Shown in pieces: positions 1-64,000 of a DNA stretch of 64,000 nt. How positions within the stretch are numbered: the stretch's first letter is position 1; every line of letters starts with the position of its first letter. The DNA is from an uncultured Chitinophagaceae bacterium. GTDB lineage: Bacteria; Bacteroidota; Bacteroidia; Chitinophagales; Chitinophagaceae. The notes beneath the pieces are model-generated. The model made no database searches and had not been told where the DNA came from. It saw only the letters and a list, made by a program, of their open reading frames with translations. Location: contig CAISDV010000122.1 in assembly GCA_903884185.1 (NCBI GenBank), positions 1-64,000 on the forward strand, given 5' to 3'. A program made the translations under genes and the position numbers.

Positions 1-94
1 ATAAAATGACATCATTAAAGTGCCCGTAAAAAAAAGAAGTAGATATTTCATCTCAAATAGGTTGTTATTAAACCTCCAATTATCTTGTAAAGAT

Positions 95-436
95 TTATTG
101 CTTCCTTACATTCTTAAACCCATTCTTCTCCAGCCACTGCATCACTTTATCTCTTTGATCCCCCTGGATGATGATCTCTCCGTCTTTTGCACTGCCACCG
201 GTACCACATGAATTTTTTAATTTCTTTCCCAATTCTGCAAGATCATCTTCTGTTCCGATAAACCCTTCCACCAATGTTACCGCTTTACCTGCGCGGTGTT
301 TTGTCTCTAAACGTACTTTTAATTTCTGCAGTGCGGGCGCAATAGTTTCCTGCGCTCCTGCTTCTTCCTCGAAACGGAAATTGGGGTCTGTACTAAAAAC
401 GAATCCCCTGTTATCTGGTTTGTTCTTTTTGCTCAT
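95..436 (-). CDS. SUI1/eIF1-family translation factor (YciH-like)
   Basis: A 113-residue protein with a SUI1/eIF1-type fold across its C-terminal two thirds. A basic first strand (KLKVRLETKHRAGKAVTLVEGF) is followed by the LGKKLKNSCGTGGSAKDGEI segment and a closing QGDQRDKVMQWLEKNGF helix; the GTGG turn is the family hallmark. Bacterial YciH-type proteins are thought to influence start-site fidelity or act as stress-linked translation factors, but their role is not settled. The N-terminal 35 residues are polar and probably flexible. It is a single gene, followed upstream by DUF4783 in the same direction but separated from it by a terminator hairpin. Nothing is known of its regulation here. 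Confidence 0.88.
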   Translation of the reverse strand: MSKKNKPDNRGFVFSTDPNFRFEEEAGAQETIAPALQKLKVRLETKHRAGKAVTLVEGFIGTEDDLAELGKKLKNSCGTGGSAKDGEIIIQGDQRDKVMQWLEKNGFKNVRKQ

Positions 437-466
437 GCAAATAAATATTCATGGGCAAGTTAAATG

Positions 467-497
467 AAAAAACAAAGGCTTCCATTTTGGAAGCCTT
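467..497 (-). terminator. Rho-independent terminator of the DUF4783 gene
   Basis: Perfect 9-bp arms AAGGCTTCC and GGAAGCCTT (475-497) with a 5-base loop. On the minus strand they are followed by a T-rich run (TTTGTTTTTT), placed directly after the stop of the gene at 521. Confidence 0.8.
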
Positions 498-520
498 CAA
501 TATTATAAGTGAATGAACTT

Positions 521-910
521 TTATGCAGAAGCATTGATCCTCACAGAAATGATATCATGCTTTCCGTCTTTATTTTTTAACAGGAGTGTGATATTATAAT
601 TTCTGTCTTTCCCCGCCATCTTGCCGGTAATATACATGGTAACACCTGCCTCACGTTGAGAAGAAACTTCAAATCCTTTAATTCCATTGTCACTGAAGAA
701 ATTTCTCAATGCAATAGCCGCCTGGTTTTTTCCCATGCTTTTGATCTCTTCTTTGCCTGGCAGGGTTATATCTACAGTGTTATCAAAATGACCAGACACC
801 TGTTCAGCATTAGCGCTTTTTAAGGATTTTATTAGATCCCCAACATCGCCCTGCTGCGCAAAAGAAAATTGCACCAGTGCCATACCCGCGAGAAATAATA
901 ACTTTTTCAT
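521..910 (-). CDS. DUF4783 secreted protein
   Basis: A 129-residue protein with a Sec signal peptide (MKKLLFLAGMALVQFSFAQ, cleavage near residue 19). The rest is an NTF2-like alpha/beta domain of the DUF4783 type common in Bacteroidota. The order fits: a short helix (DVGDLIKSLKSANAEQVSGHF), strands around NTVDITLPGKEE, a helix AAIALRNFF, then four strands ending ISVRINASA. No catalytic residue is evident and the function is unknown; NTF2-like folds usually bind small ligands. It is divergent from gpmI, sharing the 97-bp gap 911-1007, and ends at a clear terminator, so it is probably monocistronic. Confidence 0.82.
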   Translation of the reverse strand: MKKLLFLAGMALVQFSFAQQGDVGDLIKSLKSANAEQVSGHFDNTVDITLPGKEEIKSMGKNQAAIALRNFFSDNGIKGFEVSSQREAGVTMYITGKMAGKDRNYNITLLLKNKDGKHDIISVRINASA

Positions 911-995
911 GATCTGTTTATCTATCTGATGCTAAAATTATGCCACTTTACATACGCTATAAAGCTACTCGCTTCTTTTGGATTGACAATTGGCT

Positions 996-1003
996 TAATT
1001 TTA
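996..1003 (+). promoter_or_regulatory. Candidate -7 box for gpmI, close to the start codon
   Basis: TAATTTTA resembles the Bacteroidota -7 consensus TAnnTTTG with one mismatch. It ends 4 bases before the gpmI ATG (1008), so transcription would begin at or next to the start codon. The spacing is the same at nadE and at the TonB receptor at 54182. Confidence 0.4.
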
Positions 1004-1007
1004 TGAT

Positions 1008-2531
1008 ATGAGTAGTAAAGCGATCTTAATTATCATGGATGGTTGGGGATTAGGCAGGACAAAATCTGCCGACGCGATCCAGCATGCCAAAACGCCATTT
1101 GTTTCTTCCCTGTACGACAAATACCCGCACAGTACATTGGTGACCTGCGGCGAGGATGTAGGATTGCCCGCCGGGCAAATGGGCAACAGCGAAGTAGGCC
1201 ATTTGAATCTTGGTGCCGGCCGTATCGTTTACCAGGAACTGGAACGTATCAATGTTGCCGTGCGCAATGGTTCTTTTGCAAAAAATGAACATTTACTTTC
1301 GGCCATTCGTTATGCCAAACAAAATAATAAGCCTTTGCATTTGCTGGGATTGGTGAGTGATGGAGGCGTGCATTCTCATATCAATCATTTAATGTCGATA
1401 TGCGATTCGTGTAAGGCTGAAGGATTGGATGAAGTGTATATCCATGCATTTACAGATGGGCGTGATTGTGATCCGAAGAGTGGATTGGGTTTTATTAAAC
1501 AATTACAAACGCATTTGGATACAAGTGTTGGAAAGATCGCTACCGTTATTGGCAGATATTATGCTATGGACCGCGATCAGCGCTGGGAACGTGTGAAGCT
1601 GGCGTATGATGCGATAGTGAATGGAATGGGCGAATCATCCAATGATATTATTCAGTCAATAGAAACTTCTTATGCAGATGGAGTAACTGATGAATTCATC
1701 AAACCCATTATCAATTCCAAAATAAAAAATGAACATTCAACTATAAAGAACGGTGATGCTGTGATCTGTTTCAACTTCCGGACAGATCGCTGCCGCGAGA
1801 TAACAGAAGTGCTGACACAAAAAGATTTTCCTGATCAGAACATGCACAAGCTCGATCTCCATTATACCACCATGACTGAGTATGATAAAAGTTTTAAGAA
1901 TATAAACATATTGTTTGAAAATGATAATTTGAGCAACACACTCGGGGAAGTGCTGGCCGCGAACATCAAAACACAGATACGTATTGCAGAAACGGAAAAA
2001 TACCCGCATGTGAGTTTCTTTTTTAGTGGTGGAAGGGAAACACCTTTTGAAGGTGAAAAGAGAATGATGGTGCCTTCACCCAAAGTGGCGACGTACGACC
2101 TGCAACCTGAAATGAGCGCTATTGCCATCACCGACCAGCTTGTTCCTGAAATTGAAAATGAAACCGCGGATTTTATCTGTTTGAATTATGCGAATGCAGA
2201 TATGGTAGGTCACACAGGTGTTTTCAGCGCTGTAGTAAAAGCTGTTGAAACAGTGGATAGCTGCGTTCAAAGAGTTGTGACTGCTGCTGTTGAACATGGT
2301 TATACGATTTTTCTTACAGCCGATCATGGCAATGCAGATAATATGGTGAATGAGGATGGAAGCCCCAATACACAGCACTCACTCAACCTGGTTCCCTTAT
2401 TTGTTATTGATAAACATTGGCACGGCACGGTTCAACCCGGAAAATTAGGCGATCTTGCACCAAGTATTTTGCATGTGATGGGTATTCCCATTCCAAAAGA
2501 AATGACAGGTAATATTTTAGTCAATCCTTAA
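1008..2531 (+). CDS. gpmI: 2,3-bisphosphoglycerate-independent phosphoglycerate mutase
   Basis: A 507-residue cytosolic glycolytic/gluconeogenic enzyme interconverting 3- and 2-phosphoglycerate. The length is typical of iPGM (about 510). The alkaline-phosphatase-like metal site starts at MDGWGLG (residues 10-16). The nucleophilic serine lies in GQMGNSEVGH (Ser61). The second domain includes HAFTDGRDCDPKSG and the C-terminal metal motifs TADHGNADNM and NTQHSLN. All expected catalytic motifs are present, so this is an active Mn-dependent enzyme. The haem-binding protein gene starts 9 bp downstream on the same strand and may be cotranscribed. The start is the ATG preceding the first conserved strand. 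Confidence 0.97.
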   Translation: MSSKAILIIMDGWGLGRTKSADAIQHAKTPFVSSLYDKYPHSTLVTCGEDVGLPAGQMGNSEVGHLNLGAGRIVYQELERINVAVRNGSFAKNEHLLSAIRYAKQNNKPLHLLGLVSDGGVHSHINHLMSICDSCKAEGLDEVYIHAFTDGRDCDPKSGLGFIKQLQTHLDTSVGKIATVIGRYYAMDRDQRWERVKLAYDAIVNGMGESSNDIIQSIETSYADGVTDEFIKPIINSKIKNEHSTIKNGDAVICFNFRTDRCREITEVLTQKDFPDQNMHKLDLHYTTMTEYDKSFKNINILFENDNLSNTLGEVLAANIKTQIRIAETEKYPHVSFFFSGGRETPFEGEKRMMVPSPKVATYDLQPEMSAIAITDQLVPEIENETADFICLNYANADMVGHTGVFSAVVKAVETVDSCVQRVVTAAVEHGYTIFLTADHGNADNMVNEDGSPNTQHSLNLVPLFVIDKHWHGTVQPGKLGDLAPSILHVMGIPIPKEMTGNILVNP

Positions 2532-2540
2532 ATCGTTTAT

Positions 2541-3044
2541 ATGAAAATCATAAAAAAAATATTGTTTGTACTGCTCATCATTTTTATTATCATCCAATTC
2601 GACCGGCCTAAAAAAAATGTATCTACTATTACTTCAGTAAATGATATTGCTAATCATTATCCTGTTCCTTCAGATGTGCAACCCATACTTGCAAAAGCTT
2701 GTAACGATTGCCACACCAATAACACGCGCTATCCATGGTACAATTATATACAGCCTGTTACCTGGTGGCTGAATGATCATGTGGTAGGCGGCAAGAACCA
2801 TTTGAACTTCAGCGAGTTTACTTCTATGCGTGTGGCGCGGCAATACAAAAGAATGAATGATTGCATTGAGCAGGTAAAGAAAAATGAGATGCCACTCCCT
2901 TCTTATACATGGATACACAAGGATGCAATTTTAACTGATGTTGAAAAAGAAAAACTAATTGGATGGTGTAATGCTGTTCGCGATTCCATTAAAGCAAGTT
3001 ATCCTGCAGATAGTTTGATCGTGCCTAAAAAGAAACCAGCATAG
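2541..3044 (+). CDS. Haem-binding domain protein, membrane-anchored monohaem cytochrome type
   Basis: A 167-residue protein with an N-terminal hydrophobic anchor (residues 5-20) followed by a periplasmic haem-binding domain. The single CxxCH site is CNDCH (Cys54, Cys57, His58), followed by the family-typical NTRYPWYNYIQPVTWWLNDHV. A downstream Met (EMPLPSYTWIH, about residue 116) is a possible distal ligand. The architecture matches the Haem_bd family found in many Bacteroidota, whose redox partner is unknown. It lies 9 bp after gpmI on the same strand. The tail is lysine-rich. It probably serves in respiratory or peroxide-related electron transfer, but the sequence does not specify which. 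Confidence 0.85.
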   Translation: MKIIKKILFVLLIIFIIIQFDRPKKNVSTITSVNDIANHYPVPSDVQPILAKACNDCHTNNTRYPWYNYIQPVTWWLNDHVVGGKNHLNFSEFTSMRVARQYKRMNDCIEQVKKNEMPLPSYTWIHKDAILTDVEKEKLIGWCNAVRDSIKASYPADSLIVPKKKPA

Positions 3045-3053
3045 TTCATGCCC

Positions 3054-3117
3054 AAACCCCGAGGTTTTCTAATTACAACCCTCGCTTATAAACCACCTTT
3101 GAAAAACCTCGGGGTTT
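3054..3117. repeat. Inverted repeat, possible terminator
   Basis: The arms AACCCCGAGGTTTTC (about 3055) and GAAAAACCTCGGGGTT (about 3101) form a strong inverted repeat with a loop of roughly 30 bases between the haem-binding gene and engB. The loop is long for an intrinsic terminator, so it may instead be a relic of a dispersed palindrome. Confidence 0.5.
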
Positions 3118-3147
3118 TCGTTGCGATATTGTAACGATATTTGCCCC

Positions 3148-3768
3148 ATGCAGGTCATTTCCGCCAAATACGTCATTTCATCCGCCACTTTCGAACAATG
3201 CCCCAAACCCGACAGGCCCGAATATGCTTTTATCGGCAGAAGCAATGTTGGCAAATCGTCTTTGATCAATATGCTCACCAAACAAAGAAACCTTGCCAAG
3301 ACATCAGCAACACCCGGCAAGACGCAATTGCTTAATCATTTTGAAATAGAAAGTTCTTCCAAAGAAAAGGGCCCTAAACAAAAATGGTTCCTGGTGGATC
3401 TTCCCGGTTATGGTTATGCCAAACGTTCGCAAACAGACAGGAACAGGTGGGAGCAGATGATTGAAGGTTATCTGCGCAAGAGAGAAAACCTCATCAACGT
3501 CTTTGTATTAATAGATGCCCGCCACTCACCCCAAAAAAATGATCTTGAGTTTGTAAATCGTTTAGATAAATGGCAAGTACCTTTTGCGCTCGTCTTCACC
3601 AAAGCCGATAAAGAAAAGCCTGCGGTGGTGGAAAGAAATACAAAAGCATTTTTAGATAAGCTCAAAGAGACCTGGCAATTCCTTCCGCAAAGTTTTGTTT
3701 CCAGTGCATTAAAAAATACTGGCAGGGATGAGATATTGAATTTTATTGAGGAGCATAACAAAGTCTAA
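3148..3768 (+). CDS. engB: Ribosome biogenesis GTPase EngB (YsxC/YihA)
   Basis: A 206-residue TRAFAC GTPase needed for large-subunit assembly. The G motifs are in order: G1 GRSNVGKSS (30-38), the threonine-rich switch around KTSATPGKTQ, G3 DLPGYG, G4 TKAD and G5 SSALKNTG. The TPGKTQ switch is diagnostic of this family. The start is the ATG at 3148. An in-frame TTG at 3121 would add nine residues with no resemblance to the family, and the true N terminus (MQVISAKYVISSATF) aligns well with other EngB proteins. A -7-like GATATTTG lies just 4 bases upstream of the ATG. Confidence 0.95.
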   Translation: MQVISAKYVISSATFEQCPKPDRPEYAFIGRSNVGKSSLINMLTKQRNLAKTSATPGKTQLLNHFEIESSSKEKGPKQKWFLVDLPGYGYAKRSQTDRNRWEQMIEGYLRKRENLINVFVLIDARHSPQKNDLEFVNRLDKWQVPFALVFTKADKEKPAVVERNTKAFLDKLKETWQFLPQSFVSSALKNTGRDEILNFIEEHNKV

Positions 3769-3817
3769 ATCGATCCCACGATTGGTACGTTATCCCTGCA
3801 CACACGTTTAGACCGTC

Positions 3818-3883
3818 ATTCCGAATCCCCACTTAACGTATTTTCATTTTTTTCCCTATACATAGAAAGTGGGGTGAAGGAAT
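3818..3883. repeat. Inverted-repeat relic in the engB downstream gap
   Basis: The gap 3769-3942 holds no gene. Its centre has nested arms ATTCC and CCCCACTT (3818-3834) answered by AAGTGGGG and GGAAT (3867-3883), with a 32-bp A/T-rich core. The flanks GTCATTCCGA and AGGAATCTTTGCG look like the ends of a small non-coding element. Confidence 0.5.
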
Positions 3884-3942
3884 CTTTGCGTGAATTTATT
3901 TTTTTCCGGGGCTTTCATGTTGCTATTCAGCAGCACCAAAAC

Positions 3943-4263
3943 TTACTTGTGCTTTTTATACCACTTTTTCCACTCAATCAAATCTAACCCTATGAAGTAG
4001 TGCCATCCGAAGTAATCACCATTAGCATGTGCTTTAATACCTGTAAGTTTCTCCATAAATCTAACCGCCTTGATACAAATTGTTGAACTGTCGTATGGAA
4101 TCTTCTTTACTGAATCTAAAATTCGATAATAGTAATTAAACGAATCGATTTTCGTAAAGTAACAAATAGCAATTTCATTTTTTAAATAGGGGTCATTATT
4201 CGATTTCATCAAAAGATTCACATCACTAAAAAAGAATTGTGCTATCAAAAATAATTTGATCAT
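3943..4263 (-). CDS. Hypothetical small secreted protein
   Basis: I do not recognise this 106-residue protein. The first 18 residues (MIKLFLIAQFFFSDVNLL) are hydrophobic and could be a weak signal peptide or anchor. The rest is polar and rich in Tyr, Lys and Asp, with a predicted helix around NYYYRILDSVKKIP and an aromatic tail GWHYFIGLDLIEWKKWYKKHK. A protein family with HAN-GDY-GWHYFIG-type motifs occurs sporadically in Bacteroidota, but I cannot name it. It lies downstream of the DoxX-like gene on the same strand with a 39-bp gap and may be its last cistron. Confidence 0.6.
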   Translation of the reverse strand: MIKLFLIAQFFFSDVNLLMKSNNDPYLKNEIAICYFTKIDSFNYYYRILDSVKKIPYDSSTICIKAVRFMEKLTGIKAHANGDYFGWHYFIGLDLIEWKKWYKKHK

Positions 4264-4302
4264 TTTCTTCTTGATTTCAATGCTGCCCTTAGAAGCATTT
4301 CA

Positions 4303-5412
4303 TCATCTAATAAAATACCTCCTCTGCAATCGCATCTTAGCAAAGATCGTATCTGTATTATAAGTCCCATTGAGGATCAGCGTGTCTTTATTCAAATGAT
4401 AATTCATCTTAATGACAACTGTGGTATCAGGGAACACCTGTTTCATACCAATTGTATGTTTAGCCGTATCTACTGCGTAATTAAATGACCCCCGGGTATT
4501 TTTCCATGATTTAACTACCACATTATCATAATCACCAAAAATGATCCTTTTCCATCCACTGCTGTCGGCATTTAATTTTTCATTCAATGGTGCAGAGGAG
4601 GCGTGAACAGAATCTACCGTCCATAAGCCATACACCACTGTATGCTGGCCTATTTTGTATTTGACTTTTGATCGATAAGTGTCATATACCGGGTACACAA
4701 TAATTCCCAGGAAAGCCAATATACCCAGGATAGTAAATATTTTTTTGAACAAGTTTTTTGCAAATAGTTCCGGGTATGTTCTTGCCTGTGCCACCCGGTT
4801 GAAAATGAAAAAGTCAGACAATCGCCTCGCATCATCCACTAAAAGATACAAAGCCATTACCAGGTAAGTGCAGGAGAAAAATTTCACACATACATCAAAA
4901 GAGAAATTCACAAATACAATATTGGCCATGATAGTGACCATCAATACCGCGCCAAGAGTGGCTGTACGCCTGTATAAAAGAAGAATGGCAGCTATGATCT
5001 GGAAACAACCAATAAAAAATTCATACTTAAAAGAAAAACCGAAAAATGCCCAGGCAAGTCCCATAGGACCAAGGTCAATCACTTTCGTGTCCAACCCATT
5101 AATAGAAGACGAGAACTGCATATCCACCACTTTGGCCGCACCATATTGCATAATAATATAAGCCAGAAAATAACGGGTGAGTATCTGCAGCCAGTAACCT
5201 AATTTCTTATAGGGAAATTTTTGTTTATCGATAAAACACCAAACGATTGCTAAACCAAATGCAATGGAAGAAGCAATAGGATAAAAGCGAAAATCGCGTG
5301 GCAGGTCGCCGCAACCATCACCATCCGTTAAGATGATATAGACCATGGCAGCAGGAAATAGCAGGCAAATGGTTTTAAAAAACAGGTCTGTGATGCGGTT
5401 TGTAAAAGGCAT
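4303..5412 (-). CDS. DoxX-like inner-membrane protein with C-terminal extracytoplasmic domain
   Basis: A 369-residue protein. About seven transmembrane segments occupy residues 10-235, including a central four-helix part resembling the DoxX/DUF6041 group (YFLAYIIMQYGAAKVVDMQF, the helix followed by a periplasmic loop, then FIGCFQIIAAILLLY and TLGAVLMVTIMANIVFVNF). The remaining 130 residues are beta-rich (HTVVYGLWTVDSV and DTTVVIKMNYHLNKDTLILNGTYN, a lipocalin-like pattern). DoxX-like proteins are of uncertain function, with some linked to quinone or thiol redox. The gene starts beyond the terminator of the YkuK-like gene, so it is a separate unit, possibly with the small gene at 3943. Confidence 0.7.
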   Translation of the reverse strand: MPFTNRITDLFFKTICLLFPAAMVYIILTDGDGCGDLPRDFRFYPIASSIAFGLAIVWCFIDKQKFPYKKLGYWLQILTRYFLAYIIMQYGAAKVVDMQFSSSINGLDTKVIDLGPMGLAWAFFGFSFKYEFFIGCFQIIAAILLLYRRTATLGAVLMVTIMANIVFVNFSFDVCVKFFSCTYLVMALYLLVDDARRLSDFFIFNRVAQARTYPELFAKNLFKKIFTILGILAFLGIIVYPVYDTYRSKVKYKIGQHTVVYGLWTVDSVHASSAPLNEKLNADSSGWKRIIFGDYDNVVVKSWKNTRGSFNYAVDTAKHTIGMKQVFPDTTVVIKMNYHLNKDTLILNGTYNTDTIFAKMRLQRRYFIR

Positions 5413-5431
5413 ATGGGTTGGGTAAGTATAT

Positions 5432-5464
5432 AAAAAACCTTGGAGGGTTTAAAACCCTCCAAGG
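5432..5464 (-). terminator. Rho-independent terminator of the YkuK-like gene
   Basis: The arms CCTTGGAGGG (5438-5447) and CCCTCCAAGG (5455-5464) pair perfectly around a 7-base loop. On the minus strand they are followed by TTTTTT, just after the stop at 5479. Confidence 0.88.
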
Positions 5465-5478
5465 GTTCAATTCGTAAC

Positions 5479-5952
5479 TTAATTCACCACTTTATCAGCG
5501 CAGCAACTGCTGGCAAACGCTTCGGGTTTGGCTTTGAAGGCGAAGCCCATTCCCAAAATATAACCCATGGCTTCTTTTAATGCGTCGTTGCTTTTGAAAT
5601 GCGGGTTGGTATTGATATCGGCATGCACTTCCATATCCACGCCATATTGAATAAACAGGTTGCACAGTTCATAAGCGATCTCAATACTCTTGGCAACTTC
5701 TACCAACATCCTTTCTTTGATATGGTATTTGGTTTTTGTCTTCTCGTTATGGATGTACATGAATCCGCCATTGTGTTCACGCAGAAAAACAATTACAGTG
5801 GCAAACTCTGTGTCTTCGCCCTTTACCTGGCTGTCGGTGCCAATACATACTTTGAGCCGCGTTCCGGAACCGGTCTCTTTTTTAATAGCTTCTTCTACCG
5901 CATCTTTGATGGGCAGGTGGATGTTTTCTCCGTTGAATTTTCTCCAGCGCAT
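5479..5952 (-). CDS. YkuK/DUF458 family RNase H-like protein
   Basis: A 157-residue protein of the DUF458 (YkuK) family, a predicted RNase H-fold nuclease. The strand-turn KVCIGTDSQ carries the first acidic residue (Asp40). Further conserved parts are FATVIVFLRE, the KERMLVEVAKSIEIAYEL helix, and VDMEVHADINTNP with its second acidic position. The tail ends AFASSCCADKVVN, the lysine/aspartate-rich terminus usual for the family. Substrate and biological role are unknown. The gene is followed by a strong terminator and separated from the CoA-binding gene upstream by a 134-bp gap carrying a 7-bp repeat. Confidence 0.85.
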   Translation of the reverse strand: MRWRKFNGENIHLPIKDAVEEAIKKETGSGTRLKVCIGTDSQVKGEDTEFATVIVFLREHNGGFMYIHNEKTKTKYHIKERMLVEVAKSIEIAYELCNLFIQYGVDMEVHADINTNPHFKSNDALKEAMGYILGMGFAFKAKPEAFASSCCADKVVN

Positions 5953-6039
5953 AAGCTTAGTGGTTTCCTGAAATTAAGCAGGAAACACAATATATGTAAT
6001 TATTTTATTATTAACAGGCGTTGATAACCGTGCGGGTTA

Positions 6040-6070
6040 TGAATTATAAGTTATGAGTTATAAGTGCTTT
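6040..6070. repeat. 7-bp tandem repeat (GTTATRA)
   Basis: Four consecutive heptamers fit GTTATRA (GTTATGA, ATTATAA, GTTATGA, GTTATAA) in the gap between two minus-strand genes. The same heptamer recurs at 45066-45120. Confidence 0.6.
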
Positions 6071-6086
6071 GATCTGAAAGTTCTGG

Positions 6087-6449
6087 CTAATATTGGCCGG
6101 TTGCGAGCATGGTCAGGGTGCAGGCTTCTATAGGTTCTATTTGATTCTTTTTGGCGAGATCAGCGAGTTCGTCGTTCTCTGCACCGGGGTTAAAGATGAT
6201 GCGTTTGGGATGGAGTGATAAGATATAATTATAGTAATCTTTTTGGTGGAGCGGGCTGAGATACAAAGTAACCGTATCAATATCTTTTTCTTCTGGCTTG
6301 CCGGTGATGATGTTTGTATCGCCTACTTTTCCTTCTTTTCTGCCAACAGCAACAACAGGGTGGCCATGCCGGGCTAATCTTTGCACGGCCAGGTAACTAT
6401 AGCGGGAGGGATTATCGGAAGCGCCAAGGACAACTGTTTTCTTGCTCAT
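6087..6449 (-). CDS. CoA-binding (CoA_binding_2) Rossmann protein
   Basis: A 120-residue single-domain protein of the YccU/CoA_binding_2 type. The nucleotide loop VVLGASDNPSRYSYLAV is followed by VAVGRKEGKVGD, the DTVTLYLSP strand, the KRIIFNPGAEND motif and the C-terminal IEACTLTMLATGQY. These proteins bind CoA or a related nucleotide and their cellular role is unclear. The length is slightly short but complete. A TAACTTTG -7 box lies 14 bases before the ATG (6464-6471 on the opposite strand), giving a normal short leader. The gene is divergent from the phosphoesterase/PQQ gene. Confidence 0.85.
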   Translation of the reverse strand: MSKKTVVLGASDNPSRYSYLAVQRLARHGHPVVAVGRKEGKVGDTNIITGKPEEKDIDTVTLYLSPLHQKDYYNYILSLHPKRIIFNPGAENDELADLAKKNQIEPIEACTLTMLATGQY

Positions 6450-6463
6450 CTATTCTGTTTGCG

Positions 6464-6471
6464 CAAAGTTA
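6464..6471 (-). promoter_or_regulatory. Candidate -7 box of the CoA-binding gene
   Basis: An exact TAnnTTTG match (TAACTTTG on the minus strand), with 14 bases to the ATG. I see no convincing TTG at -33. Confidence 0.45.
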
Positions 6472-6501
6472 TTTAATCGAATGAAACGAAATATTAATAT
6501 T

Positions 6502-6556
6502 GCCACAGAAACACCGAGACACAGAAAAACCCTCTGTGTTTCTGTGCCTCAGTGGC
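6502..6556. repeat. Long imperfect hairpin of the CACAGA/TCTGTG type
   Basis: A 24-base left arm (6502-6525, beginning GCCACAGAAACACCGAG) pairs with the right arm (6533-6556, ending TGTGCCTCAGTGGC) at 19 of 24 positions around a 7-base loop. It sits 45 bp before the start of the phosphoesterase/PQQ gene. Similar hairpins are dispersed in many bacterial genomes. Confidence 0.65.
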
Positions 6557-6600
6557 TATCAAGTTACAAATCCAATGCACGGATTAACTACCTTTCCATC

Positions 6601-8445
6601 ATGAAAAATATATTCTTACTGCTATTATTTTTCTGCTCCGGTTTTATTGGCAGAACACAGATAAAACCATTCCGTTTTGCCTTCATCAGTGATACACATA
6701 TTGGTTCTCCCAATGGCGCTGCGGAAGAAGACCTTCGTCGTACAGTTGCTGATATCAATCAAATGAAAGGCCTGGCATTTGTTGTGATCACAGGCGATAT
6801 CACGGAACTGGGCGATAATGACCAGCTCCGCCTCGCGAAGCAAATACTCGACAGCATTCATATCCCTTATTATATTATTCCCGGTAACCATGATGCAGGC
6901 TGGAGCGAAAGCGGTGGCGTGGCTTTTACCACTGTATTTGGAAATGATAGGTTCCTGTTTGAATATAATGGCATCAACTTTATAGGATGTGCTTCGGGGC
7001 CGTATGTGCGCATGAGCGATGGGCATATTCCCCGAGATGCAGTGAACTGGATAAAAAGCGAATTACAAAAGATCGGGGACAAGCCGGTGATCTTTCTCAA
7101 TCACTACCCTATCGACAATAGTTTAGATAACTGGTATGAAACAATCGATCTGCTGAAACAACACAATACCATTGCTATTCTTTGCGGGCATGGGCATTCC
7201 AATCACACTTATTCATTCGAAGATATTTCTGGTGTGATGGGAAGATCGAACCTGCGCGCAAAAGATCCAATAGGTGGTTATAATCTTGTTGATGTAAGAA
7301 CCGATTCCATTATTTTTTCGGAAAGGAAACCGGGCAAACTGACGCTTGCACCCTGGGCCAAAATAAAGATCGAAACTCATCATTATGACCTTGCTAAAAA
7401 GTTTGAGCGCCCATCTTATACAGTGAACGATTCTTTTCCATCAACCAAAACAAAATGGATGTTCAGCAGTGATGCAAATGTGGCTTCCACACCAGTCATT
7501 TCAAATGGACTGGTCATTTTCGGGAATAGCAATGGCATTGTGCAGGCACTGGATAGGAAAGACGGAAAAAAGCGCTGGTCTTACAAAACCGGCGCTGCCA
7601 TCTATTCTTCTCCCGCTGCAAGCGGAAACAAGGTCGTATTAGGTTCTGCCGATGGAAAAATTTATTGCCTGGATGCCACCAATGGTTCATTGATCTGGCA
7701 GTACTCTGCCAACGCAGCTGTATTGGGTTGCCCGTTGATAGATAAAAACATGGTTTATATTGGTGCAAGCGACCATCATTTCTATGCACTGCATCTCGAT
7801 TCCGGCAAACCTGCCTGGGTATTTGATGGATTGGAAGGCCCGGTAATGAGTACGCCGGTTATTGCGGGTGAAAGGATCATCTTTGGTGCCTGGGACAAAA
7901 ATCTGTATGCGCTTAACAAGGCTGATGGCAAACTTGATTGGAAATGGAACAATGGTTCTTCCATCCGGAATTATTCACCCGCGGCTTGTATCCCTGTGAT
8001 ACATGATGGCGTGGTATATGTGGTTGCGCCTGATCGTTATATTACTGCCATAGATATGAATAATGGCCACACGTTATGGCGTAATAATGAATCAACTGTC
8101 AGGGAATCGGTGGGTATTTCAGAAGATGGTAAATGGGTGTATGGAAAGACCATGAACGATACGATTGTTGCTTTCTCCACTTCCAAAGAGAAGCAAAGCC
8201 CTGCCTGGAAGATGAATTGTGGCTTTGGTTACGAGCATGTTCCCTCCATGCTGATAGAAAAAGATGGCAAACTCTTTTTCGGCACAAGAAATGGCAGGGT
8301 ATATGCTATTGATCCACGTAATCAACAGTTGCTATGGGCGCATAAAATAGACAATTCAATGGTGAATACGGTAAGAGTGATAGATTCCCGGCACCTGATC
8401 GCTTCCACCATGGATGGCAAAGTGGCGCTTATTGAAATGAAATAA
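6601..8445 (+). CDS. Secreted metallophosphoesterase fused to a PQQ-type beta-propeller
   Basis: A 614-residue protein with a signal peptide (MKNIFLLLLFFCSGFIGRTQ). Residues about 22-230 form a calcineurin-like phosphoesterase with all metal motifs: SDTHIG, GDITELGD, PGNHDAGW, LNHYPID and CGHGHSNH. From about residue 285 on there is a PQQ-enzyme-like propeller, with repeats such as GLVIFGNSNGIVQALDRKDG, DGKIYCLDATNG and HFYALHLDSGK, each closing with the G-x-W-x-Y/F pattern. PQQ cofactor residues cannot be inferred; many such propellers are structural or bind polysaccharide. The chosen ATG (6601) begins a signal peptide. Reading further upstream would run through the 6502-6556 hairpin. Confidence 0.88.
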   Translation: MKNIFLLLLFFCSGFIGRTQIKPFRFAFISDTHIGSPNGAAEEDLRRTVADINQMKGLAFVVITGDITELGDNDQLRLAKQILDSIHIPYYIIPGNHDAGWSESGGVAFTTVFGNDRFLFEYNGINFIGCASGPYVRMSDGHIPRDAVNWIKSELQKIGDKPVIFLNHYPIDNSLDNWYETIDLLKQHNTIAILCGHGHSNHTYSFEDISGVMGRSNLRAKDPIGGYNLVDVRTDSIIFSERKPGKLTLAPWAKIKIETHHYDLAKKFERPSYTVNDSFPSTKTKWMFSSDANVASTPVISNGLVIFGNSNGIVQALDRKDGKKRWSYKTGAAIYSSPAASGNKVVLGSADGKIYCLDATNGSLIWQYSANAAVLGCPLIDKNMVYIGASDHHFYALHLDSGKPAWVFDGLEGPVMSTPVIAGERIIFGAWDKNLYALNKADGKLDWKWNNGSSIRNYSPAACIPVIHDGVVYVVAPDRYITAIDMNNGHTLWRNNESTVRESVGISEDGKWVYGKTMNDTIVAFSTSKEKQSPAWKMNCGFGYEHVPSMLIEKDGKLFFGTRNGRVYAIDPRNQQLLWAHKIDNSMVNTVRVIDSRHLIASTMDGKVALIEMK

Positions 8446-8486
8446 AAAATTAGCAAATCAATTTAGTTTTTACAAAAGATAATCTA

Positions 8487-8494
8487 TAACTTTC
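8487..8494 (+). promoter_or_regulatory. Possible -7 box for the H1-like gene
   Basis: TAACTTTC, one mismatch from TAnnTTTG, lies 40 bases before the ATG at 8535 in an A/T-rich upstream segment. Confidence 0.3.
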
Positions 8495-8534
8495 GTTACT
8501 CTACTATCCACAATCATTCAAACACAAACCTATT

Positions 8535-8969
8535 ATGGCAAAAGCAAAAAAGAAGCCCGCAAAAGCGGGAGCGAAGAAGGCAGCTAAGAAAAAAGCGCCA
8601 GCAAAAAAAGTAACGAAGAAAAAGGCAGCAGCAAAAAAGAAGCCTGCAAAAGCGGGACCAAAAAAAGCAGCGAAGAAGGCAGCCAAGAAAAAAGCACCTG
8701 CAAAAAAAGTAACTAAGAAAAAAGCGGCGCCTAAAAAGGCAGCGAAAAAGAATGCACCAGCTAAAAAAGTTGCAAAGAAAGCTGCACCAAAGAAAAAAGT
8801 AGCAGCTAAGAAACCTGCGCCAAAAAAAGCAGCGCCAAAGAAAGCAGTAGCTAAAAAACCGGCCCCGGCCCCAAAACCAATGCCGGCAGCGGCTCCAGCC
8901 CCTATGCCAGTGACTGAATCACCGGTGCTTCCTTCATCAGAACCAACAGAAACTCCTGCAGGTTCTTAA
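8535..8969 (+). CDS. Lys/Ala/Pro-rich histone H1-like protein
   Basis: A 144-residue, extremely basic low-complexity protein built of AKK, KAPAKK and KKA units for residues 1-112, ending in a Pro/Ala tail and an acidic, neutral terminus (TESPVLPSSEPTETPAGS). It resembles the C-terminal tails of eukaryotic histone H1 and bacterial Hc1/AlgP-like proteins, which bind and compact DNA. The unit KKKPAKAG-KKAAKK-KAPAKKVTKKKAA occurs twice in a row, so the gene has expanded by internal duplication. A DNA- or RNA-condensing role is inferred from composition only. It is followed directly by a terminator hairpin. Confidence 0.75.
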   Translation: MAKAKKKPAKAGAKKAAKKKAPAKKVTKKKAAAKKKPAKAGPKKAAKKAAKKKAPAKKVTKKKAAPKKAAKKNAPAKKVAKKAAPKKKVAAKKPAPKKAAPKKAVAKKPAPAPKPMPAAAPAPMPVTESPVLPSSEPTETPAGS

Positions 8970-8994
8970 GCGAAAACATTTTTATTTTTTTTAT

Positions 8995-9025
8995 CATCCC
9001 CGACAAAGTCGGGGATGTTTTTTTT
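8995..9025 (+). terminator. Terminator of the H1-like gene made from a REP-like palindrome
   Basis: Arms CATCCCCGAC (8995-9004) and GTCGGGGATG (9008-9017) with a 3-base loop are followed by TTTTTTTT. The stem matches the core of the dispersed palindrome family at 9031, 11578, 21431 and 41692. Confidence 0.85.
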
Positions 9026-9030
9026 ATTCT

Positions 9031-9091
9031 CGTCCCCGATTCTATCGGGGATGCTTTGGTCCCCCGCCCGAAGCGTCGGGCTCTGTCGGGA
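9031..9091. repeat. REP-like palindrome pair
   Basis: CCCCGA-N5-TCGGGG (9034-9050) is joined by the linker ATGCTTTGGT to a second palindrome CCCG-N6-CGGG (9067-9080) and a trailing half site. The layout is the same as at 11578-11675. Confidence 0.65.
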
Positions 9092-9160
9092 ATGGTTACA
9101 TCTCCTTTGGGATGATTATCTTTATATTCAACACTCATACCTTACCAAAAAAATAATTCT

Positions 9161-11575
9161 ATGCGCCTATTTATTACCACTCTGTTTTGTTTTTTTCTTT
9201 TTTCAACAACTGCTCAAACCTCTTCCAAAATTTCAGAGAAGACAAAAAACATGAAACGGTATGATGGCTATTTTACTTTTTGGTGGGATGCATCAACAGG
9301 TAAACTCTGGCTACTGGTAGATAAGTTTGATAAAGAATTTTTATACGTGAACTCATTGCCTGCGGGATTGGGCTCGAATGATATTGGGTTAGACAGGGGC
9401 CAGATAGGGAGTTCCCGTATTGTGTCTTTTAACAAGATCGGCAAGAAGCTGTTGCTGGTACAGCCCAATTACAGTTACCGGGCTTCCAGCAGTGATAAAA
9501 ATGAGCAGCGCGCCGTAAAAGAATCTTTTGCACAGTCAGTGATAGCCAGTTTTGTGGTGGATGAAGATGAAGGTGATAAAGTACTGGTAGACGCCACTTC
9601 TTTTTTTGTACGCGATGCACACGGCGTAGCCGATAAGATCAGGACCATGAGACAAGGCACTTATGTTTTCAGTGAACCGCGCTCTGCCATGTATCTTCCC
9701 AACACAAAAAATTTCCCTCTCAACAGCGAGTTCGAAGCCATCATCAGTTTCACCGGTGGCAGTGATGCCGGGCGTTTCGTAACAAGCGTTACCCCTTCCG
9801 CAGAAGCTATTACAGTAAGAATGCACCATTCATTTGTACAATTACCTGATGATAAATACAAGCCGCGTACTTATGACATCCGCAGTGGCTATTTTGGCAT
9901 TTCTTATTTTGATTATAGCAGCCCATTTTCGGATCCCATTCAAAAAATGTTCATCTCACGTCACCGTTTGGAAAAGAAAGATCCTTCTGCTGCAATGAGT
10001 GAACCGGTAAAACCGATCATTTATTATTTAGACAATGGAACTCCCGAGCCTATCCGTTCTGCTTTACTTGAAGGTGCCAGCTGGTGGAACCAGGCTTATG
10101 AAGCTGCCGGTTATAAAAATGCATTCATCGTAAAAGTATTACCCGATAGCGCCGACCCGATGGATATACGTTATAATATGATCAACTGGGTGCACCGTTC
10201 CACCCGCGGATGGAGCTATGGTGCTTCAGTGGAAGACCCACGAACTGGCGAGATCATCAAAGGACAAGTAACATTAGGCTCATTACGGGTGAGACAGGAT
10301 TACCTGATCTTCACGGGGCTCTTATCCCCTTTTGAAACGGGCAAACCTGTTCCTGAAACCATGAAACAGGCTGCCTTACAACGCTTACGCCAACTGGCCG
10401 CACATGAAGTGGGACATACACTCGGCCTGCAACACAATTTCGCATCAAGTTTTAATAACCGCGCTTCGGTAATGGATTACCCGCATCCCGGTGTATTCAT
10501 CAACAGCAAAGGCGACATTGATTTTACGCAAGTATATACATCTGGCATTGGTGAATGGGATAAGCGCGCGATCATGTATGGATATAGTGATTTCCCAAGC
10601 AGTACAGATGAAACATCAGCATTAAATAAAATATTGGAAGAAAATACAAACAAGGGATTGCTCTTTATTGCTGATGCTGATGCAAGGGCTGCTGGCGGAC
10701 TTCATCCTTATGCGCATCTGTGGGACAATGGCAAGGACGCATCCGATGAATTAAAAAATGTATTGCAGGTAAGAGAGAAAGCATTGGAAAAATTTTCTGA
10801 GCAGGCGATCACATTAAATACTCCTTTATCAAAACTGGAAGATGTGTTGGTACCTGTATATAATTACCATCGTTATCAACTGGAAGCAGATTGCAAACTC
10901 ATTGGCGGTATGAATTATAGTTATAGCGTGCGTGGCGACCAGCAAGTAAAGCCACAGATATTATCAAATGCTGTGCAGGAAAAAGCTTTACAGTCTGCAT
11001 TGAATTGTTTATCTCCGGAAATACTGACCATGCCTTCAAAGATCATGCAGATGATACCACCCCGTCCACCAATGTATTACGGCGTTGGCGAACTGTTTCA
11101 GAAGAAAACAGGTATGGCATTTGACCCGCTGGCCGCAGCAGAAGCATTGACGAATTATGAACTGGAGTTTTTATTTCATCCCGAACGAGCCAACCGCCTG
11201 GTTGAATTCAAAGCCGAAGCTGGAACCATTGGATGGGATGACGTGTTGGATGCGATCATTAATAAAACATGGAAAGCACCACTACAAAAAGGCTTGAAAG
11301 GTGAAGTGCAATTGCAGACACAACAAATGGTATTGACCTGGATGTTGGGATTGAGCCAAAGCGAGAATGCCAATGTTTTGGTACGGTCTATTTGTTTTGA
11401 CCGACTGCAATCATTAAAACAATATTCCGCGGAGCAGATAAAAACACAACCCGCACTCAAGATGCATTATTCTTATGCGATAGAACGTATCAGCAAAACA
11501 AAAGATATTCCGCTGCCGGTTTATAAAGAGATCGCACCTGGTGCACCGATTGGTTGTGATTGGGATGATCAATAA
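9161..11575 (+). CDS. Secreted zinc-dependent metalloprotease (DUF5117/DUF4953-type metzincin)
   Basis: An 804-residue protein with a signal peptide (MRLFITTLFCFFLFSTTAQ). The N-terminal half is a DUF5117-like beta domain (WWDASTGKLWLLVDKFDKEFLYV, then the GLDRGQIG segment). The catalytic domain carries the extended zinc site HEVGHTLGLQH (415-425) followed by NFASSFNNRASVMDYP, whose Met fits a metzincin Met-turn. The helical C-terminal part matches the DUF4953 region. These large proteases are common in Bacteroidota, and their substrates are unknown. The protein should be periplasmic or secreted. The start codon begins the signal peptide. A REP-like element follows the stop. Confidence 0.9.
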   Translation: MRLFITTLFCFFLFSTTAQTSSKISEKTKNMKRYDGYFTFWWDASTGKLWLLVDKFDKEFLYVNSLPAGLGSNDIGLDRGQIGSSRIVSFNKIGKKLLLVQPNYSYRASSSDKNEQRAVKESFAQSVIASFVVDEDEGDKVLVDATSFFVRDAHGVADKIRTMRQGTYVFSEPRSAMYLPNTKNFPLNSEFEAIISFTGGSDAGRFVTSVTPSAEAITVRMHHSFVQLPDDKYKPRTYDIRSGYFGISYFDYSSPFSDPIQKMFISRHRLEKKDPSAAMSEPVKPIIYYLDNGTPEPIRSALLEGASWWNQAYEAAGYKNAFIVKVLPDSADPMDIRYNMINWVHRSTRGWSYGASVEDPRTGEIIKGQVTLGSLRVRQDYLIFTGLLSPFETGKPVPETMKQAALQRLRQLAAHEVGHTLGLQHNFASSFNNRASVMDYPHPGVFINSKGDIDFTQVYTSGIGEWDKRAIMYGYSDFPSSTDETSALNKILEENTNKGLLFIADADARAAGGLHPYAHLWDNGKDASDELKNVLQVREKALEKFSEQAITLNTPLSKLEDVLVPVYNYHRYQLEADCKLIGGMNYSYSVRGDQQVKPQILSNAVQEKALQSALNCLSPEILTMPSKIMQMIPPRPPMYYGVGELFQKKTGMAFDPLAAAEALTNYELEFLFHPERANRLVEFKAEAGTIGWDDVLDAIINKTWKAPLQKGLKGEVQLQTQQMVLTWMLGLSQSENANVLVRSICFDRLQSLKQYSAEQIKTQPALKMHYSYAIERISKTKDIPLPVYKEIAPGAPIGCDWDDQ

Positions 11576-11577
11576 CT

Positions 11578-11675
11578 CGTCCCCGACTCCGTCGGGGATG
11601 TTTTGGTTGATCGACTTTGTCGATCTTCCCGACGGAGTCGGGGAACCAGGGCATCCCCGATAGAATCGGGGACGA
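11578..11675. repeat. Mirror-image pair of REP-like elements, convergent-gene junction
   Basis: A CCCCGA-N5-TCGGGG palindrome followed by linker ATGTTTTGGT, then TGATCGACTTTGTCGATC, a CCGACGGAGTCGG palindrome, the reversed linker ACCAGGGCAT, and CCCCGA-N5-TCGGGG again. The whole lies between the convergent stops of the metzincin and PDH E2 and could terminate both. Confidence 0.7.
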
Positions 11676-11677
11676 AA

Positions 11678-13306
11678 TTAGATCAGCATCCTTAACGGTT
11701 CTTCCAAAAGATTTTTTAATGTTTGGAGGAAGGCAGAGCCTGTTGCTCCGTCCACAACCCTGTGATCACAGCTGAGCGTGAGTTTCATCACATTACCCGG
11801 AACTACCTGGCCGTTCTTTACAACCGGGACCTGTGCAATTCCACCAATGGCGAGTATGCAGGCATCTGGTGGGTTGATGATGGCGGTAAATTCTTCAATC
11901 CCAAACATTCCCAAATTGGAAATAGTAAATGTGCTTCCTTCCCAATCGGATGGTTGTAGTTTTTTATCTTTTGCTTTCTGTGCGTAGTCTTTTACTTCCA
12001 CTGCTATCTGGCTTAATGATTTGCCATCTGCAAAACGAACAACGGGTACCAGCAATCCTTCTTCCACTGCAACTGCCACACCAATATTTACGTGGTGGTT
12101 GATGCGGATCTTATCGCCGAGCCAACTGCTGTTTACTTTTGGATGTTGTTTTAAAGCCACTGCAGTAGCCTTTAATATGATATCATTAAAACTGATCTTA
12201 ACTTTTGCGTTCTCATTTAATTTAGGGCGCGCTGCAACACAGGCATCCATATCAATGCGCATCGTTAAATAAAAATGTGGGGATGTAAACATGCTTTCGC
12301 TCAGGCGGCGTGCAATTGTTTTGCGCATTTGCGATACTGGAAATTCTTCAAAACTTACTTCACCCGCAGGTACAGATGGCCTTGAAAACGAAGCCGATGA
12401 AGATGTTGCAGGTGCAGCAGATGGTGTATAATTATCTATATCTGTTTTTGTGATCCTTCCGTTATCGCCTGAACCTTTAACATATTTCAGGTCGATATTT
12501 TTTTCTGCTGCTATCTTCTTAGCCAATGGGGAAGCGAGTATCCGGCCCTCGTTGATTGTCTGTGGTGTTGATACCTCTTCCTTTTTAGTCGCAGGTTCAT
12601 TTGCAGTTGCCGGTTGCTGGTTACCGATTACCGGTTGAGATGCACTTCCACCTGTTTTTAGAGAGTTCACCACTGCATTCACATCAAATCCGTCTTTACC
12701 AATGATACACAACAGCTCGTTCACTAATATTTTTTCACCGGCTTTTGCACCCTGGTATAATAATTTTCCATCCTTATAACTTTCCAGTTCCATGGTGGCT
12801 TTATCTGTTTCAATATCAGCCAGCACTTCCCCCTTCTTCACCATATCACCTACATTCTTATGCCATGCAGCTATCACTCCTTCAGTCATGGTATCACTCA
12901 AGCGAGGCATTAATACTACTTCTTCCATGGATGCAGCATCTATTCCGGTTACTGGTTGTCCGCCTGGGCGGATTGCTGACTGAGGTTCGGTCTTTGCATC
13001 CTGTTTAGAAGTTGCTGCAGGTTTTGCAGCGCCATTATGTTGTGCTACTAATGCGCTTACATCTTCGCCAGCTTTTCCAAGAATAGCAAGCAGGTCGTTC
13101 ACCTGTAGCTTGCCGCCTTGTGGTGTACCTATATGTAATAAGATACCATCCTGGTAGCTTTCCAGTTCCATTGTTGCTTTATCTGTTTCGATTTCTGCAA
13201 GCAGGTCGCCTTTTTTTACAGTATCTCCTACTTTTTTGTGCCATGCTGCAATCACTCCTTCAGTCATGGTATCACTTAAACGTGGCATTAAGATCACTTC
13301 GGCCAT
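11678..13306 (-). CDS. Dihydrolipoamide acetyltransferase, pyruvate dehydrogenase E2
   Basis: A 542-residue E2 core of the pyruvate dehydrogenase complex. Two lipoyl domains lie at residues 1-80 and 128-205, each with the lipoylated lysine in ETDKATMELES (Lys43, Lys169). A Pro/Ala-rich linker is followed by the E3/E1-binding motif ILASPLAKKIAAEKNIDL (about 262-280). The catalytic acetyltransferase domain follows, with the C-terminal active site DHRVVDG (His515). MPRLSDTMTEG at both lipoyl domains is typical of the pyruvate rather than 2-oxoglutarate enzyme. No E1 gene is adjacent, so the complex is split across the genome. Confidence 0.95.
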   Translation of the reverse strand: MAEVILMPRLSDTMTEGVIAAWHKKVGDTVKKGDLLAEIETDKATMELESYQDGILLHIGTPQGGKLQVNDLLAILGKAGEDVSALVAQHNGAAKPAATSKQDAKTEPQSAIRPGGQPVTGIDAASMEEVVLMPRLSDTMTEGVIAAWHKNVGDMVKKGEVLADIETDKATMELESYKDGKLLYQGAKAGEKILVNELLCIIGKDGFDVNAVVNSLKTGGSASQPVIGNQQPATANEPATKKEEVSTPQTINEGRILASPLAKKIAAEKNIDLKYVKGSGDNGRITKTDIDNYTPSAAPATSSSASFSRPSVPAGEVSFEEFPVSQMRKTIARRLSESMFTSPHFYLTMRIDMDACVAARPKLNENAKVKISFNDIILKATAVALKQHPKVNSSWLGDKIRINHHVNIGVAVAVEEGLLVPVVRFADGKSLSQIAVEVKDYAQKAKDKKLQPSDWEGSTFTISNLGMFGIEEFTAIINPPDACILAIGGIAQVPVVKNGQVVPGNVMKLTLSCDHRVVDGATGSAFLQTLKNLLEEPLRMLI

Positions 13307-13394
13307 AGCTCAGTTGCTCTTTAATTGAGCCGTGAAATTAAGGTAAAATGAATTTGTGGCAAGAAGGAAACTGTTTTTTCCCTGTAAGCCACGC

Positions 13395-14855
13395 CTATTG
13401 GCCCTGGGCCAGGCTATAGGCTTTTTTGCCATCCCAGCTATTCAGCAATTCGGTGGAGCATATTTTGAAATCTTTCATCAGCCTTTCATAGAGTCCGAGA
13501 ATGTCTTTTTGGGTCACCGGCATATCGTTATTGCTTTCAAAACGGCAGCCATATTGGTTCACGAGATTGGTAAACACTGATCCTTTGGGCCATACCTGTG
13601 TACCCCGGTTGCTGATAGTAACCAATTTAAAAACACCTGCTGTATGTGCCAGGCATTTCTCTGCCACAGCCAGCGGCTGCTCATTACTTTCAATGAACAT
13701 ATCTACACCAATGATCTGTTCATCAAGCATCTGCATACTTTTCATCATGGCATTTTCTTCGAGCCTGAATATTGTGGGTGTGATATATTTATTTTGAAGC
13801 GAAGGTTTGGGATGATGTGCAGGAAGTTTTCCAAAATTGCTGATGATCGCTTCTGCAAATTGTGTAGTGCTTAACGAAGGATTTTTTTTATCGCCAAAAT
13901 CACCGGTATGAACACCACTTTCCAAAGTGTATAATAATGCATTCTCCATCATGCCGGCTAATTCCATGTAGCCAAGATGATACAGCATACCAAAACCACT
14001 CAGCAACAAAGCCGTAGGATTCGCAATATTTTTTCCTGCGATATCCGGTGCAGTTCCATGCACCGCTTCAAAGATGCAGATATGGTCGCCGATATTGGCA
14101 GAAGGCGCAAATCCAAGTCCACCAACCAATCCAGCACACAGGTCACTCACAATATCACCCTGCAGATTGGTCAATACTACTACATCAAACAGGTCGGGGC
14201 GACTTACCAATTTCATACAAAGATCATCCACGATCACATCATCTGCTTTTAATTCAGGGTATTCTTTTGCTACTTCATAAAATACTTCAAGAAATAATCC
14301 GTCAGTGATCTTCATGATATTTGCCTTATGCCCGCATGTAATTCTTTTCGCGCCTTTTTTCTTTGCCATCTCAAAAGCATATTTGATCACCTGCATACTT
14401 CCCGGCCTGGTAATAAACCGGCGGCTCAATGCTACATCGTGTGTAAGCATATGCTCGATGCCTCCATAAGTGTCTTCAATATTTTCGCGGACGATAGAAA
14501 TATCTACAGGTATTCCCGCTTTGCTGAATACAGTATCTACTCCGTGTAATGTTTGGAATACTCTTTTATTGGCATATGTATTCCATGTTTTGCGGGCGGT
14601 CACGTTCACGCTTTTTACACCCTTGCCTTTGGGGGTTTCCATCGGGCCTTTAAAAAGAATCCCCAGCGATTCAATCGTTTCCTGTGCTTCGGGTGTCATT
14701 CCATTACTGTAGCCTTTATCAAAAACCCATTTACCCATTTCCACAAAATCATATTGAAGCGGCACTGCGGCTGCGGTAAATATCTGCAAAACCGCTTCCA
14801 TGATCTCGGGGCCTATTCCATCACCTTTGGCAACTGCAATTCTGGTCATATCCAT
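13395..14855 (-). CDS. NADP-dependent isocitrate dehydrogenase, Thermus-type long form
   Basis: A 486-residue beta-decarboxylating dehydrogenase of the TCA cycle. Motifs include AKGDGIGPEI near the N terminus, the substrate arginines in SIVRENIEDTYGGIE, the catalytic lysine/aspartate region CGHKANIMKITDGLF and DDLCMKLVSRPDLFDVVV, and the cofactor loop EAVHGTAPDIAGKNIANP. A C-terminal extension of about 140 residues after residue 345 matches the long Thermus-like type. The start is the ATG at 14855. An in-frame TTG at 14864 lies inside a TAATTTTG promoter-like box, which makes it unlikely; ATG 14849 (MTRIAVAKGDG) is an alternative. Confidence 0.92.
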   Translation of the reverse strand: MDMTRIAVAKGDGIGPEIMEAVLQIFTAAAVPLQYDFVEMGKWVFDKGYSNGMTPEAQETIESLGILFKGPMETPKGKGVKSVNVTARKTWNTYANKRVFQTLHGVDTVFSKAGIPVDISIVRENIEDTYGGIEHMLTHDVALSRRFITRPGSMQVIKYAFEMAKKKGAKRITCGHKANIMKITDGLFLEVFYEVAKEYPELKADDVIVDDLCMKLVSRPDLFDVVVLTNLQGDIVSDLCAGLVGGLGFAPSANIGDHICIFEAVHGTAPDIAGKNIANPTALLLSGFGMLYHLGYMELAGMMENALLYTLESGVHTGDFGDKKNPSLSTTQFAEAIISNFGKLPAHHPKPSLQNKYITPTIFRLEENAMMKSMQMLDEQIIGVDMFIESNEQPLAVAEKCLAHTAGVFKLVTISNRGTQVWPKGSVFTNLVNQYGCRFESNNDMPVTQKDILGLYERLMKDFKICSTELLNSWDGKKAYSLAQGQ

Positions 14856-14861
14856 TTTTTG

Positions 14862-14869
14862 CAAAATTA
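14862..14869 (-). promoter_or_regulatory. Candidate -7 box of the isocitrate dehydrogenase gene
   Basis: TAATTTTG on the minus strand exactly fits TAnnTTTG and ends 6 bases before the ATG at 14855, giving a leaderless or very short-leader transcript. Confidence 0.45.
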
Positions 14870-14979
14870 AGCCATACAGATTACGGCTTTGTTAATTCGA
14901 TTGAGGACAGGCTCAAAAAAAGAAGAAATCATTTCTTCATGTTACCAAATGCCTAACTTTACCAAAAGCATTCCTTACC

Positions 14980-15366
14980 ATGGTAAGCAAGATATCGGAG
15001 GGCATACAAATCAGCGTAGAGACTTTCTACCAGTCCGATTACAGCAATCCTGTGAACAATGAATACATGTTCGCTTACCGCATCACCATTGAGAACCATA
15101 ATAATTTTACTGCAAAACTTCTTCGCCGCCAATGGTATATTTTCGACAGCAATGGTGAACACCGCGAAGTTGAAGGAGAAGGCGTAGTGGGCGCACAGCC
15201 TGTGTTACAGCCCGGCGAACAATTCCAGTATGTAAGTGGTTGCAACCTGCGCACCGAAATGGGAACGATGCATGGTTATTATACGATGGAGAACCAGAAT
15301 AATAAAATGACCTTCACTGTTAAGATCCCTCCTTTTGAGATGATCATGCCCAACAAGATGAATTAA
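14980..15366 (+). CDS. apaG: ApaG-domain protein
   Basis: A 128-residue single fibronectin-III-like ApaG domain of about usual length. Conserved features are the RITIENHN strand, the LLRRQWYIFDSNGE motif, VEGEGVVGAQPVLQPGEQFQYVSGC, and the terminal MHGYYTMENQNN. ApaG in Salmonella has been linked to Co2+/Mg2+ efflux, and in eukaryotes the domain recurs in F-box proteins; its biochemical role is unresolved. A TAACTTTA box lies about 25 bases upstream. The next gene starts 2 bp after its stop, so they are translationally close and likely cotranscribed. Confidence 0.92.
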   Translation: MVSKISEGIQISVETFYQSDYSNPVNNEYMFAYRITIENHNNFTAKLLRRQWYIFDSNGEHREVEGEGVVGAQPVLQPGEQFQYVSGCNLRTEMGTMHGYYTMENQNNKMTFTVKIPPFEMIMPNKMN

Positions 15367-15368
15367 AC

Positions 15369-15731
15369 ATGAAAACAGGAATAGTAATATTCTTCCTCTG
15401 TTTTTTTGCAAAGGCAAATGCACAAAATACTACTGTTCCCGATTCCCTGCCAGAACATAAAAATAATTTAGCTGTTGTTAATAATTCCCGCCTCGACAGT
15501 AATGCGAAAATTTGTATATGTTGTAAGCCCAGAAAACCTTCTGAAAGGCCGATGTACATGGTCAATGGTAAGAAATTGAAGAACCCAGAAAAAGATATGT
15601 CCAGGGTAGATCTAAAAAATGTTGACTCCATTAAAATTTACAACACTACAGAAGCAAAAAAAATATATGGTGTAAATGCGCCCAATGGACTACTGACGAT
15701 CACTACAAAAAAAATAAAGAAGAAAGTATAA
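15369..15731 (+). CDS. Small secreted protein with a TonB-plug-like C terminus
   Basis: A 120-residue protein with a signal peptide (MKTGIVIFFLCFFAKANAQ). A central Cys motif ICICCKPRKP is followed by MYMVNGKKLKNP and DLKNVDSIKIYNTTEAKKIYGVNAPNGLLTITTKK. The latter is close to the plug strand of SusC-type TonB receptors (VLDG..., then D/E-I-E-V-L-K-D-A-...-YG-GA-NGVILITTKK). It lacks any barrel and is far too short to be a receptor. It may be an orphan plug relic or a small periplasmic partner. It begins 2 bp after apaG. Function is unknown. Confidence 0.7.
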   Translation: MKTGIVIFFLCFFAKANAQNTTVPDSLPEHKNNLAVVNNSRLDSNAKICICCKPRKPSERPMYMVNGKKLKNPEKDMSRVDLKNVDSIKIYNTTEAKKIYGVNAPNGLLTITTKKIKKKV

Positions 15732-15777
15732 TATTTGACAACGGCCCTACTTTTTAATCTTCACAATAGAAAATAAA

Positions 15778-16329
15778 ATGAAAAAAATCAGAATAATATT
15801 CGGCTTACTCGTATTAGCTTCTTTTACTCTGTCGTTTGTGAATTCTGAAGACTGGTTTCTATTTGAAACAAAAAAATGTAAACTCCTTTTTCCAAAAAAA
15901 CCTACCGAAAGTTCGCAAACTGTCCCATCAGCAATCGGCGACCTGGAGTTAAAAATGTACATGTACGAGGTAACTGACACCACAAAGGACGACAACCTTC
16001 TTTACATGCTAATGGAAACCAACTACCCCGATAGCCTGATCAATTCAGATAAGAAAGATTTATTAGATAATTTTTTTAGAAATGCTATAGATGGCTCTGC
16101 AAATAATGTTCAGGGCAGTAAGATACTTACTGAAACAAAGATTGAACTTGCCGGCTTCCCGGGAAGAGAGGCCAGGGTCAGCCTTAATGTAGGTGTACCA
16201 TGTATCAATAAAATGCACTTCTATTTAGTAAAAAATAAAATGTACATACTCGAAGTGATTACTGACGCGAGAAAAGATTTTAATAAGTCAATGGACAAGT
16301 TTATGAATTCTTTTGCTTTGACAAACTAG
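15778..16329 (+). CDS. Hypothetical secreted protein
   Basis: A 183-residue protein with a signal peptide (about residues 1-24, MKKIRIIFGLLVLASFTLSFVNS). The mature part has strands around WFLFETKKCKLLFPKKPTE and DLELKMYMYEV, a helix LLDNFFRNAIDGSANN, then KIELAGFPGREARVSLN and the closing strand-helix INKMHFYLVKNKMYILEVITD with FNKSMDKFMNSF. This order (beta, long loop, GFPGRE, then a FxxSF terminus) is like PsbP-type lipocalin-adjacent secreted proteins of Bacteroidota. I do not recognise a named family with confidence. It is the third gene in the apaG direction. Confidence 0.7.
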   Translation: MKKIRIIFGLLVLASFTLSFVNSEDWFLFETKKCKLLFPKKPTESSQTVPSAIGDLELKMYMYEVTDTTKDDNLLYMLMETNYPDSLINSDKKDLLDNFFRNAIDGSANNVQGSKILTETKIELAGFPGREARVSLNVGVPCINKMHFYLVKNKMYILEVITDARKDFNKSMDKFMNSFALTN

Positions 16330-16360
16330 GCTTGTCACTATAGAATAGAGATATAAGTTA

Positions 16361-17392
16361 TCACCTTGGTTTATACTTCGCTTCTTCAAACAATTGTTTC
16401 GCCGGCATTTTCATTAACTCATCCAGTGTTTTCTTTTCATTTTTACTCATCCATTTTTTTACGATCTGCCATCCAACAAATTGCCCAATAAAACCAGGTG
16501 CAGCAGTGCCTAATTCAGGTGTACCGGGGCCATCATTCATATACATACCTGTTTGGCTGGGATCCTCTGAATAAAGAAGGTCATTCTGCGCAAAGTAGCT
16601 CCAGATGGCAGTTTCATTGTGATAACAATCATCCAGCTGTTTTTGTGTGTATCCCGTTTTTATACTATCGGCCGTCTCAGGAAGCAATGCATCCAGCATA
16701 TACAAACGTTTTCCCGATTCGATCATCTGTTCCACCAATGGCCGCCCGGAACTATTATCAGGATATATATCATCTATAATATTTTTAATACAGTTGACAG
16801 GAATGTATGGCGCTTCAAATTTCCGGGAAACAAAAGAAGGATATAATTGTTGTACAGATCCTGTTTGGTATAATGAAAAATCTTTTCCCAAATGCAGTTG
16901 CAATCCAATACCCAACCCGTCGCGGGTGATCACATCTCCCGAAACACCATTGGCTGTTTTAAATACTGCATCTACCGGCCCAACAAAAGTGAATAGTTTC
17001 TCGGGCAGTTTATATGAAGGGAAATAATACTTTACAAACCGCAAGCCTTTTTTAATTTCTTTTTCAACGGGGTTAAAATCAGCAAATATTTTGGCCGATG
17101 AATCATACACGGTTTTGTACATCCTGATAAATTGCCTTACCTCCTTCATCGCGGTGTCTGGATTGGCATTGGCGCCCATCACCCTGTAGAAAAAATCTTT
17201 TGCAAAGCCGGGGTATTGATGAAAAAGTGTTTCCAGTGAAGCATCCAGGTGAGTAGTATCCATCGCAAAAAAATCCTTCTCAAATCTTACCACATCCAGT
17301 TTAATGGCAATATTAGATACATCTGGGATATTTTTTTTGCCGCTGCATCCGGCAATCAATACGATCAATAAAAGGAAGCCTGTTCGTTTCAT
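16361..17392 (-). CDS. gldB: Gliding motility lipoprotein GldB
   Basis: A 343-residue lipoprotein with signal peptide and lipobox LIAG-C (Cys16). The mature N terminus DVSNIAIKLDVVRFEKDFFAMDT is the characteristic start of GldB, followed by the FHQYPGFAKDFFYRVMG segment, KRFVKYYFPSYKLPEKLFTFVGPVDA, the HLGKDF stretch, and the C-terminal PGTPELGTAAPGFIGQFVGWQIVKKWM. GldB is one of the core gliding/type IX-associated proteins in Flavobacterium johnsoniae and is widespread in Bacteroidota whether or not they glide. No other gld gene is near, which is common for gldB. Confidence 0.9.
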   Translation of the reverse strand: MKRTGFLLLIVLIAGCSGKKNIPDVSNIAIKLDVVRFEKDFFAMDTTHLDASLETLFHQYPGFAKDFFYRVMGANANPDTAMKEVRQFIRMYKTVYDSSAKIFADFNPVEKEIKKGLRFVKYYFPSYKLPEKLFTFVGPVDAVFKTANGVSGDVITRDGLGIGLQLHLGKDFSLYQTGSVQQLYPSFVSRKFEAPYIPVNCIKNIIDDIYPDNSSGRPLVEQMIESGKRLYMLDALLPETADSIKTGYTQKQLDDCYHNETAIWSYFAQNDLLYSEDPSQTGMYMNDGPGTPELGTAAPGFIGQFVGWQIVKKWMSKNEKKTLDELMKMPAKQLFEEAKYKPR

Positions 17393-17520
17393 ACACGAAT
17401 AAACAAAACTTATTTGGGGTAGGTTGTAAGTTTTTTGTGAAAATTTGGTGGATAGGAGATAGACAAATGGGACGTGAAAGAAATGGCTTAAGACAGCTGA
17501 ATGAGGTGTGGGACATTGGG

Positions 17521-17585
17521 ATCATGGCAAATCGTACATCGTATATCCGAAATCGTACATCCCACATCATACATCTAACATATTC
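17521..17585. repeat. CGTACATC-type degenerate repeats
   Basis: Successive ATCGTACATC, GTATATCCGA, ATCGTACATC, CCACATC, ATACATCTAACAT units occur in the gap before nadE. The same family recurs at 37196-37265 and 37425-37500. Confidence 0.6.
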
Positions 17586-17586
17586 T

Positions 17587-17594
17587 TATCTTTG
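17587..17594 (+). promoter_or_regulatory. Candidate -7 box of nadE abutting the start codon
   Basis: TATCTTTG exactly matches TAnnTTTG and ends 4 bases before the ATG at 17599, implying a leaderless or nearly leaderless mRNA. Confidence 0.5.
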
Positions 17595-17598
17595 TATC

Positions 17599-19281
17599 AT
17601 GAAAATTTTCCTGGCGCAGCAGAATTATCATATCGGGAATTTCGAAAGCAATACCGCTAAGATCATCGCAGCCATTGAGGAGGCAAAACAGCAGGGCGGC
17701 GACCTGATCGTATTCAGCGAAATGAGTGTTTGTGGCTACCCTGCCAGGGATTTTGTTGAGTTCAGCGATTTTATCAATAAATGTTATGCATCGATAGACC
17801 TTATCAGGCAGCATGCGGATACTATTGGTGTATTGATAGGCTCTCCCGCAAGAAATCCTGCCCGTGATGGCAAACGCCTGTTCAATGCAGTATTTTTTCT
17901 TTATGAGAAAGAAATAAAAGCCGAGATACACAAAACTTTATTGCCCAACTATGATGTGTTTGATGAATACAGGTATTTTGAACCTTCGTATGAATGGAAG
18001 ACGATAACATTTAAAGGAAAGAAATTAGCGGTTACTATTTGTGAAGATATCTGGAACCTGGGCGATCATCCTTTGTACCGAATTTGTCCGATGGATAAAT
18101 TGATGTCTGAATCACCAGATATAATGATCAACCTGAGCGCCTCGCCTTTTGATTATACGCATGATGAAGATAGAAAGGCCATCATCAAATCAAATGTTCT
18201 CAAATATAAATTGCCGATGTTCTACTGCAATGCGGTGGGAAGCCAGACTGAGATAGTGTTTGATGGCGCCTCACTGATATTTGACAAGGATGCAAATCTG
18301 TGCAAAGCATTGCCCATGTTTGCCGAAGCAATGGAAAGTGTGGTATTGAATGATGATGGAACAATAGATGCCCCTATCATTGAACCTGCCAGCAGGATGC
18401 CCGATAAAGAACTCACCCCATCAGGACTGGAAGAAGAATTAAATATTGCACAGGTATATGATGCATTGATCCTTGGCACCAGGGATTATTTTTCAAAAAT
18501 GGGATTTACAAAAGCAATTCTTGGATCGAGTGGTGGGATCGATTCAGCAGTTACGATCGCTATCGCATGCGAAGCTTTGGGAAAAGAAAATGTAAGAGCA
18601 GTGCTGATGCCCTCACCATATTCCACTTCACATTCTGTTGACGATGCAGTTACGCTGAGTAAAAATATTGGCAACCCTTACGATATCATCCGCATTGATG
18701 ATGTATATGGATCATTTCTTGAAACACTCAAACCTATTTTCAATGGACTTCCTTTTTCTTTGGCCGAAGAAAATATACAAAGCCGCAGCAGGGGAAATAT
18801 CCTGATGGCCATTGCCAATAAATTTGGATATATCCTCCTCAACACTTCCAACAAAAGTGAACTGGCAACGGGTTATGGAACTTTGTATGGAGATATGGCG
18901 GGTGGATTGGGTGTGCTGGGTGATTGTTACAAATTACAAGTGTATGCTCTTGCGCGATATATCAATCGAAAAAAAGAGATCATCCCCAACAATATCATTA
19001 CCAAGGCGCCAAGTGCAGAATTGAGGCCTGATCAAAAAGACAGCGACAGCCTTCCTGATTACTCCGTTCTTGATAAAGTGTTGTACCAATACATTGAGAA
19101 CAGGCTGGGACCGGTAGAGATCAAAGCCCAGGGTTTTGATGCAGCACTAACCGACAGGATCCTCAAAATGGTGAACACCAATGAATACAAACGTAACCAG
19201 TTCTGCCCCATCATCCGAGTATCGCCAAAAGCCTTTGGCATAGGCAGGCGGGTTCCGATAGTGGGAAAATATTTATCCTGA
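17599..19281 (+). CDS. nadE: Glutamine-dependent NAD+ synthetase
   Basis: A 560-residue enzyme making NAD+ from deamido-NAD+, ATP and glutamine. The N-terminal nitrilase-type glutaminase domain has its triad at Glu41 (FSEMSVCGYP), Lys112 (HKTLLPNYD) and Cys148 (TICEDIW). The C-terminal synthetase has the pyrophosphatase loop GSSGGIDSAVT (309-319), followed by LMPSPYSTSHSVDDA and the NTSNKSELATGYGTLYGDMAGG signature. The chosen start is the ATG at 17599. An upstream in-frame start at 17437 would add residues encoded by the CGTACATC repeat tract and lie before the -7 box. All catalytic residues are present. Confidence 0.95.
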   Translation: MKIFLAQQNYHIGNFESNTAKIIAAIEEAKQQGGDLIVFSEMSVCGYPARDFVEFSDFINKCYASIDLIRQHADTIGVLIGSPARNPARDGKRLFNAVFFLYEKEIKAEIHKTLLPNYDVFDEYRYFEPSYEWKTITFKGKKLAVTICEDIWNLGDHPLYRICPMDKLMSESPDIMINLSASPFDYTHDEDRKAIIKSNVLKYKLPMFYCNAVGSQTEIVFDGASLIFDKDANLCKALPMFAEAMESVVLNDDGTIDAPIIEPASRMPDKELTPSGLEEELNIAQVYDALILGTRDYFSKMGFTKAILGSSGGIDSAVTIAIACEALGKENVRAVLMPSPYSTSHSVDDAVTLSKNIGNPYDIIRIDDVYGSFLETLKPIFNGLPFSLAEENIQSRSRGNILMAIANKFGYILLNTSNKSELATGYGTLYGDMAGGLGVLGDCYKLQVYALARYINRKKEIIPNNIITKAPSAELRPDQKDSDSLPDYSVLDKVLYQYIENRLGPVEIKAQGFDAALTDRILKMVNTNEYKRNQFCPIIRVSPKAFGIGRRVPIVGKYLS

Positions 19282-19354
19282 TTTCTGCCCACTCATGTAA
19301 AAAGCCCGGAGATCTGCGATTAAGGCTTATTTTCGGTACTCTAAAAAAACCAAA

Positions 19355-20491
19355 ATGAAAAAGATACTGTTTATACTGGCCGCGGCTATCCCGGCATTTG
19401 CGTTAGCGCAAAAAGAAAATGGCGGTGCCAAAATTGAAGGCACTATTAAAAATGTAAAAGACACCATCAATTGGGTGCTTGTTCAGTATATGGCTGATGG
19501 CAAACGCCTGATGGATAGTAGCGTAGTGGAAAACGGAAAGTATTCTTTCATATTGTCTCTCACTGAACCTACCATGGTCTCTTTCAGAACTAAAAATTCT
19601 TCTAATCCCAAAGCAAGGCTCGTACGCAGGAATGTAGCCAGTGTTTTTCTTGAACCAGGAAAGATCAGTATAGAAAGTGTTGACTCTTTTTCTAACGTGA
19701 CCGTAAAGGGATCGAAAGCCAATACTGAATATGAAAAAATTGTGGCGGCTATGAAACCGTATAATGAAGAAAACCAGAAACTTGCCAGGGAATATTCTGG
19801 TCTTATGAGGGACAATAAAAAAGAGGAAGCTAAAAAATTAGAAGACCAGATGGATGCTTTGTCTGCAAAGAGGAATGAAGAATATATTGCTTATGCAAGA
19901 AATAATCCTACTTCACCCATCGCTGTTTTTGCATTACAGCAGTCCACTTACGAAGACATTGACCTTGCCAAGATCGAACCCATTTTTAATGCATTTCCTG
20001 TTGCAGCACAAAATTCCTTTACCGGTGCAGCATTGAAGCAAAGGCTAGAGATCACCAGACTAACAGCGATCGGTAATACCGCGTTGAATTTTACACAGAA
20101 TGATACTTCAGGTGTAGCAGTAAGCCTTACTTCTTTTCGTGGTAAATATGTATTGGTAGATTTCTGGGCCAGCTGGTGCGGGCCATGCAGGGCTGAAAAT
20201 CCTAATGTGGTAAAGACTTTTAACGCTTATAAGGGTAAGAATTTTAATATCCTGAGTGTTTCATTGGATCAACCGGGTGCAAAAGACAAATGGATAAAAG
20301 CGATACATGATGACAATCTTGCCTGGACACATGTATCTGACCTGCAGTACTGGGATAATGCCGTTGCAAAAGAATACGGCATTCAATCTATTCCAGCCAA
20401 TTTATTGGTTGACCCACAGGGAAAGATCATTGCAAAGAATCTACATGGCGATGACCTTGCAGCAAAACTGCATGCTGTATTAGATAAATAA
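19355..20491 (+). CDS. TlpA-like thiol:disulfide interchange protein with DUF4369 domain
   Basis: A 378-residue exported protein with signal peptide MKKILFILAAAIPAFALA. The DUF4369-type beta domain spans about residues 25-120 (KIEGTIKNVKDTINWVLVQY and the KISIESVDSFSNVTVKGS stretch), followed by a charged helical linker (about 120-195). The C-terminal thioredoxin domain carries the active site WCGPC (Trp274, Cys275, Cys278) and the cis-Pro motif IQSIPANLLVD. Proteins of this kind act in periplasmic disulfide reduction or cytochrome maturation in Bacteroidota. It ends at a bidirectional terminator shared with the converging Usp gene. The start begins the signal peptide. Confidence 0.92.
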   Translation: MKKILFILAAAIPAFALAQKENGGAKIEGTIKNVKDTINWVLVQYMADGKRLMDSSVVENGKYSFILSLTEPTMVSFRTKNSSNPKARLVRRNVASVFLEPGKISIESVDSFSNVTVKGSKANTEYEKIVAAMKPYNEENQKLAREYSGLMRDNKKEEAKKLEDQMDALSAKRNEEYIAYARNNPTSPIAVFALQQSTYEDIDLAKIEPIFNAFPVAAQNSFTGAALKQRLEITRLTAIGNTALNFTQNDTSGVAVSLTSFRGKYVLVDFWASWCGPCRAENPNVVKTFNAYKGKNFNILSVSLDQPGAKDKWIKAIHDDNLAWTHVSDLQYWDNAVAKEYGIQSIPANLLVDPQGKIIAKNLHGDDLAAKLHAVLDK

Positions 20492-20508
20492 TTATCGAAA
20501 GAAAATAT

Positions 20509-20540
20509 AAAAAAAGGCGCCGTAATGCTTACGACGCCTT
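20509..20540. terminator. Bidirectional terminator between tlpA-like and usp genes
   Basis: A hairpin GGCGCCGTAA/TTACGACGCC with one mismatch is flanked by an A-run on the left and a T-run on the right, so it can serve both convergent genes. Confidence 0.85.
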
Positions 20541-20543
20541 TTT

Positions 20544-21380
20544 TTATTCGTGTACCACCATCAATGGAGTATGATTGTGACAGGCCATCATTCTCAGGTG
20601 GCTGCGTTTGAACAGACCTTCAAAAAAGCTGTGCTTTTTAGGTATTGTAATGATCAGGTCGATCTCATTTTTTTCTGCCGCCGAATTGATCGCTTCTGTA
20701 AAATCGTCATTGTCAACAAAGAGGTATACAGGCTGCAATCCTAATAGTAGTTCATCAAGTATTTTCATTTCTTCCCTTTTCTCTGTCGAAAATTTTTCAT
20801 TTATATGATCTACATGCAGTACAAATAATCTGGCTCCGCTTATATTGATCAATTCTCTGATAGGCCCAACGGGCGTGGTCTCGATCATCTTTTTAAAATC
20901 ACAAGCGAGCATGACTCTTTCCAGTTTTACGAAGCGTGCATCTGCCGGAACAATGATAACGGGCACTGTCAGCTGTTTTGCCACACTTACACTATTACTG
21001 CCCATAAGCGTTTCTTCAAGCATCCCTACGCCTGTGATACCCATCACTATGAATTCTATTTTTATCTTTTCGCAAAATGCTTCGATGTTGCTTGTCAATG
21101 CACCAAGCTCGCAAATTGTTTCCAACTCAACTCCATCCATGTCATAATCACGTAATTGAATTGTAGAAAAATGCTGCATATTGGCTTCGCATGATTTTTT
21201 CAACTCATCCACATCGATCATCTGCAGCATCGGTGAAATGGGATCGCCCGTAACAGGGATCTCATAAACATGATACAATATTATCTTTTGAATAGATGCC
21301 TGTTTGGCAAGTTCGATTGCATAGTGAACCGCATTTTTTGCAACAGGAGAAAAATCGGTTGGCACGAGGATCGTTTTCAT
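20544..21380 (-). CDS. Universal stress protein, tandem Usp domains
   Basis: A 278-residue protein with two Usp domains (about residues 1-145 and 150-278). Domain 1 opens with KTILVPTDFSPVAKNAVHYAIELA and ends with the nucleotide-loop-like MGITGVGMLEETLMGSNSVSVAKQLTVPVIIVP (G-x2-G-x9-G-S/N pattern), which suggests ATP binding. Domain 2 (ERVMLACDFKKM) lacks a clean G-x2-G-x9-G loop, so it is probably the non-binding half. Single-gene unit with the 41-bp repeat array immediately upstream of its start (21431-21618). Role: stress protein of unknown partner. Confidence 0.9.
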   Translation of the reverse strand: MKTILVPTDFSPVAKNAVHYAIELAKQASIQKIILYHVYEIPVTGDPISPMLQMIDVDELKKSCEANMQHFSTIQLRDYDMDGVELETICELGALTSNIEAFCEKIKIEFIVMGITGVGMLEETLMGSNSVSVAKQLTVPVIIVPADARFVKLERVMLACDFKKMIETTPVGPIRELINISGARLFVLHVDHINEKFSTEKREEMKILDELLLGLQPVYLFVDNDDFTEAINSAAEKNEIDLIITIPKKHSFFEGLFKRSHLRMMACHNHTPLMVVHE

Positions 21381-21430
21381 AGGGGATTTTTATTCTCCTA
21401 CAGAAAAGACCGTGCCAAGTAGATTACGTA

Positions 21431-21618
21431 AGTCCGACGGAGTCGGGCGACCAGGGAATCCTCGACGGATAATTCCGACAAAGTCAGAAACCCAGGGAAT
21501 CCTCGACGGATAATTCCGACAAAGTCGGAAACCCAGGGAATCCTCGACGGATAATTCCGACAAAGTCGGAAACCCAGGGAATCCTCGACAGAGTCGAGGA
21601 CTAGAGTCGGAGACTAGA
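21431..21618. repeat. 41-bp tandem repeat array made from REP-like units
   Basis: Units start at 21451, 21492, 21533 and 21574 (last one partial), each beginning CCAGGGAATCCTCGACGGA and containing TTCCGACAAAGTCGGAA. The units are near identical with one substitution. Flanks are palindromes GTCCGACGGAGTCGGG and CTCGACAGAGTCGAG. It lies between the Usp start and the thiolase stop. Confidence 0.85.
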
Positions 21619-22789
21619 TGTTTTCAATGATTCCAGCGATCCCCTGCCCACCGCCAACGCAGGCTGTTACAATACCGTATTTTTTATTGAGGCGCTTCAT
21701 ATCATTGAGTAATTGTATGGTTAGTTTACAACCAGTGCACCCGAGTGGATGTCCGAGTGCAATAGCTCCGCCATTAATATTTACAATATCATTATTCAAT
21801 CCCAGTTCACGGATCACAGCTAGTGATTGGGAAGCAAAAGCTTCGTTCAGTTCTATTAATTGAATATCATCCAACTTCATATTTGCCTGCTTCAATACTT
21901 TTGGAACGGCTGCTACAGGGCCCATTCCCATGATGCGTGGGTGCACGCCTGCAGATGCACAATTCACTAAACGGCCAATGGGTTTTAATCCCAGTTCATT
22001 GATCATCTTCTCACCCATCACTATCACAAATGCAGCGCCATCACTTGTTTGTGAAGAATTGCCGGCGGTAACACTTCCGCCTAAAGCAAAAGCAGGTTTC
22101 AGTTTTGCCAATGCTTCAATACTTGTATCGGCACGTACACCTTCATCTGTATCAAAAGTGTAATTGCGAACGGCTTTTTTCCCTTTTTCATTCAGGTAGG
22201 TTTCTTCCACTTTGATGGGAAGTATCCCGCTTTTGAAATAACCGTTTTGTATTGCGCTAAGTGCTTTTTGGTGCGAGTGATATGCAAAAGCATCCTGGTC
22301 TTCGCGATTCACTTTAAATTCTTTTGCTACCGCTTCTGCAGTTAAACCCATGCTCAGGTAATAATCAGGTTCTTCTTTTGCGATTGCATAGGAAGGAACG
22401 GTTTTCCAACCCGCTGTGGGCACCATACTCATACTTTCCGTACCTCCTGCAATGATACAATCGGCCATACCAGTGCGTATTTTAGCCGTTGCCGTGGCAA
22501 TACTTTCCAAACCACTCGCGCAGTAACGGTTGATGGTGATACCTGCCACTTCAATTCCCAAAGCTTTGGCAGCAATGATGCGGCCAAACTGAAGCCCTTG
22601 CTCCGCTTCGGGTACAGCGTTGCCAACGATCACATCATCTACCCGCTTATAATCCAGTTGCGGAACAGATTCCATCAATCCTTTGATCACTTCTACAGCA
22701 AGATCATCTGGACGGTAAAAACGAAGCCCGCCTTTCTTGCTTTTCCCAACTGCGGTACGGTAACCCGCAACGATATATGCTTCCTGCAT
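21614..22789 (-). CDS. Acetyl-CoA C-acyltransferase (thiolase)
   Basis: A 391-residue thiolase of the beta-oxidation or acetoacetyl-CoA type. The nucleophilic Cys90 is in NRYCASGLE, and the catalytic His and second Cys are in [14 protein letters not shown] and ACVGGGQG. Length and motifs are typical and complete. The start is the ATG at 22789 ([15 protein letters not shown]), the conserved thiolase N terminus; the upstream in-frame start at 22837 lies inside the promoter (TTG-N17-TAATTTTG) and would add residues unlike the family. The stop TAG overlaps the end of the 41-bp repeat array. No fadB or other beta-oxidation partner is adjacent. Confidence 0.93.
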
Positions 22790-22809
22790 GGTAAAGAGAT
22801 TTTCTATCC

Positions 22810-22837
22810 CAAAATTAATAAAAAGTTGTTTATGCAA
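22810..22837 (-). promoter_or_regulatory. Bacteroidota-type promoter of the thiolase gene
   Basis: TTG (22837-22835 on the minus strand), 17 bases, then TAATTTTG (22817-22810), an exact -33/-7 pair, 20 bases before the ATG at 22789. Confidence 0.6.
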
Positions 22838-22873
22838 CTAAATCATCTTTGCCGCTAAATATCCCTACAGGTT

Positions 22874-22881
22874 TATCTTCG
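22874..22881 (+). promoter_or_regulatory. Possible -7 box of pyrD near the start codon
   Basis: TATCTTCG, one mismatch from TAnnTTTG, lies 5 bases before the pyrD ATG at 22887. Confidence 0.3.
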
Positions 22882-22886
22882 CATCC

Positions 22887-23930
22887 ATGTATCAGCTGAT
22901 CAGAGAAATTTTATTTTGTTTCCCGCCCGAAGGTGTGCACCATTTTTCGATGAATGCCCTGCGGCAGGCCTGTAAAATCGCTCCTGTCAAAAATTTTATT
23001 TCACATCATTATTCTTTTAGCCATCCGTCTTTAGAAAAAGAGTTGTTTGGGTTGAAGTTTAAAAACCCTGTTGGTTTGGGCGCAGGGTTTGATAAAAATG
23101 CATTGTACCTGGATGAGCTGGAGACATTGGGTTTTGGTTCTGTTGAAATTGGCACCGTTACTGCGCAGCCACAGGATGGCAATGCCAAACCAAGATTGTT
23201 CCGTCTTCCCCAGGACAAAGCACTGATCAACCGAATGGGATTTAATAACCAGGGTGTATATGCGATCAGGGCAAGATTGAGTGAAAGAATTTCCCGGCAA
23301 GGTGATTCAAATAATAAAATGATTATCGGCGGAAATATTGGAAAGAATAAATTCACTGACAATGAAGATGCCTGGAAAGATTATGAGACCTGCTTTACAG
23401 AATTGTTTGATTGCGTGGATTATTTTGTTGTGAATGTAAGCTCGCCCAACACCCCCGGCCTGCGTGAACTGCAGGAAAAAGATTCCCTGCGGAAAATTTT
23501 ATCTCAACTGCAAAATATAAATAATGGCAAAGTAAAACCTAAACCATTATTACTGAAGATCGCACCTGATCTGAGTTACGAGCAACTGGACGATATCATT
23601 AGCCTGGCATTTGAAGTAAAATTAGACGGGCTTGTTGCAAGTAACACAACCATCAGTCGCTCGTTATTAAATACTCCGGCAGCACGTGTACAGTCGATGG
23701 GACCTGGAGGTTTAAGCGGTGCACCATTAGCAGCCGCCAGCACAAAAGTTGTTCGTTATCTTTCCCTTCACACAGATAAAAAGATCCCCATCATTGCCAG
23801 TGGTGGAATTTTTACGGGTAATGATGCAAAAGAAAAATTAGCATCAGGCGCTTCGCTGGTACAGGTATGGACGGGCTTTATTTATGAAGGGCCGGGTATC
23901 GTGAAAAATATTTGCACGGCACTTTGCTAA
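22887..23930 (+). CDS. pyrD: Dihydroorotate dehydrogenase (quinone), class 2
   Basis: A 347-residue flavoenzyme of pyrimidine synthesis, oxidising dihydroorotate with quinone as acceptor. The class-2 hallmark is the N-terminal membrane-association helix region (residues 1-45) before the FMN barrel (GLKFKNPVGLGAGFDKNA). The catalytic Ser motif VNVSSPNTPGLRELQ and FMN loops ASNTTISR, GPGGLSGAPL and IASGGIFTGNDAKEKLASGASLVQVWTGFIYEGP are all present. The protein overlaps the convergent DUF5686 gene by 4 bp at their stops. A possible -7 box abuts the start. Location: inner face of the cytoplasmic membrane. Confidence 0.95.
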   Translation: MYQLIREILFCFPPEGVHHFSMNALRQACKIAPVKNFISHHYSFSHPSLEKELFGLKFKNPVGLGAGFDKNALYLDELETLGFGSVEIGTVTAQPQDGNAKPRLFRLPQDKALINRMGFNNQGVYAIRARLSERISRQGDSNNKMIIGGNIGKNKFTDNEDAWKDYETCFTELFDCVDYFVVNVSSPNTPGLRELQEKDSLRKILSQLQNINNGKVKPKPLLLKIAPDLSYEQLDDIISLAFEVKLDGLVASNTTISRSLLNTPAARVQSMGPGGLSGAPLAAASTKVVRYLSLHTDKKIPIIASGGIFTGNDAKEKLASGASLVQVWTGFIYEGPGIVKNICTALC

Positions 23931-26404
23931 AATGTAAAACGGAAACTTCCAAAGATCCCGAATTTATTAACCAGTTCTTTTGGCTGTGGTGTTGGCGCAA
24001 CGCGCCAGAGAAAATCAATTCTGAAAAATTTAAAGATATTGTCTACCCCTGTTCCCAATTCGAGATACATTTTACTATCGAGCGATTTAAAAGGATAATT
24101 GCCTGTATAATTCAACAATTTATTCGCATCACTTAAATTACCCACCACTCCCCTGGCCTCCCAGAGCTGCCTGAATTTTAATTTACGGGTAATGGATAGC
24201 AGCCTGAATAAACCGTTACCAATATTGTGTTCAAGGTTAAACCCGGCATATTGATCACTGATATATTCGAACCTGTTCATCAAATTGAAAGCATACTTAT
24301 TATAATAATACAATTCATTGCCGGGGTGTATCTCCAGTAACTGGTAAGGAAGTGTTCCGAATATCTTTCCCGCAAAAAAGTTGTAATATATTTTTCCATA
24401 CGGCGGTATTTTAAGATAACCCGCAGCAGAGATGTCTATCTTATCATAAGTATAACTGCTATTCAATACATCTTTCCATCCATGTGCATATCTCAGTTCC
24501 ACGATTGGATAATCACTTCCAAGGCTGGTGCGGCGAAAATTTTCAGCTACAGTCCTTTCCAGGTAAGCAAAGCGAATGCGTGCGCCTGTTTCAAAACTAT
24601 TAAATGGATGCCCATTTGCAGAAGTATATAATTCTTTACCCGGCAAATTCAACAGTGCGGTGTATTCTTTGCTCGTTACATTCAATCCAAAGCCAAAACC
24701 AATATTCGTCTCACCATAATATTCCAGTTTCTTTTCTTCTATACGTTGAAATTTATAAGGAATACCCGGTCTGCGGAAAATGGCGCCAAATACATTGTCC
24801 GAGCCCAATTGGTCATGATACATCTGTCCGTTATCGAGATCATTTTTGTACGACAAAGAAAAATAACTCCAGGGTTGCCTTTTGAATTCATATTTGATCT
24901 CGGCCAGCCCTTTAAAACTTGCGTCTTTAAAACCATACGCAGTATAACCATGCAAGTACCAGTGTGTACTAAAATCACGGTTGGTAGATAAATCGAAACG
25001 CATTCGCGTGCCTTCCCATTGATTCCCGCTTATCCAATACACCCAGGGCCCTATGCGGATATTTCCAATGTCTTTTACTCCTGTTGAAAGGAATTGCAGC
25101 GTATTCCTGTAATGAATGTAGGTGGGGTTCTTTGTAAGTGTATCAAGGACAGCATATACTGTCTGTTCACTTTTATTGAGCGTTTCGTGCCGATGGTTCA
25201 CCCAAAAACTATCGGGCAGGTCTTCCACATTGGGTAACAGGTCTACCTGCTCTGCACGTTTTGCTTCATTCAGTTTTTTTAATACTGACGGATCATTGAG
25301 TAGAATATTTTTATAGGTAGCTGTCTTTCTTCCTTTCATGGCCAGCTTCGATTTGCCCAATGGTGCAATGTCAACCACAAATTTGTCTTTGAACAGGAAC
25401 CACATCGTATCATTGATCATTTTAAATTCCTGTATCAGGGACAGTCCGCTAATAAAATTTATGTTCGCATCTTCAGCCGGCCGCATCGTGATCTTTTGGA
25501 TGGAGTAAGTGGTATCATGTACCCAGCAATCACCTTCAAATACATCCGCACCTTTATGTTTGGGTGTAAAGCGAAGATGCACCAGCCTTTTTTTATTCAG
25601 GTATTGCGTATCAAGCAATTTAAAATTGTAATAATTATCGCCGTTGTCATTAAATGGGCTGACGAATTGCTTGTTGAATACAGGAATAAAGTTTCCATAG
25701 ATATTTACGTTCTGGTACATACCTCCCAATTGCTTGATGAGACTTTCATTATCAATACCATTGGTCCGCGTGGCTTTGATGACCTCTCTTGAACGTGTTG
25801 GATTATTCTGGTGATAATAGTCTGACAATGTTTCTGTGATATATGCAGGCAGGAAAGGCTTGTCTTCAGAAGTGGAATCAATATATGTGAACACAAAACT
25901 GAGTGGCTTTAATAATTTTTTCTGTCCAAGTTTTGCGGTGTTGATGTTTTCAAGGTCCAGTTCCAGTTTATTATAAATTTCATAGGAATAGTTATCCCAG
26001 TACAATTTATCATGAATAGGTTTTTTCTCCATGATCTTATTCCAGAACCAAAGCGCCCTGTTATATTTTGATTTTACGACCACCTCAGTTGCAGAAGGCA
26101 GCAATTCCAACTTGACAGTAAATGCTGCTGAATCTTTGATGGCCGTAATGGGTATCAGTGTCGTTTTATAGCCAATGCTGATGATCTGCAGAGTGTCGCC
26201 CGCATGCCAGCTACCCTGCGCCAGGCTGAACCTGCCAAGTGAATCCGTCAGCATACCCTGTCCGCTCAGTTTAAATACAGCCGAAGCAAATGGAATGGGT
26301 TCATCGCTTTGTTTATCTCTTACTATGCCACTCACCTTTTTCAATTGGGTGAAAGCCATAGATGAAATAAGAAGCAGGAAAATAGCAATGATCGGTTTTC
26401 TCAT
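23927..26404 (-). CDS. DUF5686 outer-membrane protein with carboxypeptidase-like N-terminal domain
   Basis: An 825-residue protein with signal peptide (MRKPIIAIFLLLISSMAFTQ). A CarboxypepD_reg-like domain follows (SGIVRDKQSDEPIPFASAVF, then TDSLGRFSL). The long remainder matches DUF5686, a Bacteroidota-specific family ending in a beta-barrel (alternating aromatic strands such as KLKFRQLWEARGVVGNLSD and KYEFKRQPWSYFSLSYKND) and closing with a short aromatic strand ending FRFTF, as expected for BAM-assembled barrels. Its role is unknown. The start is the ATG that begins the signal peptide (26404). Confidence 0.88.
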   Translation of the reverse strand: MRKPIIAIFLLLISSMAFTQLKKVSGIVRDKQSDEPIPFASAVFKLSGQGMLTDSLGRFSLAQGSWHAGDTLQIISIGYKTTLIPITAIKDSAAFTVKLELLPSATEVVVKSKYNRALWFWNKIMEKKPIHDKLYWDNYSYEIYNKLELDLENINTAKLGQKKLLKPLSFVFTYIDSTSEDKPFLPAYITETLSDYYHQNNPTRSREVIKATRTNGIDNESLIKQLGGMYQNVNIYGNFIPVFNKQFVSPFNDNGDNYYNFKLLDTQYLNKKRLVHLRFTPKHKGADVFEGDCWVHDTTYSIQKITMRPAEDANINFISGLSLIQEFKMINDTMWFLFKDKFVVDIAPLGKSKLAMKGRKTATYKNILLNDPSVLKKLNEAKRAEQVDLLPNVEDLPDSFWVNHRHETLNKSEQTVYAVLDTLTKNPTYIHYRNTLQFLSTGVKDIGNIRIGPWVYWISGNQWEGTRMRFDLSTNRDFSTHWYLHGYTAYGFKDASFKGLAEIKYEFKRQPWSYFSLSYKNDLDNGQMYHDQLGSDNVFGAIFRRPGIPYKFQRIEEKKLEYYGETNIGFGFGLNVTSKEYTALLNLPGKELYTSANGHPFNSFETGARIRFAYLERTVAENFRRTSLGSDYPIVELRYAHGWKDVLNSSYTYDKIDISAAGYLKIPPYGKIYYNFFAGKIFGTLPYQLLEIHPGNELYYYNKYAFNLMNRFEYISDQYAGFNLEHNIGNGLFRLLSITRKLKFRQLWEARGVVGNLSDANKLLNYTGNYPFKSLDSKMYLELGTGVDNIFKFFRIDFLWRVAPTPQPKELVNKFGIFGSFRFTF

Positions 26405-26523
26405 AATCTCTAACACGGGATAGATGCTCAAAAGTAACGCATACGCTGCTCTGTATCATGCCACTGTAATTTTTTATCATGTTTATCGGTGAAAATGTTT
26501 GGAGAATTGAAAAGTATCTATTT

Positions 26524-26540
26524 ACTTTGTATTTCAAAGT
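26524..26540. promoter_or_regulatory. Palindromic operator candidate ACTTTG-N5-CAAAGT, site 1
   Basis: A perfect 6-bp inverted repeat around TATTT, ending 7 bp before the ATG at 26548. An identical-arm copy lies at 27521-27537 beyond the winged-helix gene. See the finding on this locus. Confidence 0.55.
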
Positions 26541-26547
26541 GCTTTTT

Positions 26548-27198
26548 ATGGAGAATAAAAACCAACACCTGGATACTTTGCACGACATTAAACAAATGAT
26601 GGAGCGAAGCAGCCGGTTTATCAGCCTGAGCGGGTTAAGTGGCATCGCAGCAGGCATATGTGCCCTTGCAGGCGCCTGGTACACAAGTACACAGATCCAA
26701 CCTGCTCAGACAGGCGATTACCAGGGTACTTCACGATTAATATATGAGGGTGATCCACAGCTTAAAACAACTTTGCTGGAAATTGCCATTGTTACATTTG
26801 TTGCTGCGGCCATCTCTTCTTTTCTTTTTACATACCTGCGGAGCAAGAAAACACATACCCCTATCTGGGGCGCTACTGCTCAAAGGCTGATGTTCAATAT
26901 GTCTATACCGCTGATCGTTGGCGGGCTTGTTATTTACCGAATGCTTGAATTCAGGTTTTTTGGAATGATAGCGCCAGCCTGCCTTTTGTTTTATGGGCTG
27001 GGATTGGTGAATGCAAGTAAATATACTTTGGGCGAAGTGAGGTATCTCGGTTATGCGTTGCTCGTATTGGGTATTATCAATCTTTGGATGGTGGGTTATG
27101 GTTTATATTTCTGGGCGATGGGGTTTGGTGTATTGCATATTGTATATGGTGTATGGATGTGGTTGAAATATGAAAGGACAGTTACTTCTGAACAGTAA
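26548..27198 (+). CDS. Multi-pass membrane protein in winged-helix regulator operon
   Basis: A 216-residue protein. A cytoplasmic N-terminal helix (MENKNQHLDTLHDIKQMMERSSRF) precedes about six transmembrane helices, for example LSGLSGIAAGICALAGAWY, TLLEIAIVTFVAAAISSFLF, LIVGGLVIYRMLEF, MIAPACLLFYGLGLV, YALLVLGIINLWMVGYGLYF and VLHIVYGVWMWL. Genes like this are found next to small winged-helix regulators in many Bacteroidota, but no function is known. The start ATG at 26548 lies directly after a palindrome likely bound by the regulator. The regulator gene starts 6 bp after its stop, so they form one operon. Confidence 0.8.
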   Translation: MENKNQHLDTLHDIKQMMERSSRFISLSGLSGIAAGICALAGAWYTSTQIQPAQTGDYQGTSRLIYEGDPQLKTTLLEIAIVTFVAAAISSFLFTYLRSKKTHTPIWGATAQRLMFNMSIPLIVGGLVIYRMLEFRFFGMIAPACLLFYGLGLVNASKYTLGEVRYLGYALLVLGIINLWMVGYGLYFWAMGFGVLHIVYGVWMWLKYERTVTSEQ

Positions 27199-27204
27199 GA
27201 AACT

Positions 27205-27504
27205 ATGAAGAACCCGATAGAACATTTGAATAAGGCATTCGACAGCCGCATACGGCTGGGGATCATGAGCGCGCTTTGCGTAAATGAGGAAGTGAATTTT
27301 AACGACCTGAAAGAACTGGTGCAGGCTACAGATGGCAATTTGGCCAGTCACCTGAAAGCACTGGAAGAACATGCTTATATCAAAGTGCAGAAAGGTTTTA
27401 TCGGCCGCAAGACCAATACCACCTATTCTGTAACAAGATCAGGTGAGAAAGCATTTAAATCGCACCTGGATGCATTGGAGCAAATGATCCGTTCTGTTGG
27501 TTGA
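27205..27504 (+). CDS. Winged-helix transcriptional regulator (HTH_34/MarR-like)
   Basis: A 99-residue single-domain DNA-binding protein. Helices DSRIRLGIMSALC and NFNDLKELVQATDGNLASHLKALEEHAYIKVQ give the classic helix-turn-helix with recognition helix, followed by the wing (GFIGRKTNTTYSVTRSGEKAF). Such proteins act as homodimers that repress their own operon. It follows the membrane protein by 6 bp. The repeated palindrome ACTTTG-N5-CAAAGT on both sides of it (26524 and 27521) is the best candidate for its operator. It carries no recognisable ligand-sensing domain; the signal is unknown. Confidence 0.88.
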   Translation: MKNPIEHLNKAFDSRIRLGIMSALCVNEEVNFNDLKELVQATDGNLASHLKALEEHAYIKVQKGFIGRKTNTTYSVTRSGEKAFKSHLDALEQMIRSVG

Positions 27505-27520
27505 TTTTTTTTATAGCTAC

Positions 27521-27537
27521 ACTTTGAAAAACAAAGT
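27521..27537. promoter_or_regulatory. Palindromic operator candidate ACTTTG-N5-CAAAGT, site 2
   Basis: A perfect inverted repeat with the same arms as site 1 around AAAAA, 59 bp before the start of the small membrane protein and dgkA operon at 27597. Confidence 0.55.
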
Positions 27538-27596
27538 AAATTATTTTCATTAAGTAAAATTATATCACACAAATTTTCACACTAAAACAACAACTC

Positions 27597-27821
27597 ATGA
27601 TCTGGTTTAAAAGAATGGGCTGGCTTTACCTTCCCATACACCCCGCCGGCATTGCCGTTACACTGCTTGCTTTTATTTTTATGATACCCGTTGTTACCGC
27701 AACGATGCGGAACGGGCATTCAGTTTCGGACGATCTTTACCAGTTATTTGTTTACGGCACCTGCACTGCCTTCTGGTGGAAATGGGTGGCAGATAAAACC
27801 TCAATCAATGAAAAAGACTAA
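27597..27821 (+). CDS. Small two-helix membrane protein
   Basis: A 74-residue protein with one clear transmembrane helix (GIAVTLLAFIFMIPVVTATM) and an aromatic second segment (LYQLFVYGTCTAFWWKWVA). I do not recognise a named family. Its last 14 bp overlap the start of dgkA (27808), so the two are translationally coupled. It is the first gene of the unit that lies after palindrome site 2 and may be controlled by the winged-helix regulator upstream. Confidence 0.72.
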   Translation: MIWFKRMGWLYLPIHPAGIAVTLLAFIFMIPVVTATMRNGHSVSDDLYQLFVYGTCTAFWWKWVADKTSINEKD

Positions 27822-28176
27822 ACAATCTTTCTTTACAGCGCTGTACAATGCATTCAATGGCCTCTTCGATTTTTTCAGCAATGAAAGGAATGGGAAGATC
27901 CAACTGGCTGTAGCACTTGCAACCATTGCCACAGCAGCCTTTCTGAAAATATCACTGAACGAATGGGTGGCTGTATTGTTGTGTATCGGGATGGTAATAG
28001 GATTGGAAATGCTGAACAGCGCCCTGGAAAAATTATGCGACCTGGTGGAACCGGGTTATCACCCCAGCATCCGGGTCATTAAAGACATTTCCGCAGGAGC
28101 GGTTCTTTGGGCAAGTATCATCAGCACAGTAGCTGGCACTATTATCTTTTTACCAAAAATCATTTCCCTTTTATGA
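27808..28176 (+). CDS. dgkA: Diacylglycerol kinase (DgkA-type integral membrane enzyme)
   Basis: A 122-residue prokaryotic DAG/undecaprenol kinase family protein with three transmembrane helices, recycling diacylglycerol or undecaprenol by ATP-dependent phosphorylation. The catalytic signature GLEMLNSALEKLCDLV (E-x2-N-S-A-x-E) is intact, followed by VIKDISAGAVLWASI with its conserved KD-x2-AGAV motif. The start ATG at 27808 overlaps the preceding small gene by 14 bp. The next gene overlaps its stop in the ATGA configuration (28173). Confidence 0.92.
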   Translation: MKKTKQSFFTALYNAFNGLFDFFSNERNGKIQLAVALATIATAAFLKISLNEWVAVLLCIGMVIGLEMLNSALEKLCDLVEPGYHPSIRVIKDISAGAVLWASIISTVAGTIIFLPKIISLL

Positions 28177-28832
28177 AAAAAAGATTTTCTGCAATAGAAC
28201 GGATGCTTGTTTTATCAGTTGCTTTTACAATGTTGTTGCTATCCGTGAGGATCATCATCACTCACGACTGGTCATACATTTTTTATGTATGGAATATTTT
28301 TCTTGCTGTTATCCCTTTCCTCTTTAGCAGGTTATTGCTCCGCAGGAAAAAATTCAATGCCGTTTCCGTATTTCTCATGGCAGGATGGTTATTATTTTTT
28401 CCAAACGCGCCATATATCATCACAGATATTTTTCATTACACCGAAAGGCCACCGGTACCTGCGTGGTACGACTTGCTCCTGGTAATGTCTGGCACATGGA
28501 ACGGGCTGGTACTGGGCATCCTCTCACTGATGCAGGTAGAAAAATTTTTATCGCGCTTCATGAAAAGGATCCTTGTTCAAATAAGCGTATTTGCGAGTTT
28601 ATTACTTTGCAGTTATGGAATTTTCCTGGGCAGGTTTTTACGGTTCAACAGTTGGGATATTTTCATTCACCCGCACGACCTGATCTATGCATCTGCACAC
28701 GATGTATTTCAGCCGCAACACCATTTAAAAACATGGGGGTTCACTTTCCTGTTCGCCGCCATGATGGGCATTATTTATTTTACCATCAGGTATTTGCCAA
28801 GATTGGTTGAGCAGAAAGCAACAGCAGTGTAG
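28173..28832 (+). CDS. DUF1361 integral membrane protein
   Basis: A 219-residue protein of the DUF1361 family with six to seven transmembrane helices. Recognisable stretches are YVWNIFLAVIPFLFSRL, FLMAGWLLFFPNAPYIITDIFH (the family motif LFFPNAPYI-TD), VMSGTWNGLVLGILSL and FLGRFLRFNSWDIF. The function is not known. The ATG overlaps the dgkA stop by four bases, so it belongs to the dgkA operon. Converges with the giant gene at 28835, 2 bp apart. Confidence 0.9.
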   Translation: MKKRFSAIERMLVLSVAFTMLLLSVRIIITHDWSYIFYVWNIFLAVIPFLFSRLLLRRKKFNAVSVFLMAGWLLFFPNAPYIITDIFHYTERPPVPAWYDLLLVMSGTWNGLVLGILSLMQVEKFLSRFMKRILVQISVFASLLLCSYGIFLGRFLRFNSWDIFIHPHDLIYASAHDVFQPQHHLKTWGFTFLFAAMMGIIYFTIRYLPRLVEQKATAV

Positions 28833-28834
28833 TA

Positions 28835-31800
28835 TTAAAAATCAAGGCCCATCGCAAAGTAAAGCATCGGCTCTCCTTTAAATATTCCCTTCATTGGCCA
28901 TGCAAGGTCCAATTTTAAGAAGTAACCAAGCAATGTACTGCGTGCACCAAAACCATATCCGCCTGCGAATGGCCCAAGCCCTCCTGCATCTATCAATACA
29001 AGTGTAGGATTATTGGTACCCTGTGTTCCATACACTTCTGTTGGGCGCTGTATACCATTGAATTTTCCATTCCATGCAGTACCCAGGTCAATAAATTGTG
29101 TTAATTCAAAATTACGGATGAAGGCATTGTTGATAGGCTTGTTCAATAGAGTAGCGAACACAGGGAACCTGAATTCGCTGTTGATGACCACTGCATTATT
29201 ACCGTTCGCTACATTTTGCTGGTAACCACGCATGTTTATGGCGAGTGATTGGAATGCATAGGTCTGGTCTGGTGCAGGTTTGTTAATGTCATTGAATTTA
29301 GGCCCTATCCAACCATCTACTCCTCCGAGATAATAAATGATCTTATGCTTTCCCCAACTGAAATCACCTGCAGCACGTACTGCCCAGATAAAGTTGCGGT
29401 ATATTTTCACATAATGCCTGGCATCAAAACCAAAATTGAAGGTGGTATTATCTCCATTGTTGGCAGGCACATCTACATCCAGGTAAACTTTCCATCTTGT
29501 GCCATTCCAAATATTTTGCGCGGGATTGATGGTATTATCATGCACATATTCAAAATGTCCCACTGCATAATTGGCAACACTGTCTTTTCCTGACAGGCCA
29601 AAAATATCAGGTGAGCCGCTGGCATTATTATATGCTCTCAACACGCCCCTGTCTTTCCTCAATCCTAAAACAGCACGGATACTTCTCACTTCATCCAATG
29701 GATAAGAAAGATGCAATTGATAAAGATTCGTGACGAGTGATGAATTATAGAATGCTGCATTACCTGTAAAGAATCCTGAATAGTTAGAAACATTACTACG
29801 ATAATAAGTAACACCCCAATCCAGGCGTTTGCGGTAATTGCGGAACGACATAAGGATATCCTTGTCTTTTAGATCGGTGCCAAGCCTGATGCCACCAATA
29901 AATTTCACATCTTCAAAAAGATCACTCACTCCAACACGGAAATTGAAATCAAGATCATTGCCATTATCCAGTTGGATGGGGCCTTGTCCGCCACCATAAG
30001 GCTGAAAGCGGTTGACAAGAATATTATTGCTAAGCCCAGCCAGAACATAATCGGCATTGAACTTCAAACCATAATTAAATAGCCTTGTCTTACTGAGTAC
30101 CGATTGCTTCTGTGCTGCTATTTCAGCTACACTGTTACTGCGCGCTTTGGAAGTATCGGGTTTTTCATCTCCAAATCCATTCTGAAAGAAATTATTTTTT
30201 GCTTTGGCCTTTAAACTATCTGTTTTATTAGGCTTGGCATATACAGTGGCCTTCCCTTCCAATGCCCTTTGATCATCCATTATTTTTTTCATGTATTCAG
30301 TAGGCCTTGCATTCACATTGCGTTTGTTCAGCGCATCATCATTTACTTTCAGTTTGTACAGGAATTTATAATCGCCTTCTTTTCTTGTTTCGCTTACCTG
30401 CCCATTGTTTCCCGCTACCCTTGTTTCGAGCAAGGAGCTTTGGTAATTGGTGATAGGGAATGTATAGGTTGAATCTTTGAACACCTGGAAATACGATACA
30501 CTATCCGGCTCCTGTTTGCGCCATGCCGCTAAAGTGGAATCCATTTCTTTTGGAACAGGGTTTCGCAGCAGTTCATCGCCGATATAATATAATGTATCAA
30601 GCCCGGTACGTTGTGTTGAGAAGAATCCTGCCCAGCGGTTACCAATACCATTTTGATCTGCAACAAAAGTGAAATGACTGGTATTGTATTGCATCGGGTA
30701 AGTGGCATTACCAAATTTCAGGTTGGTAAGCTGGGATATCTGCCTTGTAGCGGTTTTATTAAAAATATCTACAAGGAAAATATTGAACCTGTATTTGCTT
30801 GGCAATACCGTATCGCTGTTAGGCGCATTATTTCCTGGCCTGTTGGAAGAGAAAATAATTCCTGAGCGATTGGGGAATGAAACAAATGTTGGGTTCAGGT
30901 CATCATAAATATCATTCGTGATCTGTTCCGTTTTTTGTTCTTCGATCTTATAGGTGAAGATGTCTGAATGCCCATTCTTCACGGCACTCATCACAAGTGT
31001 GTTGGCATCTAACATAAAGGATGCATCTAATACCTGGTCGAACCCGTCTATTTGCTGCTTAAAGCGTTTGTATTTGGCAATAGCGTCATACACAAACATT
31101 TTGGTGTGCCCGTTCTCCCAATAGATCACTAAAAGCCTTGTGCCTTTTACATCCCAGGCAAGTATCGGGTAATTGGGGTTGATATCGCCCTGGTGAGTGA
31201 GAACCCCTTTATCAAGCAATATTTTTGTATCATAAAAATTCTCTACATACTTCACACGATAGATCCCTTTTTTGAATTCAACAACCGCATAGTTATTATT
31301 CTTTGGATTGGGGTTTGCCTGGAAGCGGAAATAATCCTGCTTGCTGATATCTTCCGACACAGTTAAGGTTCCTTTGGGGGCATTACGCCTTCCTTTAATG
31401 TCGTTGTAATATCTATTCTGTTCAAACTGCATGAAATCAGCAAGCACTTCTTTGAATTTCTTTTTGCAGATACGCAGTGCTGCGTTGTTGAGGTTTTTAT
31501 AAATACGTGCGAGGTATAAAAAATAAGTGGTGTTCTCCTTTTTGTATTTTTCTGCGACATAATACCAGAAAGCGTTACCGGCGAGTACCGGCTTATCGTA
31601 TGCAAACTGGTAGAAACTATTATAATTTCCGCTGAGCATCACGCTCTTAAGATCATCATCTTTTTCTGTACTCCAGTTTTGAGCGGCATAAGCGATATAT
31701 CCGTCTGTTAGCCATTTTGGAAGATCCAGCAATGCCTGGTTACTGGCAATTTCTCCAATATCATCTCCAAACAATAAATTTTCTGTCAGCACTTTTGCGA

Positions 31801-32221
31801 TCCCTTCCCTTATTTGTTGTTTGAGGTGTTCATGGTTGCCATCAAAATAAACGATCAGTTTATTATTCACTAGTTTGGTAAAACCACCCGGCGCCTGCCA
31901 ATCTATCCCCAATCCTATATTCGTCTGCTTGTAATCGTCATAACTATTATATACTACAATGTTGGCGCGGCGTTGTAAAGAATATTCTATAAAATTTTCA
32001 ATGGAAGGCAATTCTTCTTCAGCCACCTGTGCTACGAATTTGCCTAATTCAGTCCCGCCTTGTGAAACATAGGTATTGAAGTTGGGTGACTGGTAAAATT
32101 TCCAAATGAATTTCTTGAACTGAACTCGGTTCTTTCCAAATTCCACTGAGTTCACTTGTGCTGCCACAAAAAAAGGCACCATGACAACCAAGCTGAAAAA
32201 GAGTTTTTTTATATTGTGCAT
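28835..32221 (-). CDS. Large outer-membrane protein: degenerate peptidase-MA-like domain, TolB-like propeller, surface-antigen barrel
   Basis: A 1128-residue protein with signal peptide (MHNIKKLFFSLVVMVPFFVAAQ). Residues about 25-300 resemble a peptidase-MA-like domain ending in LPKWLTDGYIAYAAQNW, but the expected HExxH helix reads REGIAKVL, so both zinc histidines are absent and the domain should be inactive. Residues about 310-540 form a TolB/WD40-like propeller (FVSFPNRSGIIFSSNRPG). After a charged linker, the last 400 residues form a barrel of the bacterial surface-antigen type (GPFAGGYGFGARSTLLGYFLKLDLAWPM, ending MLYFAMGLDF). ATG 32227 is a close alternative start. Confidence 0.78.
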   Translation of the reverse strand: MHNIKKLFFSLVVMVPFFVAAQVNSVEFGKNRVQFKKFIWKFYQSPNFNTYVSQGGTELGKFVAQVAEEELPSIENFIEYSLQRRANIVVYNSYDDYKQTNIGLGIDWQAPGGFTKLVNNKLIVYFDGNHEHLKQQIREGIAKVLTENLLFGDDIGEIASNQALLDLPKWLTDGYIAYAAQNWSTEKDDDLKSVMLSGNYNSFYQFAYDKPVLAGNAFWYYVAEKYKKENTTYFLYLARIYKNLNNAALRICKKKFKEVLADFMQFEQNRYYNDIKGRRNAPKGTLTVSEDISKQDYFRFQANPNPKNNNYAVVEFKKGIYRVKYVENFYDTKILLDKGVLTHQGDINPNYPILAWDVKGTRLLVIYWENGHTKMFVYDAIAKYKRFKQQIDGFDQVLDASFMLDANTLVMSAVKNGHSDIFTYKIEEQKTEQITNDIYDDLNPTFVSFPNRSGIIFSSNRPGNNAPNSDTVLPSKYRFNIFLVDIFNKTATRQISQLTNLKFGNATYPMQYNTSHFTFVADQNGIGNRWAGFFSTQRTGLDTLYYIGDELLRNPVPKEMDSTLAAWRKQEPDSVSYFQVFKDSTYTFPITNYQSSLLETRVAGNNGQVSETRKEGDYKFLYKLKVNDDALNKRNVNARPTEYMKKIMDDQRALEGKATVYAKPNKTDSLKAKAKNNFFQNGFGDEKPDTSKARSNSVAEIAAQKQSVLSKTRLFNYGLKFNADYVLAGLSNNILVNRFQPYGGGQGPIQLDNGNDLDFNFRVGVSDLFEDVKFIGGIRLGTDLKDKDILMSFRNYRKRLDWGVTYYRSNVSNYSGFFTGNAAFYNSSLVTNLYQLHLSYPLDEVRSIRAVLGLRKDRGVLRAYNNASGSPDIFGLSGKDSVANYAVGHFEYVHDNTINPAQNIWNGTRWKVYLDVDVPANNGDNTTFNFGFDARHYVKIYRNFIWAVRAAGDFSWGKHKIIYYLGGVDGWIGPKFNDINKPAPDQTYAFQSLAINMRGYQQNVANGNNAVVINSEFRFPVFATLLNKPINNAFIRNFELTQFIDLGTAWNGKFNGIQRPTEVYGTQGTNNPTLVLIDAGGLGPFAGGYGFGARSTLLGYFLKLDLAWPMKGIFKGEPMLYFAMGLDF

Positions 32222-32375
32222 TTGCATATCCCGGGGTAATTTATAAAAACAGATCGGAACAATCACAAAAATTGTACCTTGAAATCAATGATGAAGGTAT
32301 TATTGAAATGATTTCAACTGGCCCCAATCATTGTTAAAATTAAGTATTTAGCGCCAACCATCTTAAAATACGTTT

Positions 32376-33017
32376 ATGGTGACCGTCCAGGTTTTTACTT
32401 TCAGCCCGATCGGGGAAAATACTTATGTACTGTACAATTCTCGCGGTAAGGCTTTGATCATAGATCCCGGATGTTACTTCAGCGCTGAACAGGATACGTT
32501 AAAAAATTTCCTCGAAAGCAATGGCCTTGAACCCGTTCAATTACTGAACACACATTGCCACCTTGACCATGTTTTTGGTAACAAATGGGTACATAGCCAA
32601 TATGGGCTGGAACTATACCTCCATCCATACGAAGAAGAAATCCTCAAGGTTGCCCCTGAGTGGGGCACCATGTGGGGAATGCCTTTTGAGAATTATGCCG
32701 GCCCTTTACATTTTTTACATCCGGGTGACACAATATGGGAAGGCGAAGATGAACTAAGAATACTTTTTACACCGGGCCATTCACCCGGCAGCATTTCGTT
32801 TTATAACAAAGCGCAGGGCTTTATTGTCAGTGGCGATGTTTTATTCAGGGAAAGTATTGGGCGTACCGATTTTCCGGGATGCGACCATGAGGCGCTTTTA
32901 AAAAGTATCCGCGAAGAATTATTTGTATTGCCCGGCGAAACGATCGTTTATTCGGGCCATGGGCCTTCTACTACGATAGCTTATGAGAAAAAGCATAATC
33001 CCTTTTTGAAAGGATGA
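32376..33017 (+). CDS. MBL-fold metallo-hydrolase (glyoxalase II-like)
   Basis: A 213-residue metallo-beta-lactamase-fold hydrolase. The metal-binding motif THCHLDH (His60, His62, Asp64, His65) is followed by the conserved LFTPGHSPGSISFY His, the metal-bridging SGDVLFRESIGRTDFPG Asp and the C-terminal SGHGPSTT His. Length and motif spacing match the small YcbL/GloB-like hydrolases, whose substrates are usually thioesters such as S-lactoylglutathione or analogues; the exact substrate cannot be read from sequence. It is expressed divergently from the giant membrane gene and converges with the caspase-like gene. Confidence 0.93.
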   Translation: MVTVQVFTFSPIGENTYVLYNSRGKALIIDPGCYFSAEQDTLKNFLESNGLEPVQLLNTHCHLDHVFGNKWVHSQYGLELYLHPYEEEILKVAPEWGTMWGMPFENYAGPLHFLHPGDTIWEGEDELRILFTPGHSPGSISFYNKAQGFIVSGDVLFRESIGRTDFPGCDHEALLKSIREELFVLPGETIVYSGHGPSTTIAYEKKHNPFLKG

Positions 33018-33032
33018 TCAGTTACGCTGCTT

Positions 33033-35213
33033 TTATCTTTCATTCATTTCAGACTTATATGCTTTGATAAAAATTGCGCCAAGGTTTTTATATGGCGGCA
33101 CATAATCATCAAACTTATCTTTATCTGAAGCTGCTTTAAATTTTGACTCAAGGTTCTTCCACATAAGCGGCCAGTTCAGGTCTTGCCCTTTGCGCAGCGT
33201 CTCAGTGATCGCCTCTATCAATGCAATATTAATAACACCTGCACCCACCTGTTTGGAAGCAATGATATGTGCATCGGGGCAAATGTTCAATACATTGTTC
33301 AAACTCTGGTAACCACCACAATCGCCCAGCACCACAACTTTTGCAGTAGGAGTTAACTGGCTGATCGTTGAGTTAACATGATAACTATGCCCGCGGTGTA
33401 TGACCACTGTTGGTTCCTCATTTAAAGAATCAAGATAATCACCAAGGGCTTCCTGTGCTTTCTGATCAAGGTCCTTTTCGGTATCAAAAGGCCTGTTGGT
33501 ATAAATAACCACAGGTGTTCCTTTTGTGGATCTTACTTCTACCCATTGTTCTCTTCTTATTATTTTCCAGTTACTATTCGTGAAGGCACTTAGGAAAGGA
33601 TTGAAATAAGCGATGCCATCTTTATCGCCATAAAAAAATTGCTGTATGATGATCTTTCCCGAAGAATCTTTTAATGATTGGGCAGGCATAAAATATACCG
33701 GTGGAATGCCCAGTTTTGCAGCAACATCTATTTTACCGGAAGAATCCATAGAAAGAAAAATATTATCAAGAAGCCCGTAGATCGTTTGCCCGCGGCGGTT
33801 TCCGAGTTTTTTGTTTTGCTGCAGGCTGGCTTCCACCTGGCTAAGTATCAGTTTCCTGATCGCAGTATTATCTATGCTGGCAAAGGAATTGGCCACATCC
33901 ACAGCATCTTCAAGCGTATTGGTCTTCTCTAATCCTTTCACAAAATTCTTCATTAATATCTCAGCTTCTTCCTGGTTCATCCGGGACAGGAAATTATCCA
34001 GTTCATTATAGGCCGCAGCCATTTTGATGAACTTTTTATAAAAATCATTCCCAACCCATTTCAGCAATGTATCAGAGCGGGGGATATCCATCCGTTCAAA
34101 TATTCTTTTGTAAACACCCAGGTAACTGCTGGTATAGATCACATCTTCGCCCAATACCGGGAGGTAATATAATTCAGCAGGTGTAAGATTTTCTATGCTT
34201 TTAAAACGTACGGCCTCACTTTTCTCGTCGTGGAGTGCATTGATATTATCAATGAACTCATCTGTTGCTTTCTGCCTGAGCTTCTGTGTCAATGCACGCA
34301 TCACCAATGGAGTATCTTTTCTTGCCACTCTTTCAGCATATCTGATCTGCGTATGCACCAGTAATTTATAATATGCCAGGCCATCATCTTTGACCTTACT
34401 GATAGAGTCCATCGTTATTTTTCCGTGATAGATATCATCCAGGAAAGGAAAATAGAATTGCCCTGATTTTGTAGATGCCATCCGGCTGATACTTCTTACC
34501 AATGGCTCTTTCACACTCATGATCTTTTTGGCGAGCGAATCGCCTGCAGCTGCAAAATTGTATATCTCTTCCGGGTTCCTGTGAGCGATTGCTGCAATGA
34601 GACTGTCGGCAAAAGGAACATCCAGGTTCTTACCAATGATCTTAAGAATATTTTTTGGTTCACGCTGGCAGAGTTTCAGTACCAAAACATCTTTTGAACT
34701 TGCCAGTCCGCTGTTTTTTTGAAAAGCAAAATTTCTTACAAGGATAGTCCCCACTTCCAATTCATTTTTTTGGACAATTGGTTTAATAGACCTGTGTTGT
34801 ATTTGAGCATGCATGGCCTCATCATACGCTATCACCAGGTCGCCCAGGAGAACACCCTTGATGGCTTTCATTCGGTAAACATTGATAAAATCCTGTAGCA
34901 TATCATTGATGCCGCGCAGCCAGGTATATTTATCACTTTCGCTGATGGTACTGTCAGATTCAACAAGCGCCTGCATATTATTCACCCGTACATTCAATAG
35001 CTGGGTGATCTGGAGGTTGACATCAATGTCTTTCGAGGCGGGGAAAACAGCCGCATTCTTATTTTCCATCCTGATAATGGCCTTCTGTGAATTATCAATA
35101 TTATCATGAAGCAACTGGCGGTTCAGGGGAACGTCGGGCATATTGACCGGAACCTGGGCATTAGCACAAAACAAGCTGAGAGAGCAAAAAAAAGCTATGT
35201 ATAATTTCTTCAT
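33033..35213 (-). CDS. Secreted protein with a possible caspase-like C-terminal domain
   Basis: A 726-residue protein with signal peptide (MKKLYIAFFCSLSLFCANAQ). Residues 20-520 are helical and I do not recognise them. The last 200 residues look like an alpha/beta domain of the caspase (clan CD) type. A hydrophobic strand TVVIHRGHSYH (His606, His609) is followed by a helix and a second strand AKVVVLGDCGGYQS (Cys632), then IIASKQVGAGVINIALIEAI. The strand-His and strand-Cys pairing suits a catalytic dyad, though the 26-residue spacing is short for the clan. It is divergent from the PhoB-like gene. Confidence 0.7.
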   Translation of the reverse strand: MKKLYIAFFCSLSLFCANAQVPVNMPDVPLNRQLLHDNIDNSQKAIIRMENKNAAVFPASKDIDVNLQITQLLNVRVNNMQALVESDSTISESDKYTWLRGINDMLQDFINVYRMKAIKGVLLGDLVIAYDEAMHAQIQHRSIKPIVQKNELEVGTILVRNFAFQKNSGLASSKDVLVLKLCQREPKNILKIIGKNLDVPFADSLIAAIAHRNPEEIYNFAAAGDSLAKKIMSVKEPLVRSISRMASTKSGQFYFPFLDDIYHGKITMDSISKVKDDGLAYYKLLVHTQIRYAERVARKDTPLVMRALTQKLRQKATDEFIDNINALHDEKSEAVRFKSIENLTPAELYYLPVLGEDVIYTSSYLGVYKRIFERMDIPRSDTLLKWVGNDFYKKFIKMAAAYNELDNFLSRMNQEEAEILMKNFVKGLEKTNTLEDAVDVANSFASIDNTAIRKLILSQVEASLQQNKKLGNRRGQTIYGLLDNIFLSMDSSGKIDVAAKLGIPPVYFMPAQSLKDSSGKIIIQQFFYGDKDGIAYFNPFLSAFTNSNWKIIRREQWVEVRSTKGTPVVIYTNRPFDTEKDLDQKAQEALGDYLDSLNEEPTVVIHRGHSYHVNSTISQLTPTAKVVVLGDCGGYQSLNNVLNICPDAHIIASKQVGAGVINIALIEAITETLRKGQDLNWPLMWKNLESKFKAASDKDKFDDYVPPYKNLGAIFIKAYKSEMNER

Positions 35214-35313
35214 CCGCATCATATGGGCAAAAATACTGCCAATTGGCTGTCTGAGAGCCAACGAGTTAACAATTACATAATACTTATGAAATGGGGTATT
35301 GCAGCCTTCAAAG

Positions 35314-35341
35314 GTTAATTTTGTGTAAACAGAATGTTACC
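35314..35341 (+). promoter_or_regulatory. Pho-box-like 11-bp repeats at the response-regulator gene
   Basis: GTTAAT (35314), GTAAAC (35325) and GTTACC (35336) at exactly 11-bp steps, the last one touching the ATG. A -7 box TAATTTTG (35316-35323) overlaps the first unit. Weaker matches than the arrays at 40897, 54020 and 60529, so autoregulation is only suggested. Confidence 0.4.
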
Positions 35342-36019
35342 ATGGAAGTTAGGCCCAAAAGAATCCTGATAGCTGACGATGAACCGGACATATTGGAAAT
35401 AGTGAGTTATAATCTTGGCAAGGAAGGCTATGAGACCTATACCGCCAAAGACGGGAATGAGGCCATTGAGAGGGCCAAACAATTAAATCCCGACCTGATC
35501 ATCCTGGATATCATGATGCCAAAAAAAACCGGCGTAGAGGTATGCCGGATACTTCGCACGCAACCACTTTTCCAGGATACGCTGATCGTTTTTTTAACGG
35601 CATTGAATGACGATGCCTCGCATATCAAAGGGCTGGAAACTGGCGCCGATGATTATGTGAGTAAACCCATCAGCCCAAAAGTATTGGTCAGCCGCGTGAA
35701 TGCATTGTTTAGAAGAATACATAAGGAGGATGGTAAGACACTGAAGATCGGCAACATCTCTATCGATCCCGTAAGGTTTATTGTTTCTATTGATGAGAAA
35801 GAAGTAATGCTGGCAAAAAAAGAATTTGAATTATTATTCCTGCTGGGCTCCAAGCCGGGCAGGGTGTTTCTTCGCAATGAAATATTATCGCAGGTATGGG
35901 GTACCGATGTGATCGTTGGGGACCGTACCATTGATGTTCATATCCGTAAAGTGCGCCAGAAATTAGGAGTGGATTGTATCACCACTGTAAAAGGTGTGGG
36001 ATATAAATTCGAGATTTAA
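35342..36019 (+). CDS. OmpR/PhoB-family response regulator
   Basis: A 225-residue two-domain regulator. The receiver (residues 7-125) has the acidic pocket ADDEP, the phosphoacceptor Asp56 in LIILDIMMP, Thr in FLTALND and Lys in DYVSKPIS. The C-terminal winged helix (about 135-225) has KKEFELLFLLGSKPGRVFLRNEILSQVWG, then VGDRTIDVHIRKVRQKLG and the closing VKGVGYKFEI. Neighbourhood argues for PhoB: the kinase follows, then an Oar-like receptor, DUF47 and Pit phosphate transporter, and repeats of a Pho-box-like hexamer. The start is ATG 35342, as the N-terminal extension from 35291 overlaps the promoter box. Confidence 0.92.
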   Translation: MEVRPKRILIADDEPDILEIVSYNLGKEGYETYTAKDGNEAIERAKQLNPDLIILDIMMPKKTGVEVCRILRTQPLFQDTLIVFLTALNDDASHIKGLETGADDYVSKPISPKVLVSRVNALFRRIHKEDGKTLKIGNISIDPVRFIVSIDEKEVMLAKKEFELLFLLGSKPGRVFLRNEILSQVWGTDVIVGDRTIDVHIRKVRQKLGVDCITTVKGVGYKFEI

Positions 36020-36088
36020 CAGGTTACTTTACTTGTTTCCCTTGTAAATTTCGCATCTTGCATTTGCGGTAACCCACCATCATCCAAC

Positions 36089-37186
<1,098 letters not shown>

Positions 37187-37195
37187 TGGCTGCAA

Positions 37196-37265
37196 ATCAT
37201 AAATCGTATATCTGAAATCGTAAATATCTATTCAACATCGTACATCCGACATCATACATCTTACA
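37196..37265. repeat. CGTACATC-type degenerate repeats, copy 2
   Basis: AATCATAAATCGTATATC, AACATCGTACATC, CGACATC, ATACATCTTACAT units in the 428-bp gap 37142-37569, which holds no gene. Same family as 17521-17585. Confidence 0.6.
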
Positions 37266-37266
37266 T

Positions 37267-37300
37267 AAAAAAACCCTCTCCATTAGAAAACGGACAGGGC
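37267..37300 (-). terminator. Second possible hairpin in the gap upstream of the Oar-like gene
   Basis: CCCTCTCC (about 37274) and GGACAGGG (about 37291) pair with one mismatch, and on the minus strand are followed by T7. It could be a second terminator for the Oar-like gene or a relic of a deleted gene end. Confidence 0.4.
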
Positions 37301-37424
37301 TTGCTTGAGAAAATCCAAAACACTATTTAATGCTTACTCGTAAAACTACTGCGACACAAAATTGCTTTGTGCAGGTTAAGTTAATGTGAAGAGGGTGCTA
37401 TGATAGTATTAACTGTTTATACTC

Positions 37425-37500
37425 TATGTACGATGTTAGATGTAAGATGTGTGATGTTTTAGCAAATCGTACATCCGACATCGTACATCTAACATATCTA
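37425..37500. repeat. CGTACATC-type repeats arranged as an inverted pair, copy 3
   Basis: GTACGATGTTAGATGT and AGATGTGTGATG on the left mirror CGTACATCCGACATC and CGTACATCTAACAT on the right, making an imperfect hairpin of about 70 bp. Confidence 0.6.
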
Positions 37501-37509
37501 AGCATCTCC

Positions 37510-37542
37510 AAAAAAAAGCCCCTCACTTTGCAATGAAGGGCT
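37510..37542 (-). terminator. Terminator of the Oar-like receptor gene
   Basis: AGCCCCTCA (37517-37525) and TGAAGGGCT (37534-37542) pair with one G-T wobble. On the minus strand a run of eight T follows, 27 bp past the stop of the receptor gene. Confidence 0.75.
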
Positions 37543-37569
37543 GTATTATAAGAAAATCACTCTGCTCTG

Positions 37570-40500
37570 TTAGAAATTATACTTCACACCAAATTGTCCC
37601 TGCCAGCGTGAGTTGATTGGATCCACTGTGTAATAGTGGCCGTCTAACCCTGTTGGTTTATTAAAGTTGTATGTAGGCAGGTAACCCGAAGAAGGTTTAC
37701 CTACTGCCACATTGTTTGCATCCTTAGCATAAGTAAGCAAATTAACCGTATAGTTATTTACGTTAGTAACAAAAGTGATATGGCCCCAATCGTTACTCAA
37801 CAGGTTGAGTATATTGAATATATCAAAGCTCACCTGCAATGTTTGCGATTTATTGGTTTTGCTCAGCCTGAATTCATGCATCAGCTTCATATCCAGTTCA
37901 TGGTTCCATGGTGTATGCAAACCATTTCTTTCCGCAAACTGGCCTTTGCGGGTGCTTAAATACTTATCGCCATTGATCAAAGTGCTCAGATCCTGCCATT
38001 GCTGTGCAGCAGTGTACAATGTACCATTCAAAGTATAATCGGCTAACCTGATATCTGTCTGGTCTTTTGGAATATAAGGCAGGTTGGCATTTGCAGCGTT
38101 TCCATAAGGTGTACCGGATGAATTATAGATCACGCTGTAAGGGCTTCCCGATTGTCCTGAGTAAAAGAAACTCAATGAAGTGGCATTCATCTCATTCCAC
38201 AAAAGCGTTGAACCGAATGTGCCTACTATACGATGGCGAAGATCGAAATTAGAATATGCCAGTTGGGCGTTAGTTGGGGTAATAGAAGGATTTACTTCAT
38301 AGTTTGACTGGAATGAATTACGGATACCATTGCTTACATCTTTGCTTTCACCATAAGTATAAGCTGCACTCCAGTTAATATTCAATGCATGTTTACCCAT
38401 AGCAATGTTATTAGTGGTCTTGCTGATCTGAGCGGTTAAATTATAACGATATCCTTCTGTTGTATTTGTTAGCAAGTATACATTCGAATACTGTGAATTC
38501 AACTTACCGCCGGTATAAACAGGAGAAAGTGTTGGGCCTGAATTATAATATTCTACCTGGTCTTTGATATTGATCTGCTGGAATTTTACATCATACATTG
38601 TCTTTGTGTACAATACATCCAATGTTAGTTTATATCCTTTGCCAAATTTGATATCGGCTGCAATGTTTGAGCGGATCACGCGTGGCAATTTGAAATTATT
38701 GTCGATCACATCCACTTCCCTCGTATCAGCGGCATGTGCGCTGGCAGGGAAATGTGCATTGATGGTATCAACCAAGTGCAATGGATTAATGGCAAGTGGA
38801 ATAACTGTATTTCCACCAATAGTATTTGCTGCACTTGGTTTAATATCTATGTTGCCATAAGTGTTACCATTCAGTGTTTCTGCATATCCTAACCATGCAA
38901 AAGGCATCCTTCCCACAAAAATTCCTGTACCGCCTCTCAGAACAAATGACTGGTTGCCGTTTACATCCCAGCTAAATCCAAGCCTTGGTGAAAGTGTTGC
39001 AGTACCCAGCCATTTATTGGTAAACTGATTAAAGGGCGTATTAGTAAAAGTAGAACTGGCACTCGCTGTATTATTGGCTGCAGTGGCAAACCCGCCATCA
39101 GCAGGAAGTTGGTTCCCGAGAACAGGATAATCAATACGCAATCCCGGAGTTATTTTAAAACGGTTGCTTGCTGTTATCTCATCCTGGCCATAAACACTCA
39201 TCAATGCTACGTTATATGCATTGGGAGGATTATTGTAGATCGCATTCCTGTCGTTTGGTAATTTAGGATCAGTAGTAAATGCACCACGGATACGGCTTGG
39301 TTTATCTGCCAGGAAGTTGGTCAAATTCGAATATTCCCAACGGCCGTTCCATGAATTAATGAAACCGTAAGTAAGATTATAAAATTCATTGTGCGTACCG
39401 AAAGTGAATTTGTTAATGCCTTTTGTCAATGTTACATTATCACTGATCTCGATCGTCTGTTGTTTCATATTGTAAATGGAAGCTTCCCTCCATGTTCCCA
39501 GCCATACGGCGCCACCGCCAATATCCATGAAAGGGGATAGGGTGCCGGGAAAACTTCTGTATTCATGTACATTAATATAACTCGCATTGAACTGGTTGCT
39601 CAGGTTATTGCTGATCTTTGTTTTCAGTTCTGCCACCAGGTTCACGTTATTAGTGTATTGTGTAAAATCTGTTGAAGAGAATTGGAAGTTGGAAGACGTA
39701 CGTTCCAGGTTATTTCCCGAACCGCTTGTATAAATAGCACGCACCATTAAACTTGTCCTGTTATCGAGATTGAAATCAAAGCGGGCGAATACCTTATCAC
39801 TGTTTGTGAAAATTTTATATGCACCGTCGTAAGATCCCGGATCATAATTATATTTTGTCTTTAACTGGTTCGAGATGGTTTGTGCATCAGCCAATGTAAT
39901 GGCAGCCCCAGGTTCACCTGCATTATAGAAAGTAGGCTCCTGCCTGCGGGTCTGTTCATAATTGATAAAGAAGAACGCTTTGTTCTTTACAAAAGCGCCA
40001 CCGATGCTTCCACCATATTGATAGTCATAAAAATCTGAGCCGATACTTTTTTTCTGCCCATCAACACTTTTTCCTACTAATGCCTGGTTACGTCCATAAG
40101 CATATAAAGAACCATGAAAATCGTTGGTACCGCTTTTGGTAACTGCATTCACACTTCCACCTGTAAAGTTGCCTATCTTAACATCATAAGGCGCCAGCTG
40201 CACCTGCACTTCTTGTATGGCATCAAGGCTATAAGGATTGGTACGTGTACCAGCTCCTGCTGCACCACTTTGCCCGCCACCGCTTACTCCGCCAAATGAG
40301 TTACTAAACCCGATGGCATCATTATTTACTGCACCATCCACCGTAAGATTATTATAACGGAAATTGCTTCCCGCAAAAGAGTTATTGTTTGACTGAGGTG
40401 TTAAACGTGTAAAATCCGATAGGCTTCTTCCCAGTGTTGGCAAGGTGGTCAACTGCCTGCTGGTCACTGTTACCGCCCCTGGAAGCGTTTTGCGGCCTGC

Positions 40501-40869
40501 TGCAGTTACAGTTACTTCTTTTAAGTCGGTGGCAGTAGTTGCCAGGCGCACATTAAAATCCGGGTTATTACCCAATGAAAGGTTGATGTCTTTCATCACT
40601 TCTTCCTTATACCCGAGAAAAGAGATCTTGATCGTGTATGGACCACCCACTTTCAGGTTCGGGATCACAAAAATACCCTTGCTATTGGTTTGAGAAGTGG
40701 TTACAAAGCCTGTTGGCTCATGCTTTACGGTTATTATTGCTGCCGTTAGAATACCACCTTTGTTATCAGAAACATTACCGCTCAAAGAGGCTGCTGTTTC
40801 CTGCGCAAACGTGGCGGAGGATAGAAAAAAGACAGCGAAAGCGAGTGTGGCAAGTAGCTTTTTGAACAT
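37570..40869 (-). CDS. Oar-like TonB-dependent outer-membrane receptor
   Basis: A 1099-residue receptor with signal peptide (MFKKLLATLAFAVFFLSSATFAQ). A CarboxypepD_reg-like domain (SGNVSDNKGGILTAAIITVKH) is followed by a plug (GRSLSDFTRLTPQSNNN, then SLDAIQEVQVQLAPYDVKIGNFTGGSVNAVTKSGTNDFHG, the Oar signature), then a 22-strand-type barrel ending WQGQFGVKYNF. Its ligand cannot be read from sequence. Position between a PhoB/PhoR pair and DUF47-Pit and a five-unit Pho-box-like array at its promoter suggest uptake of a phosphorus compound. The ATG at 40869 begins the signal peptide; no TonB box-like sequence was sought. Confidence 0.93.
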   Translation of the reverse strand: MFKKLLATLAFAVFFLSSATFAQETAASLSGNVSDNKGGILTAAIITVKHEPTGFVTTSQTNSKGIFVIPNLKVGGPYTIKISFLGYKEEVMKDINLSLGNNPDFNVRLATTATDLKEVTVTAAGRKTLPGAVTVTSRQLTTLPTLGRSLSDFTRLTPQSNNNSFAGSNFRYNNLTVDGAVNNDAIGFSNSFGGVSGGGQSGAAGAGTRTNPYSLDAIQEVQVQLAPYDVKIGNFTGGSVNAVTKSGTNDFHGSLYAYGRNQALVGKSVDGQKKSIGSDFYDYQYGGSIGGAFVKNKAFFFINYEQTRRQEPTFYNAGEPGAAITLADAQTISNQLKTKYNYDPGSYDGAYKIFTNSDKVFARFDFNLDNRTSLMVRAIYTSGSGNNLERTSSNFQFSSTDFTQYTNNVNLVAELKTKISNNLSNQFNASYINVHEYRSFPGTLSPFMDIGGGAVWLGTWREASIYNMKQQTIEISDNVTLTKGINKFTFGTHNEFYNLTYGFINSWNGRWEYSNLTNFLADKPSRIRGAFTTDPKLPNDRNAIYNNPPNAYNVALMSVYGQDEITASNRFKITPGLRIDYPVLGNQLPADGGFATAANNTASASSTFTNTPFNQFTNKWLGTATLSPRLGFSWDVNGNQSFVLRGGTGIFVGRMPFAWLGYAETLNGNTYGNIDIKPSAANTIGGNTVIPLAINPLHLVDTINAHFPASAHAADTREVDVIDNNFKLPRVIRSNIAADIKFGKGYKLTLDVLYTKTMYDVKFQQINIKDQVEYYNSGPTLSPVYTGGKLNSQYSNVYLLTNTTEGYRYNLTAQISKTTNNIAMGKHALNINWSAAYTYGESKDVSNGIRNSFQSNYEVNPSITPTNAQLAYSNFDLRHRIVGTFGSTLLWNEMNATSLSFFYSGQSGSPYSVIYNSSGTPYGNAANANLPYIPKDQTDIRLADYTLNGTLYTAAQQWQDLSTLINGDKYLSTRKGQFAERNGLHTPWNHELDMKLMHEFRLSKTNKSQTLQVSFDIFNILNLLSNDWGHITFVTNVNNYTVNLLTYAKDANNVAVGKPSSGYLPTYNFNKPTGLDGHYYTVDPINSRWQGQFGVKYNF

Positions 40870-40896
40870 AACGTTTTTTTTGGTTTCGCTGCAAAG

Positions 40897-40948
40897 GTTA
40901 CCACGGTATGTTACCAAATCGTTACCCGCAGGTTACCAGGCTGTTAAC
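40897..40948. promoter_or_regulatory. Five-unit Pho-box-like direct repeat array
   Basis: GTTACC at 40897, 40910, 40921 and 40932, and GTTAAC at 40943, that is 13, 11, 11 and 11 bp apart. Read on the minus strand it is GGTAAC toward the Oar-like gene, ending next to a TAACCTTTG -7-like box; read on the plus strand it lies upstream of DUF47-Pit. See the main finding. Confidence 0.7.
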
Positions 40949-41018
40949 ATTGCCAGTGCGATACATATTAATTAATTATTAATTCTGCCTGCTCCCCGCT
41001 GTATTGGAAGCATACCTT

Positions 41019-41026
41019 TACTTTTG
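41019..41026 (+). promoter_or_regulatory. Candidate -7 box of the DUF47-Pit operon
   Basis: TACTTTTG exactly matches TAnnTTTG, 15 bases before the ATG at 41042. Confidence 0.45.
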
Positions 41027-41041
41027 TCCAAACTTCTACCT

Positions 41042-41689
41042 ATGGGGATGAATACGATTGGCCGTTTTTTTATGCCGAAAAACAAAGTTTTCTACGACCT
41101 GTTTGAACAGGTAGTGGATACATTAGGCGAAATGGGGTTGATGCTGAAGAAAGTAGTGGCTGAACCCGATTATGATAAGAGAGCACCTTTGATCAGGCAG
41201 ATAGAGGACCTGGAACATAAGAACGACGATCATACCCATAAAATATTCACCGAATTAGGCCGCAACTTTATTACGCCTTTCGACCGGGAAGACATTCATT
41301 ATCTCGCCACTTCATTGGATGATATTGCAGATTATATTTTTGCATCGTCGAAGAAGATCAATTTGTACCACGTAAACCCTACTGATACAGGCATCCAGAA
41401 AATGGCCGACCTGATAGAGCAGGGATGTGTGGAGATCAGAACCGCTGTGTATGGCCTCAGGGATCTGAAAGACCTGCGCAAAATGACCGAAGCCCTTGTA
41501 AAAGTGAACAGCATTGAAAACCAGGCCGATGATGTGTTTGATATGAGTATTGAAATGCTGTTCCAGCATGAGAATGATGCCAAGGAAGTAATCAAGAAAA
41601 GAGAGATCTACCAGGCAATGGAGATCGCTACGGATAAATGTGAAGATGCCGCAAATGTCATCGAATCCATTATCATTAAATACGCATAA
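41042..41689 (+). CDS. DUF47 (PhoU-like) phosphate transport regulator
   Basis: A 215-residue all-helical PhoU-like protein of the DUF47 family. Characteristic stretches are FYDLFEQVVDTLGEMG near residue 20, the IEDLEHKNDDHTHKIFTELGRNFITPFDREDIHYLATSLDDIADYIF block (the E-x3-D-x3-H metal-cluster pattern), and NSIENQADDVFDMSIEMLFQ. DUF47 proteins are encoded next to Pit transporters in many bacteria and are thought to modulate them. The ATG at 41042 is preferred over the in-frame TTG at 41024, which lies in the promoter box. A REP-like element separates it from the Pit gene 87 bp downstream. Confidence 0.9.
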   Translation: MGMNTIGRFFMPKNKVFYDLFEQVVDTLGEMGLMLKKVVAEPDYDKRAPLIRQIEDLEHKNDDHTHKIFTELGRNFITPFDREDIHYLATSLDDIADYIFASSKKINLYHVNPTDTGIQKMADLIEQGCVEIRTAVYGLRDLKDLRKMTEALVKVNSIENQADDVFDMSIEMLFQHENDAKEVIKKREIYQAMEIATDKCEDAANVIESIIIKYA

Positions 41690-41691
41690 TA

Positions 41692-41733
41692 TCCGGGGAA
41701 CCAGGGCATCCCCGTCGGAGACGGGGACGAGAT
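41692..41733. repeat. REP-like element between DUF47 and Pit genes
   Basis: Half site TCCGGGGA, linker ACCAGGGCAT, then CCCCGTCGGAGACGGGG, in the reversed orientation of 9031-9060. It sits inside an apparent operon and could reduce Pit expression or stabilise the DUF47 message. Confidence 0.65.
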
Positions 41734-41776
41734 GGGAAGAGGTTTTCTTCTCAGCGACCCACGAAAAAAATTTTCT

Positions 41777-42817
41777 ATGTTCACACTGCTTATCGTTATC
41801 ATAGTACTTTCTTTCATCTTCGATTATATCAATGGGTTTCACGATTCCGCCAATTCTATTGCGATGATCGTTTCAACAAAAGTGCTCACTCCTTTCCAGG
41901 CAGTATTGTGGGCGGCGTTCTTCAATTTTGCAGCTTTCTTTGTTGCCAAATATTTGATCCACGAATTCAAGATCGGCAATACGATCGCTAATTCTGTACA
42001 CCAGGGATTCATTACTTTACCGGTGATCTTTTCAGGAATAACTGCTGCAATTGTTTGGAACCTGATCACCTGGTGGTTTGGTATCCCTTCCAGTTCTTCT
42101 CATGCATTGATCGGTGGTTTTATAGGTGCTGCGCTGGCACATGCCGGTGGGTTTTCCAAAGCGGGTATGGATGTAGTGAATTATACTACCGTTATCCCTA
42201 CTTTTTTATTCATTTTCCTTGCTCCATTAATAGGGATGATCATCGCATTTGTGATAACGATCATCATAGTACACTTATGCAAACGAGCGAACCCCTATAA
42301 GGCCGAAGGCTGGTTTAAACGTTTTCAGTTGGTTGCTTCTGCCGCTTTTAGTTTGGGGCATGGTGGCAACGATGCACAAAAAGTGATGGGTATTATCGGT
42401 GCAGCCATTATTTATTATGAAGGTACACTGGGGCACCACCTAAGTTTCAACGATTTTGTATCACAATACAGTTGGGTTCCTTTTACGAGTTTTCTTTGTA
42501 TTGGTTTAGGAACGATGAGTGGCGGCTGGAGGATCGTAAAGACCATGGGAACGCGCATTACCAAAGTAACTCCATTGGAAGGTGTAGGTGCTGATACAGC
42601 AGGGGCGATCACGCTGTTCCTGACACAAAAATTAGGCATTCCCGTTAGTACCACACATACTATCACCGGATCCATTATCGGCGTTGGCGCTACAAAAAGA
42701 TTAAGTGCCGTGCGCTGGGGCGTGACCGTAAACCTGCTCTGGGCATGGATACTCACCATTCCCGTTTCAGCCCTCATGGCCGGGATCATTTATTTTATTG
42801 TGAAAATATTTGTGTAG
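41777..42817 (+). CDS. Low-affinity inorganic phosphate transporter, Pit family
   Basis: A 346-residue integral membrane protein with about ten helices. The two inverted Pit signature repeats are DYINGFHDSANSIAMIVST near the N terminus and LGHGGNDAQKVMGIIG in the second half, with GIPSSSSHALIGGFIGAALA and GIPVSTTHTITGSIIGVGA as their phosphate-site partners. It takes up phosphate with protons or metal cations. The start is ATG 41777 at the first helix; an earlier ATG at 41732 overlaps the REP-like element. It follows DUF47 on the same strand, the common Bacteroidota arrangement. Confidence 0.95.
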   Translation: MFTLLIVIIVLSFIFDYINGFHDSANSIAMIVSTKVLTPFQAVLWAAFFNFAAFFVAKYLIHEFKIGNTIANSVHQGFITLPVIFSGITAAIVWNLITWWFGIPSSSSHALIGGFIGAALAHAGGFSKAGMDVVNYTTVIPTFLFIFLAPLIGMIIAFVITIIIVHLCKRANPYKAEGWFKRFQLVASAAFSLGHGGNDAQKVMGIIGAAIIYYEGTLGHHLSFNDFVSQYSWVPFTSFLCIGLGTMSGGWRIVKTMGTRITKVTPLEGVGADTAGAITLFLTQKLGIPVSTTHTITGSIIGVGATKRLSAVRWGVTVNLLWAWILTIPVSALMAGIIYFIVKIFV

Positions 42818-42882
42818 TTCCGCACAAGTTTTATAAAACTATTTTCCCTGTATGCCGTTACTTTGCTGCATAAATACTTTGC

Positions 42883-43935
42883 ATGGCTAAGATATTGGTT
42901 ACCGGTGGTTGCGGTTATATTGGTTCTCATACCATTGTTGACCTTTTGGAAAATGGCTTTGATGTAATATCTATCGATGATAATTCACGCTCAACACCCT
43001 ATGCACTGGATGGAATTCAAATGATCACAGGTAAAAAGGTCAAGAACTATCAAGTTGATCTTAAGAATTTTGATGAGACACAGGCCGTATTCCAGGAGAA
43101 TACAGATATTTTGGGTGTGATACATTTCGCCGCTTACAAAGCCGTTGGTGAAAGTGTAGAACAACCATTAATGTATTTCGAGAATAATATTTTCTCTCTT
43201 ATTAATTTATTAAAGTGCGTTAAAGAATTTCACGTACCACATTTTGTATTTTCTTCATCCTGTACGGTGTATGGCAGCCCGGACAGCATTCCTGTAACTG
43301 AGCAATCACCCGTAAAAAAAGCCGAAAGCCCTTATGGCGCTACCAAGCAGATGGGTGAGGATATTGTGCGTGATTTTTCCGGGACAGAAAATGTGTCTTC
43401 AATCCTGCTTCGTTACTTTAATCCTGTTGGCGCTCATCCTTCCATATTGATCGGCGAAGTACCATTGGGAAAACCAATGAATCTTGTTCCTGTCATTACA
43501 CAAACAGCAATCGGTAAATTACCAAAGATGATGGTGTATGGAACGGATTATGATACAAGGGACGGAAGCTGTATACGTGATTATATTCATGTATGTGATA
43601 TTGCTCATGCACATATCCTGGCGCTGCAATATCTCATTAATAAAAAAAATAAAACGCAATGCGATATATTCAATCTCGGAACGGGTAATGGAGTAAGCGT
43701 TCTGGAAGCCATCCAGGCTTTTGAAAAAATAACAGGAGTAAAACTAAACTACGAATTGGGAGCCCGCCGCCCCGGAGATGTTGCTGCCATTTATGCCAAT
43801 AATGATCTTGCCGTTCGCACTTTACAATGGAACATAAAATATGATCTTACTGAAATGATGCGCACTGCCTGGGCCTGGGAACAGAAATTAAAAAAGGATG
43901 AAGAACTGGCAAAGCAACAGGCGTTGCTTAATTAA
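42883..43935 (+). CDS. galE: UDP-glucose 4-epimerase
   Basis: A 350-residue SDR-type sugar-nucleotide epimerase. The NAD loop is TGGCGYIGSHT (residues 7-17); the catalytic Ser/Tyr/Lys is in FSSSCTVYG (Ser124-126), YGATK (Tyr151, Lys155). Substrate-side motifs ILRYFNPVGAHPS and DGSCIRDYIHVCDIAHAH are as in GalE. It supplies UDP-galactose for envelope polysaccharides. A TACTTTG box lies directly before the ATG. Its stop is separated by only 1 bp from the convergent prfA stop. Confidence 0.95.
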   Translation: MAKILVTGGCGYIGSHTIVDLLENGFDVISIDDNSRSTPYALDGIQMITGKKVKNYQVDLKNFDETQAVFQENTDILGVIHFAAYKAVGESVEQPLMYFENNIFSLINLLKCVKEFHVPHFVFSSSCTVYGSPDSIPVTEQSPVKKAESPYGATKQMGEDIVRDFSGTENVSSILLRYFNPVGAHPSILIGEVPLGKPMNLVPVITQTAIGKLPKMMVYGTDYDTRDGSCIRDYIHVCDIAHAHILALQYLINKKNKTQCDIFNLGTGNGVSVLEAIQAFEKITGVKLNYELGARRPGDVAAIYANNDLAVRTLQWNIKYDLTEMMRTAWAWEQKLKKDEELAKQQALLN

Positions 43936-43936
43936 A

Positions 43937-45001
43937 TTATGACTGGTTGGTCATCTTCTCCGCGTTTTCGGCCATCTGCAAAGAATCAATGAATTCATCT
44001 ATCTCTCCGTTGATCACCGCATCCAAATTATAAGAAGTAAGCCCAATGCGATGGTCTGTAACCCTTCCCTGTGGCCAGTTGTAGGTACGTATTTTGGCGC
44101 TTCTATCGCCGGTACTTACCAAAGTTTTTCGTTGCCTGGCAATTTCATCTTCCTGTTTCCGCACCTGCTCTTCATATAATTTAGTACGAAGCATGGTCAT
44201 TGCCTTTTCCCTGTTGCCTAACTGCGAGCGTTCTGTCTGGCACATTACCACAACTCCTGTTGGTACGTGTGTAAGAAAAACTTTTGTCTCTACTTTATTT
44301 ACGTTTTGTCCGCCCGCACCACCACTGCGTGCTGTTTCCATCTTCACATCACTTTCTTTCAATTCAAAATCCACTTCTTCTGCTTCAGGCATTACAGCTA
44401 CTGTTGCAGCAGACGTATGTACGCGTCCCTGTGTTTCTGTAGTAGGTACGCGCTGCACGCGGTGTACGCCGCTTTCAAATTTTAAAGTACCATATACATC
44501 TTCACCTACCACTTCAACGATCACTTCTTTATAACCACCTACGGTTCCTTCACTTTCACTTACAATCGCGGTTTTCCATTTCTTTTTACTGCAATACCGC
44601 AGGTACATACCAAGAAGGTCGCCGGCAAAAAGGCTGGCTTCATCGCCACCAGTACCCGCGCGTATTTCGAGTATGGCATTTTTATCATCCTGGGGGTCTT
44701 TTGGTATCAGCATTTTCATCAATGCCTTCTCAAGTGTATCTTTCTTTTCCTCCAAGCCCGGTAATTCCATTTTTGCAAAATCCTTCATCTCATCATCACT
44801 ACCATTCAGGCTTTCTTTCATGAACTGGTAATCTTCCATTACTTTTTTATACTCCTGGTAAGGCTGGATGATCTTTTCGAGGGAACGGTATTCCTTACTC
44901 AACTGGCCAAATTCTTTCTGGTTATTGATCACCTCGGGATTGGTGAGGGCAGTACCTACCCGTTCAAACCTTGCTTGTATGGCATCTAACTTATCCAGCA
45001 T
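43937..45001 (-). CDS. prfA: Peptide chain release factor 1
   Basis: A 354-residue class I release factor reading UAA and UAG. The tripeptide specificity loop is PTT within [20 protein letters not shown] (Pro186-Thr188, as PxT in RF1), and the peptidyl-hydrolysis motif GGQ is at 230-232 in [11 protein letters not shown]. The remaining domains match in length. The start is ATG 45001 ([12 protein letters not shown]), the usual RF1 N terminus; the in-frame TTG at 45025 lies inside the TACTTTTG promoter box. A GGAGG lies 2 bases before the ATG, which is too close to act as a normal ribosome site. Confidence 0.95.
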
Positions 45002-45022
45002 ATCCTCCAAAAAATTTAGGTG

Positions 45023-45030
45023 CAAAAGTA
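45023..45030 (-). promoter_or_regulatory. Candidate -7 box of prfA
   Basis: TACTTTTG on the minus strand is an exact TAnnTTTG match, 21 bases before the ATG at 45001. Confidence 0.45.
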
Positions 45031-45065
45031 CGGGTTTGCTGGCAGGTTACTGGCATCGTGTTGGA

Positions 45066-45120
45066 GGTAGGGTTATGAGTTATGAACCTGCCTGTCGGCA
45101 GACAGGTGATAAGTTATGAG
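45066..45120. repeat. GTTATRA tandem repeat split by a 22-bp near-palindrome
   Basis: GTTATGA heptamers are interrupted by arms ACCTGCCTGTC and GGCAGACAGGT, with GA on each side of the insert as in a 2-bp target duplication. Compare the uninterrupted heptamers at 6040-6070. Confidence 0.55.
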
Positions 45121-45179
45121 TGAAGAATTGTTTTGATGTTACATCAGGGGAATGGAAAGCATGCTTTCCTATGTATTTT

Positions 45180-47630
45180 TTAATTTCCAGCTGCAGGAGG
45201 GTTATTTATAAAATTGTTATCCTCCTCTTTTTGCTTTTTAAATTCCAGCTTGCCGAATTTATAGGAAAGGCTGATCCCGAAGGATTGGTAAGGTACCTGC
45301 CGCGTAGTGGTGGAAGTATAGTTTTGCGTGGTAACAGTAGTGAGCTGGTTGATATAATAGCTGAAAGGATTGGTGGCAGTGATCCCCAGGCTTGCTTTTT
45401 TGTTGAGAAAGAATTTTCTGAAAGCAAAAGTATAAGCAAAGAATTGCGGTTGTTTGCCTTGTATATTATTTACTGCCGTGTTGTAATTAAAGAACGCTTC
45501 TAAAATCAGGTTCTTTGGCAAAGTATAAGTTGCATTGATATTCATACGGCCATCCAGCCCATCAGTGATCGCTCCTCCATTCAATGCATTGTTAATATGT
45601 CGGTTAGAAATAAAAATATTTGTCCGCAAGTTCAGTTTCCCAAAAGGTACTGAGCCCGAAATGCTGATACCTGTCCTGTTTTCCGTTCCAATATTCTGCC
45701 GCGTACTCACGCTCACATTTGTATAAGTGGAATCGCCAATTTTATAGGTTGGATAAAACAGCGTGTACGGTTTGATATCATGGCTGTTGAAACGTGATAC
45801 GAATGAAATATAAATACTGCCGCCGGTTTCGAAGACCTTATTGAAACCCAGTTCAAAATTATCTCCCAGCTCGGGCTGCAGCAGCGGGTTTCCAGTTGAT
45901 ATATTATACGGATCGCTTAAATTTTTAAATGGATTGATCTCGCGGTAATCCGGCCTTTCGATGCGATGCGAATAAGCAAGCTTTATTGTCTCTTTGTTTT
46001 TAAATTCATGAGAGAAGATGACCGAAGGCACCCAGCTATCATAAGGCGGTATCACCGTACCGGGAAAATCTATACGCGTATCTGTATGCTCAAAACGAAG
46101 CCCTGCTTTAACATTGAGCCCTTTACCGATGGAGCCTGTACCCGAGATATAAGCAGCATATACCTGGCGGTCATAATTCAGGCGGTAAGATTGCGCAGTA
46201 TCATTGATGTATTTACCATTGGAAGCATTATAGGCCATTACGCCTGCATCGCTGTAAATATTTTCCAGCACCGTTTTCAACCCTGTTTCAATCACCAGGT
46301 GTTCACTGGCCGGGTAAGTATAATCAACCGAAATGTTCGTCTCCCGTTCAGTTCCCGGGTTATTACTTGTTGCACCACGGTAAGGTGTAAGTTGGCCTGC
46401 ATAATTCTGTGTTTGCAGGTAATAGGAATTAGGATTGTTGAAACCTCCGCTATACAAAAGTTCCAGCTCTTCGCCATCCCTTTTAAATTTCTTTTTATAA
46501 TCAAGGTTTACATCAATATCATTTGTTCCGGAGCGGCTGTCCGCAGTTCTTTCTGTCTTCAGGTCCGACAGAATCGCGCCTGCATTAGATAAAGTGGACT
46601 GATCCTGTACGGTCACTCCATTATTATGGTTATTATTATGATTGAATGATATGCCACCTGTAAGGCTTTCTTTTTTTGTGAGTGACCAGTCGAAACCTAT
46701 TCCACTTTGGTAACCCTGGCGATCAAGATCAGTATACCCGATTTGTGAAAGTGTTGTAGATGTTTTCATCGTAGTGTCGTACGATAACCTGTTTTGATTG
46801 GAAGGTGTGTGAGATTGCAATTGCGCATTGCCGCTGAAAAAAGCATTGATACCGAAATTGCCGTGTCGGATATTAAAATTCACGGAAGCATTTTCAAGCC
46901 GTGTACCTGCTGAAAGATTAATACTACCATTCATTCCCTGCACTTTGCTGTCCTTCAGAATAATATTGATGATACCACCCGTGCCCTGTGCATCGTATTT
47001 AGCGCCCGGGCTTGTGATTGCTTCAATGCTTTTAATCTGGCTTGCCGGAATGGAAGCCAGTGCATCTGCAATACTGCTTCCAAAAAGGCTGGAGGGTTTT
47101 CCGTTAATAAGAAAACGGATACTCGAATTACCCTGCAGTTCCACATTGCCATCAATATCTACCGTTACCTGCGGAACTTTTTTCAAAACATCTGTTGCCA
47201 CACCGCCTTGTGAGGTGATATCGTTTGCTGCATTATAGACGATCTTATCAATTTTGTTTTCAACGATGGGAGGTTTGGAAGTGACTGTTACTGCTGTGAG
47301 GTTCTGCCCCGCGGGCTGTAATAATATGGTGTGGAGGTTAACAGGTTTGCCATTCACCAGCACAGTATCTGTGCTACGCGCATAGCCGATAAAATCTATG
47401 ATCACAGAATAAGAACCTGCAGGAATGCCGCTCAATTCAAAATATCCTTTTGCATCAGAGACGGCAGTATTTTTAAAATGAGGCCCTGAGAGGGTTATAG
47501 AAGCATATTCAACCGGTTTCCTTGTACCTGCGTCCTGTACTTTTCCGGATACTTTAGTTCCGGTCTTGTCTTGTGAATGTATATTCGAAAACAAAAAAAG
47601 GCCTAAACTGATCATTAAAAAACTTCTCAT
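45180..47630 (-). CDS. TonB-dependent receptor-like outer-membrane beta-barrel protein
   Basis: An 816-residue protein with a short signal peptide (MRSFLMISLGLFLFSNIHS). A CarboxypepD_reg-like domain (SGKVQDAGTRKPVEYASITLSG) precedes a plug (VATDVLKKVPQVTVDIDGNVELQGNSSIRFLINGKPSS, then SIEAITSPGAKYDAQGTGGIINIIL, a TonB-plug pattern). The barrel ends with KLEFKKQKEEDNNFINNPPAAGN. It belongs to the outer-membrane beta-barrel family (OMP_b-brl_3) of Bacteroidota. Ligand unknown. The promoter is TTG-N17-TAGGTTTG directly upstream. The tail after the last strand is unusually long and polar for a barrel. Confidence 0.9.
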   Translation of the reverse strand: MRSFLMISLGLFLFSNIHSQDKTGTKVSGKVQDAGTRKPVEYASITLSGPHFKNTAVSDAKGYFELSGIPAGSYSVIIDFIGYARSTDTVLVNGKPVNLHTILLQPAGQNLTAVTVTSKPPIVENKIDKIVYNAANDITSQGGVATDVLKKVPQVTVDIDGNVELQGNSSIRFLINGKPSSLFGSSIADALASIPASQIKSIEAITSPGAKYDAQGTGGIINIILKDSKVQGMNGSINLSAGTRLENASVNFNIRHGNFGINAFFSGNAQLQSHTPSNQNRLSYDTTMKTSTTLSQIGYTDLDRQGYQSGIGFDWSLTKKESLTGGISFNHNNNHNNGVTVQDQSTLSNAGAILSDLKTERTADSRSGTNDIDVNLDYKKKFKRDGEELELLYSGGFNNPNSYYLQTQNYAGQLTPYRGATSNNPGTERETNISVDYTYPASEHLVIETGLKTVLENIYSDAGVMAYNASNGKYINDTAQSYRLNYDRQVYAAYISGTGSIGKGLNVKAGLRFEHTDTRIDFPGTVIPPYDSWVPSVIFSHEFKNKETIKLAYSHRIERPDYREINPFKNLSDPYNISTGNPLLQPELGDNFELGFNKVFETGGSIYISFVSRFNSHDIKPYTLFYPTYKIGDSTYTNVSVSTRQNIGTENRTGISISGSVPFGKLNLRTNIFISNRHINNALNGGAITDGLDGRMNINATYTLPKNLILEAFFNYNTAVNNIQGKQPQFFAYTFAFRKFFLNKKASLGITATNPFSYYINQLTTVTTQNYTSTTTRQVPYQSFGISLSYKFGKLEFKKQKEEDNNFINNPPAAGN

Positions 47631-47646
47631 CCCTGCGATTTTGGCG

Positions 47647-47674
47647 CAAACCTAAAACCGCATTCTGTAAACAA
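47647..47674 (-). promoter_or_regulatory. Bacteroidota-type promoter of the barrel gene
   Basis: TTG (47674-47672 minus), 17 bases, then TAGGTTTG (47654-47647), 16 bases before the ATG at 47630. One of the clearest promoters in the window. Confidence 0.65.
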
Positions 47675-47708
47675 TCTGAACTGGAGTATGCGGGGAGAAT
47701 TAAATTAT

Positions 47709-48698
47709 TTAATTCATTTTATATACCAGCACTGAGAATGTGCCCGGGATAGCCTTACGCGTACCGGGTTCCATATCAACAACGCTCAAATATATTTTGT
47801 GGGTATTGAGATCAAGAGCCAGTGTTTTGGCGCGGGTTTGTGTAGTTAATGTTTGAAATAAAGAATAGGCATCTGCCGTAGCCTGCTGAAAAATAGTTGT
47901 GGTCCCGTCGCCATTGGAACAAAATACCAGTTTGGTCTTTGGGTCATATGCCACTGCATCTACGCCTGCACCAATAGGCAAAGTAGTGATCACTTTTCCA
48001 TTGGCGGCATCTACCACACTCATACCTTTATTCTCGCGGCAAACAGTAAACAGCCTTTGATTTTTAGAATCCAGGGCAAGGCCTGTAGGGCCACCACAGG
48101 GAGCAAGCGGGTAATTATGGATCACTTTCAGGCTATGTGCATCGATTACATTTAAGCTGTTTTTATCTTCGAGGTTATTATAGACAAGCCCTTTTCCATT
48201 CGGCACTGCAAACTCAGGGCCACCGCCAAGGTCAACAGTACCTGTTTGCTTCAGGGTCGTTGCATCAATCACAGAAGCGTTCTTGCTCTCCCCATTAATA
48301 CAAAATACCTGTTTAGTGAACGCATCATACATGATGGCATCCGGGCCATTACCCGTAACAGGAATAGTAGATATTTTTTCGAATGTTTTCAAGTCAAATA
48401 CTACCACTGCATTTGCACGGCCATCACTGATAAATCCACGGTTCAGGTCATTAGCGATTGCAATACCATGCACTCCTTTCATATCGCTGATCACTCCCAC
48501 TGGTTTCTCAGTCGCAAGGTCAATTACATTCACTGCCGTTCCGTGAGAAACATAAAGTTTATTATTTATCGCATCAATAGACAGATAATCATATCCCCCT
48601 TCGCCCGGCAGTGCGATCTTCTTGTCAAAAGTGTATTGTTTTTGTGCCTGAACTATGGTTGTCATAATGAGGCAAAGGATAAACAGTAATTTTTTCAT
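47709..48698 (-). CDS. Secreted YncE-type beta-propeller protein
   Basis: A 329-residue protein with signal peptide (MKKLLFILCLIMTTIVQAQ). The mature part is a seven-bladed-type propeller of the YncE/YVTN family, with repeats such as KLYVSHGTAVNVIDLATEKPV, GFISDGRANAVVVFDLKTF and LVFCSNGDGTTTIF. ATG 48704 is an alternative start. The genes 51199 to 47709 are all on the minus strand with gaps of 54, 1 and 20 bp, so it is the last gene of the TonB-receptor/lipoprotein/phosphoesterase operon. It may bind an extracellular ligand or polymer; function unknown. Confidence 0.85.
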   Translation of the reverse strand: MKKLLFILCLIMTTIVQAQKQYTFDKKIALPGEGGYDYLSIDAINNKLYVSHGTAVNVIDLATEKPVGVISDMKGVHGIAIANDLNRGFISDGRANAVVVFDLKTFEKISTIPVTGNGPDAIMYDAFTKQVFCINGESKNASVIDATTLKQTGTVDLGGGPEFAVPNGKGLVYNNLEDKNSLNVIDAHSLKVIHNYPLAPCGGPTGLALDSKNQRLFTVCRENKGMSVVDAANGKVITTLPIGAGVDAVAYDPKTKLVFCSNGDGTTTIFQQATADAYSLFQTLTTQTRAKTLALDLNTHKIYLSVVDMEPGTRKAIPGTFSVLVYKMN

Positions 48699-48752
48699 GT
48701 ACATATTAATTAGCCTTAAACATATAGATCAATTCTGAAGCAAATATGAAGA

Positions 48753-49757
48753 TTAAAGAGGAATAGTAATTGTGCTTCCCCATTTGACGGGTTCATTATT
48801 CCAGAGGCATTCGCTTACGGTCATTTTTTTTGTTTTCATATCGATAGAAACCACCTGGAAAGACAATTTTGTTTCATCAGTTGCAGAAGGTTTTCCCTTC
48901 ATAGGTGAATCAACGCGGAATACGGGTAAGTGTAAAGAATGATCTGTGCCTGTATAAGTATAGAATTCATTTCCATTACTGTGCCCATGAAAATAAGCTT
49001 TGATATTAGAGTGATGTTTTAGAAAATCTGTAAACGCCGCTTGTACATTCTCATTATAATTTTCTTCCAAAATATTTTCAAACTTATCTGTAGCATTAAT
49101 ATCATGAGTACCCTTGGGATTAGTAAAATGCTTGGTATCACCTTCGGGCGGGTCATGCTGGAACATGATCACAGGCGTTGTGGCAGCAACAGTTTTCAAA
49201 TCCTTTTCCATCCATATCCTTTCTGCGGAATCGGCCCATATCTGGATAAACATAAAATGAACGCCGCCAATATCCTTTGAATAGTGGATCTTATCTTTTT
49301 TATAATCAAAAGTTTCAGCTGTCTTTGGCGTAGCAGGATGGAACATATAGTTATAAATTCCCGCCATAGAAGAGGCATCTTTCAGAGGCGCCATCGGCCT
49401 GTAATACCCTACAGCATTGGATGCATCATGATTGCCTGCAACAAGATAAAGCGGGATATTCAGCCCTTTTATATAAGTATCTGTAAACTGTGCCCATGAG
49501 GCGGCTGCAGATTGATAGGGTGGTTCTGCCCTGTTAGCAATATCACCTGTGATGACAATAAATTGAATACCTGGTAAAGTTTTTATTTGCTTCACCATTG
49601 CCTGGTTAACAGTCAAAGATGGCGCATTGGCCTCACCACGAAACTGTGCCCTTGTAATTCCGAAATGTACATCAGATGTATATACAAATTGTATAACAGG
49701 CTGTCCCTGCAAAATGAATGAGGACAACGCAAATACAAGAAAGAAATATTTTTTCAT
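48753..49757 (-). CDS. Secreted metallophosphoesterase
   Basis: A 334-residue calcineurin-like phosphoesterase with signal peptide (MKKYFFLVFALSSFILQG). The metal-binding motifs are in order: TSDVHFG, TGDIANR, VAGNHDAS, FQHDPPEGD and FHGHSNGN. The C-terminal part is a small beta domain (FRVDSPMKGKPS, VVSIDMKTKKMTVSECLW). The substrate is likely an extracytoplasmic phosphomonoester or diester. It is coupled to the beta-helix lipoprotein gene by a TGATG overlap. The operon headed by a TonB receptor and a Pho-box-like array supports a phosphate-scavenging role. The ATG at 49757 is preferred over an upstream TTG. Confidence 0.9.
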   Translation of the reverse strand: MKKYFFLVFALSSFILQGQPVIQFVYTSDVHFGITRAQFRGEANAPSLTVNQAMVKQIKTLPGIQFIVITGDIANRAEPPYQSAAASWAQFTDTYIKGLNIPLYLVAGNHDASNAVGYYRPMAPLKDASSMAGIYNYMFHPATPKTAETFDYKKDKIHYSKDIGGVHFMFIQIWADSAERIWMEKDLKTVAATTPVIMFQHDPPEGDTKHFTNPKGTHDINATDKFENILEENYNENVQAAFTDFLKHHSNIKAYFHGHSNGNEFYTYTGTDHSLHLPVFRVDSPMKGKPSATDETKLSFQVVSIDMKTKKMTVSECLWNNEPVKWGSTITIPL

Positions 49758-51178
49758 CAATTAGAATGCTGGTTTCCTTTTCCGTTCGACTGAAACGCGC
49801 CGATATCAATACCCGGCAAGGTCATTTCAGTAACGCCATACTTTGGATCAATGGGTACGGCTCCAATCGGTACCAGGCCTGTGTATCCTTTTCCAATGGC
49901 GGGCGAACCTGCCTGCAACCTGAAATCATATTTGGCCACAGCCTGTATGCCGTATAAAGGTACATTTCCCGGCACAGGTAAAGGAAAATTATAAAAGAGT
50001 GGATTGTTTTTTTGTACAACAGATGAACCATCATAAGTATCTCCCGGTTGGTAGCTTGTTGGAAGGAATTTTGTATAGTCAGGTATATCCGTTGGTTGCG
50101 GTTTCGTCCAACCACCCGATAAGCTTGCATTAGTAGGATATATCTGATTCGCTGCTACCAATGAATCAGCATATTCAAAATTATTTCCGTAACGGATGTT
50201 TGCCGTATCAGCTGCGGGGTTGTTAACTATTCTTAAACCAAATTTGCAATTCACCATCAGGTTATTATATGCCATCCCCCTTGCGCCTTCTTCAAAATTA
50301 ATATTCGCACCACGGCCTGTTTGTATCTGGCGATAACCACAGGAAATAAATGTATTGTTCCACATATTGATATTGGTTTGCTGCGCCCCAACAGGTTGTC
50401 CCTTGTTAGATGCTTTCTGTCCATTGGTTGCAACACCAACAAAAAGATTATATGCCATATCTCCCACTGTTCCGCCTTTGCAATTCAGGCAATCGCCTCC
50501 TTTGATACCAGCTTTTTCAAACGTGCTGCGCATAAAACAGATCTTGCCGTTAGATATACGGATGGGATCATCCACACCACCATATAGCCAACTGTCTTCC
50601 ATTACAAAAATGCCTTTGGAATTTTGAAATAAAATAGAGAATGCAGTACCTGAACTTTGATTTACCAAAGCACCCTGTGTAATAGATAAACCGCTTCCTC
50701 CAAATTCAACATGTGTCCATTTCAATATGAGCATTGGGCAGGAGGAGCCACAATAGATGCCCGCCCAGCCACCTGAAAATGCAGGGTCTTTGGAAGGGTC
50801 CTGGTTGGGTGCGTCGTTTTTCAATTTCTGCAAACTATCTACAGTTATCCAGATAGGATCGGCCTGCGTACCCAAACTGATAAGAGAACCCAGAACAAAA
50901 AGTCCTGCCTTGTTTTTTACATTCACATGAGCTCCTGGTTGTATGAAAAGCGTATCGCCCGCGTTCACAGTTACATCACAATTAATAGTGTAAGTCTTGT
51001 CTGCCAGCATGGTTCCTTTGATGGCGCCACACAATGGAGCCGCATCGCTGATAGGCTGTGCTACCTGCACCACAGGTACTGCAAGGCTAAGATTTTCTGT
51101 TGCCCATTTTTTACAACCGCTTCCGATCATTGCAATAGCCGATAATATGATAGCCGACTGAAAAATATTTTTTTTCAT
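49757..51178 (-). CDS. Right-handed beta-helix-like lipoprotein
   Basis: A 473-residue lipoprotein with lipobox IGSG-C (Cys22). The rest is made of short repeating strands of the beta-helix kind, for example NAGDTLFIQPGAHVNVKNKAGLFVLGSL, GSGLSITQGALV, GIFVMEDSWLYGGVDDPIRIS, NMWNNTFISCGYRQIQTG and MAYNNLMVNCKFGLRIVNN. Cys pairs (CGSSC, CLNCKGG) may form disulfides. No catalytic residues are clear; such proteins often bind polysaccharides or are lyases. It lies between a TonB receptor and a phosphoesterase, so it may capture substrate for them. Its stop overlaps the phosphoesterase start by 1 bp. Confidence 0.83.
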   Translation of the reverse strand: MKKNIFQSAIILSAIAMIGSGCKKWATENLSLAVPVVQVAQPISDAAPLCGAIKGTMLADKTYTINCDVTVNAGDTLFIQPGAHVNVKNKAGLFVLGSLISLGTQADPIWITVDSLQKLKNDAPNQDPSKDPAFSGGWAGIYCGSSCPMLILKWTHVEFGGSGLSITQGALVNQSSGTAFSILFQNSKGIFVMEDSWLYGGVDDPIRISNGKICFMRSTFEKAGIKGGDCLNCKGGTVGDMAYNLFVGVATNGQKASNKGQPVGAQQTNINMWNNTFISCGYRQIQTGRGANINFEEGARGMAYNNLMVNCKFGLRIVNNPAADTANIRYGNNFEYADSLVAANQIYPTNASLSGGWTKPQPTDIPDYTKFLPTSYQPGDTYDGSSVVQKNNPLFYNFPLPVPGNVPLYGIQAVAKYDFRLQAGSPAIGKGYTGLVPIGAVPIDPKYGVTEMTLPGIDIGAFQSNGKGNQHSN

Positions 51179-51198
51179 TAGTATGATGATTTGATAGT

Positions 51199-53952
51199 TT
51201 AGAATTTATACCTGAATCCACCCAGGATATTTATTTGATAAATGTCTTTCCCCACTACTGTCTTATCGCTAAATGCCTGGTCAGGGAATTGATTTCCTGC
51301 AGGAGGCGCTTGTAAGATCACAGTCCTTGATGGCGTATTCGTTAGGTTGTTCACTTTACCATAGAAAGAAAAATGACGGCCAAATGTTTTCTCAAAAGAA
51401 AAATCCAGAATGCCTTGTCCTAATTGGTAATAATCCAGATTATAATAAGGAGATACTTGCGCAATACGCTGCCCTGTATAAACAAACGCCACTTGTATGT
51501 CTAACCCGATCTTCGGATTTTTATACAACAAAGACAGGTTGCCGATATGATCTGCCTGCCCTTGCAGTGGACGCGTCTGGCTTACCAGTTTACTCGTGAT
51601 ACCAAGTACCGCATCCCTGTAAAAATATTGTTTGGTAGTTGTGATCTCAGATTTGGTATAAGTATAATTCGCAGATACGCCAAACATCCCAAAATATTTT
51701 GTAAACACCATTTCAATTCCATAGTTCACTGCATTTCCGAAATTTTCAGGCTCTAAAAATTGTGCGCTTGGCCCGCCATTTCTTACGATGGAATATTCTA
51801 TCGGGTTTTGAATGTTTTTATAAAATGCACCAATTAATAGTTGGTCTGCCCCACCCGGGAAAAGTTCATACCTCAGGTCAATATTGTCTGCCTGTGAGTG
51901 CTTCAGACTGTCATTGCCTTTGATATCAAACAATTCGCCAATGATCTGGGTAGGAATGATCTCGTAAAAATCAGGACGCACAACAGACCTGAAATAAGAC
52001 AGCCTGATATTTTGTTTGTTTGTGAGTGCATATTTTAAATGTACACTTGGCAGAAGATCAGTATAGCTTACTGTGCCATACCTGCCCGCAAAACTTTCGG
52101 GCATGATGGTATTAAATCCTTGTTGTGTATTTTCTATACGCGCACCGCCCAGTATCTGTAACTTTTTTGTCAACATAAATTTCATTTGCAAATAACCCGC
52201 AGCAACATCTTCATGAGAAGTGTATGTATTTGGATTTGTAGTTGTAATAGAGCCGGCTCCATTTCCCGCAGGGCTGAAATTATATACTGCGTTATTGTAG
52301 TTTGTCCAGTATTGTGGCAATCCACCTGTCAGCACCGGGCTTAAAGAATAAGGGTTATAATAATTATCTCTTGTTTTATTGCGGTACATGCCGCCAAAAT
52401 TGAATTCTACTGGGGTGCCTGCTATCTTAGGCGTGTAAAACATATTCAGGTAGCCTGATACATCCTGGTCGGTATTGTGCTGCCATATCCTTGAATTTTT
52501 TTGAACGATAAAAGAGCCGGGTGTGACGGCGCTTTGATAATCGTATTCAGCCATATCAGGCACATCGCTTTTTGCGATGGAAAAAGAAGCGATCCAGTTT
52601 AGCCTGAACAAATCGCTCAAAGTATGATCACCCTGCAAAGTGGAACTGTAAATGCTCTGTAACTGTGTACGGCTGCGCATGTAATTATCAGAGAGTTTGT
52701 TCAGGTATACAGAATCATAAGTTGATCTTGTCTGAAACTCATTCATGTGCACATACATATTGTATAAGGAAATCTTATTACTACTGTTGATCACATAATC
52801 AAACTTGTTATGTAGCCCCCAACGGGTTGTCTGGGTGGAATATTTTCTCAGGTACAGGTCGCTGATCACAGACTGGTTGTTGAGGGTACCCACTACCTGT
52901 GGTTGTGCATTGGGAACAAGGAGATCAGAATTAGAGCCGCGGAAAATATTTTGATAAGAAGCAGAGAGGATGATACCCAGTTTATTTTTCATGACGCGCC
53001 CGCCAATGGTCAATCCCGCGGTAGCATTTAATGGCAGATCCTGGTTGGTAAAATTCAAATTGCCTTTTGAAAAATCTGCCTGTGTTGCCACGTAACTATT
53101 TCCTGATATTTCTGCCGGTGATTTTGTGTTAACTGCGCTATGCTGAAATTCGCTGAAGGGCCGGCTTTGGGAAAACAAAGTGGAGAAACCAGTTCCCAGG
53201 TTGGCATTAAAAATAAACCGTTGTGGTGCGCTTTTCATTACCAGGTTCATAGTGCCGCCTACTGCATCTGCTTCCATTGATGGTGTGAGGGATTTGATCA
53301 CTTCTAATCTTTCCAGCATATCCGAAGGAAACATATCCATTGGTACGTAGCGGTATTTTGCATCCGGGCTGGGTATTTTAATGCCATTCACTAATGTATT
53401 GTTATAGCGCTCATCCATTCCCCTGATAATCGCGTAACGGCCTTCGCCACTCGAGCTGCGTTCGATACTAACACCCGAAACACGTTGTAAAGCATTGGCC
53501 ACAGTTATATCAGGCAATAATTGAATTGTTTTTTGAGAGAGTACATTCTCCAGTATCTCAGCATTTTTTTCAAGCCCTCTTACTGCTGCATCAGATTCTT
53601 TACCACCTTTTCCTGTTACCCGAACTTCTGCTAATTGCATGCTTTCTTCTTTCATTTCCATATTCTGCACAGCATTATCGTGATCATTTTTCAGTACAAC
53701 ACTGAATTCCTTTGTGGTGGAATAGCCCACAAATTTTATTTTCAGTTCATACTTTCCTGCGGCCAGGTTCCGGAAGGTATAAGAGCCATCAAGGTTAACG
53801 GTAGTAATGAGTTTTGTTTTGCCCCCTTCTACCTGTACCGATGCCCCAACGAGTGGTTCGCCAGTCTTTGAATCAGTAACTTTTCCTTTAATAGTTTGGG
53901 AGAAAACAGAGAGAGAGATAAAACAAACAGTAAGCGTAAAAATGAGTTTCAT
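51199..53952 (-). CDS. TonB-dependent receptor, first gene of a phosphoesterase operon
   Basis: A 917-residue receptor with signal peptide (MKLIFTLTVCFISLSVFSQ). A CarboxypepD_reg-like domain (KGKVTDSKTGEPLVGASVQV) is followed by the plug (LPDITVANALQRVSGVSIERSSSGEGRYAIIRGMDERYNNTLVNG, then LEVIKSLTPSMEADAVGGTMNLVMKS). The barrel ends INILGGFRYKF with the terminal Phe usual for BAM substrates. It heads a unit with the beta-helix lipoprotein 20 bp downstream, the phosphoesterase and the YncE-type propeller. A four-unit Pho-box-like array lies 68-107 bp upstream of its ATG. The start at 53952 opens the signal peptide. Confidence 0.92.
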   Translation of the reverse strand: MKLIFTLTVCFISLSVFSQTIKGKVTDSKTGEPLVGASVQVEGGKTKLITTVNLDGSYTFRNLAAGKYELKIKFVGYSTTKEFSVVLKNDHDNAVQNMEMKEESMQLAEVRVTGKGGKESDAAVRGLEKNAEILENVLSQKTIQLLPDITVANALQRVSGVSIERSSSGEGRYAIIRGMDERYNNTLVNGIKIPSPDAKYRYVPMDMFPSDMLERLEVIKSLTPSMEADAVGGTMNLVMKSAPQRFIFNANLGTGFSTLFSQSRPFSEFQHSAVNTKSPAEISGNSYVATQADFSKGNLNFTNQDLPLNATAGLTIGGRVMKNKLGIILSASYQNIFRGSNSDLLVPNAQPQVVGTLNNQSVISDLYLRKYSTQTTRWGLHNKFDYVINSSNKISLYNMYVHMNEFQTRSTYDSVYLNKLSDNYMRSRTQLQSIYSSTLQGDHTLSDLFRLNWIASFSIAKSDVPDMAEYDYQSAVTPGSFIVQKNSRIWQHNTDQDVSGYLNMFYTPKIAGTPVEFNFGGMYRNKTRDNYYNPYSLSPVLTGGLPQYWTNYNNAVYNFSPAGNGAGSITTTNPNTYTSHEDVAAGYLQMKFMLTKKLQILGGARIENTQQGFNTIMPESFAGRYGTVSYTDLLPSVHLKYALTNKQNIRLSYFRSVVRPDFYEIIPTQIIGELFDIKGNDSLKHSQADNIDLRYELFPGGADQLLIGAFYKNIQNPIEYSIVRNGGPSAQFLEPENFGNAVNYGIEMVFTKYFGMFGVSANYTYTKSEITTTKQYFYRDAVLGITSKLVSQTRPLQGQADHIGNLSLLYKNPKIGLDIQVAFVYTGQRIAQVSPYYNLDYYQLGQGILDFSFEKTFGRHFSFYGKVNNLTNTPSRTVILQAPPAGNQFPDQAFSDKTVVGKDIYQINILGGFRYKF

Positions 53953-54019
53953 GTGCCAGTTTGATTTTGATCGCTCAAATATCAATTGCCATGGCCACTA
54001 TACTGCCTCATTTGCGCTA

Positions 54020-54058
54020 ATTAACGATATGGTAAAACAATGATAACAATTTGGTAAT
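54020..54058. promoter_or_regulatory. Four-unit Pho-box-like array between divergent TonB receptors
   Basis: ATTAAC (54020), GGTAAA (54031), GATAAC (54042) and GGTAAT (54053) at exactly 11-bp steps on the plus strand, equal to GTTACC-like units on the minus strand. It is located between the start of the receptor at 53952 and the one at 54182. Confidence 0.6.
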
Positions 54059-54169
54059 ATGAAGTACAGAATTTATTCAGAATCTTCAGTATCGACTTCC
54101 CAGAAAGGGCCTTCCCTTGACCACTTCGCTCTGCTTTAGACATTCCCCCTATATTAAACATTCCCCTGC

Positions 54170-54177
54170 TAATTTTG
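54170..54177 (+). promoter_or_regulatory. Candidate -7 box of the TonB receptor at 54182
   Basis: TAATTTTG, an exact TAnnTTTG match, ends 4 bases before the ATG, the same layout as gpmI and nadE. Confidence 0.5.
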
Positions 54178-54181
54178 CACG

Positions 54182-56326
54182 ATGAAAGAATTGTTGATAG
54201 GGGTATTCTTTTTCCCTCTTTTTGCAAATGCACAAAACAGTTTAAAAGCAGTCATTAAAGACAATATAACCAAAGAGAAACTGCCTGGTGCCACTTGTTA
54301 CTTTAAAAAACTTCAGGTGAATGGTATAACAGATAGTAATGGAGTAGCGGTTATGTCTAATATACCTAATGGAAAATATGAGTTGGTTGTTTCGATGGTA
54401 GGCTATGAAAAAAATGAGACTGAACTTACATTTCCGATAACAACAGCGTTCATCGAAATTTTATTGCAGAAAGAAAATGATAACCTGGATGAAGTGATCG
54501 TTACTTCTACAAGAACCAATTCGCGGATCAAAGATATTCCGGTAAGAGTGGAGGTGATCGGTGAAGATGAGGTAAATGAAGAAACGAATATGAGGCCTGC
54601 CAATATTTCTATGCTTCTTGCCGAAAGCCCGGGAATACAGGCGCAACAAACTTCGGCAGTAAACGGTAATGTAAGTATTCGCTTACAGGGGCTTGATGGG
54701 AAATACACCCAAATATTGAAAGATGGGTTTCCCTTGTATGGCGGTTTTGGACAAGGATTGAGTATTATGCAAATACCTCCACTTGATCTAAGGCAGGTAG
54801 AGATCATTAAAGGTTCATCGGGTTCGCTATATGGCAGTGATGCTATTGCCGGGCTCGTTAACTTAATATCAAAACAACCCCTGGAAAAAGGGGAAGCTAC
54901 TTTGTTGGTTAATCAAACCTCGGTAGGTGGCAGTGATGCCAACGCCTGGTTTTCAAAAAGATGGAAAAGGGTTGGATTTACTTTTCTTTCTGCGAACAGT
55001 TTTCAAAAGGCAACAGATATCAATAAAGATGGGTTTTCAGATCTGCCGAAATTTAATACTTATACGGTTGCCCCAACGCTCTATTATTATTTCAATCCTG
55101 CCACTACATTACGTTTTGGTATCAATGCCACTTATGATAACAGGAAGGGTGGAGACATGCAAGTACTGAACGGCCAACCTGATGCCACACACAAGTATTT
55201 TGAAGAAAATATTTCCAATCGTGTTTCCACCCAATTGAAATTTGATAAGCAGCTTGATGAAAACAGGTCGCTTACCATTAAAAACAGTGTTTCTTATTTC
55301 GACAGGGCTATTAATCAATCAACCGGTATTTTCAAGGGAAAGCAGATCAGCAGTTATACAGAAGCCGCTTTTAATTACAAGGCTGGTAACCACCAGCTGG
55401 TGGCTGGCATTAACTTTATTTCGGAACAGTTTACTGAGGACAGCAGTAAAAGCCACTTAAAAAGAGACTACAACTATACTACTGCCGGTGTCTTTTTACA
55501 GGACGATTGGAAACTTTCAGATAAGGCCACTTTGCAGGTGGGCATTAGAAGTGATCATCAAAATAAATACGGGATTTTCATTCTGCCTCGTTTATCATTT
55601 ATGTATAAATTCAATAAAGGGGTTTACCTGAGAGTTGGAAGCGGGCTTGGATACAAATTACCAGGTATATTTTCAACAGCTTCAGAACAGCAGGGAATTA
55701 ATAATATCCAGCCGCTTGCGGCAACTATCAAGGCCGAAAAATCAGTGGGAGGCAATCTCGATATTAATTATAAAACCAAATTAGGAGATGAATCCACTCT
55801 CAGTGTTAACCAGTCTTTTTTTATTACACAGATCACCGACCCTTTGGTATTAGACAGTATTCAGTTTGTGAATAAGAGCCAGCCTATTGTTACTACCGGG
55901 TTTGAAACCAATATCCGTTTAAAAATGGATGAATTACAATTCTTTGTGGGCTATGTTTTTGCTGATGCGAGAAGAAAATATAATACAGTACAATCGCTTG
56001 TACCATTGACCCCAAAGCATAAGATCAATTGTGATATTATTTATGAAAAAGAAAATGATTTCTCAGTAGCCCTGGAAGCATATTATATCTCATCTATGTT
56101 CCGTGATCTTGACACTAACACAAAGGAGTATACGACCTTTGGCATTATAGCACAGAAACATTTTAAACATTTCAGCCTTGTTGCCAATTGTGAAAATATA
56201 TTTGATATAAGACAAACAAATTTTGAAAATATGGTTGTTCCGCCACTATCTAACCCAAGCTTCCGCCAGGTATATGCCCCTTTGGATGGCAGAGTGTTTA
56301 ATATAGCCGTTCGAATAAAATTGTAA
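54182..56326 (+). CDS. TonB-dependent receptor upstream of exported SOD
   Basis: A 714-residue receptor with signal peptide (MKELLIGVFFFPLFANAQ) and a CarboxypepD_reg-like domain (LPGATCYFKKLQVNGITDSNGVAVMSNIPNG). The plug includes EVIVTSTRTNSRIKDIPVRVEVIGEDEVNEE and the LDLRQVEIIKGSSGSLYGSDAIAGLVNLIS motif. The barrel ends RVFNIAVRIKL. The shorter length and RTN-RIKDIPVRVE plug resemble siderophore/metal receptors rather than SusC. A superoxide dismutase gene follows 46 bp downstream. Transcription probably starts at or next to the ATG. A Pho-box-like array lies 124 bp upstream. Confidence 0.92.
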   Translation: MKELLIGVFFFPLFANAQNSLKAVIKDNITKEKLPGATCYFKKLQVNGITDSNGVAVMSNIPNGKYELVVSMVGYEKNETELTFPITTAFIEILLQKENDNLDEVIVTSTRTNSRIKDIPVRVEVIGEDEVNEETNMRPANISMLLAESPGIQAQQTSAVNGNVSIRLQGLDGKYTQILKDGFPLYGGFGQGLSIMQIPPLDLRQVEIIKGSSGSLYGSDAIAGLVNLISKQPLEKGEATLLVNQTSVGGSDANAWFSKRWKRVGFTFLSANSFQKATDINKDGFSDLPKFNTYTVAPTLYYYFNPATTLRFGINATYDNRKGGDMQVLNGQPDATHKYFEENISNRVSTQLKFDKQLDENRSLTIKNSVSYFDRAINQSTGIFKGKQISSYTEAAFNYKAGNHQLVAGINFISEQFTEDSSKSHLKRDYNYTTAGVFLQDDWKLSDKATLQVGIRSDHQNKYGIFILPRLSFMYKFNKGVYLRVGSGLGYKLPGIFSTASEQQGINNIQPLAATIKAEKSVGGNLDINYKTKLGDESTLSVNQSFFITQITDPLVLDSIQFVNKSQPIVTTGFETNIRLKMDELQFFVGYVFADARRKYNTVQSLVPLTPKHKINCDIIYEKENDFSVALEAYYISSMFRDLDTNTKEYTTFGIIAQKHFKHFSLVANCENIFDIRQTNFENMVVPPLSNPSFRQVYAPLDGRVFNIAVRIKL

Positions 56327-56372
56327 CATTAGTTTGGCAGAATGCTTAGGTTTATCATGTAAAATCAATATC

Positions 56373-57098
56373 ATGGATAGAAAGAATTTTTTAAGATCTG
56401 GTGCGTTAGCAGGAGCAGCCACCATATTATCTACAACCGATGCTTTCTCAAAAAATTTAGCAGATAACCCGATTGATAAATTGGTTGATGCAAACGGCAA
56501 CTATATTCAGCAGGCATTACCTTATAGTGAAAATTTTTTAGAACCTTATATGGATGCCGAAACCATGCACCTGCATTATACTTTTCATCATGGCGGTGCA
56601 GTAAAAGGGGCAAATAAAGACCTGCAAATGATTAGAAAAGCGATGGATGAAAATAATTTAGAAACAGTTGATTTCTGGACAAAGAAATTATCATATCATT
56701 TTTCATCACATGTTTTACATTCTATCTTCTGGACCAACCTTACCAATAAGAAAACCGAGCCCACTGGAGATTTGCTAAAACGAATTGAAAAAAACTTTGG
56801 CAATTTTGATAAGTTGAAAGCATTGATCGCTGAAACATCAAAAAATGTTGATGGCAATGGTTGGGGAATAGTGGCTTATCAACCCTATAGTGATAGCTTA
56901 ACCGTTTTGCAATGCGAGAATCATGAAAAATTAACTCAGTGGGGTGCCATTCCTTTGGTGGTGATAGATGTTTGGGAACATGCTTACTATTTAAAATATA
57001 AAAACAAGCGGGCTGATTTTGTCGATACCTTATTCAACATTATTAATTGGGATAATGCGGGGCAAAGGCTGGATACGGCTTTAAAGCTGACGAAATAG
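56373..57098 (+). CDS. Exported Fe/Mn superoxide dismutase
   Basis: A 241-residue Fe/Mn-type superoxide dismutase. The four metal ligands are His68 (LHYTFHHGG), His116 (VLHSIFW), Asp199 and His203 (IDVWEHAYYL). Before the enzyme, residues 1-29 form a leader MDRKNFLRSGALAGAATILST with an R-K-x-F-L pattern like a Tat signal, so this SOD is probably exported folded to the periplasm, unlike usual cytosolic enzymes. It is 46 bp after a TonB receptor on the same strand. Its stop is 1 bp from the convergent GH1 stop. Metal choice (Fe or Mn) cannot be decided from sequence alone. Confidence 0.92.
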   Translation: MDRKNFLRSGALAGAATILSTTDAFSKNLADNPIDKLVDANGNYIQQALPYSENFLEPYMDAETMHLHYTFHHGGAVKGANKDLQMIRKAMDENNLETVDFWTKKLSYHFSSHVLHSIFWTNLTNKKTEPTGDLLKRIEKNFGNFDKLKALIAETSKNVDGNGWGIVAYQPYSDSLTVLQCENHEKLTQWGAIPLVVIDVWEHAYYLKYKNKRADFVDTLFNIINWDNAGQRLDTALKLTK

Positions 57099-57099
57099 T

Positions 57100-58446
57100 T
57101 TAATACGTAGCCGCATCAAGAAAATTTTTATACCATCTCCCTGAATTTTTTATGGTTCTTTTCTGCGTGGAAAAATCTACATGCACCAGCCCAAACCGTG
57201 GCCGGTACCCTTCTGCCCATTCAAAATTATCGAGGAATGTCCAGACGAAATATCCATTTACATTCACTCCCTCCTGTTTTGCCCTGAGTACCTGTTTTAA
57301 ATATGATTGAAGATATTTAATCCGTTTTTCATCTGCCACTACTCCATCAGATAATATATCCGGAAAAGCAGCTCCATTTTCCGTAACGATGAGTTGAGTC
57401 TTACCAGGATAAGCGCCAAATTTTTTCAGGAGATGATAAATACTTTCAGGATATACTTCCCAATCCATTGCTGTTGTCTCTACATTCCGCCTGCCTGCAC
57501 TTACGATCTTTGCATTAATGAGCGGCACAAGGCGACTATACCTTATGATCTCGCGTGTATAATTCTGGATGCCAATAAAATCCATATCAAAAGCAAGTTT
57601 CTGTTCATCACCGGGAAGAATGAATTCACCCATCCGTTCCAACAACGGTAAATCTTTCACAGGATAAGATAATCCCAGCAAGGGTTCAATAAACATCCTG
57701 TTCATCAGGGTATCCATTCTTACTGCAGCGCTGATATCGTCTGCATCCTGTGTCAATGGTTCTACATGCGAGCAGGAAAACGTAGTTCCGATCTTACAAT
57801 CAGATTTTAATGAGCGAATTAATCTTCCCCCTTCTGCCTGGCAAAGCGCTGCGTGATGTGCTGCAGCGAAAAAAGATCGCAGGTTTCTTTTTCCCGGTGC
57901 ATGAATACCAAGGAAATAACCGGCGCCTGTAAATACCATGGGCTCATTCAGTACCATCCAGTTTTTTACCCTGTCGCCAAAACGGCTAATACATAATTGC
58001 ACATATTCATTAAACCAATCAATTATTTCCCGGTTAGCCCAGCCGCCTTTTTTCTCCAATTCATAAGGCAGGTCCCAATGATATAATGTGATCCAGGGTT
58101 CAATATCGAGTTCCAAACAAAAATCGATGAGCCTGTTATAGAATTCAATGCCGGAACGATTGACAAACCCGGTTCCATTAGGTAACACCCGGCTCCATGA
58201 AATGGAAAACCTGAAATTGGGAATATGCAACTGGTGCATTAATAAAAGGTCATGTGCATACTTATGATAAAAATCACAGGCAACATTCCCCGTTTCACCC
58301 GATTTTATTTTTCCTTTTGTATTAGAGAAAGTATCCCAGACAGAAGCCCCTTTTCCACCTGTTTGATGAGCGCCTTCTATTTGGTAGGCGGCTGCAGATA
58401 CCCCCCATGTAAAATCTGCGCCGAAATCATCTTTAGATAGCTGCAT
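57100..58446 (-). CDS. Family 1 glycoside hydrolase (beta-glucosidase/6-phospho or galactosidase type)
   Basis: A 448-residue GH1 enzyme without signal peptide. The acid/base Glu168 is in LNEP and the nucleophile Glu356 is in VTENGAA. The N-terminal FTWGVSAAAYQIEGA and the substrate-binding NGYFVWTFLDNFEWAEGYRPRFGLVHVDFSTQKR are typical. It lacks the clear lysine signature of 6-phosphoglycosidases, so beta-glucosidase or galactosidase activity is more likely. It is the third gene of the phosphoesterase/glycosyltransferase operon, 5 bp after the glycosyltransferase. A role in glycolipid head-group turnover is only inferred from that position. Confidence 0.9.
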   Translation of the reverse strand: MQLSKDDFGADFTWGVSAAAYQIEGAHQTGGKGASVWDTFSNTKGKIKSGETGNVACDFYHKYAHDLLLMHQLHIPNFRFSISWSRVLPNGTGFVNRSGIEFYNRLIDFCLELDIEPWITLYHWDLPYELEKKGGWANREIIDWFNEYVQLCISRFGDRVKNWMVLNEPMVFTGAGYFLGIHAPGKRNLRSFFAAAHHAALCQAEGGRLIRSLKSDCKIGTTFSCSHVEPLTQDADDISAAVRMDTLMNRMFIEPLLGLSYPVKDLPLLERMGEFILPGDEQKLAFDMDFIGIQNYTREIIRYSRLVPLINAKIVSAGRRNVETTAMDWEVYPESIYHLLKKFGAYPGKTQLIVTENGAAFPDILSDGVVADEKRIKYLQSYLKQVLRAKQEGVNVNGYFVWTFLDNFEWAEGYRPRFGLVHVDFSTQKRTIKNSGRWYKNFLDAATY

Positions 58447-58451
58447 TTAAT

Positions 58452-59534
58452 TCAGGCCATTTTTTTAAGTAAGCTGTCCAGCAAAAATGACCTTATTTTT
58501 TTAGGCGATTTGATCTCTTTTTGCACAGGAATTTTTGCCCTGTAAGCAGCTATTGCATTTTGTATGACCAGGTCAATGATGCCTTCGGTCATATCCGGGT
58601 AATCTACTTGCACGATCTTGTCAGACTGCAGCCAGGCGCTGATCTTAGCTATGTGTTTTCGTTTCAGGCTTTTAATTACCGGCACCTCCATCAGTTTTAA
58701 TGCGGCCGCGTTGCATTGTTGTTCATATTGGCCCTTCATGGGAATGACCATGAGTTTTTTCTTCATGTACATCACTTCAGCAGGTGTTTCAAAACCTGCT
58801 CCGCAAAGAACTCCTTCGGCGCCGGCTATACTTGAGAGAAAGGTTTTATTTTCTACAGGATAAATATGAATATTTTTTTCCTGGTAAGATTTATCTGTGT
58901 GTTTGGAGAAGACCTGCCATTTCACTTTTGTAAACTGAGAAAGGATAGAGATGATACGCTGATCGCTGTACGCCGGCAGATAAACAGTATAATGCCCTTT
59001 ATTGGATAATTTAAGGTCCCTTATTTCTTTACGGATCACCGGTGTAAAAATATTGGTATCGTATTTTTTAAAATGAAAACTGTACTGCACACTCGTGGGC
59101 GCATAATGACGAAGCAAAGTATATCCCACCGGGTCTGTTTTCTTTGGCACAGGTGTTTTTTTATTCAGCATCGCAGCCTGGTGGCTTAATCCGATGCATT
59201 GCTTTTTCTTTAGTACACATGCCCAGGCGCTTACCGGTTCAAAGTCGCTGATCACTATATCATACTCTTCCACTGGCAGGCTATGTATTTCCTTCCAGAG
59301 CCTTTTCAGTTTGGCTTTTTTATAAGTAGCAAGAATGTCAATACCACCTTTCTTCCCGAAAATAAAACTGAGGCCTTTAAAAGCATATTTTATATCAAAC
59401 CCTAATTCCACATCTGCCTGGATACCGCTGACAAGAATATCTACTTCCGCTTTTTTCCTGAGTATGGGAATAATATCACGCGCACGGCTGATGTGACCAT
59501 TTCCTGTTCCTTGTATCGCGTATAATATTTTCAT
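58452..59534 (-). CDS. MJ1255/GT28-like glycosyltransferase
   Basis: A 360-residue protein with two Rossmann-like halves. The N-terminal loop MKILYAIQGTGNGHISRARDIIPIL is the glycine motif of the MJ1255/VC2487-type family, close to GT28 (MurG, MGDG synthase). The C-terminal donor-site pattern is GAEGVLCGAGFETPAEVMYMKKKLMVIPMKGQYEQQCNAAAL. It has no signal peptide and should work at the inner face of the membrane with a sugar-nucleotide donor. It is adjacent to the LpxH/PlcP-like phosphoesterase (stop and start touch), so it could glycosylate the diacylglycerol that enzyme releases. Confidence 0.85.
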   Translation of the reverse strand: MKILYAIQGTGNGHISRARDIIPILRKKAEVDILVSGIQADVELGFDIKYAFKGLSFIFGKKGGIDILATYKKAKLKRLWKEIHSLPVEEYDIVISDFEPVSAWACVLKKKQCIGLSHQAAMLNKKTPVPKKTDPVGYTLLRHYAPTSVQYSFHFKKYDTNIFTPVIRKEIRDLKLSNKGHYTVYLPAYSDQRIISILSQFTKVKWQVFSKHTDKSYQEKNIHIYPVENKTFLSSIAGAEGVLCGAGFETPAEVMYMKKKLMVIPMKGQYEQQCNAAALKLMEVPVIKSLKRKHIAKISAWLQSDKIVQVDYPDMTEGIIDLVIQNAIAAYRAKIPVQKEIKSPKKIRSFLLDSLLKKMA

Positions 59535-60380
59535 TTATTTCAACAGGTTAAATTCTTCCACCATTTGATCAAATAACTGGTTATTGGTTAATACTTCTTC
59601 TTCTGGCCCTTGTTCAAAATCATTTTTATCATAACGATAGATACTCCAATTACCATCCACCATTTCAAGCGCTGTCAGGTTCTCGACCCAATCGCCGGAA
59701 TTAAGATAAACAATAGAGCCAACGTTATTAGATATTGTTTTTATTTCAGGCTGATGAATATGCCCACAAACCACATAATCATAGTGATTGGAAATGCCGA
59801 TGGCTGCAGCCGTCTTTTCAAAATTACCGATAAAACTTACCGCACTTTTTACGCTGTTCTTTATTTTTTTTGAGAGCGACAGCTTTTCTTTTTTAAATAC
59901 TTTTTCTGAAATGAAATTAGCAACGCGGTTGATGAGGATCAAAAGGTCATACCCCGCCGCACCCAATTTTGCCAGCCATTTTGAATGTTGCATGGTCACA
60001 TCAAAGACATCACCGTGAAAGGCCCATATTTTTTTATCATCAGTTGTTTTTAGCAATACCTTATTTACAATTCGGAATGATCCCAGTTTAAACCCGGTAA
60101 ATTTTCTCAGCATCTCATCGTGGTTACCGGGTATATAATACACTTTCATTCCTTTACTGATCATTCCCAGCAGGTATTTAACCACTTTCATGTGGCTTTT
60201 GGGCCAGTATTTTTTATTGAATTGCCAGATGTCAATGATGTCGCCGTTCAGGATCAGTGTTTTGGGTCGGATGCTTTTCAGGTACTGAAGTAATTCTTTT
60301 GCATGGCATCCGTAGGTTCCGAGGTGAACATCAGATATAACGGCAATATCGAGTACTCTTTTATTTGCGTGATCAGTCAT
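59535..60380 (-). CDS. LpxH/PlcP-like metallophosphoesterase
   Basis: A 281-residue calcineurin-like phosphoesterase. Its metal motifs are SDVHLG (Asp17, His19), NGDIID (Asp47), PGNHDEML (Asn86-Asp88), HGDVFD (His122) and CGHIHQPE (His207, His209). It is longer than LpxH (about 240) because of a charged helical insert (KWLAKLGAAGYDLLILINRVANFISEKVF then LSLSKKIKNSVKSAVSFIGNFEKT). That insert and the FEK...VVCGHIH tail are features of the PlcP-type phospholipase C that degrades phospholipids at low phosphate. A lipid A-pathway (LpxH) function is the alternative. It starts a three-gene unit with a glycosyltransferase and GH1. A Pho-box-like array lies 149 bp upstream. Confidence 0.82.
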   Translation of the reverse strand: MTDHANKRVLDIAVISDVHLGTYGCHAKELLQYLKSIRPKTLILNGDIIDIWQFNKKYWPKSHMKVVKYLLGMISKGMKVYYIPGNHDEMLRKFTGFKLGSFRIVNKVLLKTTDDKKIWAFHGDVFDVTMQHSKWLAKLGAAGYDLLILINRVANFISEKVFKKEKLSLSKKIKNSVKSAVSFIGNFEKTAAAIGISNHYDYVVCGHIHQPEIKTISNNVGSIVYLNSGDWVENLTALEMVDGNWSIYRYDKNDFEQGPEEEVLTNNQLFDQMVEEFNLLK

Positions 60381-60528
60381 AGAATAATTTTGAAAATAAC
60401 CGGGATGAAGGGACTGAAGCGTAAACGGAAAAAAGAATTTTCAGATAAAGTGAGACAATCTTGAATGGATGCAGGTGATGTTTTTTTCAAGCCACAGGTA
60501 TTCTTCCATGCAAAGCACCTAATCCATT

Positions 60529-60567
60529 GTTATCTTATTGTTACCACCGGGTAAAGGAAAAGTAAAC
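60529..60567. promoter_or_regulatory. Four-unit Pho-box-like array in the PlcP/DedA divergent region
   Basis: GTTATC (60529), GTTACC (60540), GTAAAG (60551) and GTAAAC (60562) at exactly 11-bp steps. It lies in the 297-bp gap between the divergent starts 60380 and 60678, which otherwise holds no gene. Confidence 0.6.
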
Positions 60568-60573
60568 AAACTA

Positions 60574-60607
60574 TACGGTGACCTGCACAATACGGTGACC
60601 TGCACAA
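60574..60607. repeat. Perfect 17-bp tandem duplication
   Basis: TACGGTGACCTGCACAA occurs twice in a row, directly after the Pho-box-like array. The unit contains the small palindrome GGTGACC. Confidence 0.75.
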
Positions 60608-60677
60608 TTATGAATTGGTCATTTTAAGTTAACATCCTGTTCAAACTGGCTTTACATCAAAAGCCTTCTTTTGTTGA

Positions 60678-61166
60678 ATGCCGCACGAGTTGATCCATTT
60701 TATTGGCCAGTACGGATACATCGCTATGTTCTGTATGGTATTTGTACAGGAGCTTGGTGTGCCGGGTTTTCCTAACGAAATAGCACTCTTATACTTTGGA
60801 TATCTCAGCAAGAGCCTTTTATTTTTTCCTCTTGTTTGTATGACCGTTGTAGCGGCCGATATCAGCGGTTCCTGCATCTTATTTTTTGTTACTTATTATT
60901 TCAGCCCGCTTTTATTGCGCATCAAGCCTAAATGGTTATTCTCTTCAACAGAAAAATGGCAGAGGTTAAAAGCGCGAATTCAAAAGAACCAGGAGAAAGC
61001 AATTTTTTTAGGGCGGTTAACACCTTTTCTCCGGGGCTATATTTCTGCTATCGCCGGTTTTGTAAAAACGGCTCCGCCAAAATATATCCGTACCATTCTT
61101 TTTTCTGCCATCGTCTGGAATACTGGATGGATACTGGCCGGCTGGCTAATTGCCCAACATTATTAA
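60678..61166 (+). CDS. DedA-family membrane protein
   Basis: A 162-residue integral membrane protein with the DedA core: the re-entrant first loop with its conserved acid (VFVQELGVPGFPNEIALLYFGYLS), the periplasmic/membrane helix WQRLKARIQKNQEKAIFLGRLTPFLRGYISAIAGFVKTAPPKYI with the family G-R-x-x-P-x-x-R motif, and a final helix IVWNTGWILAGWLIAQHY. DedA proteins flip or transport lipids and lipid carriers such as undecaprenyl phosphate and phosphatidylethanolamine. It is slightly shorter than usual (about 200). The GT2 gene starts 10 bp after its stop. The divergent PlcP-like gene and Pho-box-like array suggest a role in lipid remodelling. Confidence 0.88.
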   Translation: MPHELIHFIGQYGYIAMFCMVFVQELGVPGFPNEIALLYFGYLSKSLLFFPLVCMTVVAADISGSCILFFVTYYFSPLLLRIKPKWLFSSTEKWQRLKARIQKNQEKAIFLGRLTPFLRGYISAIAGFVKTAPPKYIRTILFSAIVWNTGWILAGWLIAQHY

Positions 61167-61176
61167 AACACCATTT

Positions 61177-61947
61177 ATGTATATGCAACAATTTCCAATG
61201 GTCTCTGTCATTATCCCTGCCTACAATGAAGAAAAGTATATTATCAAAACATTGTCTGCTGTTCTTCAACAGGATTACCCCAACTATGAAGTGATCGTTG
61301 TTAATAATGCATCAACTGATGCAACTGAAAGACTAGTGAATGAATTCATTCAAACATTGCCAGCTACCGGCCCTCAAATTATTTTTTGTACGGAAGAGAA
61401 GCAAGGAACCAACTATGCAAGGGAATGCGCAAGGAAACTGGCAACCGGCAAGATCATTGCGCAGCTGGATGCTGATTGTGTTCCCGGAAAACACTGGGTT
61501 TCCAACGGAGTGAAACTATTGAGCGGGTCTGCAGTAGCCGCTACGGGCCCGTATGATTATTTTGATGCTCCCATTTATATGCGCGCCTTTACATTTCTCA
61601 GCCAGTATTTAACTTACCCCATAGTAAGTACTATCGTGCAGGTTGCCAATCGCGGAGGGATACTTATTGGAGGGAATGCATTTGTAAAAGCCAAGGTTCT
61701 GGAATTGGCAGGTGGTTACAATACTGCTTTTACTTTTTATGGAGATGATGTAGATATAGCTGCAAAAGTTTCTTCATTGGGATGGATACGTTTTTCATCA
61801 ACGCTCTTATTACCTTCTTCTTCCCGAAGATATAAAGCCATTGGCTTCTGGAAAGTGATAAAAAAATACCAGGATTGCTTCTGGAATGTTGTTTTTAGAA
61901 AGGATACCAATCCGTTTGATACTTTGGAAATGAATCATCCGAGATAA
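61177..61947 (+). CDS. Family 2 glycosyltransferase
   Basis: A 256-residue GT-A-fold glycosyltransferase. The nucleotide-binding start is MVSVIIPAYNEEKYIIKTL, followed by VIVVNNASTDATE and the metal motif QLDADCVPGKHW (D-x-D type). A second conserved element GGNAFVKAKVLELAGGYNTAFTFYGDDVDIAAKVSSLG matches the ED-like catalytic region. No transmembrane segment is obvious. It follows DedA by 10 bp. Start at ATG 61177 (MYMQQFPMVSVIIP), as the upstream in-frame TTG lies inside the DedA tail. Acceptor unknown; glycolipid is plausible from its position. Confidence 0.9.
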   Translation: MYMQQFPMVSVIIPAYNEEKYIIKTLSAVLQQDYPNYEVIVVNNASTDATERLVNEFIQTLPATGPQIIFCTEEKQGTNYARECARKLATGKIIAQLDADCVPGKHWVSNGVKLLSGSAVAATGPYDYFDAPIYMRAFTFLSQYLTYPIVSTIVQVANRGGILIGGNAFVKAKVLELAGGYNTAFTFYGDDVDIAAKVSSLGWIRFSSTLLLPSSSRRYKAIGFWKVIKKYQDCFWNVVFRKDTNPFDTLEMNHPR

Positions 61948-61991
61948 GATTGCTGCGCCTGTTTTATTTGGTGCCCGGAGGAATGTTCTGC

Positions 61992-62019
61992 GTTAAGTTA
62001 TTGTAAACACGCTGGTATT
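61992..62019 (+). promoter_or_regulatory. Weak Pho-box-like pair upstream of the gene at 62049
   Basis: GTTAAG (61992) and GTAAAC (62003) at 11 bp, with a poor third unit GGTATT at 62014. Two units can arise by chance. Confidence 0.22.
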
Positions 62020-62048
62020 CTCTTTTAGTGCATGTATCTTTAAAAAAT

Positions 62049-62414
62049 ATGCAAGCCTTATACAACCACGGCGGGGAATTGATCGCTTACCACCATCAAA
62101 ATATGTTGCTTCATCCATATGATTTAGAGGTGTTAGGTCTTGTCCTTGGAAATTGCGTATTTGACCGGCAGGCCAGGATACTTGGCAAATTGGTGCATCA
62201 AAAAATATACAATCTTTCAGGTGAAGTACTGGCCCGTCAATCTGATTCACCTGGTCCGCTACCCGAAAAATTTTCTGAGGATCATTGCGTCCAGCAAGCC
62301 TGGCAAATACTTACAATGATCAAAGACCATAATTGCCCATGGGTCACTACCAGGGATACCTGGTCACGCGATTCCCTCGCGGGTTATTTGTACACACAGG
62401 CTATGATCTATTAG
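62049..62414 (+). CDS. Hypothetical small protein after the glycosyltransferase
   Basis: I do not recognise this 121-residue protein. It has no signal peptide. It is a mixed alpha/beta sequence (ELIAYHHQNMLLHPYDLEVLGLVLGNCVFD, QARILGKLVHQKIYNLSGEVLA, then an N-terminal-to-C-terminal helix CVQQAWQILTMIKDHNCPWV). The ATG at 62049 is chosen; an in-frame GTG at 62028 would add seven residues. The last 4 bp overlap the convergent phosphodiesterase gene. It lies 102 bp after the GT2 gene, so it may be a separate unit. Confidence 0.6.
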   Translation: MQALYNHGGELIAYHHQNMLLHPYDLEVLGLVLGNCVFDRQARILGKLVHQKIYNLSGEVLARQSDSPGPLPEKFSEDHCVQQAWQILTMIKDHNCPWVTTRDTWSRDSLAGYLYTQAMIY

Positions 62415-63976
62415 CGAAGAGTGGTATCGGCAACTCTTGTAACCGTTGAATAATCTACATACTTATATTTTCCAAGAATGGTTCTTGCTACTTTCAAAGT
62501 GTAAGTACCTCCGGGATATTTAGCAGTAGCTGTTATGGTTTCTTTTTTTGCTGTCATTGGAATTTCCCTGTTTTTCTCATTCAACAATTCATTCATCACT
62601 CTTCCGTCCATCGTTGTGGGGACAGTCAAATGATGAATATGCAAAATTGTTGGAGCAATATCAACATTAGAAGTTGGCAATTCACTTTCTATTGCTTTTT
62701 TAAAACTGGGTCCCGCTGCAAGCAGTGCAATATGCACTTCATAATAACTGAATCCCCCGTGCGATGCAACTCCCCTGCTGAAGGCATTGCCGGGATAACC
62801 CAGCTTGTCTTTGCTGTCGTCCCATTCCCCATGAGTAATGATATCAGGCGCACGGTCGGGGTGATTGAGGTGTATGGCATCAAATGAAACTGTGCCTTCT
62901 ACAAAACCCTTTGTATCACCGGGTTTCAGCGCTTTGGTGAAAATACCGCCAATGCCTTCCTGTGCCTGGAATGCTGCCACTACTTTCCTGATCAATTCTT
63001 CATCATGGCCTTTTACATAGATGCCCCCGCCAATAAAAGCAACATCATCACTTTCCCTGTCTTTCTTTAACCCCTTGCTGATCAAAAGTTCTGAAGCGCC
63101 AATATGTGTTTGTCCGTTGTGCGAAATAAATCCATGATCTGCAGATACGATGATGTTGAAATTGTTTGTTAGATGTTTTTCTTCGAGGTATGCAATGATC
63201 CTTCCAAATTGTTCATCCACAGATTTAATTGCAGCCATCGTTGTTGGAACGCCTACTCCATCGGTATGTTCAGTAGCATCGGGATCAGAGAACCAGATAG
63301 TGCTTACGAGCGGGCCATCCAGTGTTAATCCATATTTCATTAATGCATCGGTGATCCATTTATGTTGACCTGAGTTGGGAGAAGCCACCGGTGGTATGGG
63401 GCCGATCTCTTTTTCAAGTTCCGGTCTTAAACTGGCAGGCAATATTAAACTGGTATTGATAATAGCGCCACCGCTTACTTTATGATTCTGCAATAAAGCC
63501 TGCCCCGAAGTGCCTGAACTGAATACCATCATTTTATATCCTCGCTGTTGAAGTAGTTCACCCATTGTAATTGTAGTAAGCAAATGCCCATCAGTAGCTT
63601 CACTGATTTTGTCGAGTTCGGATGATTCTGCCGTGTTCAATGCTTTCTTTTTATCTACCTGCGGGAAGTAAACAAAATTATTCATCAGGCCATGAGTGGC
63701 AGGATAACTTCCGGTTGATAAGGAAGATGAATTGACCCTGGTAACCGTTGGAAAAATACTATGGTGCTGCTTTCCATAGCAGGCACGTTTACTAAATGCA
63801 TATAAATTGGGCATCGCTTCCGGCGTGATATAATCGGGCCGCAGGCCATCAAAAAATACAACAAGCGTCCTGATATCTTTATCAGCAGGCTTAGGTTGTG
63901 CTATGATGTTACCGGCAAAGAATTGAATGCCGCATATCACTACTAGAAGGCTCTTGGTTTTGTATAACATATTCAT
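62411..63976 (-). CDS. Secreted nucleotide pyrophosphatase/phosphodiesterase-type alkaline phosphatase
   Basis: A 521-residue alkaline-phosphatase-superfamily enzyme of the NPP type with signal peptide (MNMLYKTKSLLVVICGIQFFAGNIIAQ). Metal-site Asp43 is in FFDGLRPDYITPEAMPNLYAF. The probable nucleophile is Thr79 in FPTVTRVNSSS, and the second metal site is in SADHGFISHNGQTHIGASE and VASHGGFSYYE. It should hydrolyse phosphodiesters or nucleotides outside the cytoplasm, which suits phosphate scavenging. It ends in an SGNH-like small beta domain (GTYTLKVARTILGKYKYVDY). ATG 63970 is an alternative start. The promoter is off the window edge, so a Pho box cannot be checked. Confidence 0.9.
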   Translation of the reverse strand: MNMLYKTKSLLVVICGIQFFAGNIIAQPKPADKDIRTLVVFFDGLRPDYITPEAMPNLYAFSKRACYGKQHHSIFPTVTRVNSSSLSTGSYPATHGLMNNFVYFPQVDKKKALNTAESSELDKISEATDGHLLTTITMGELLQQRGYKMMVFSSGTSGQALLQNHKVSGGAIINTSLILPASLRPELEKEIGPIPPVASPNSGQHKWITDALMKYGLTLDGPLVSTIWFSDPDATEHTDGVGVPTTMAAIKSVDEQFGRIIAYLEEKHLTNNFNIIVSADHGFISHNGQTHIGASELLISKGLKKDRESDDVAFIGGGIYVKGHDEELIRKVVAAFQAQEGIGGIFTKALKPGDTKGFVEGTVSFDAIHLNHPDRAPDIITHGEWDDSKDKLGYPGNAFSRGVASHGGFSYYEVHIALLAAGPSFKKAIESELPTSNVDIAPTILHIHHLTVPTTMDGRVMNELLNEKNREIPMTAKKETITATAKYPGGTYTLKVARTILGKYKYVDYSTVTRVADTTLR

Positions 63977-64000
63977 TTGCTGGATGATTTACAATAACAC

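Follow-up and report, generated by a model that had tools for sequence, protein, structure and literature searches.

The PhoP box of Bacillus subtilis is built of TTAACA-like repeats, often four of them, at an 11-bp period, and differs from the sites described here in serving Gram-positive promoters. The boxes of PhoB-type regulators are 11-nt direct repeats with a species-dependent core, which is CTGTCAT in the two-repeat Pho box of Escherichia coli and GTTCACC in the PHO box of Streptomyces coelicolor, where the direct repeat units vary in number (PMC4415409). In E. coli, 10 bp separate the box from the -10 element downstream of it (PMC1906773). The Pho box core of SphR, the PhoB orthologue of Synechocystis, is CTTAACCT; this organism belongs to another phylum, and neither TAnnTTTG promoters nor outer-membrane receptor and small RNA (sRNA) targets are among the features given in the part of the SphR literature consulted. 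Within the Bacteroidota, where promoters are unusual in having a -7 element with the consensus TAnnTTTG (PMC9723704), the PhoP protein of Riemerella anatipestifer was assigned a DAP-seq motif containing TTTAACA, likened to that of ArcA, from a set of 583 peaks, and was found to be upregulated in phosphate starvation, with EMSA at phoPR and at a TonB-receptor promoter (PMC9603813).

The phosphate regulon of the Bacteroidota has been mapped by expression in Flavobacterium (PMC8115612) and in Bacteroides fragilis (PMC3547664), and the word 'motif' is absent from the main texts of both papers. Phosphate depletion in Flavobacterium induces TonB transporters, PlcP and a glycosyltransferase (PMC8115612), and in marine bacteria the gene for PlcP is often in an operon with that for a glycosyltransferase (PMC4796936). 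In B. fragilis, PhoB binds the pstC promoter. Expression of a phosphate/sulphate permease depends on PhoB there (-52.2 in the mutant), but the permease, as well as pstC, belongs to the group that does not change with phosphate in the wild type (PMC3547664).

An operator sequence for Chitinophagaceae was not found in the literature searched. The initial annotation of the locus described here was right that its core differs from the TGTCA of E. coli (TGTCA-N6-TGTCA does not occur in the window, defined below), but an almost identical core has been published for a cyanobacterium (Synechocystis SphR) and for one member of the Bacteroidota (Riemerella PhoP), and the core alone is not new. What is apparently new are two promoter layouts of fixed spacing and a conserved candidate sRNA linked to phosphate. 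An operator with two spacing rules would help in reading the phosphate regulon from Chitinophagaceae genomes, including those of uncultured members, and possible new members of the regulon include outer-membrane receptors, a 729-residue protein, an Omp85/PhyH pair and the candidate sRNA.

The intergenic array and the receptor promoter

The window (the whole stretch of DNA that was analysed, 64,000 nucleotides) carries the following features in and around the intergenic region.

35342-36019, plus strand: PhoB-like response regulator gene, starting at the ATG 35342 (35345-36019 or a longer ORF served as query)
36089-37141, plus strand: PhoR-like histidine kinase gene
37570-40869, minus strand: Oar-like outer-membrane receptor gene (CarboxypepD_reg and OMP_b-brl_4), ATG at 40869
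40892-40899, minus strand: -7 box of the receptor gene, AACCTTTG, which departs from TAnnTTTG at one position
40910-40948, plus strand: four-unit 11-bp array (GTTACC, GTTACC, GTTACC, GTTAAC), the proposed operator of the divergent Oar-like receptor promoter
40964-40985, plus strand: two-unit box of DUF47-pit, TTA at 40968 and 40979, 23.7 bits
41019-41026, plus strand: -7 box TACTTTTG of DUF47-pit, 37 bp after the second TTA
41042-41689, plus strand: DUF47/PhoU_div gene
41732-42817, plus strand: Pit-type phosphate transporter gene (PHO4)

The array lies between the start of the Oar-like receptor gene and the ATG of DUF47 at 41042. In this gap, GTTACC occurs at 40897, 40910, 40921 and 40932 and GTTAAC at 40943, in steps of 13, 11, 11 and 11 bp, and the initial annotation had taken all five words as operator units at an 11-bp period. 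Its words and positions stand, but the operator is reduced to four units: the word at 40897 overlaps the receptor -7 box, which is 10 bp from the first operator unit, and is better read as a portion of that box. It is GTTGCC in the close relatives L060, L061 and L063, which keep the four units at 11 bp and the gap of 10 bp. The same layout of receptor and array is present in these three, in L064 and in other relatives. The annotation had also placed a box against the unit on the receptor side, and the minus-strand box TAACCTTTG (40900-40892) does overlap the unit closest to the receptor.

Read on the receptor strand, the array units are GGTAAC (once GTTAAC) and end 10 bp short of the -7 box. 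This distance is the same as that of the E. coli PhoB box, although the core, CTGTCAT, differs, and the S. coelicolor PHO box is alike in its direct repeats and differs in phylum and core. Riemerella PhoP, like the proposed regulator of the array, is a two-component protein of the same phylum; however, it is treated as a virulence and redox regulator, an 11-bp rule or four-unit arrays are not described in the part of that paper cited here (PMC9603813), and the likeness of its binding site is one of motif.

Sixty 64-kb sequences simulated with the dinucleotide frequencies of the window contained 0.07 exact GTTAMC-N5-GTTAMC pairs each, and none of the 60 held an exact three-unit array; the window has three overlapping pairs, which make up one four-unit array. 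The exact pair is confined to this array in the whole genome (2.95 Mb, 188 contigs). A genome scan with the exact pattern was dropped, the strict core being too narrow and rarer than its reversed control (31 matches with at most one mismatch versus 97 for the reversed pattern), that is, without genome-wide enrichment.

The array is most probably a Pho-box operator, made of four head-to-tail half-sites, of the PhoB-like regulator encoded at 35342-36019, which would activate the receptor gene in phosphate starvation. The array, its conservation, its period and spacing and the clustering of sites at phosphate genes are observed, and an operator of the PhoB family is well supported by them; the binding protein, the activation and the phosphate signal we infer. 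On phosphate starvation, PhoR would phosphorylate PhoB, which would then bind the four units, 11 bp or about one DNA turn apart, just upstream of the receptor -7 box, replace the -33 contact and recruit RNA polymerase. DUF47-pit would be controlled from a separate two-unit box that lies 37 bp ahead of the DUF47-pit -7 box, and the nearby candidate sRNA may be switched in the same way as the receptor.

The regulator is the best PhoB match among seven in the genome, and scores below both the PhoB equivalog cut-off TIGR02154 (223.4 versus 296.2 bits) and the Bacteroidetes PhoB cut-off NF053854 (205.8 versus 270 bits). The initial annotation had given the array to this regulator, encoded 5 kb away, and the 11-bp repeats and the rank of the match agree with that part of its claim; the array is, however, tied to the receptor or sRNA promoter, and pit has its own box at 40964-40985.

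The DUF47-pit box and the neighbours of the array

Regions upstream of DUF47 were taken from 30 genome loci (that of the window included) and 80 named contigs, giving 108 usable regions, of which 106 are distinct; L067 and L124 duplicate L031 and L034. Among named DUF47 genes, the nearest are 86-87% identical and come from Chitinophagaceae or Bacteroidetes assemblies. A box of at least 15 bits, with the fitted consensus AATRTTAHCWAATTRTTAAYT (TTA repeated at 11 bp), is present in 102 of the 108 regions and the remaining 6 score below 15 bits; the fit is in-sample, and the independent signs are position and spacing. In 97 of these 102 regions, the start of the box is between 75 and 92 bp ahead of the ATG. 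A strict TAnnTTTG-type box follows the second TTA at 37 bp in 69 of the 102, at 38 bp in 18 and at 39 bp in three (with a loose -7 pattern, at 37 bp in 72 and at 38 bp in 18). The box of the window is matched by both models described below, by R1 with an E-value of 2.1e-9 and by R2 at 40965-40986. Judged from these regions, DUF47-pit has a separate conserved box, distinct from the array at 40910-40948.

The 170 bp that precede the pit box were scored for four-unit arrays, with significance set at p <= 0.01 from 200 single-base shuffles, and the loci were sorted by neighbouring gene; the counts cover 100 of the 108 loci, those without a neighbour call or with a box below 15 bits being left out. 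A phoR gene of the window's type lies directly upstream of DUF47, in the same direction, in 40 of the 100. Significant arrays were found at 19 of the 28 loci with a divergent neighbour at a gap of up to 200 bp, at 14 of the 25 where such a neighbour is farther away, at 15 of the 17 with phoR more than 200 bp away, at none of the 23 with phoR within 200 bp upstream of DUF47, and at one of the seven other loci. The layout recurs in relatives beside divergent receptors or the candidate sRNA, and on these neighbour-class counts the array is judged to belong with the divergent transcript (the receptor or sRNA promoter) and not with pit.

In 22 of 36 distinct arrays, CAAA (TTTG on the other strand) precedes the first unit by exactly 18 bp, with no other distance occurring more than three times. 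In the 29 arrays where the A-rich word is present, TTA-like words are found at positions 0, 11, 22 and 33 in 29, 28, 25 and 29 cases, and at -11 and 44 in 2 and 4. Counting strict TTA, the four units are present in 27, 17, 13 and 29 of the 29, the inner ones being weaker. The absence of a fifth unit is a firmer result than the unit counts, because selection was by score for the arrays and by the A-rich word for the 29, and in-sample scores of boxes and arrays flatter. A period of 11 outperforms the other periods at 39 of the 53 divergent loci, but it does so at 19 of the 40 phoR loci as well. The 10-bp gap is common, in the window, to the receptor, the sRNA candidate and the PlcP-like operon, whose -7 boxes carry one, one and two mismatches.

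Matches elsewhere in the genome and in relatives

Four further sites of the window, two beside phoB and two near the genes for a TonB receptor and a PlcP-like protein, are listed below.

35262-35284, minus strand: highest-scoring box of the window (25.2 bits), lying between phoB and the gene at 33033-35222
35325-35341, plus strand: GTAAAC-N5-GTTACC pair, between the phoB -7 box and ATG
54018-54061, minus strand: four-unit array upstream of the TonB receptor gene at 51199-53952
60529-60567, plus strand: four units (GTTATC, GTTACC, GTAAAG, GTAAAC) before the PlcP-like and glycosyltransferase genes

Model R1, which includes the spacer and the -7 box, was strong for pit only, and R2 was used in its place. 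R2 has 24 columns and was built from 64 sequences of other genomes, without this one. Among the best 150 candidates scored, it gave 13 matches at E <= 10 in the 2.95 Mb of the genome, and eight of these lie in C122, the 152-kb contig of the window, which makes up 5% of the genome (binomial P = 5e-8). They are at 35263, 40965, 54043, 54018, 40907, 60528, 73237 and 73188. Counted as separate sites, and with the pit box left out, five of ten are in C122 (binomial P = 7e-5). Of the five matches outside this contig, two are intragenic, another is close to a contig end, a fourth precedes an OsmC-like gene and the last is at C174:15526. This last box (C174:15526-15544, L164) stands between an Omp85-like and a PhyH-like gene, and the pair is accompanied by a box also in the relative G010 (L200). 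On C122, 9 kb past the window, two weak boxes (73188-73252, L163) precede an actin-like/bactofilin gene pair, which has no evident phosphate role.

In 34 relatives, R2 gave 68 matches at E <= 0.3, and 21 of them are at phosphate genes by coordinates (12 at DUF47-pit, eight at phoB and one at plcP). For the 56 non-pit matches, 40 regions were read, several of which have the match inside genes, and 43 hand-picked adjacent proteins were scanned, one being the window's own. The 43 include six response regulators, two phosphate-selective porins, a MauG-like peroxidase and PhoH, and also some proteins without an evident phosphate link. Boxes of at least 12 bits are present upstream of phoB in 17 of 29 regions, versus 2.4% of random windows, a conservative comparison in that the random windows include loci that were motif matches and the background tail is therefore too high; 13 of the 17 boxes are oriented away from phoB. 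Upstream of plcP, only 4 of 20 regions reach 12 bits. Weaker repeats can be seen there by eye. Two expectations of the initial annotation, enrichment near phosphate genes of this and related genomes and conservation of the repeats in orthologous intergenic regions, were thus borne out, the first at pit, at phoB and weakly at plcP.

Beside phoB, the box at 35262-35284 is 31 bp before TATTTTTG of the gene at 33033-35222 and, reversed, 35 bp before TAATTTTG of phoB, and matches neither spacing rule. The pair at 35325-35341, which abuts the phoB start codon, is a possible feedback site for phoB, and exact GTAAA-N6-GTTA is present in 8 of 29 relatives. The gene at 33033-35222 (minus strand), which adjoins phoB, specifies a 729-residue protein with an apparent signal peptide and without a Pfam or NCBIfam family; relatives of this protein (34-54% identity) are found beside phoB in L192, L196, L199 and L202.

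The TonB receptor array lies 38 bp before GATATTTG (53983-53976, one mismatch), which is a pit-like spacing rule, and the units at 60529-60567 precede GTGCTTTG of the minus strand (60518-60511, with two mismatches) by 10 bp. Imperfect -7 boxes are those of the receptor, the sRNA, the TonB receptor and PlcP. The gene set of the window fits the Flavobacterium phosphate regulon. A PstS above the family cut-off is absent from the whole genome, the only match scoring 55.3 versus 206.6 bits, and phosphate uptake here may rest on Pit.

The units of the array are oriented in the same way as pit and the pit box, and the array could on this ground be an upstream enhancer of DUF47-pit instead of the receptor operator. 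Its fixed 10-bp distance to the divergent -7 box, and its absence from all 23 phoR-near loci, which retain the pit box, make this a rather unlikely role. The clustering of sites at phoB, pit and plcP, beside the PhoB-like gene, both here and in relatives, likewise makes it improbable that a different OmpR-family regulator encoded here is what binds the array, even though the genome has seven OmpR-type matches and ArcA-like proteins, too, typically have direct repeats at 11 bp with a core of GTTA. The motif of Riemerella PhoP was itself reported to be highly similar to that of E. coli ArcA (PMC9603813).

The sign of regulation is a separate matter. PhoB is able to activate and to repress (PMC10294691), and in a Riemerella phoP mutant 34 of 50 direct targets were up (PMC9603813), but the units of the array sit at the place of the -33 element, as far from the promoter box as the E. 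coli site is reported to be, and repression of the receptor gene through them is considered unlikely. TTA is common in AT-rich intergenic DNA, yet the spacing rules, the clustering and the lack of exact three-unit arrays in the 60 simulated windows leave very little probability for chance or a general conservation of AT-rich promoters. An operator from which the PhoB-like regulator would activate the receptor gene is the preferred reading.

The candidate small RNA

A second transcript with an array of the same kind is predicted between phoR and the receptor gene.

37267-37350, minus strand: candidate small RNA, whose 5' end is putative, with the core TTTTCTCA, a terminator hairpin and a T run
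37375-37413, plus strand: degenerate four-unit array (GTTAAG, GTGAAG, GCTATG, ATTAAC), p = 0.002 from single-base shuffles

The array lies 10 bp upstream of the sRNA -7 box CAATTTTG (37364-37357, one mismatch). An alignment of 20 relatives and the window shares the -7 box, the core (TCTCA in 21 of 21, TTTTCTCA in most) and the terminator hairpin, in which five of the eight pairs have changes on both sides with pairing kept; L053 was judged a false find and is not in the set. The sRNA marker word is present in 17 of 17 phoR-far loci versus 0 of 23 phoR-near loci. In several lineages, including that of the window, the receptor gene lies between the sRNA and pit and has its own array. Rfam searches of 14 loci and the window gave nothing above the gathering score for the sRNA, and a low-threshold Rfam scan returned only chance-like matches, far below gathering scores.

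The sRNA of the window is the best match of the sRNA model R3 in its own genome (37268-37369, E = 8.8e-6), the window copy being among the 21 sequences of the model. Strong matches among 57 further loci outside the model set include L072, L076, L123, L128, L067, L096, L135, L060, L065 and L121, and at L060, L096, L107, L121 and L128 the match lies beyond the receptor gene, as in the window. At E <= 1, R3 has a match in 32 of 39 genomes, a threshold at which it also catches ordinary promoter-plus-terminator pairs. At E <= 1e-3, the 39 genomes give 12 matches, four near phoB or pit (G000, G004, G009 and G010) and eight elsewhere. When the ten best-per-genome loci were scored for arrays, again against single-base shuffles, p <= 0.01 was reached in five of the five near phoB or pit (two of them model members) and in one of the five elsewhere. 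The sRNA family may be wider than the phosphate link, because some loci away from phoB and pit share the core and hairpin.

The chances appear even that this is a Chitinophagaceae sRNA, placed beside phoR and the pit operon and driven by the same four-unit PhoB operator, that would be a phosphorus counterpart of the iron-starvation sRNAs; its almost invariant TTTTCTCA core could in that case pair with target mRNAs. At three loci away from phoB and pit (L218, L221 and L222), a TTTTCTCATG core is seen with a terminator hairpin, and an array precedes it in L222 and in neither L218 nor L221. A weak R3 match at 8972-9056 on the plus strand of the window (E = 0.003-0.015) is probably an ordinary promoter or terminator.
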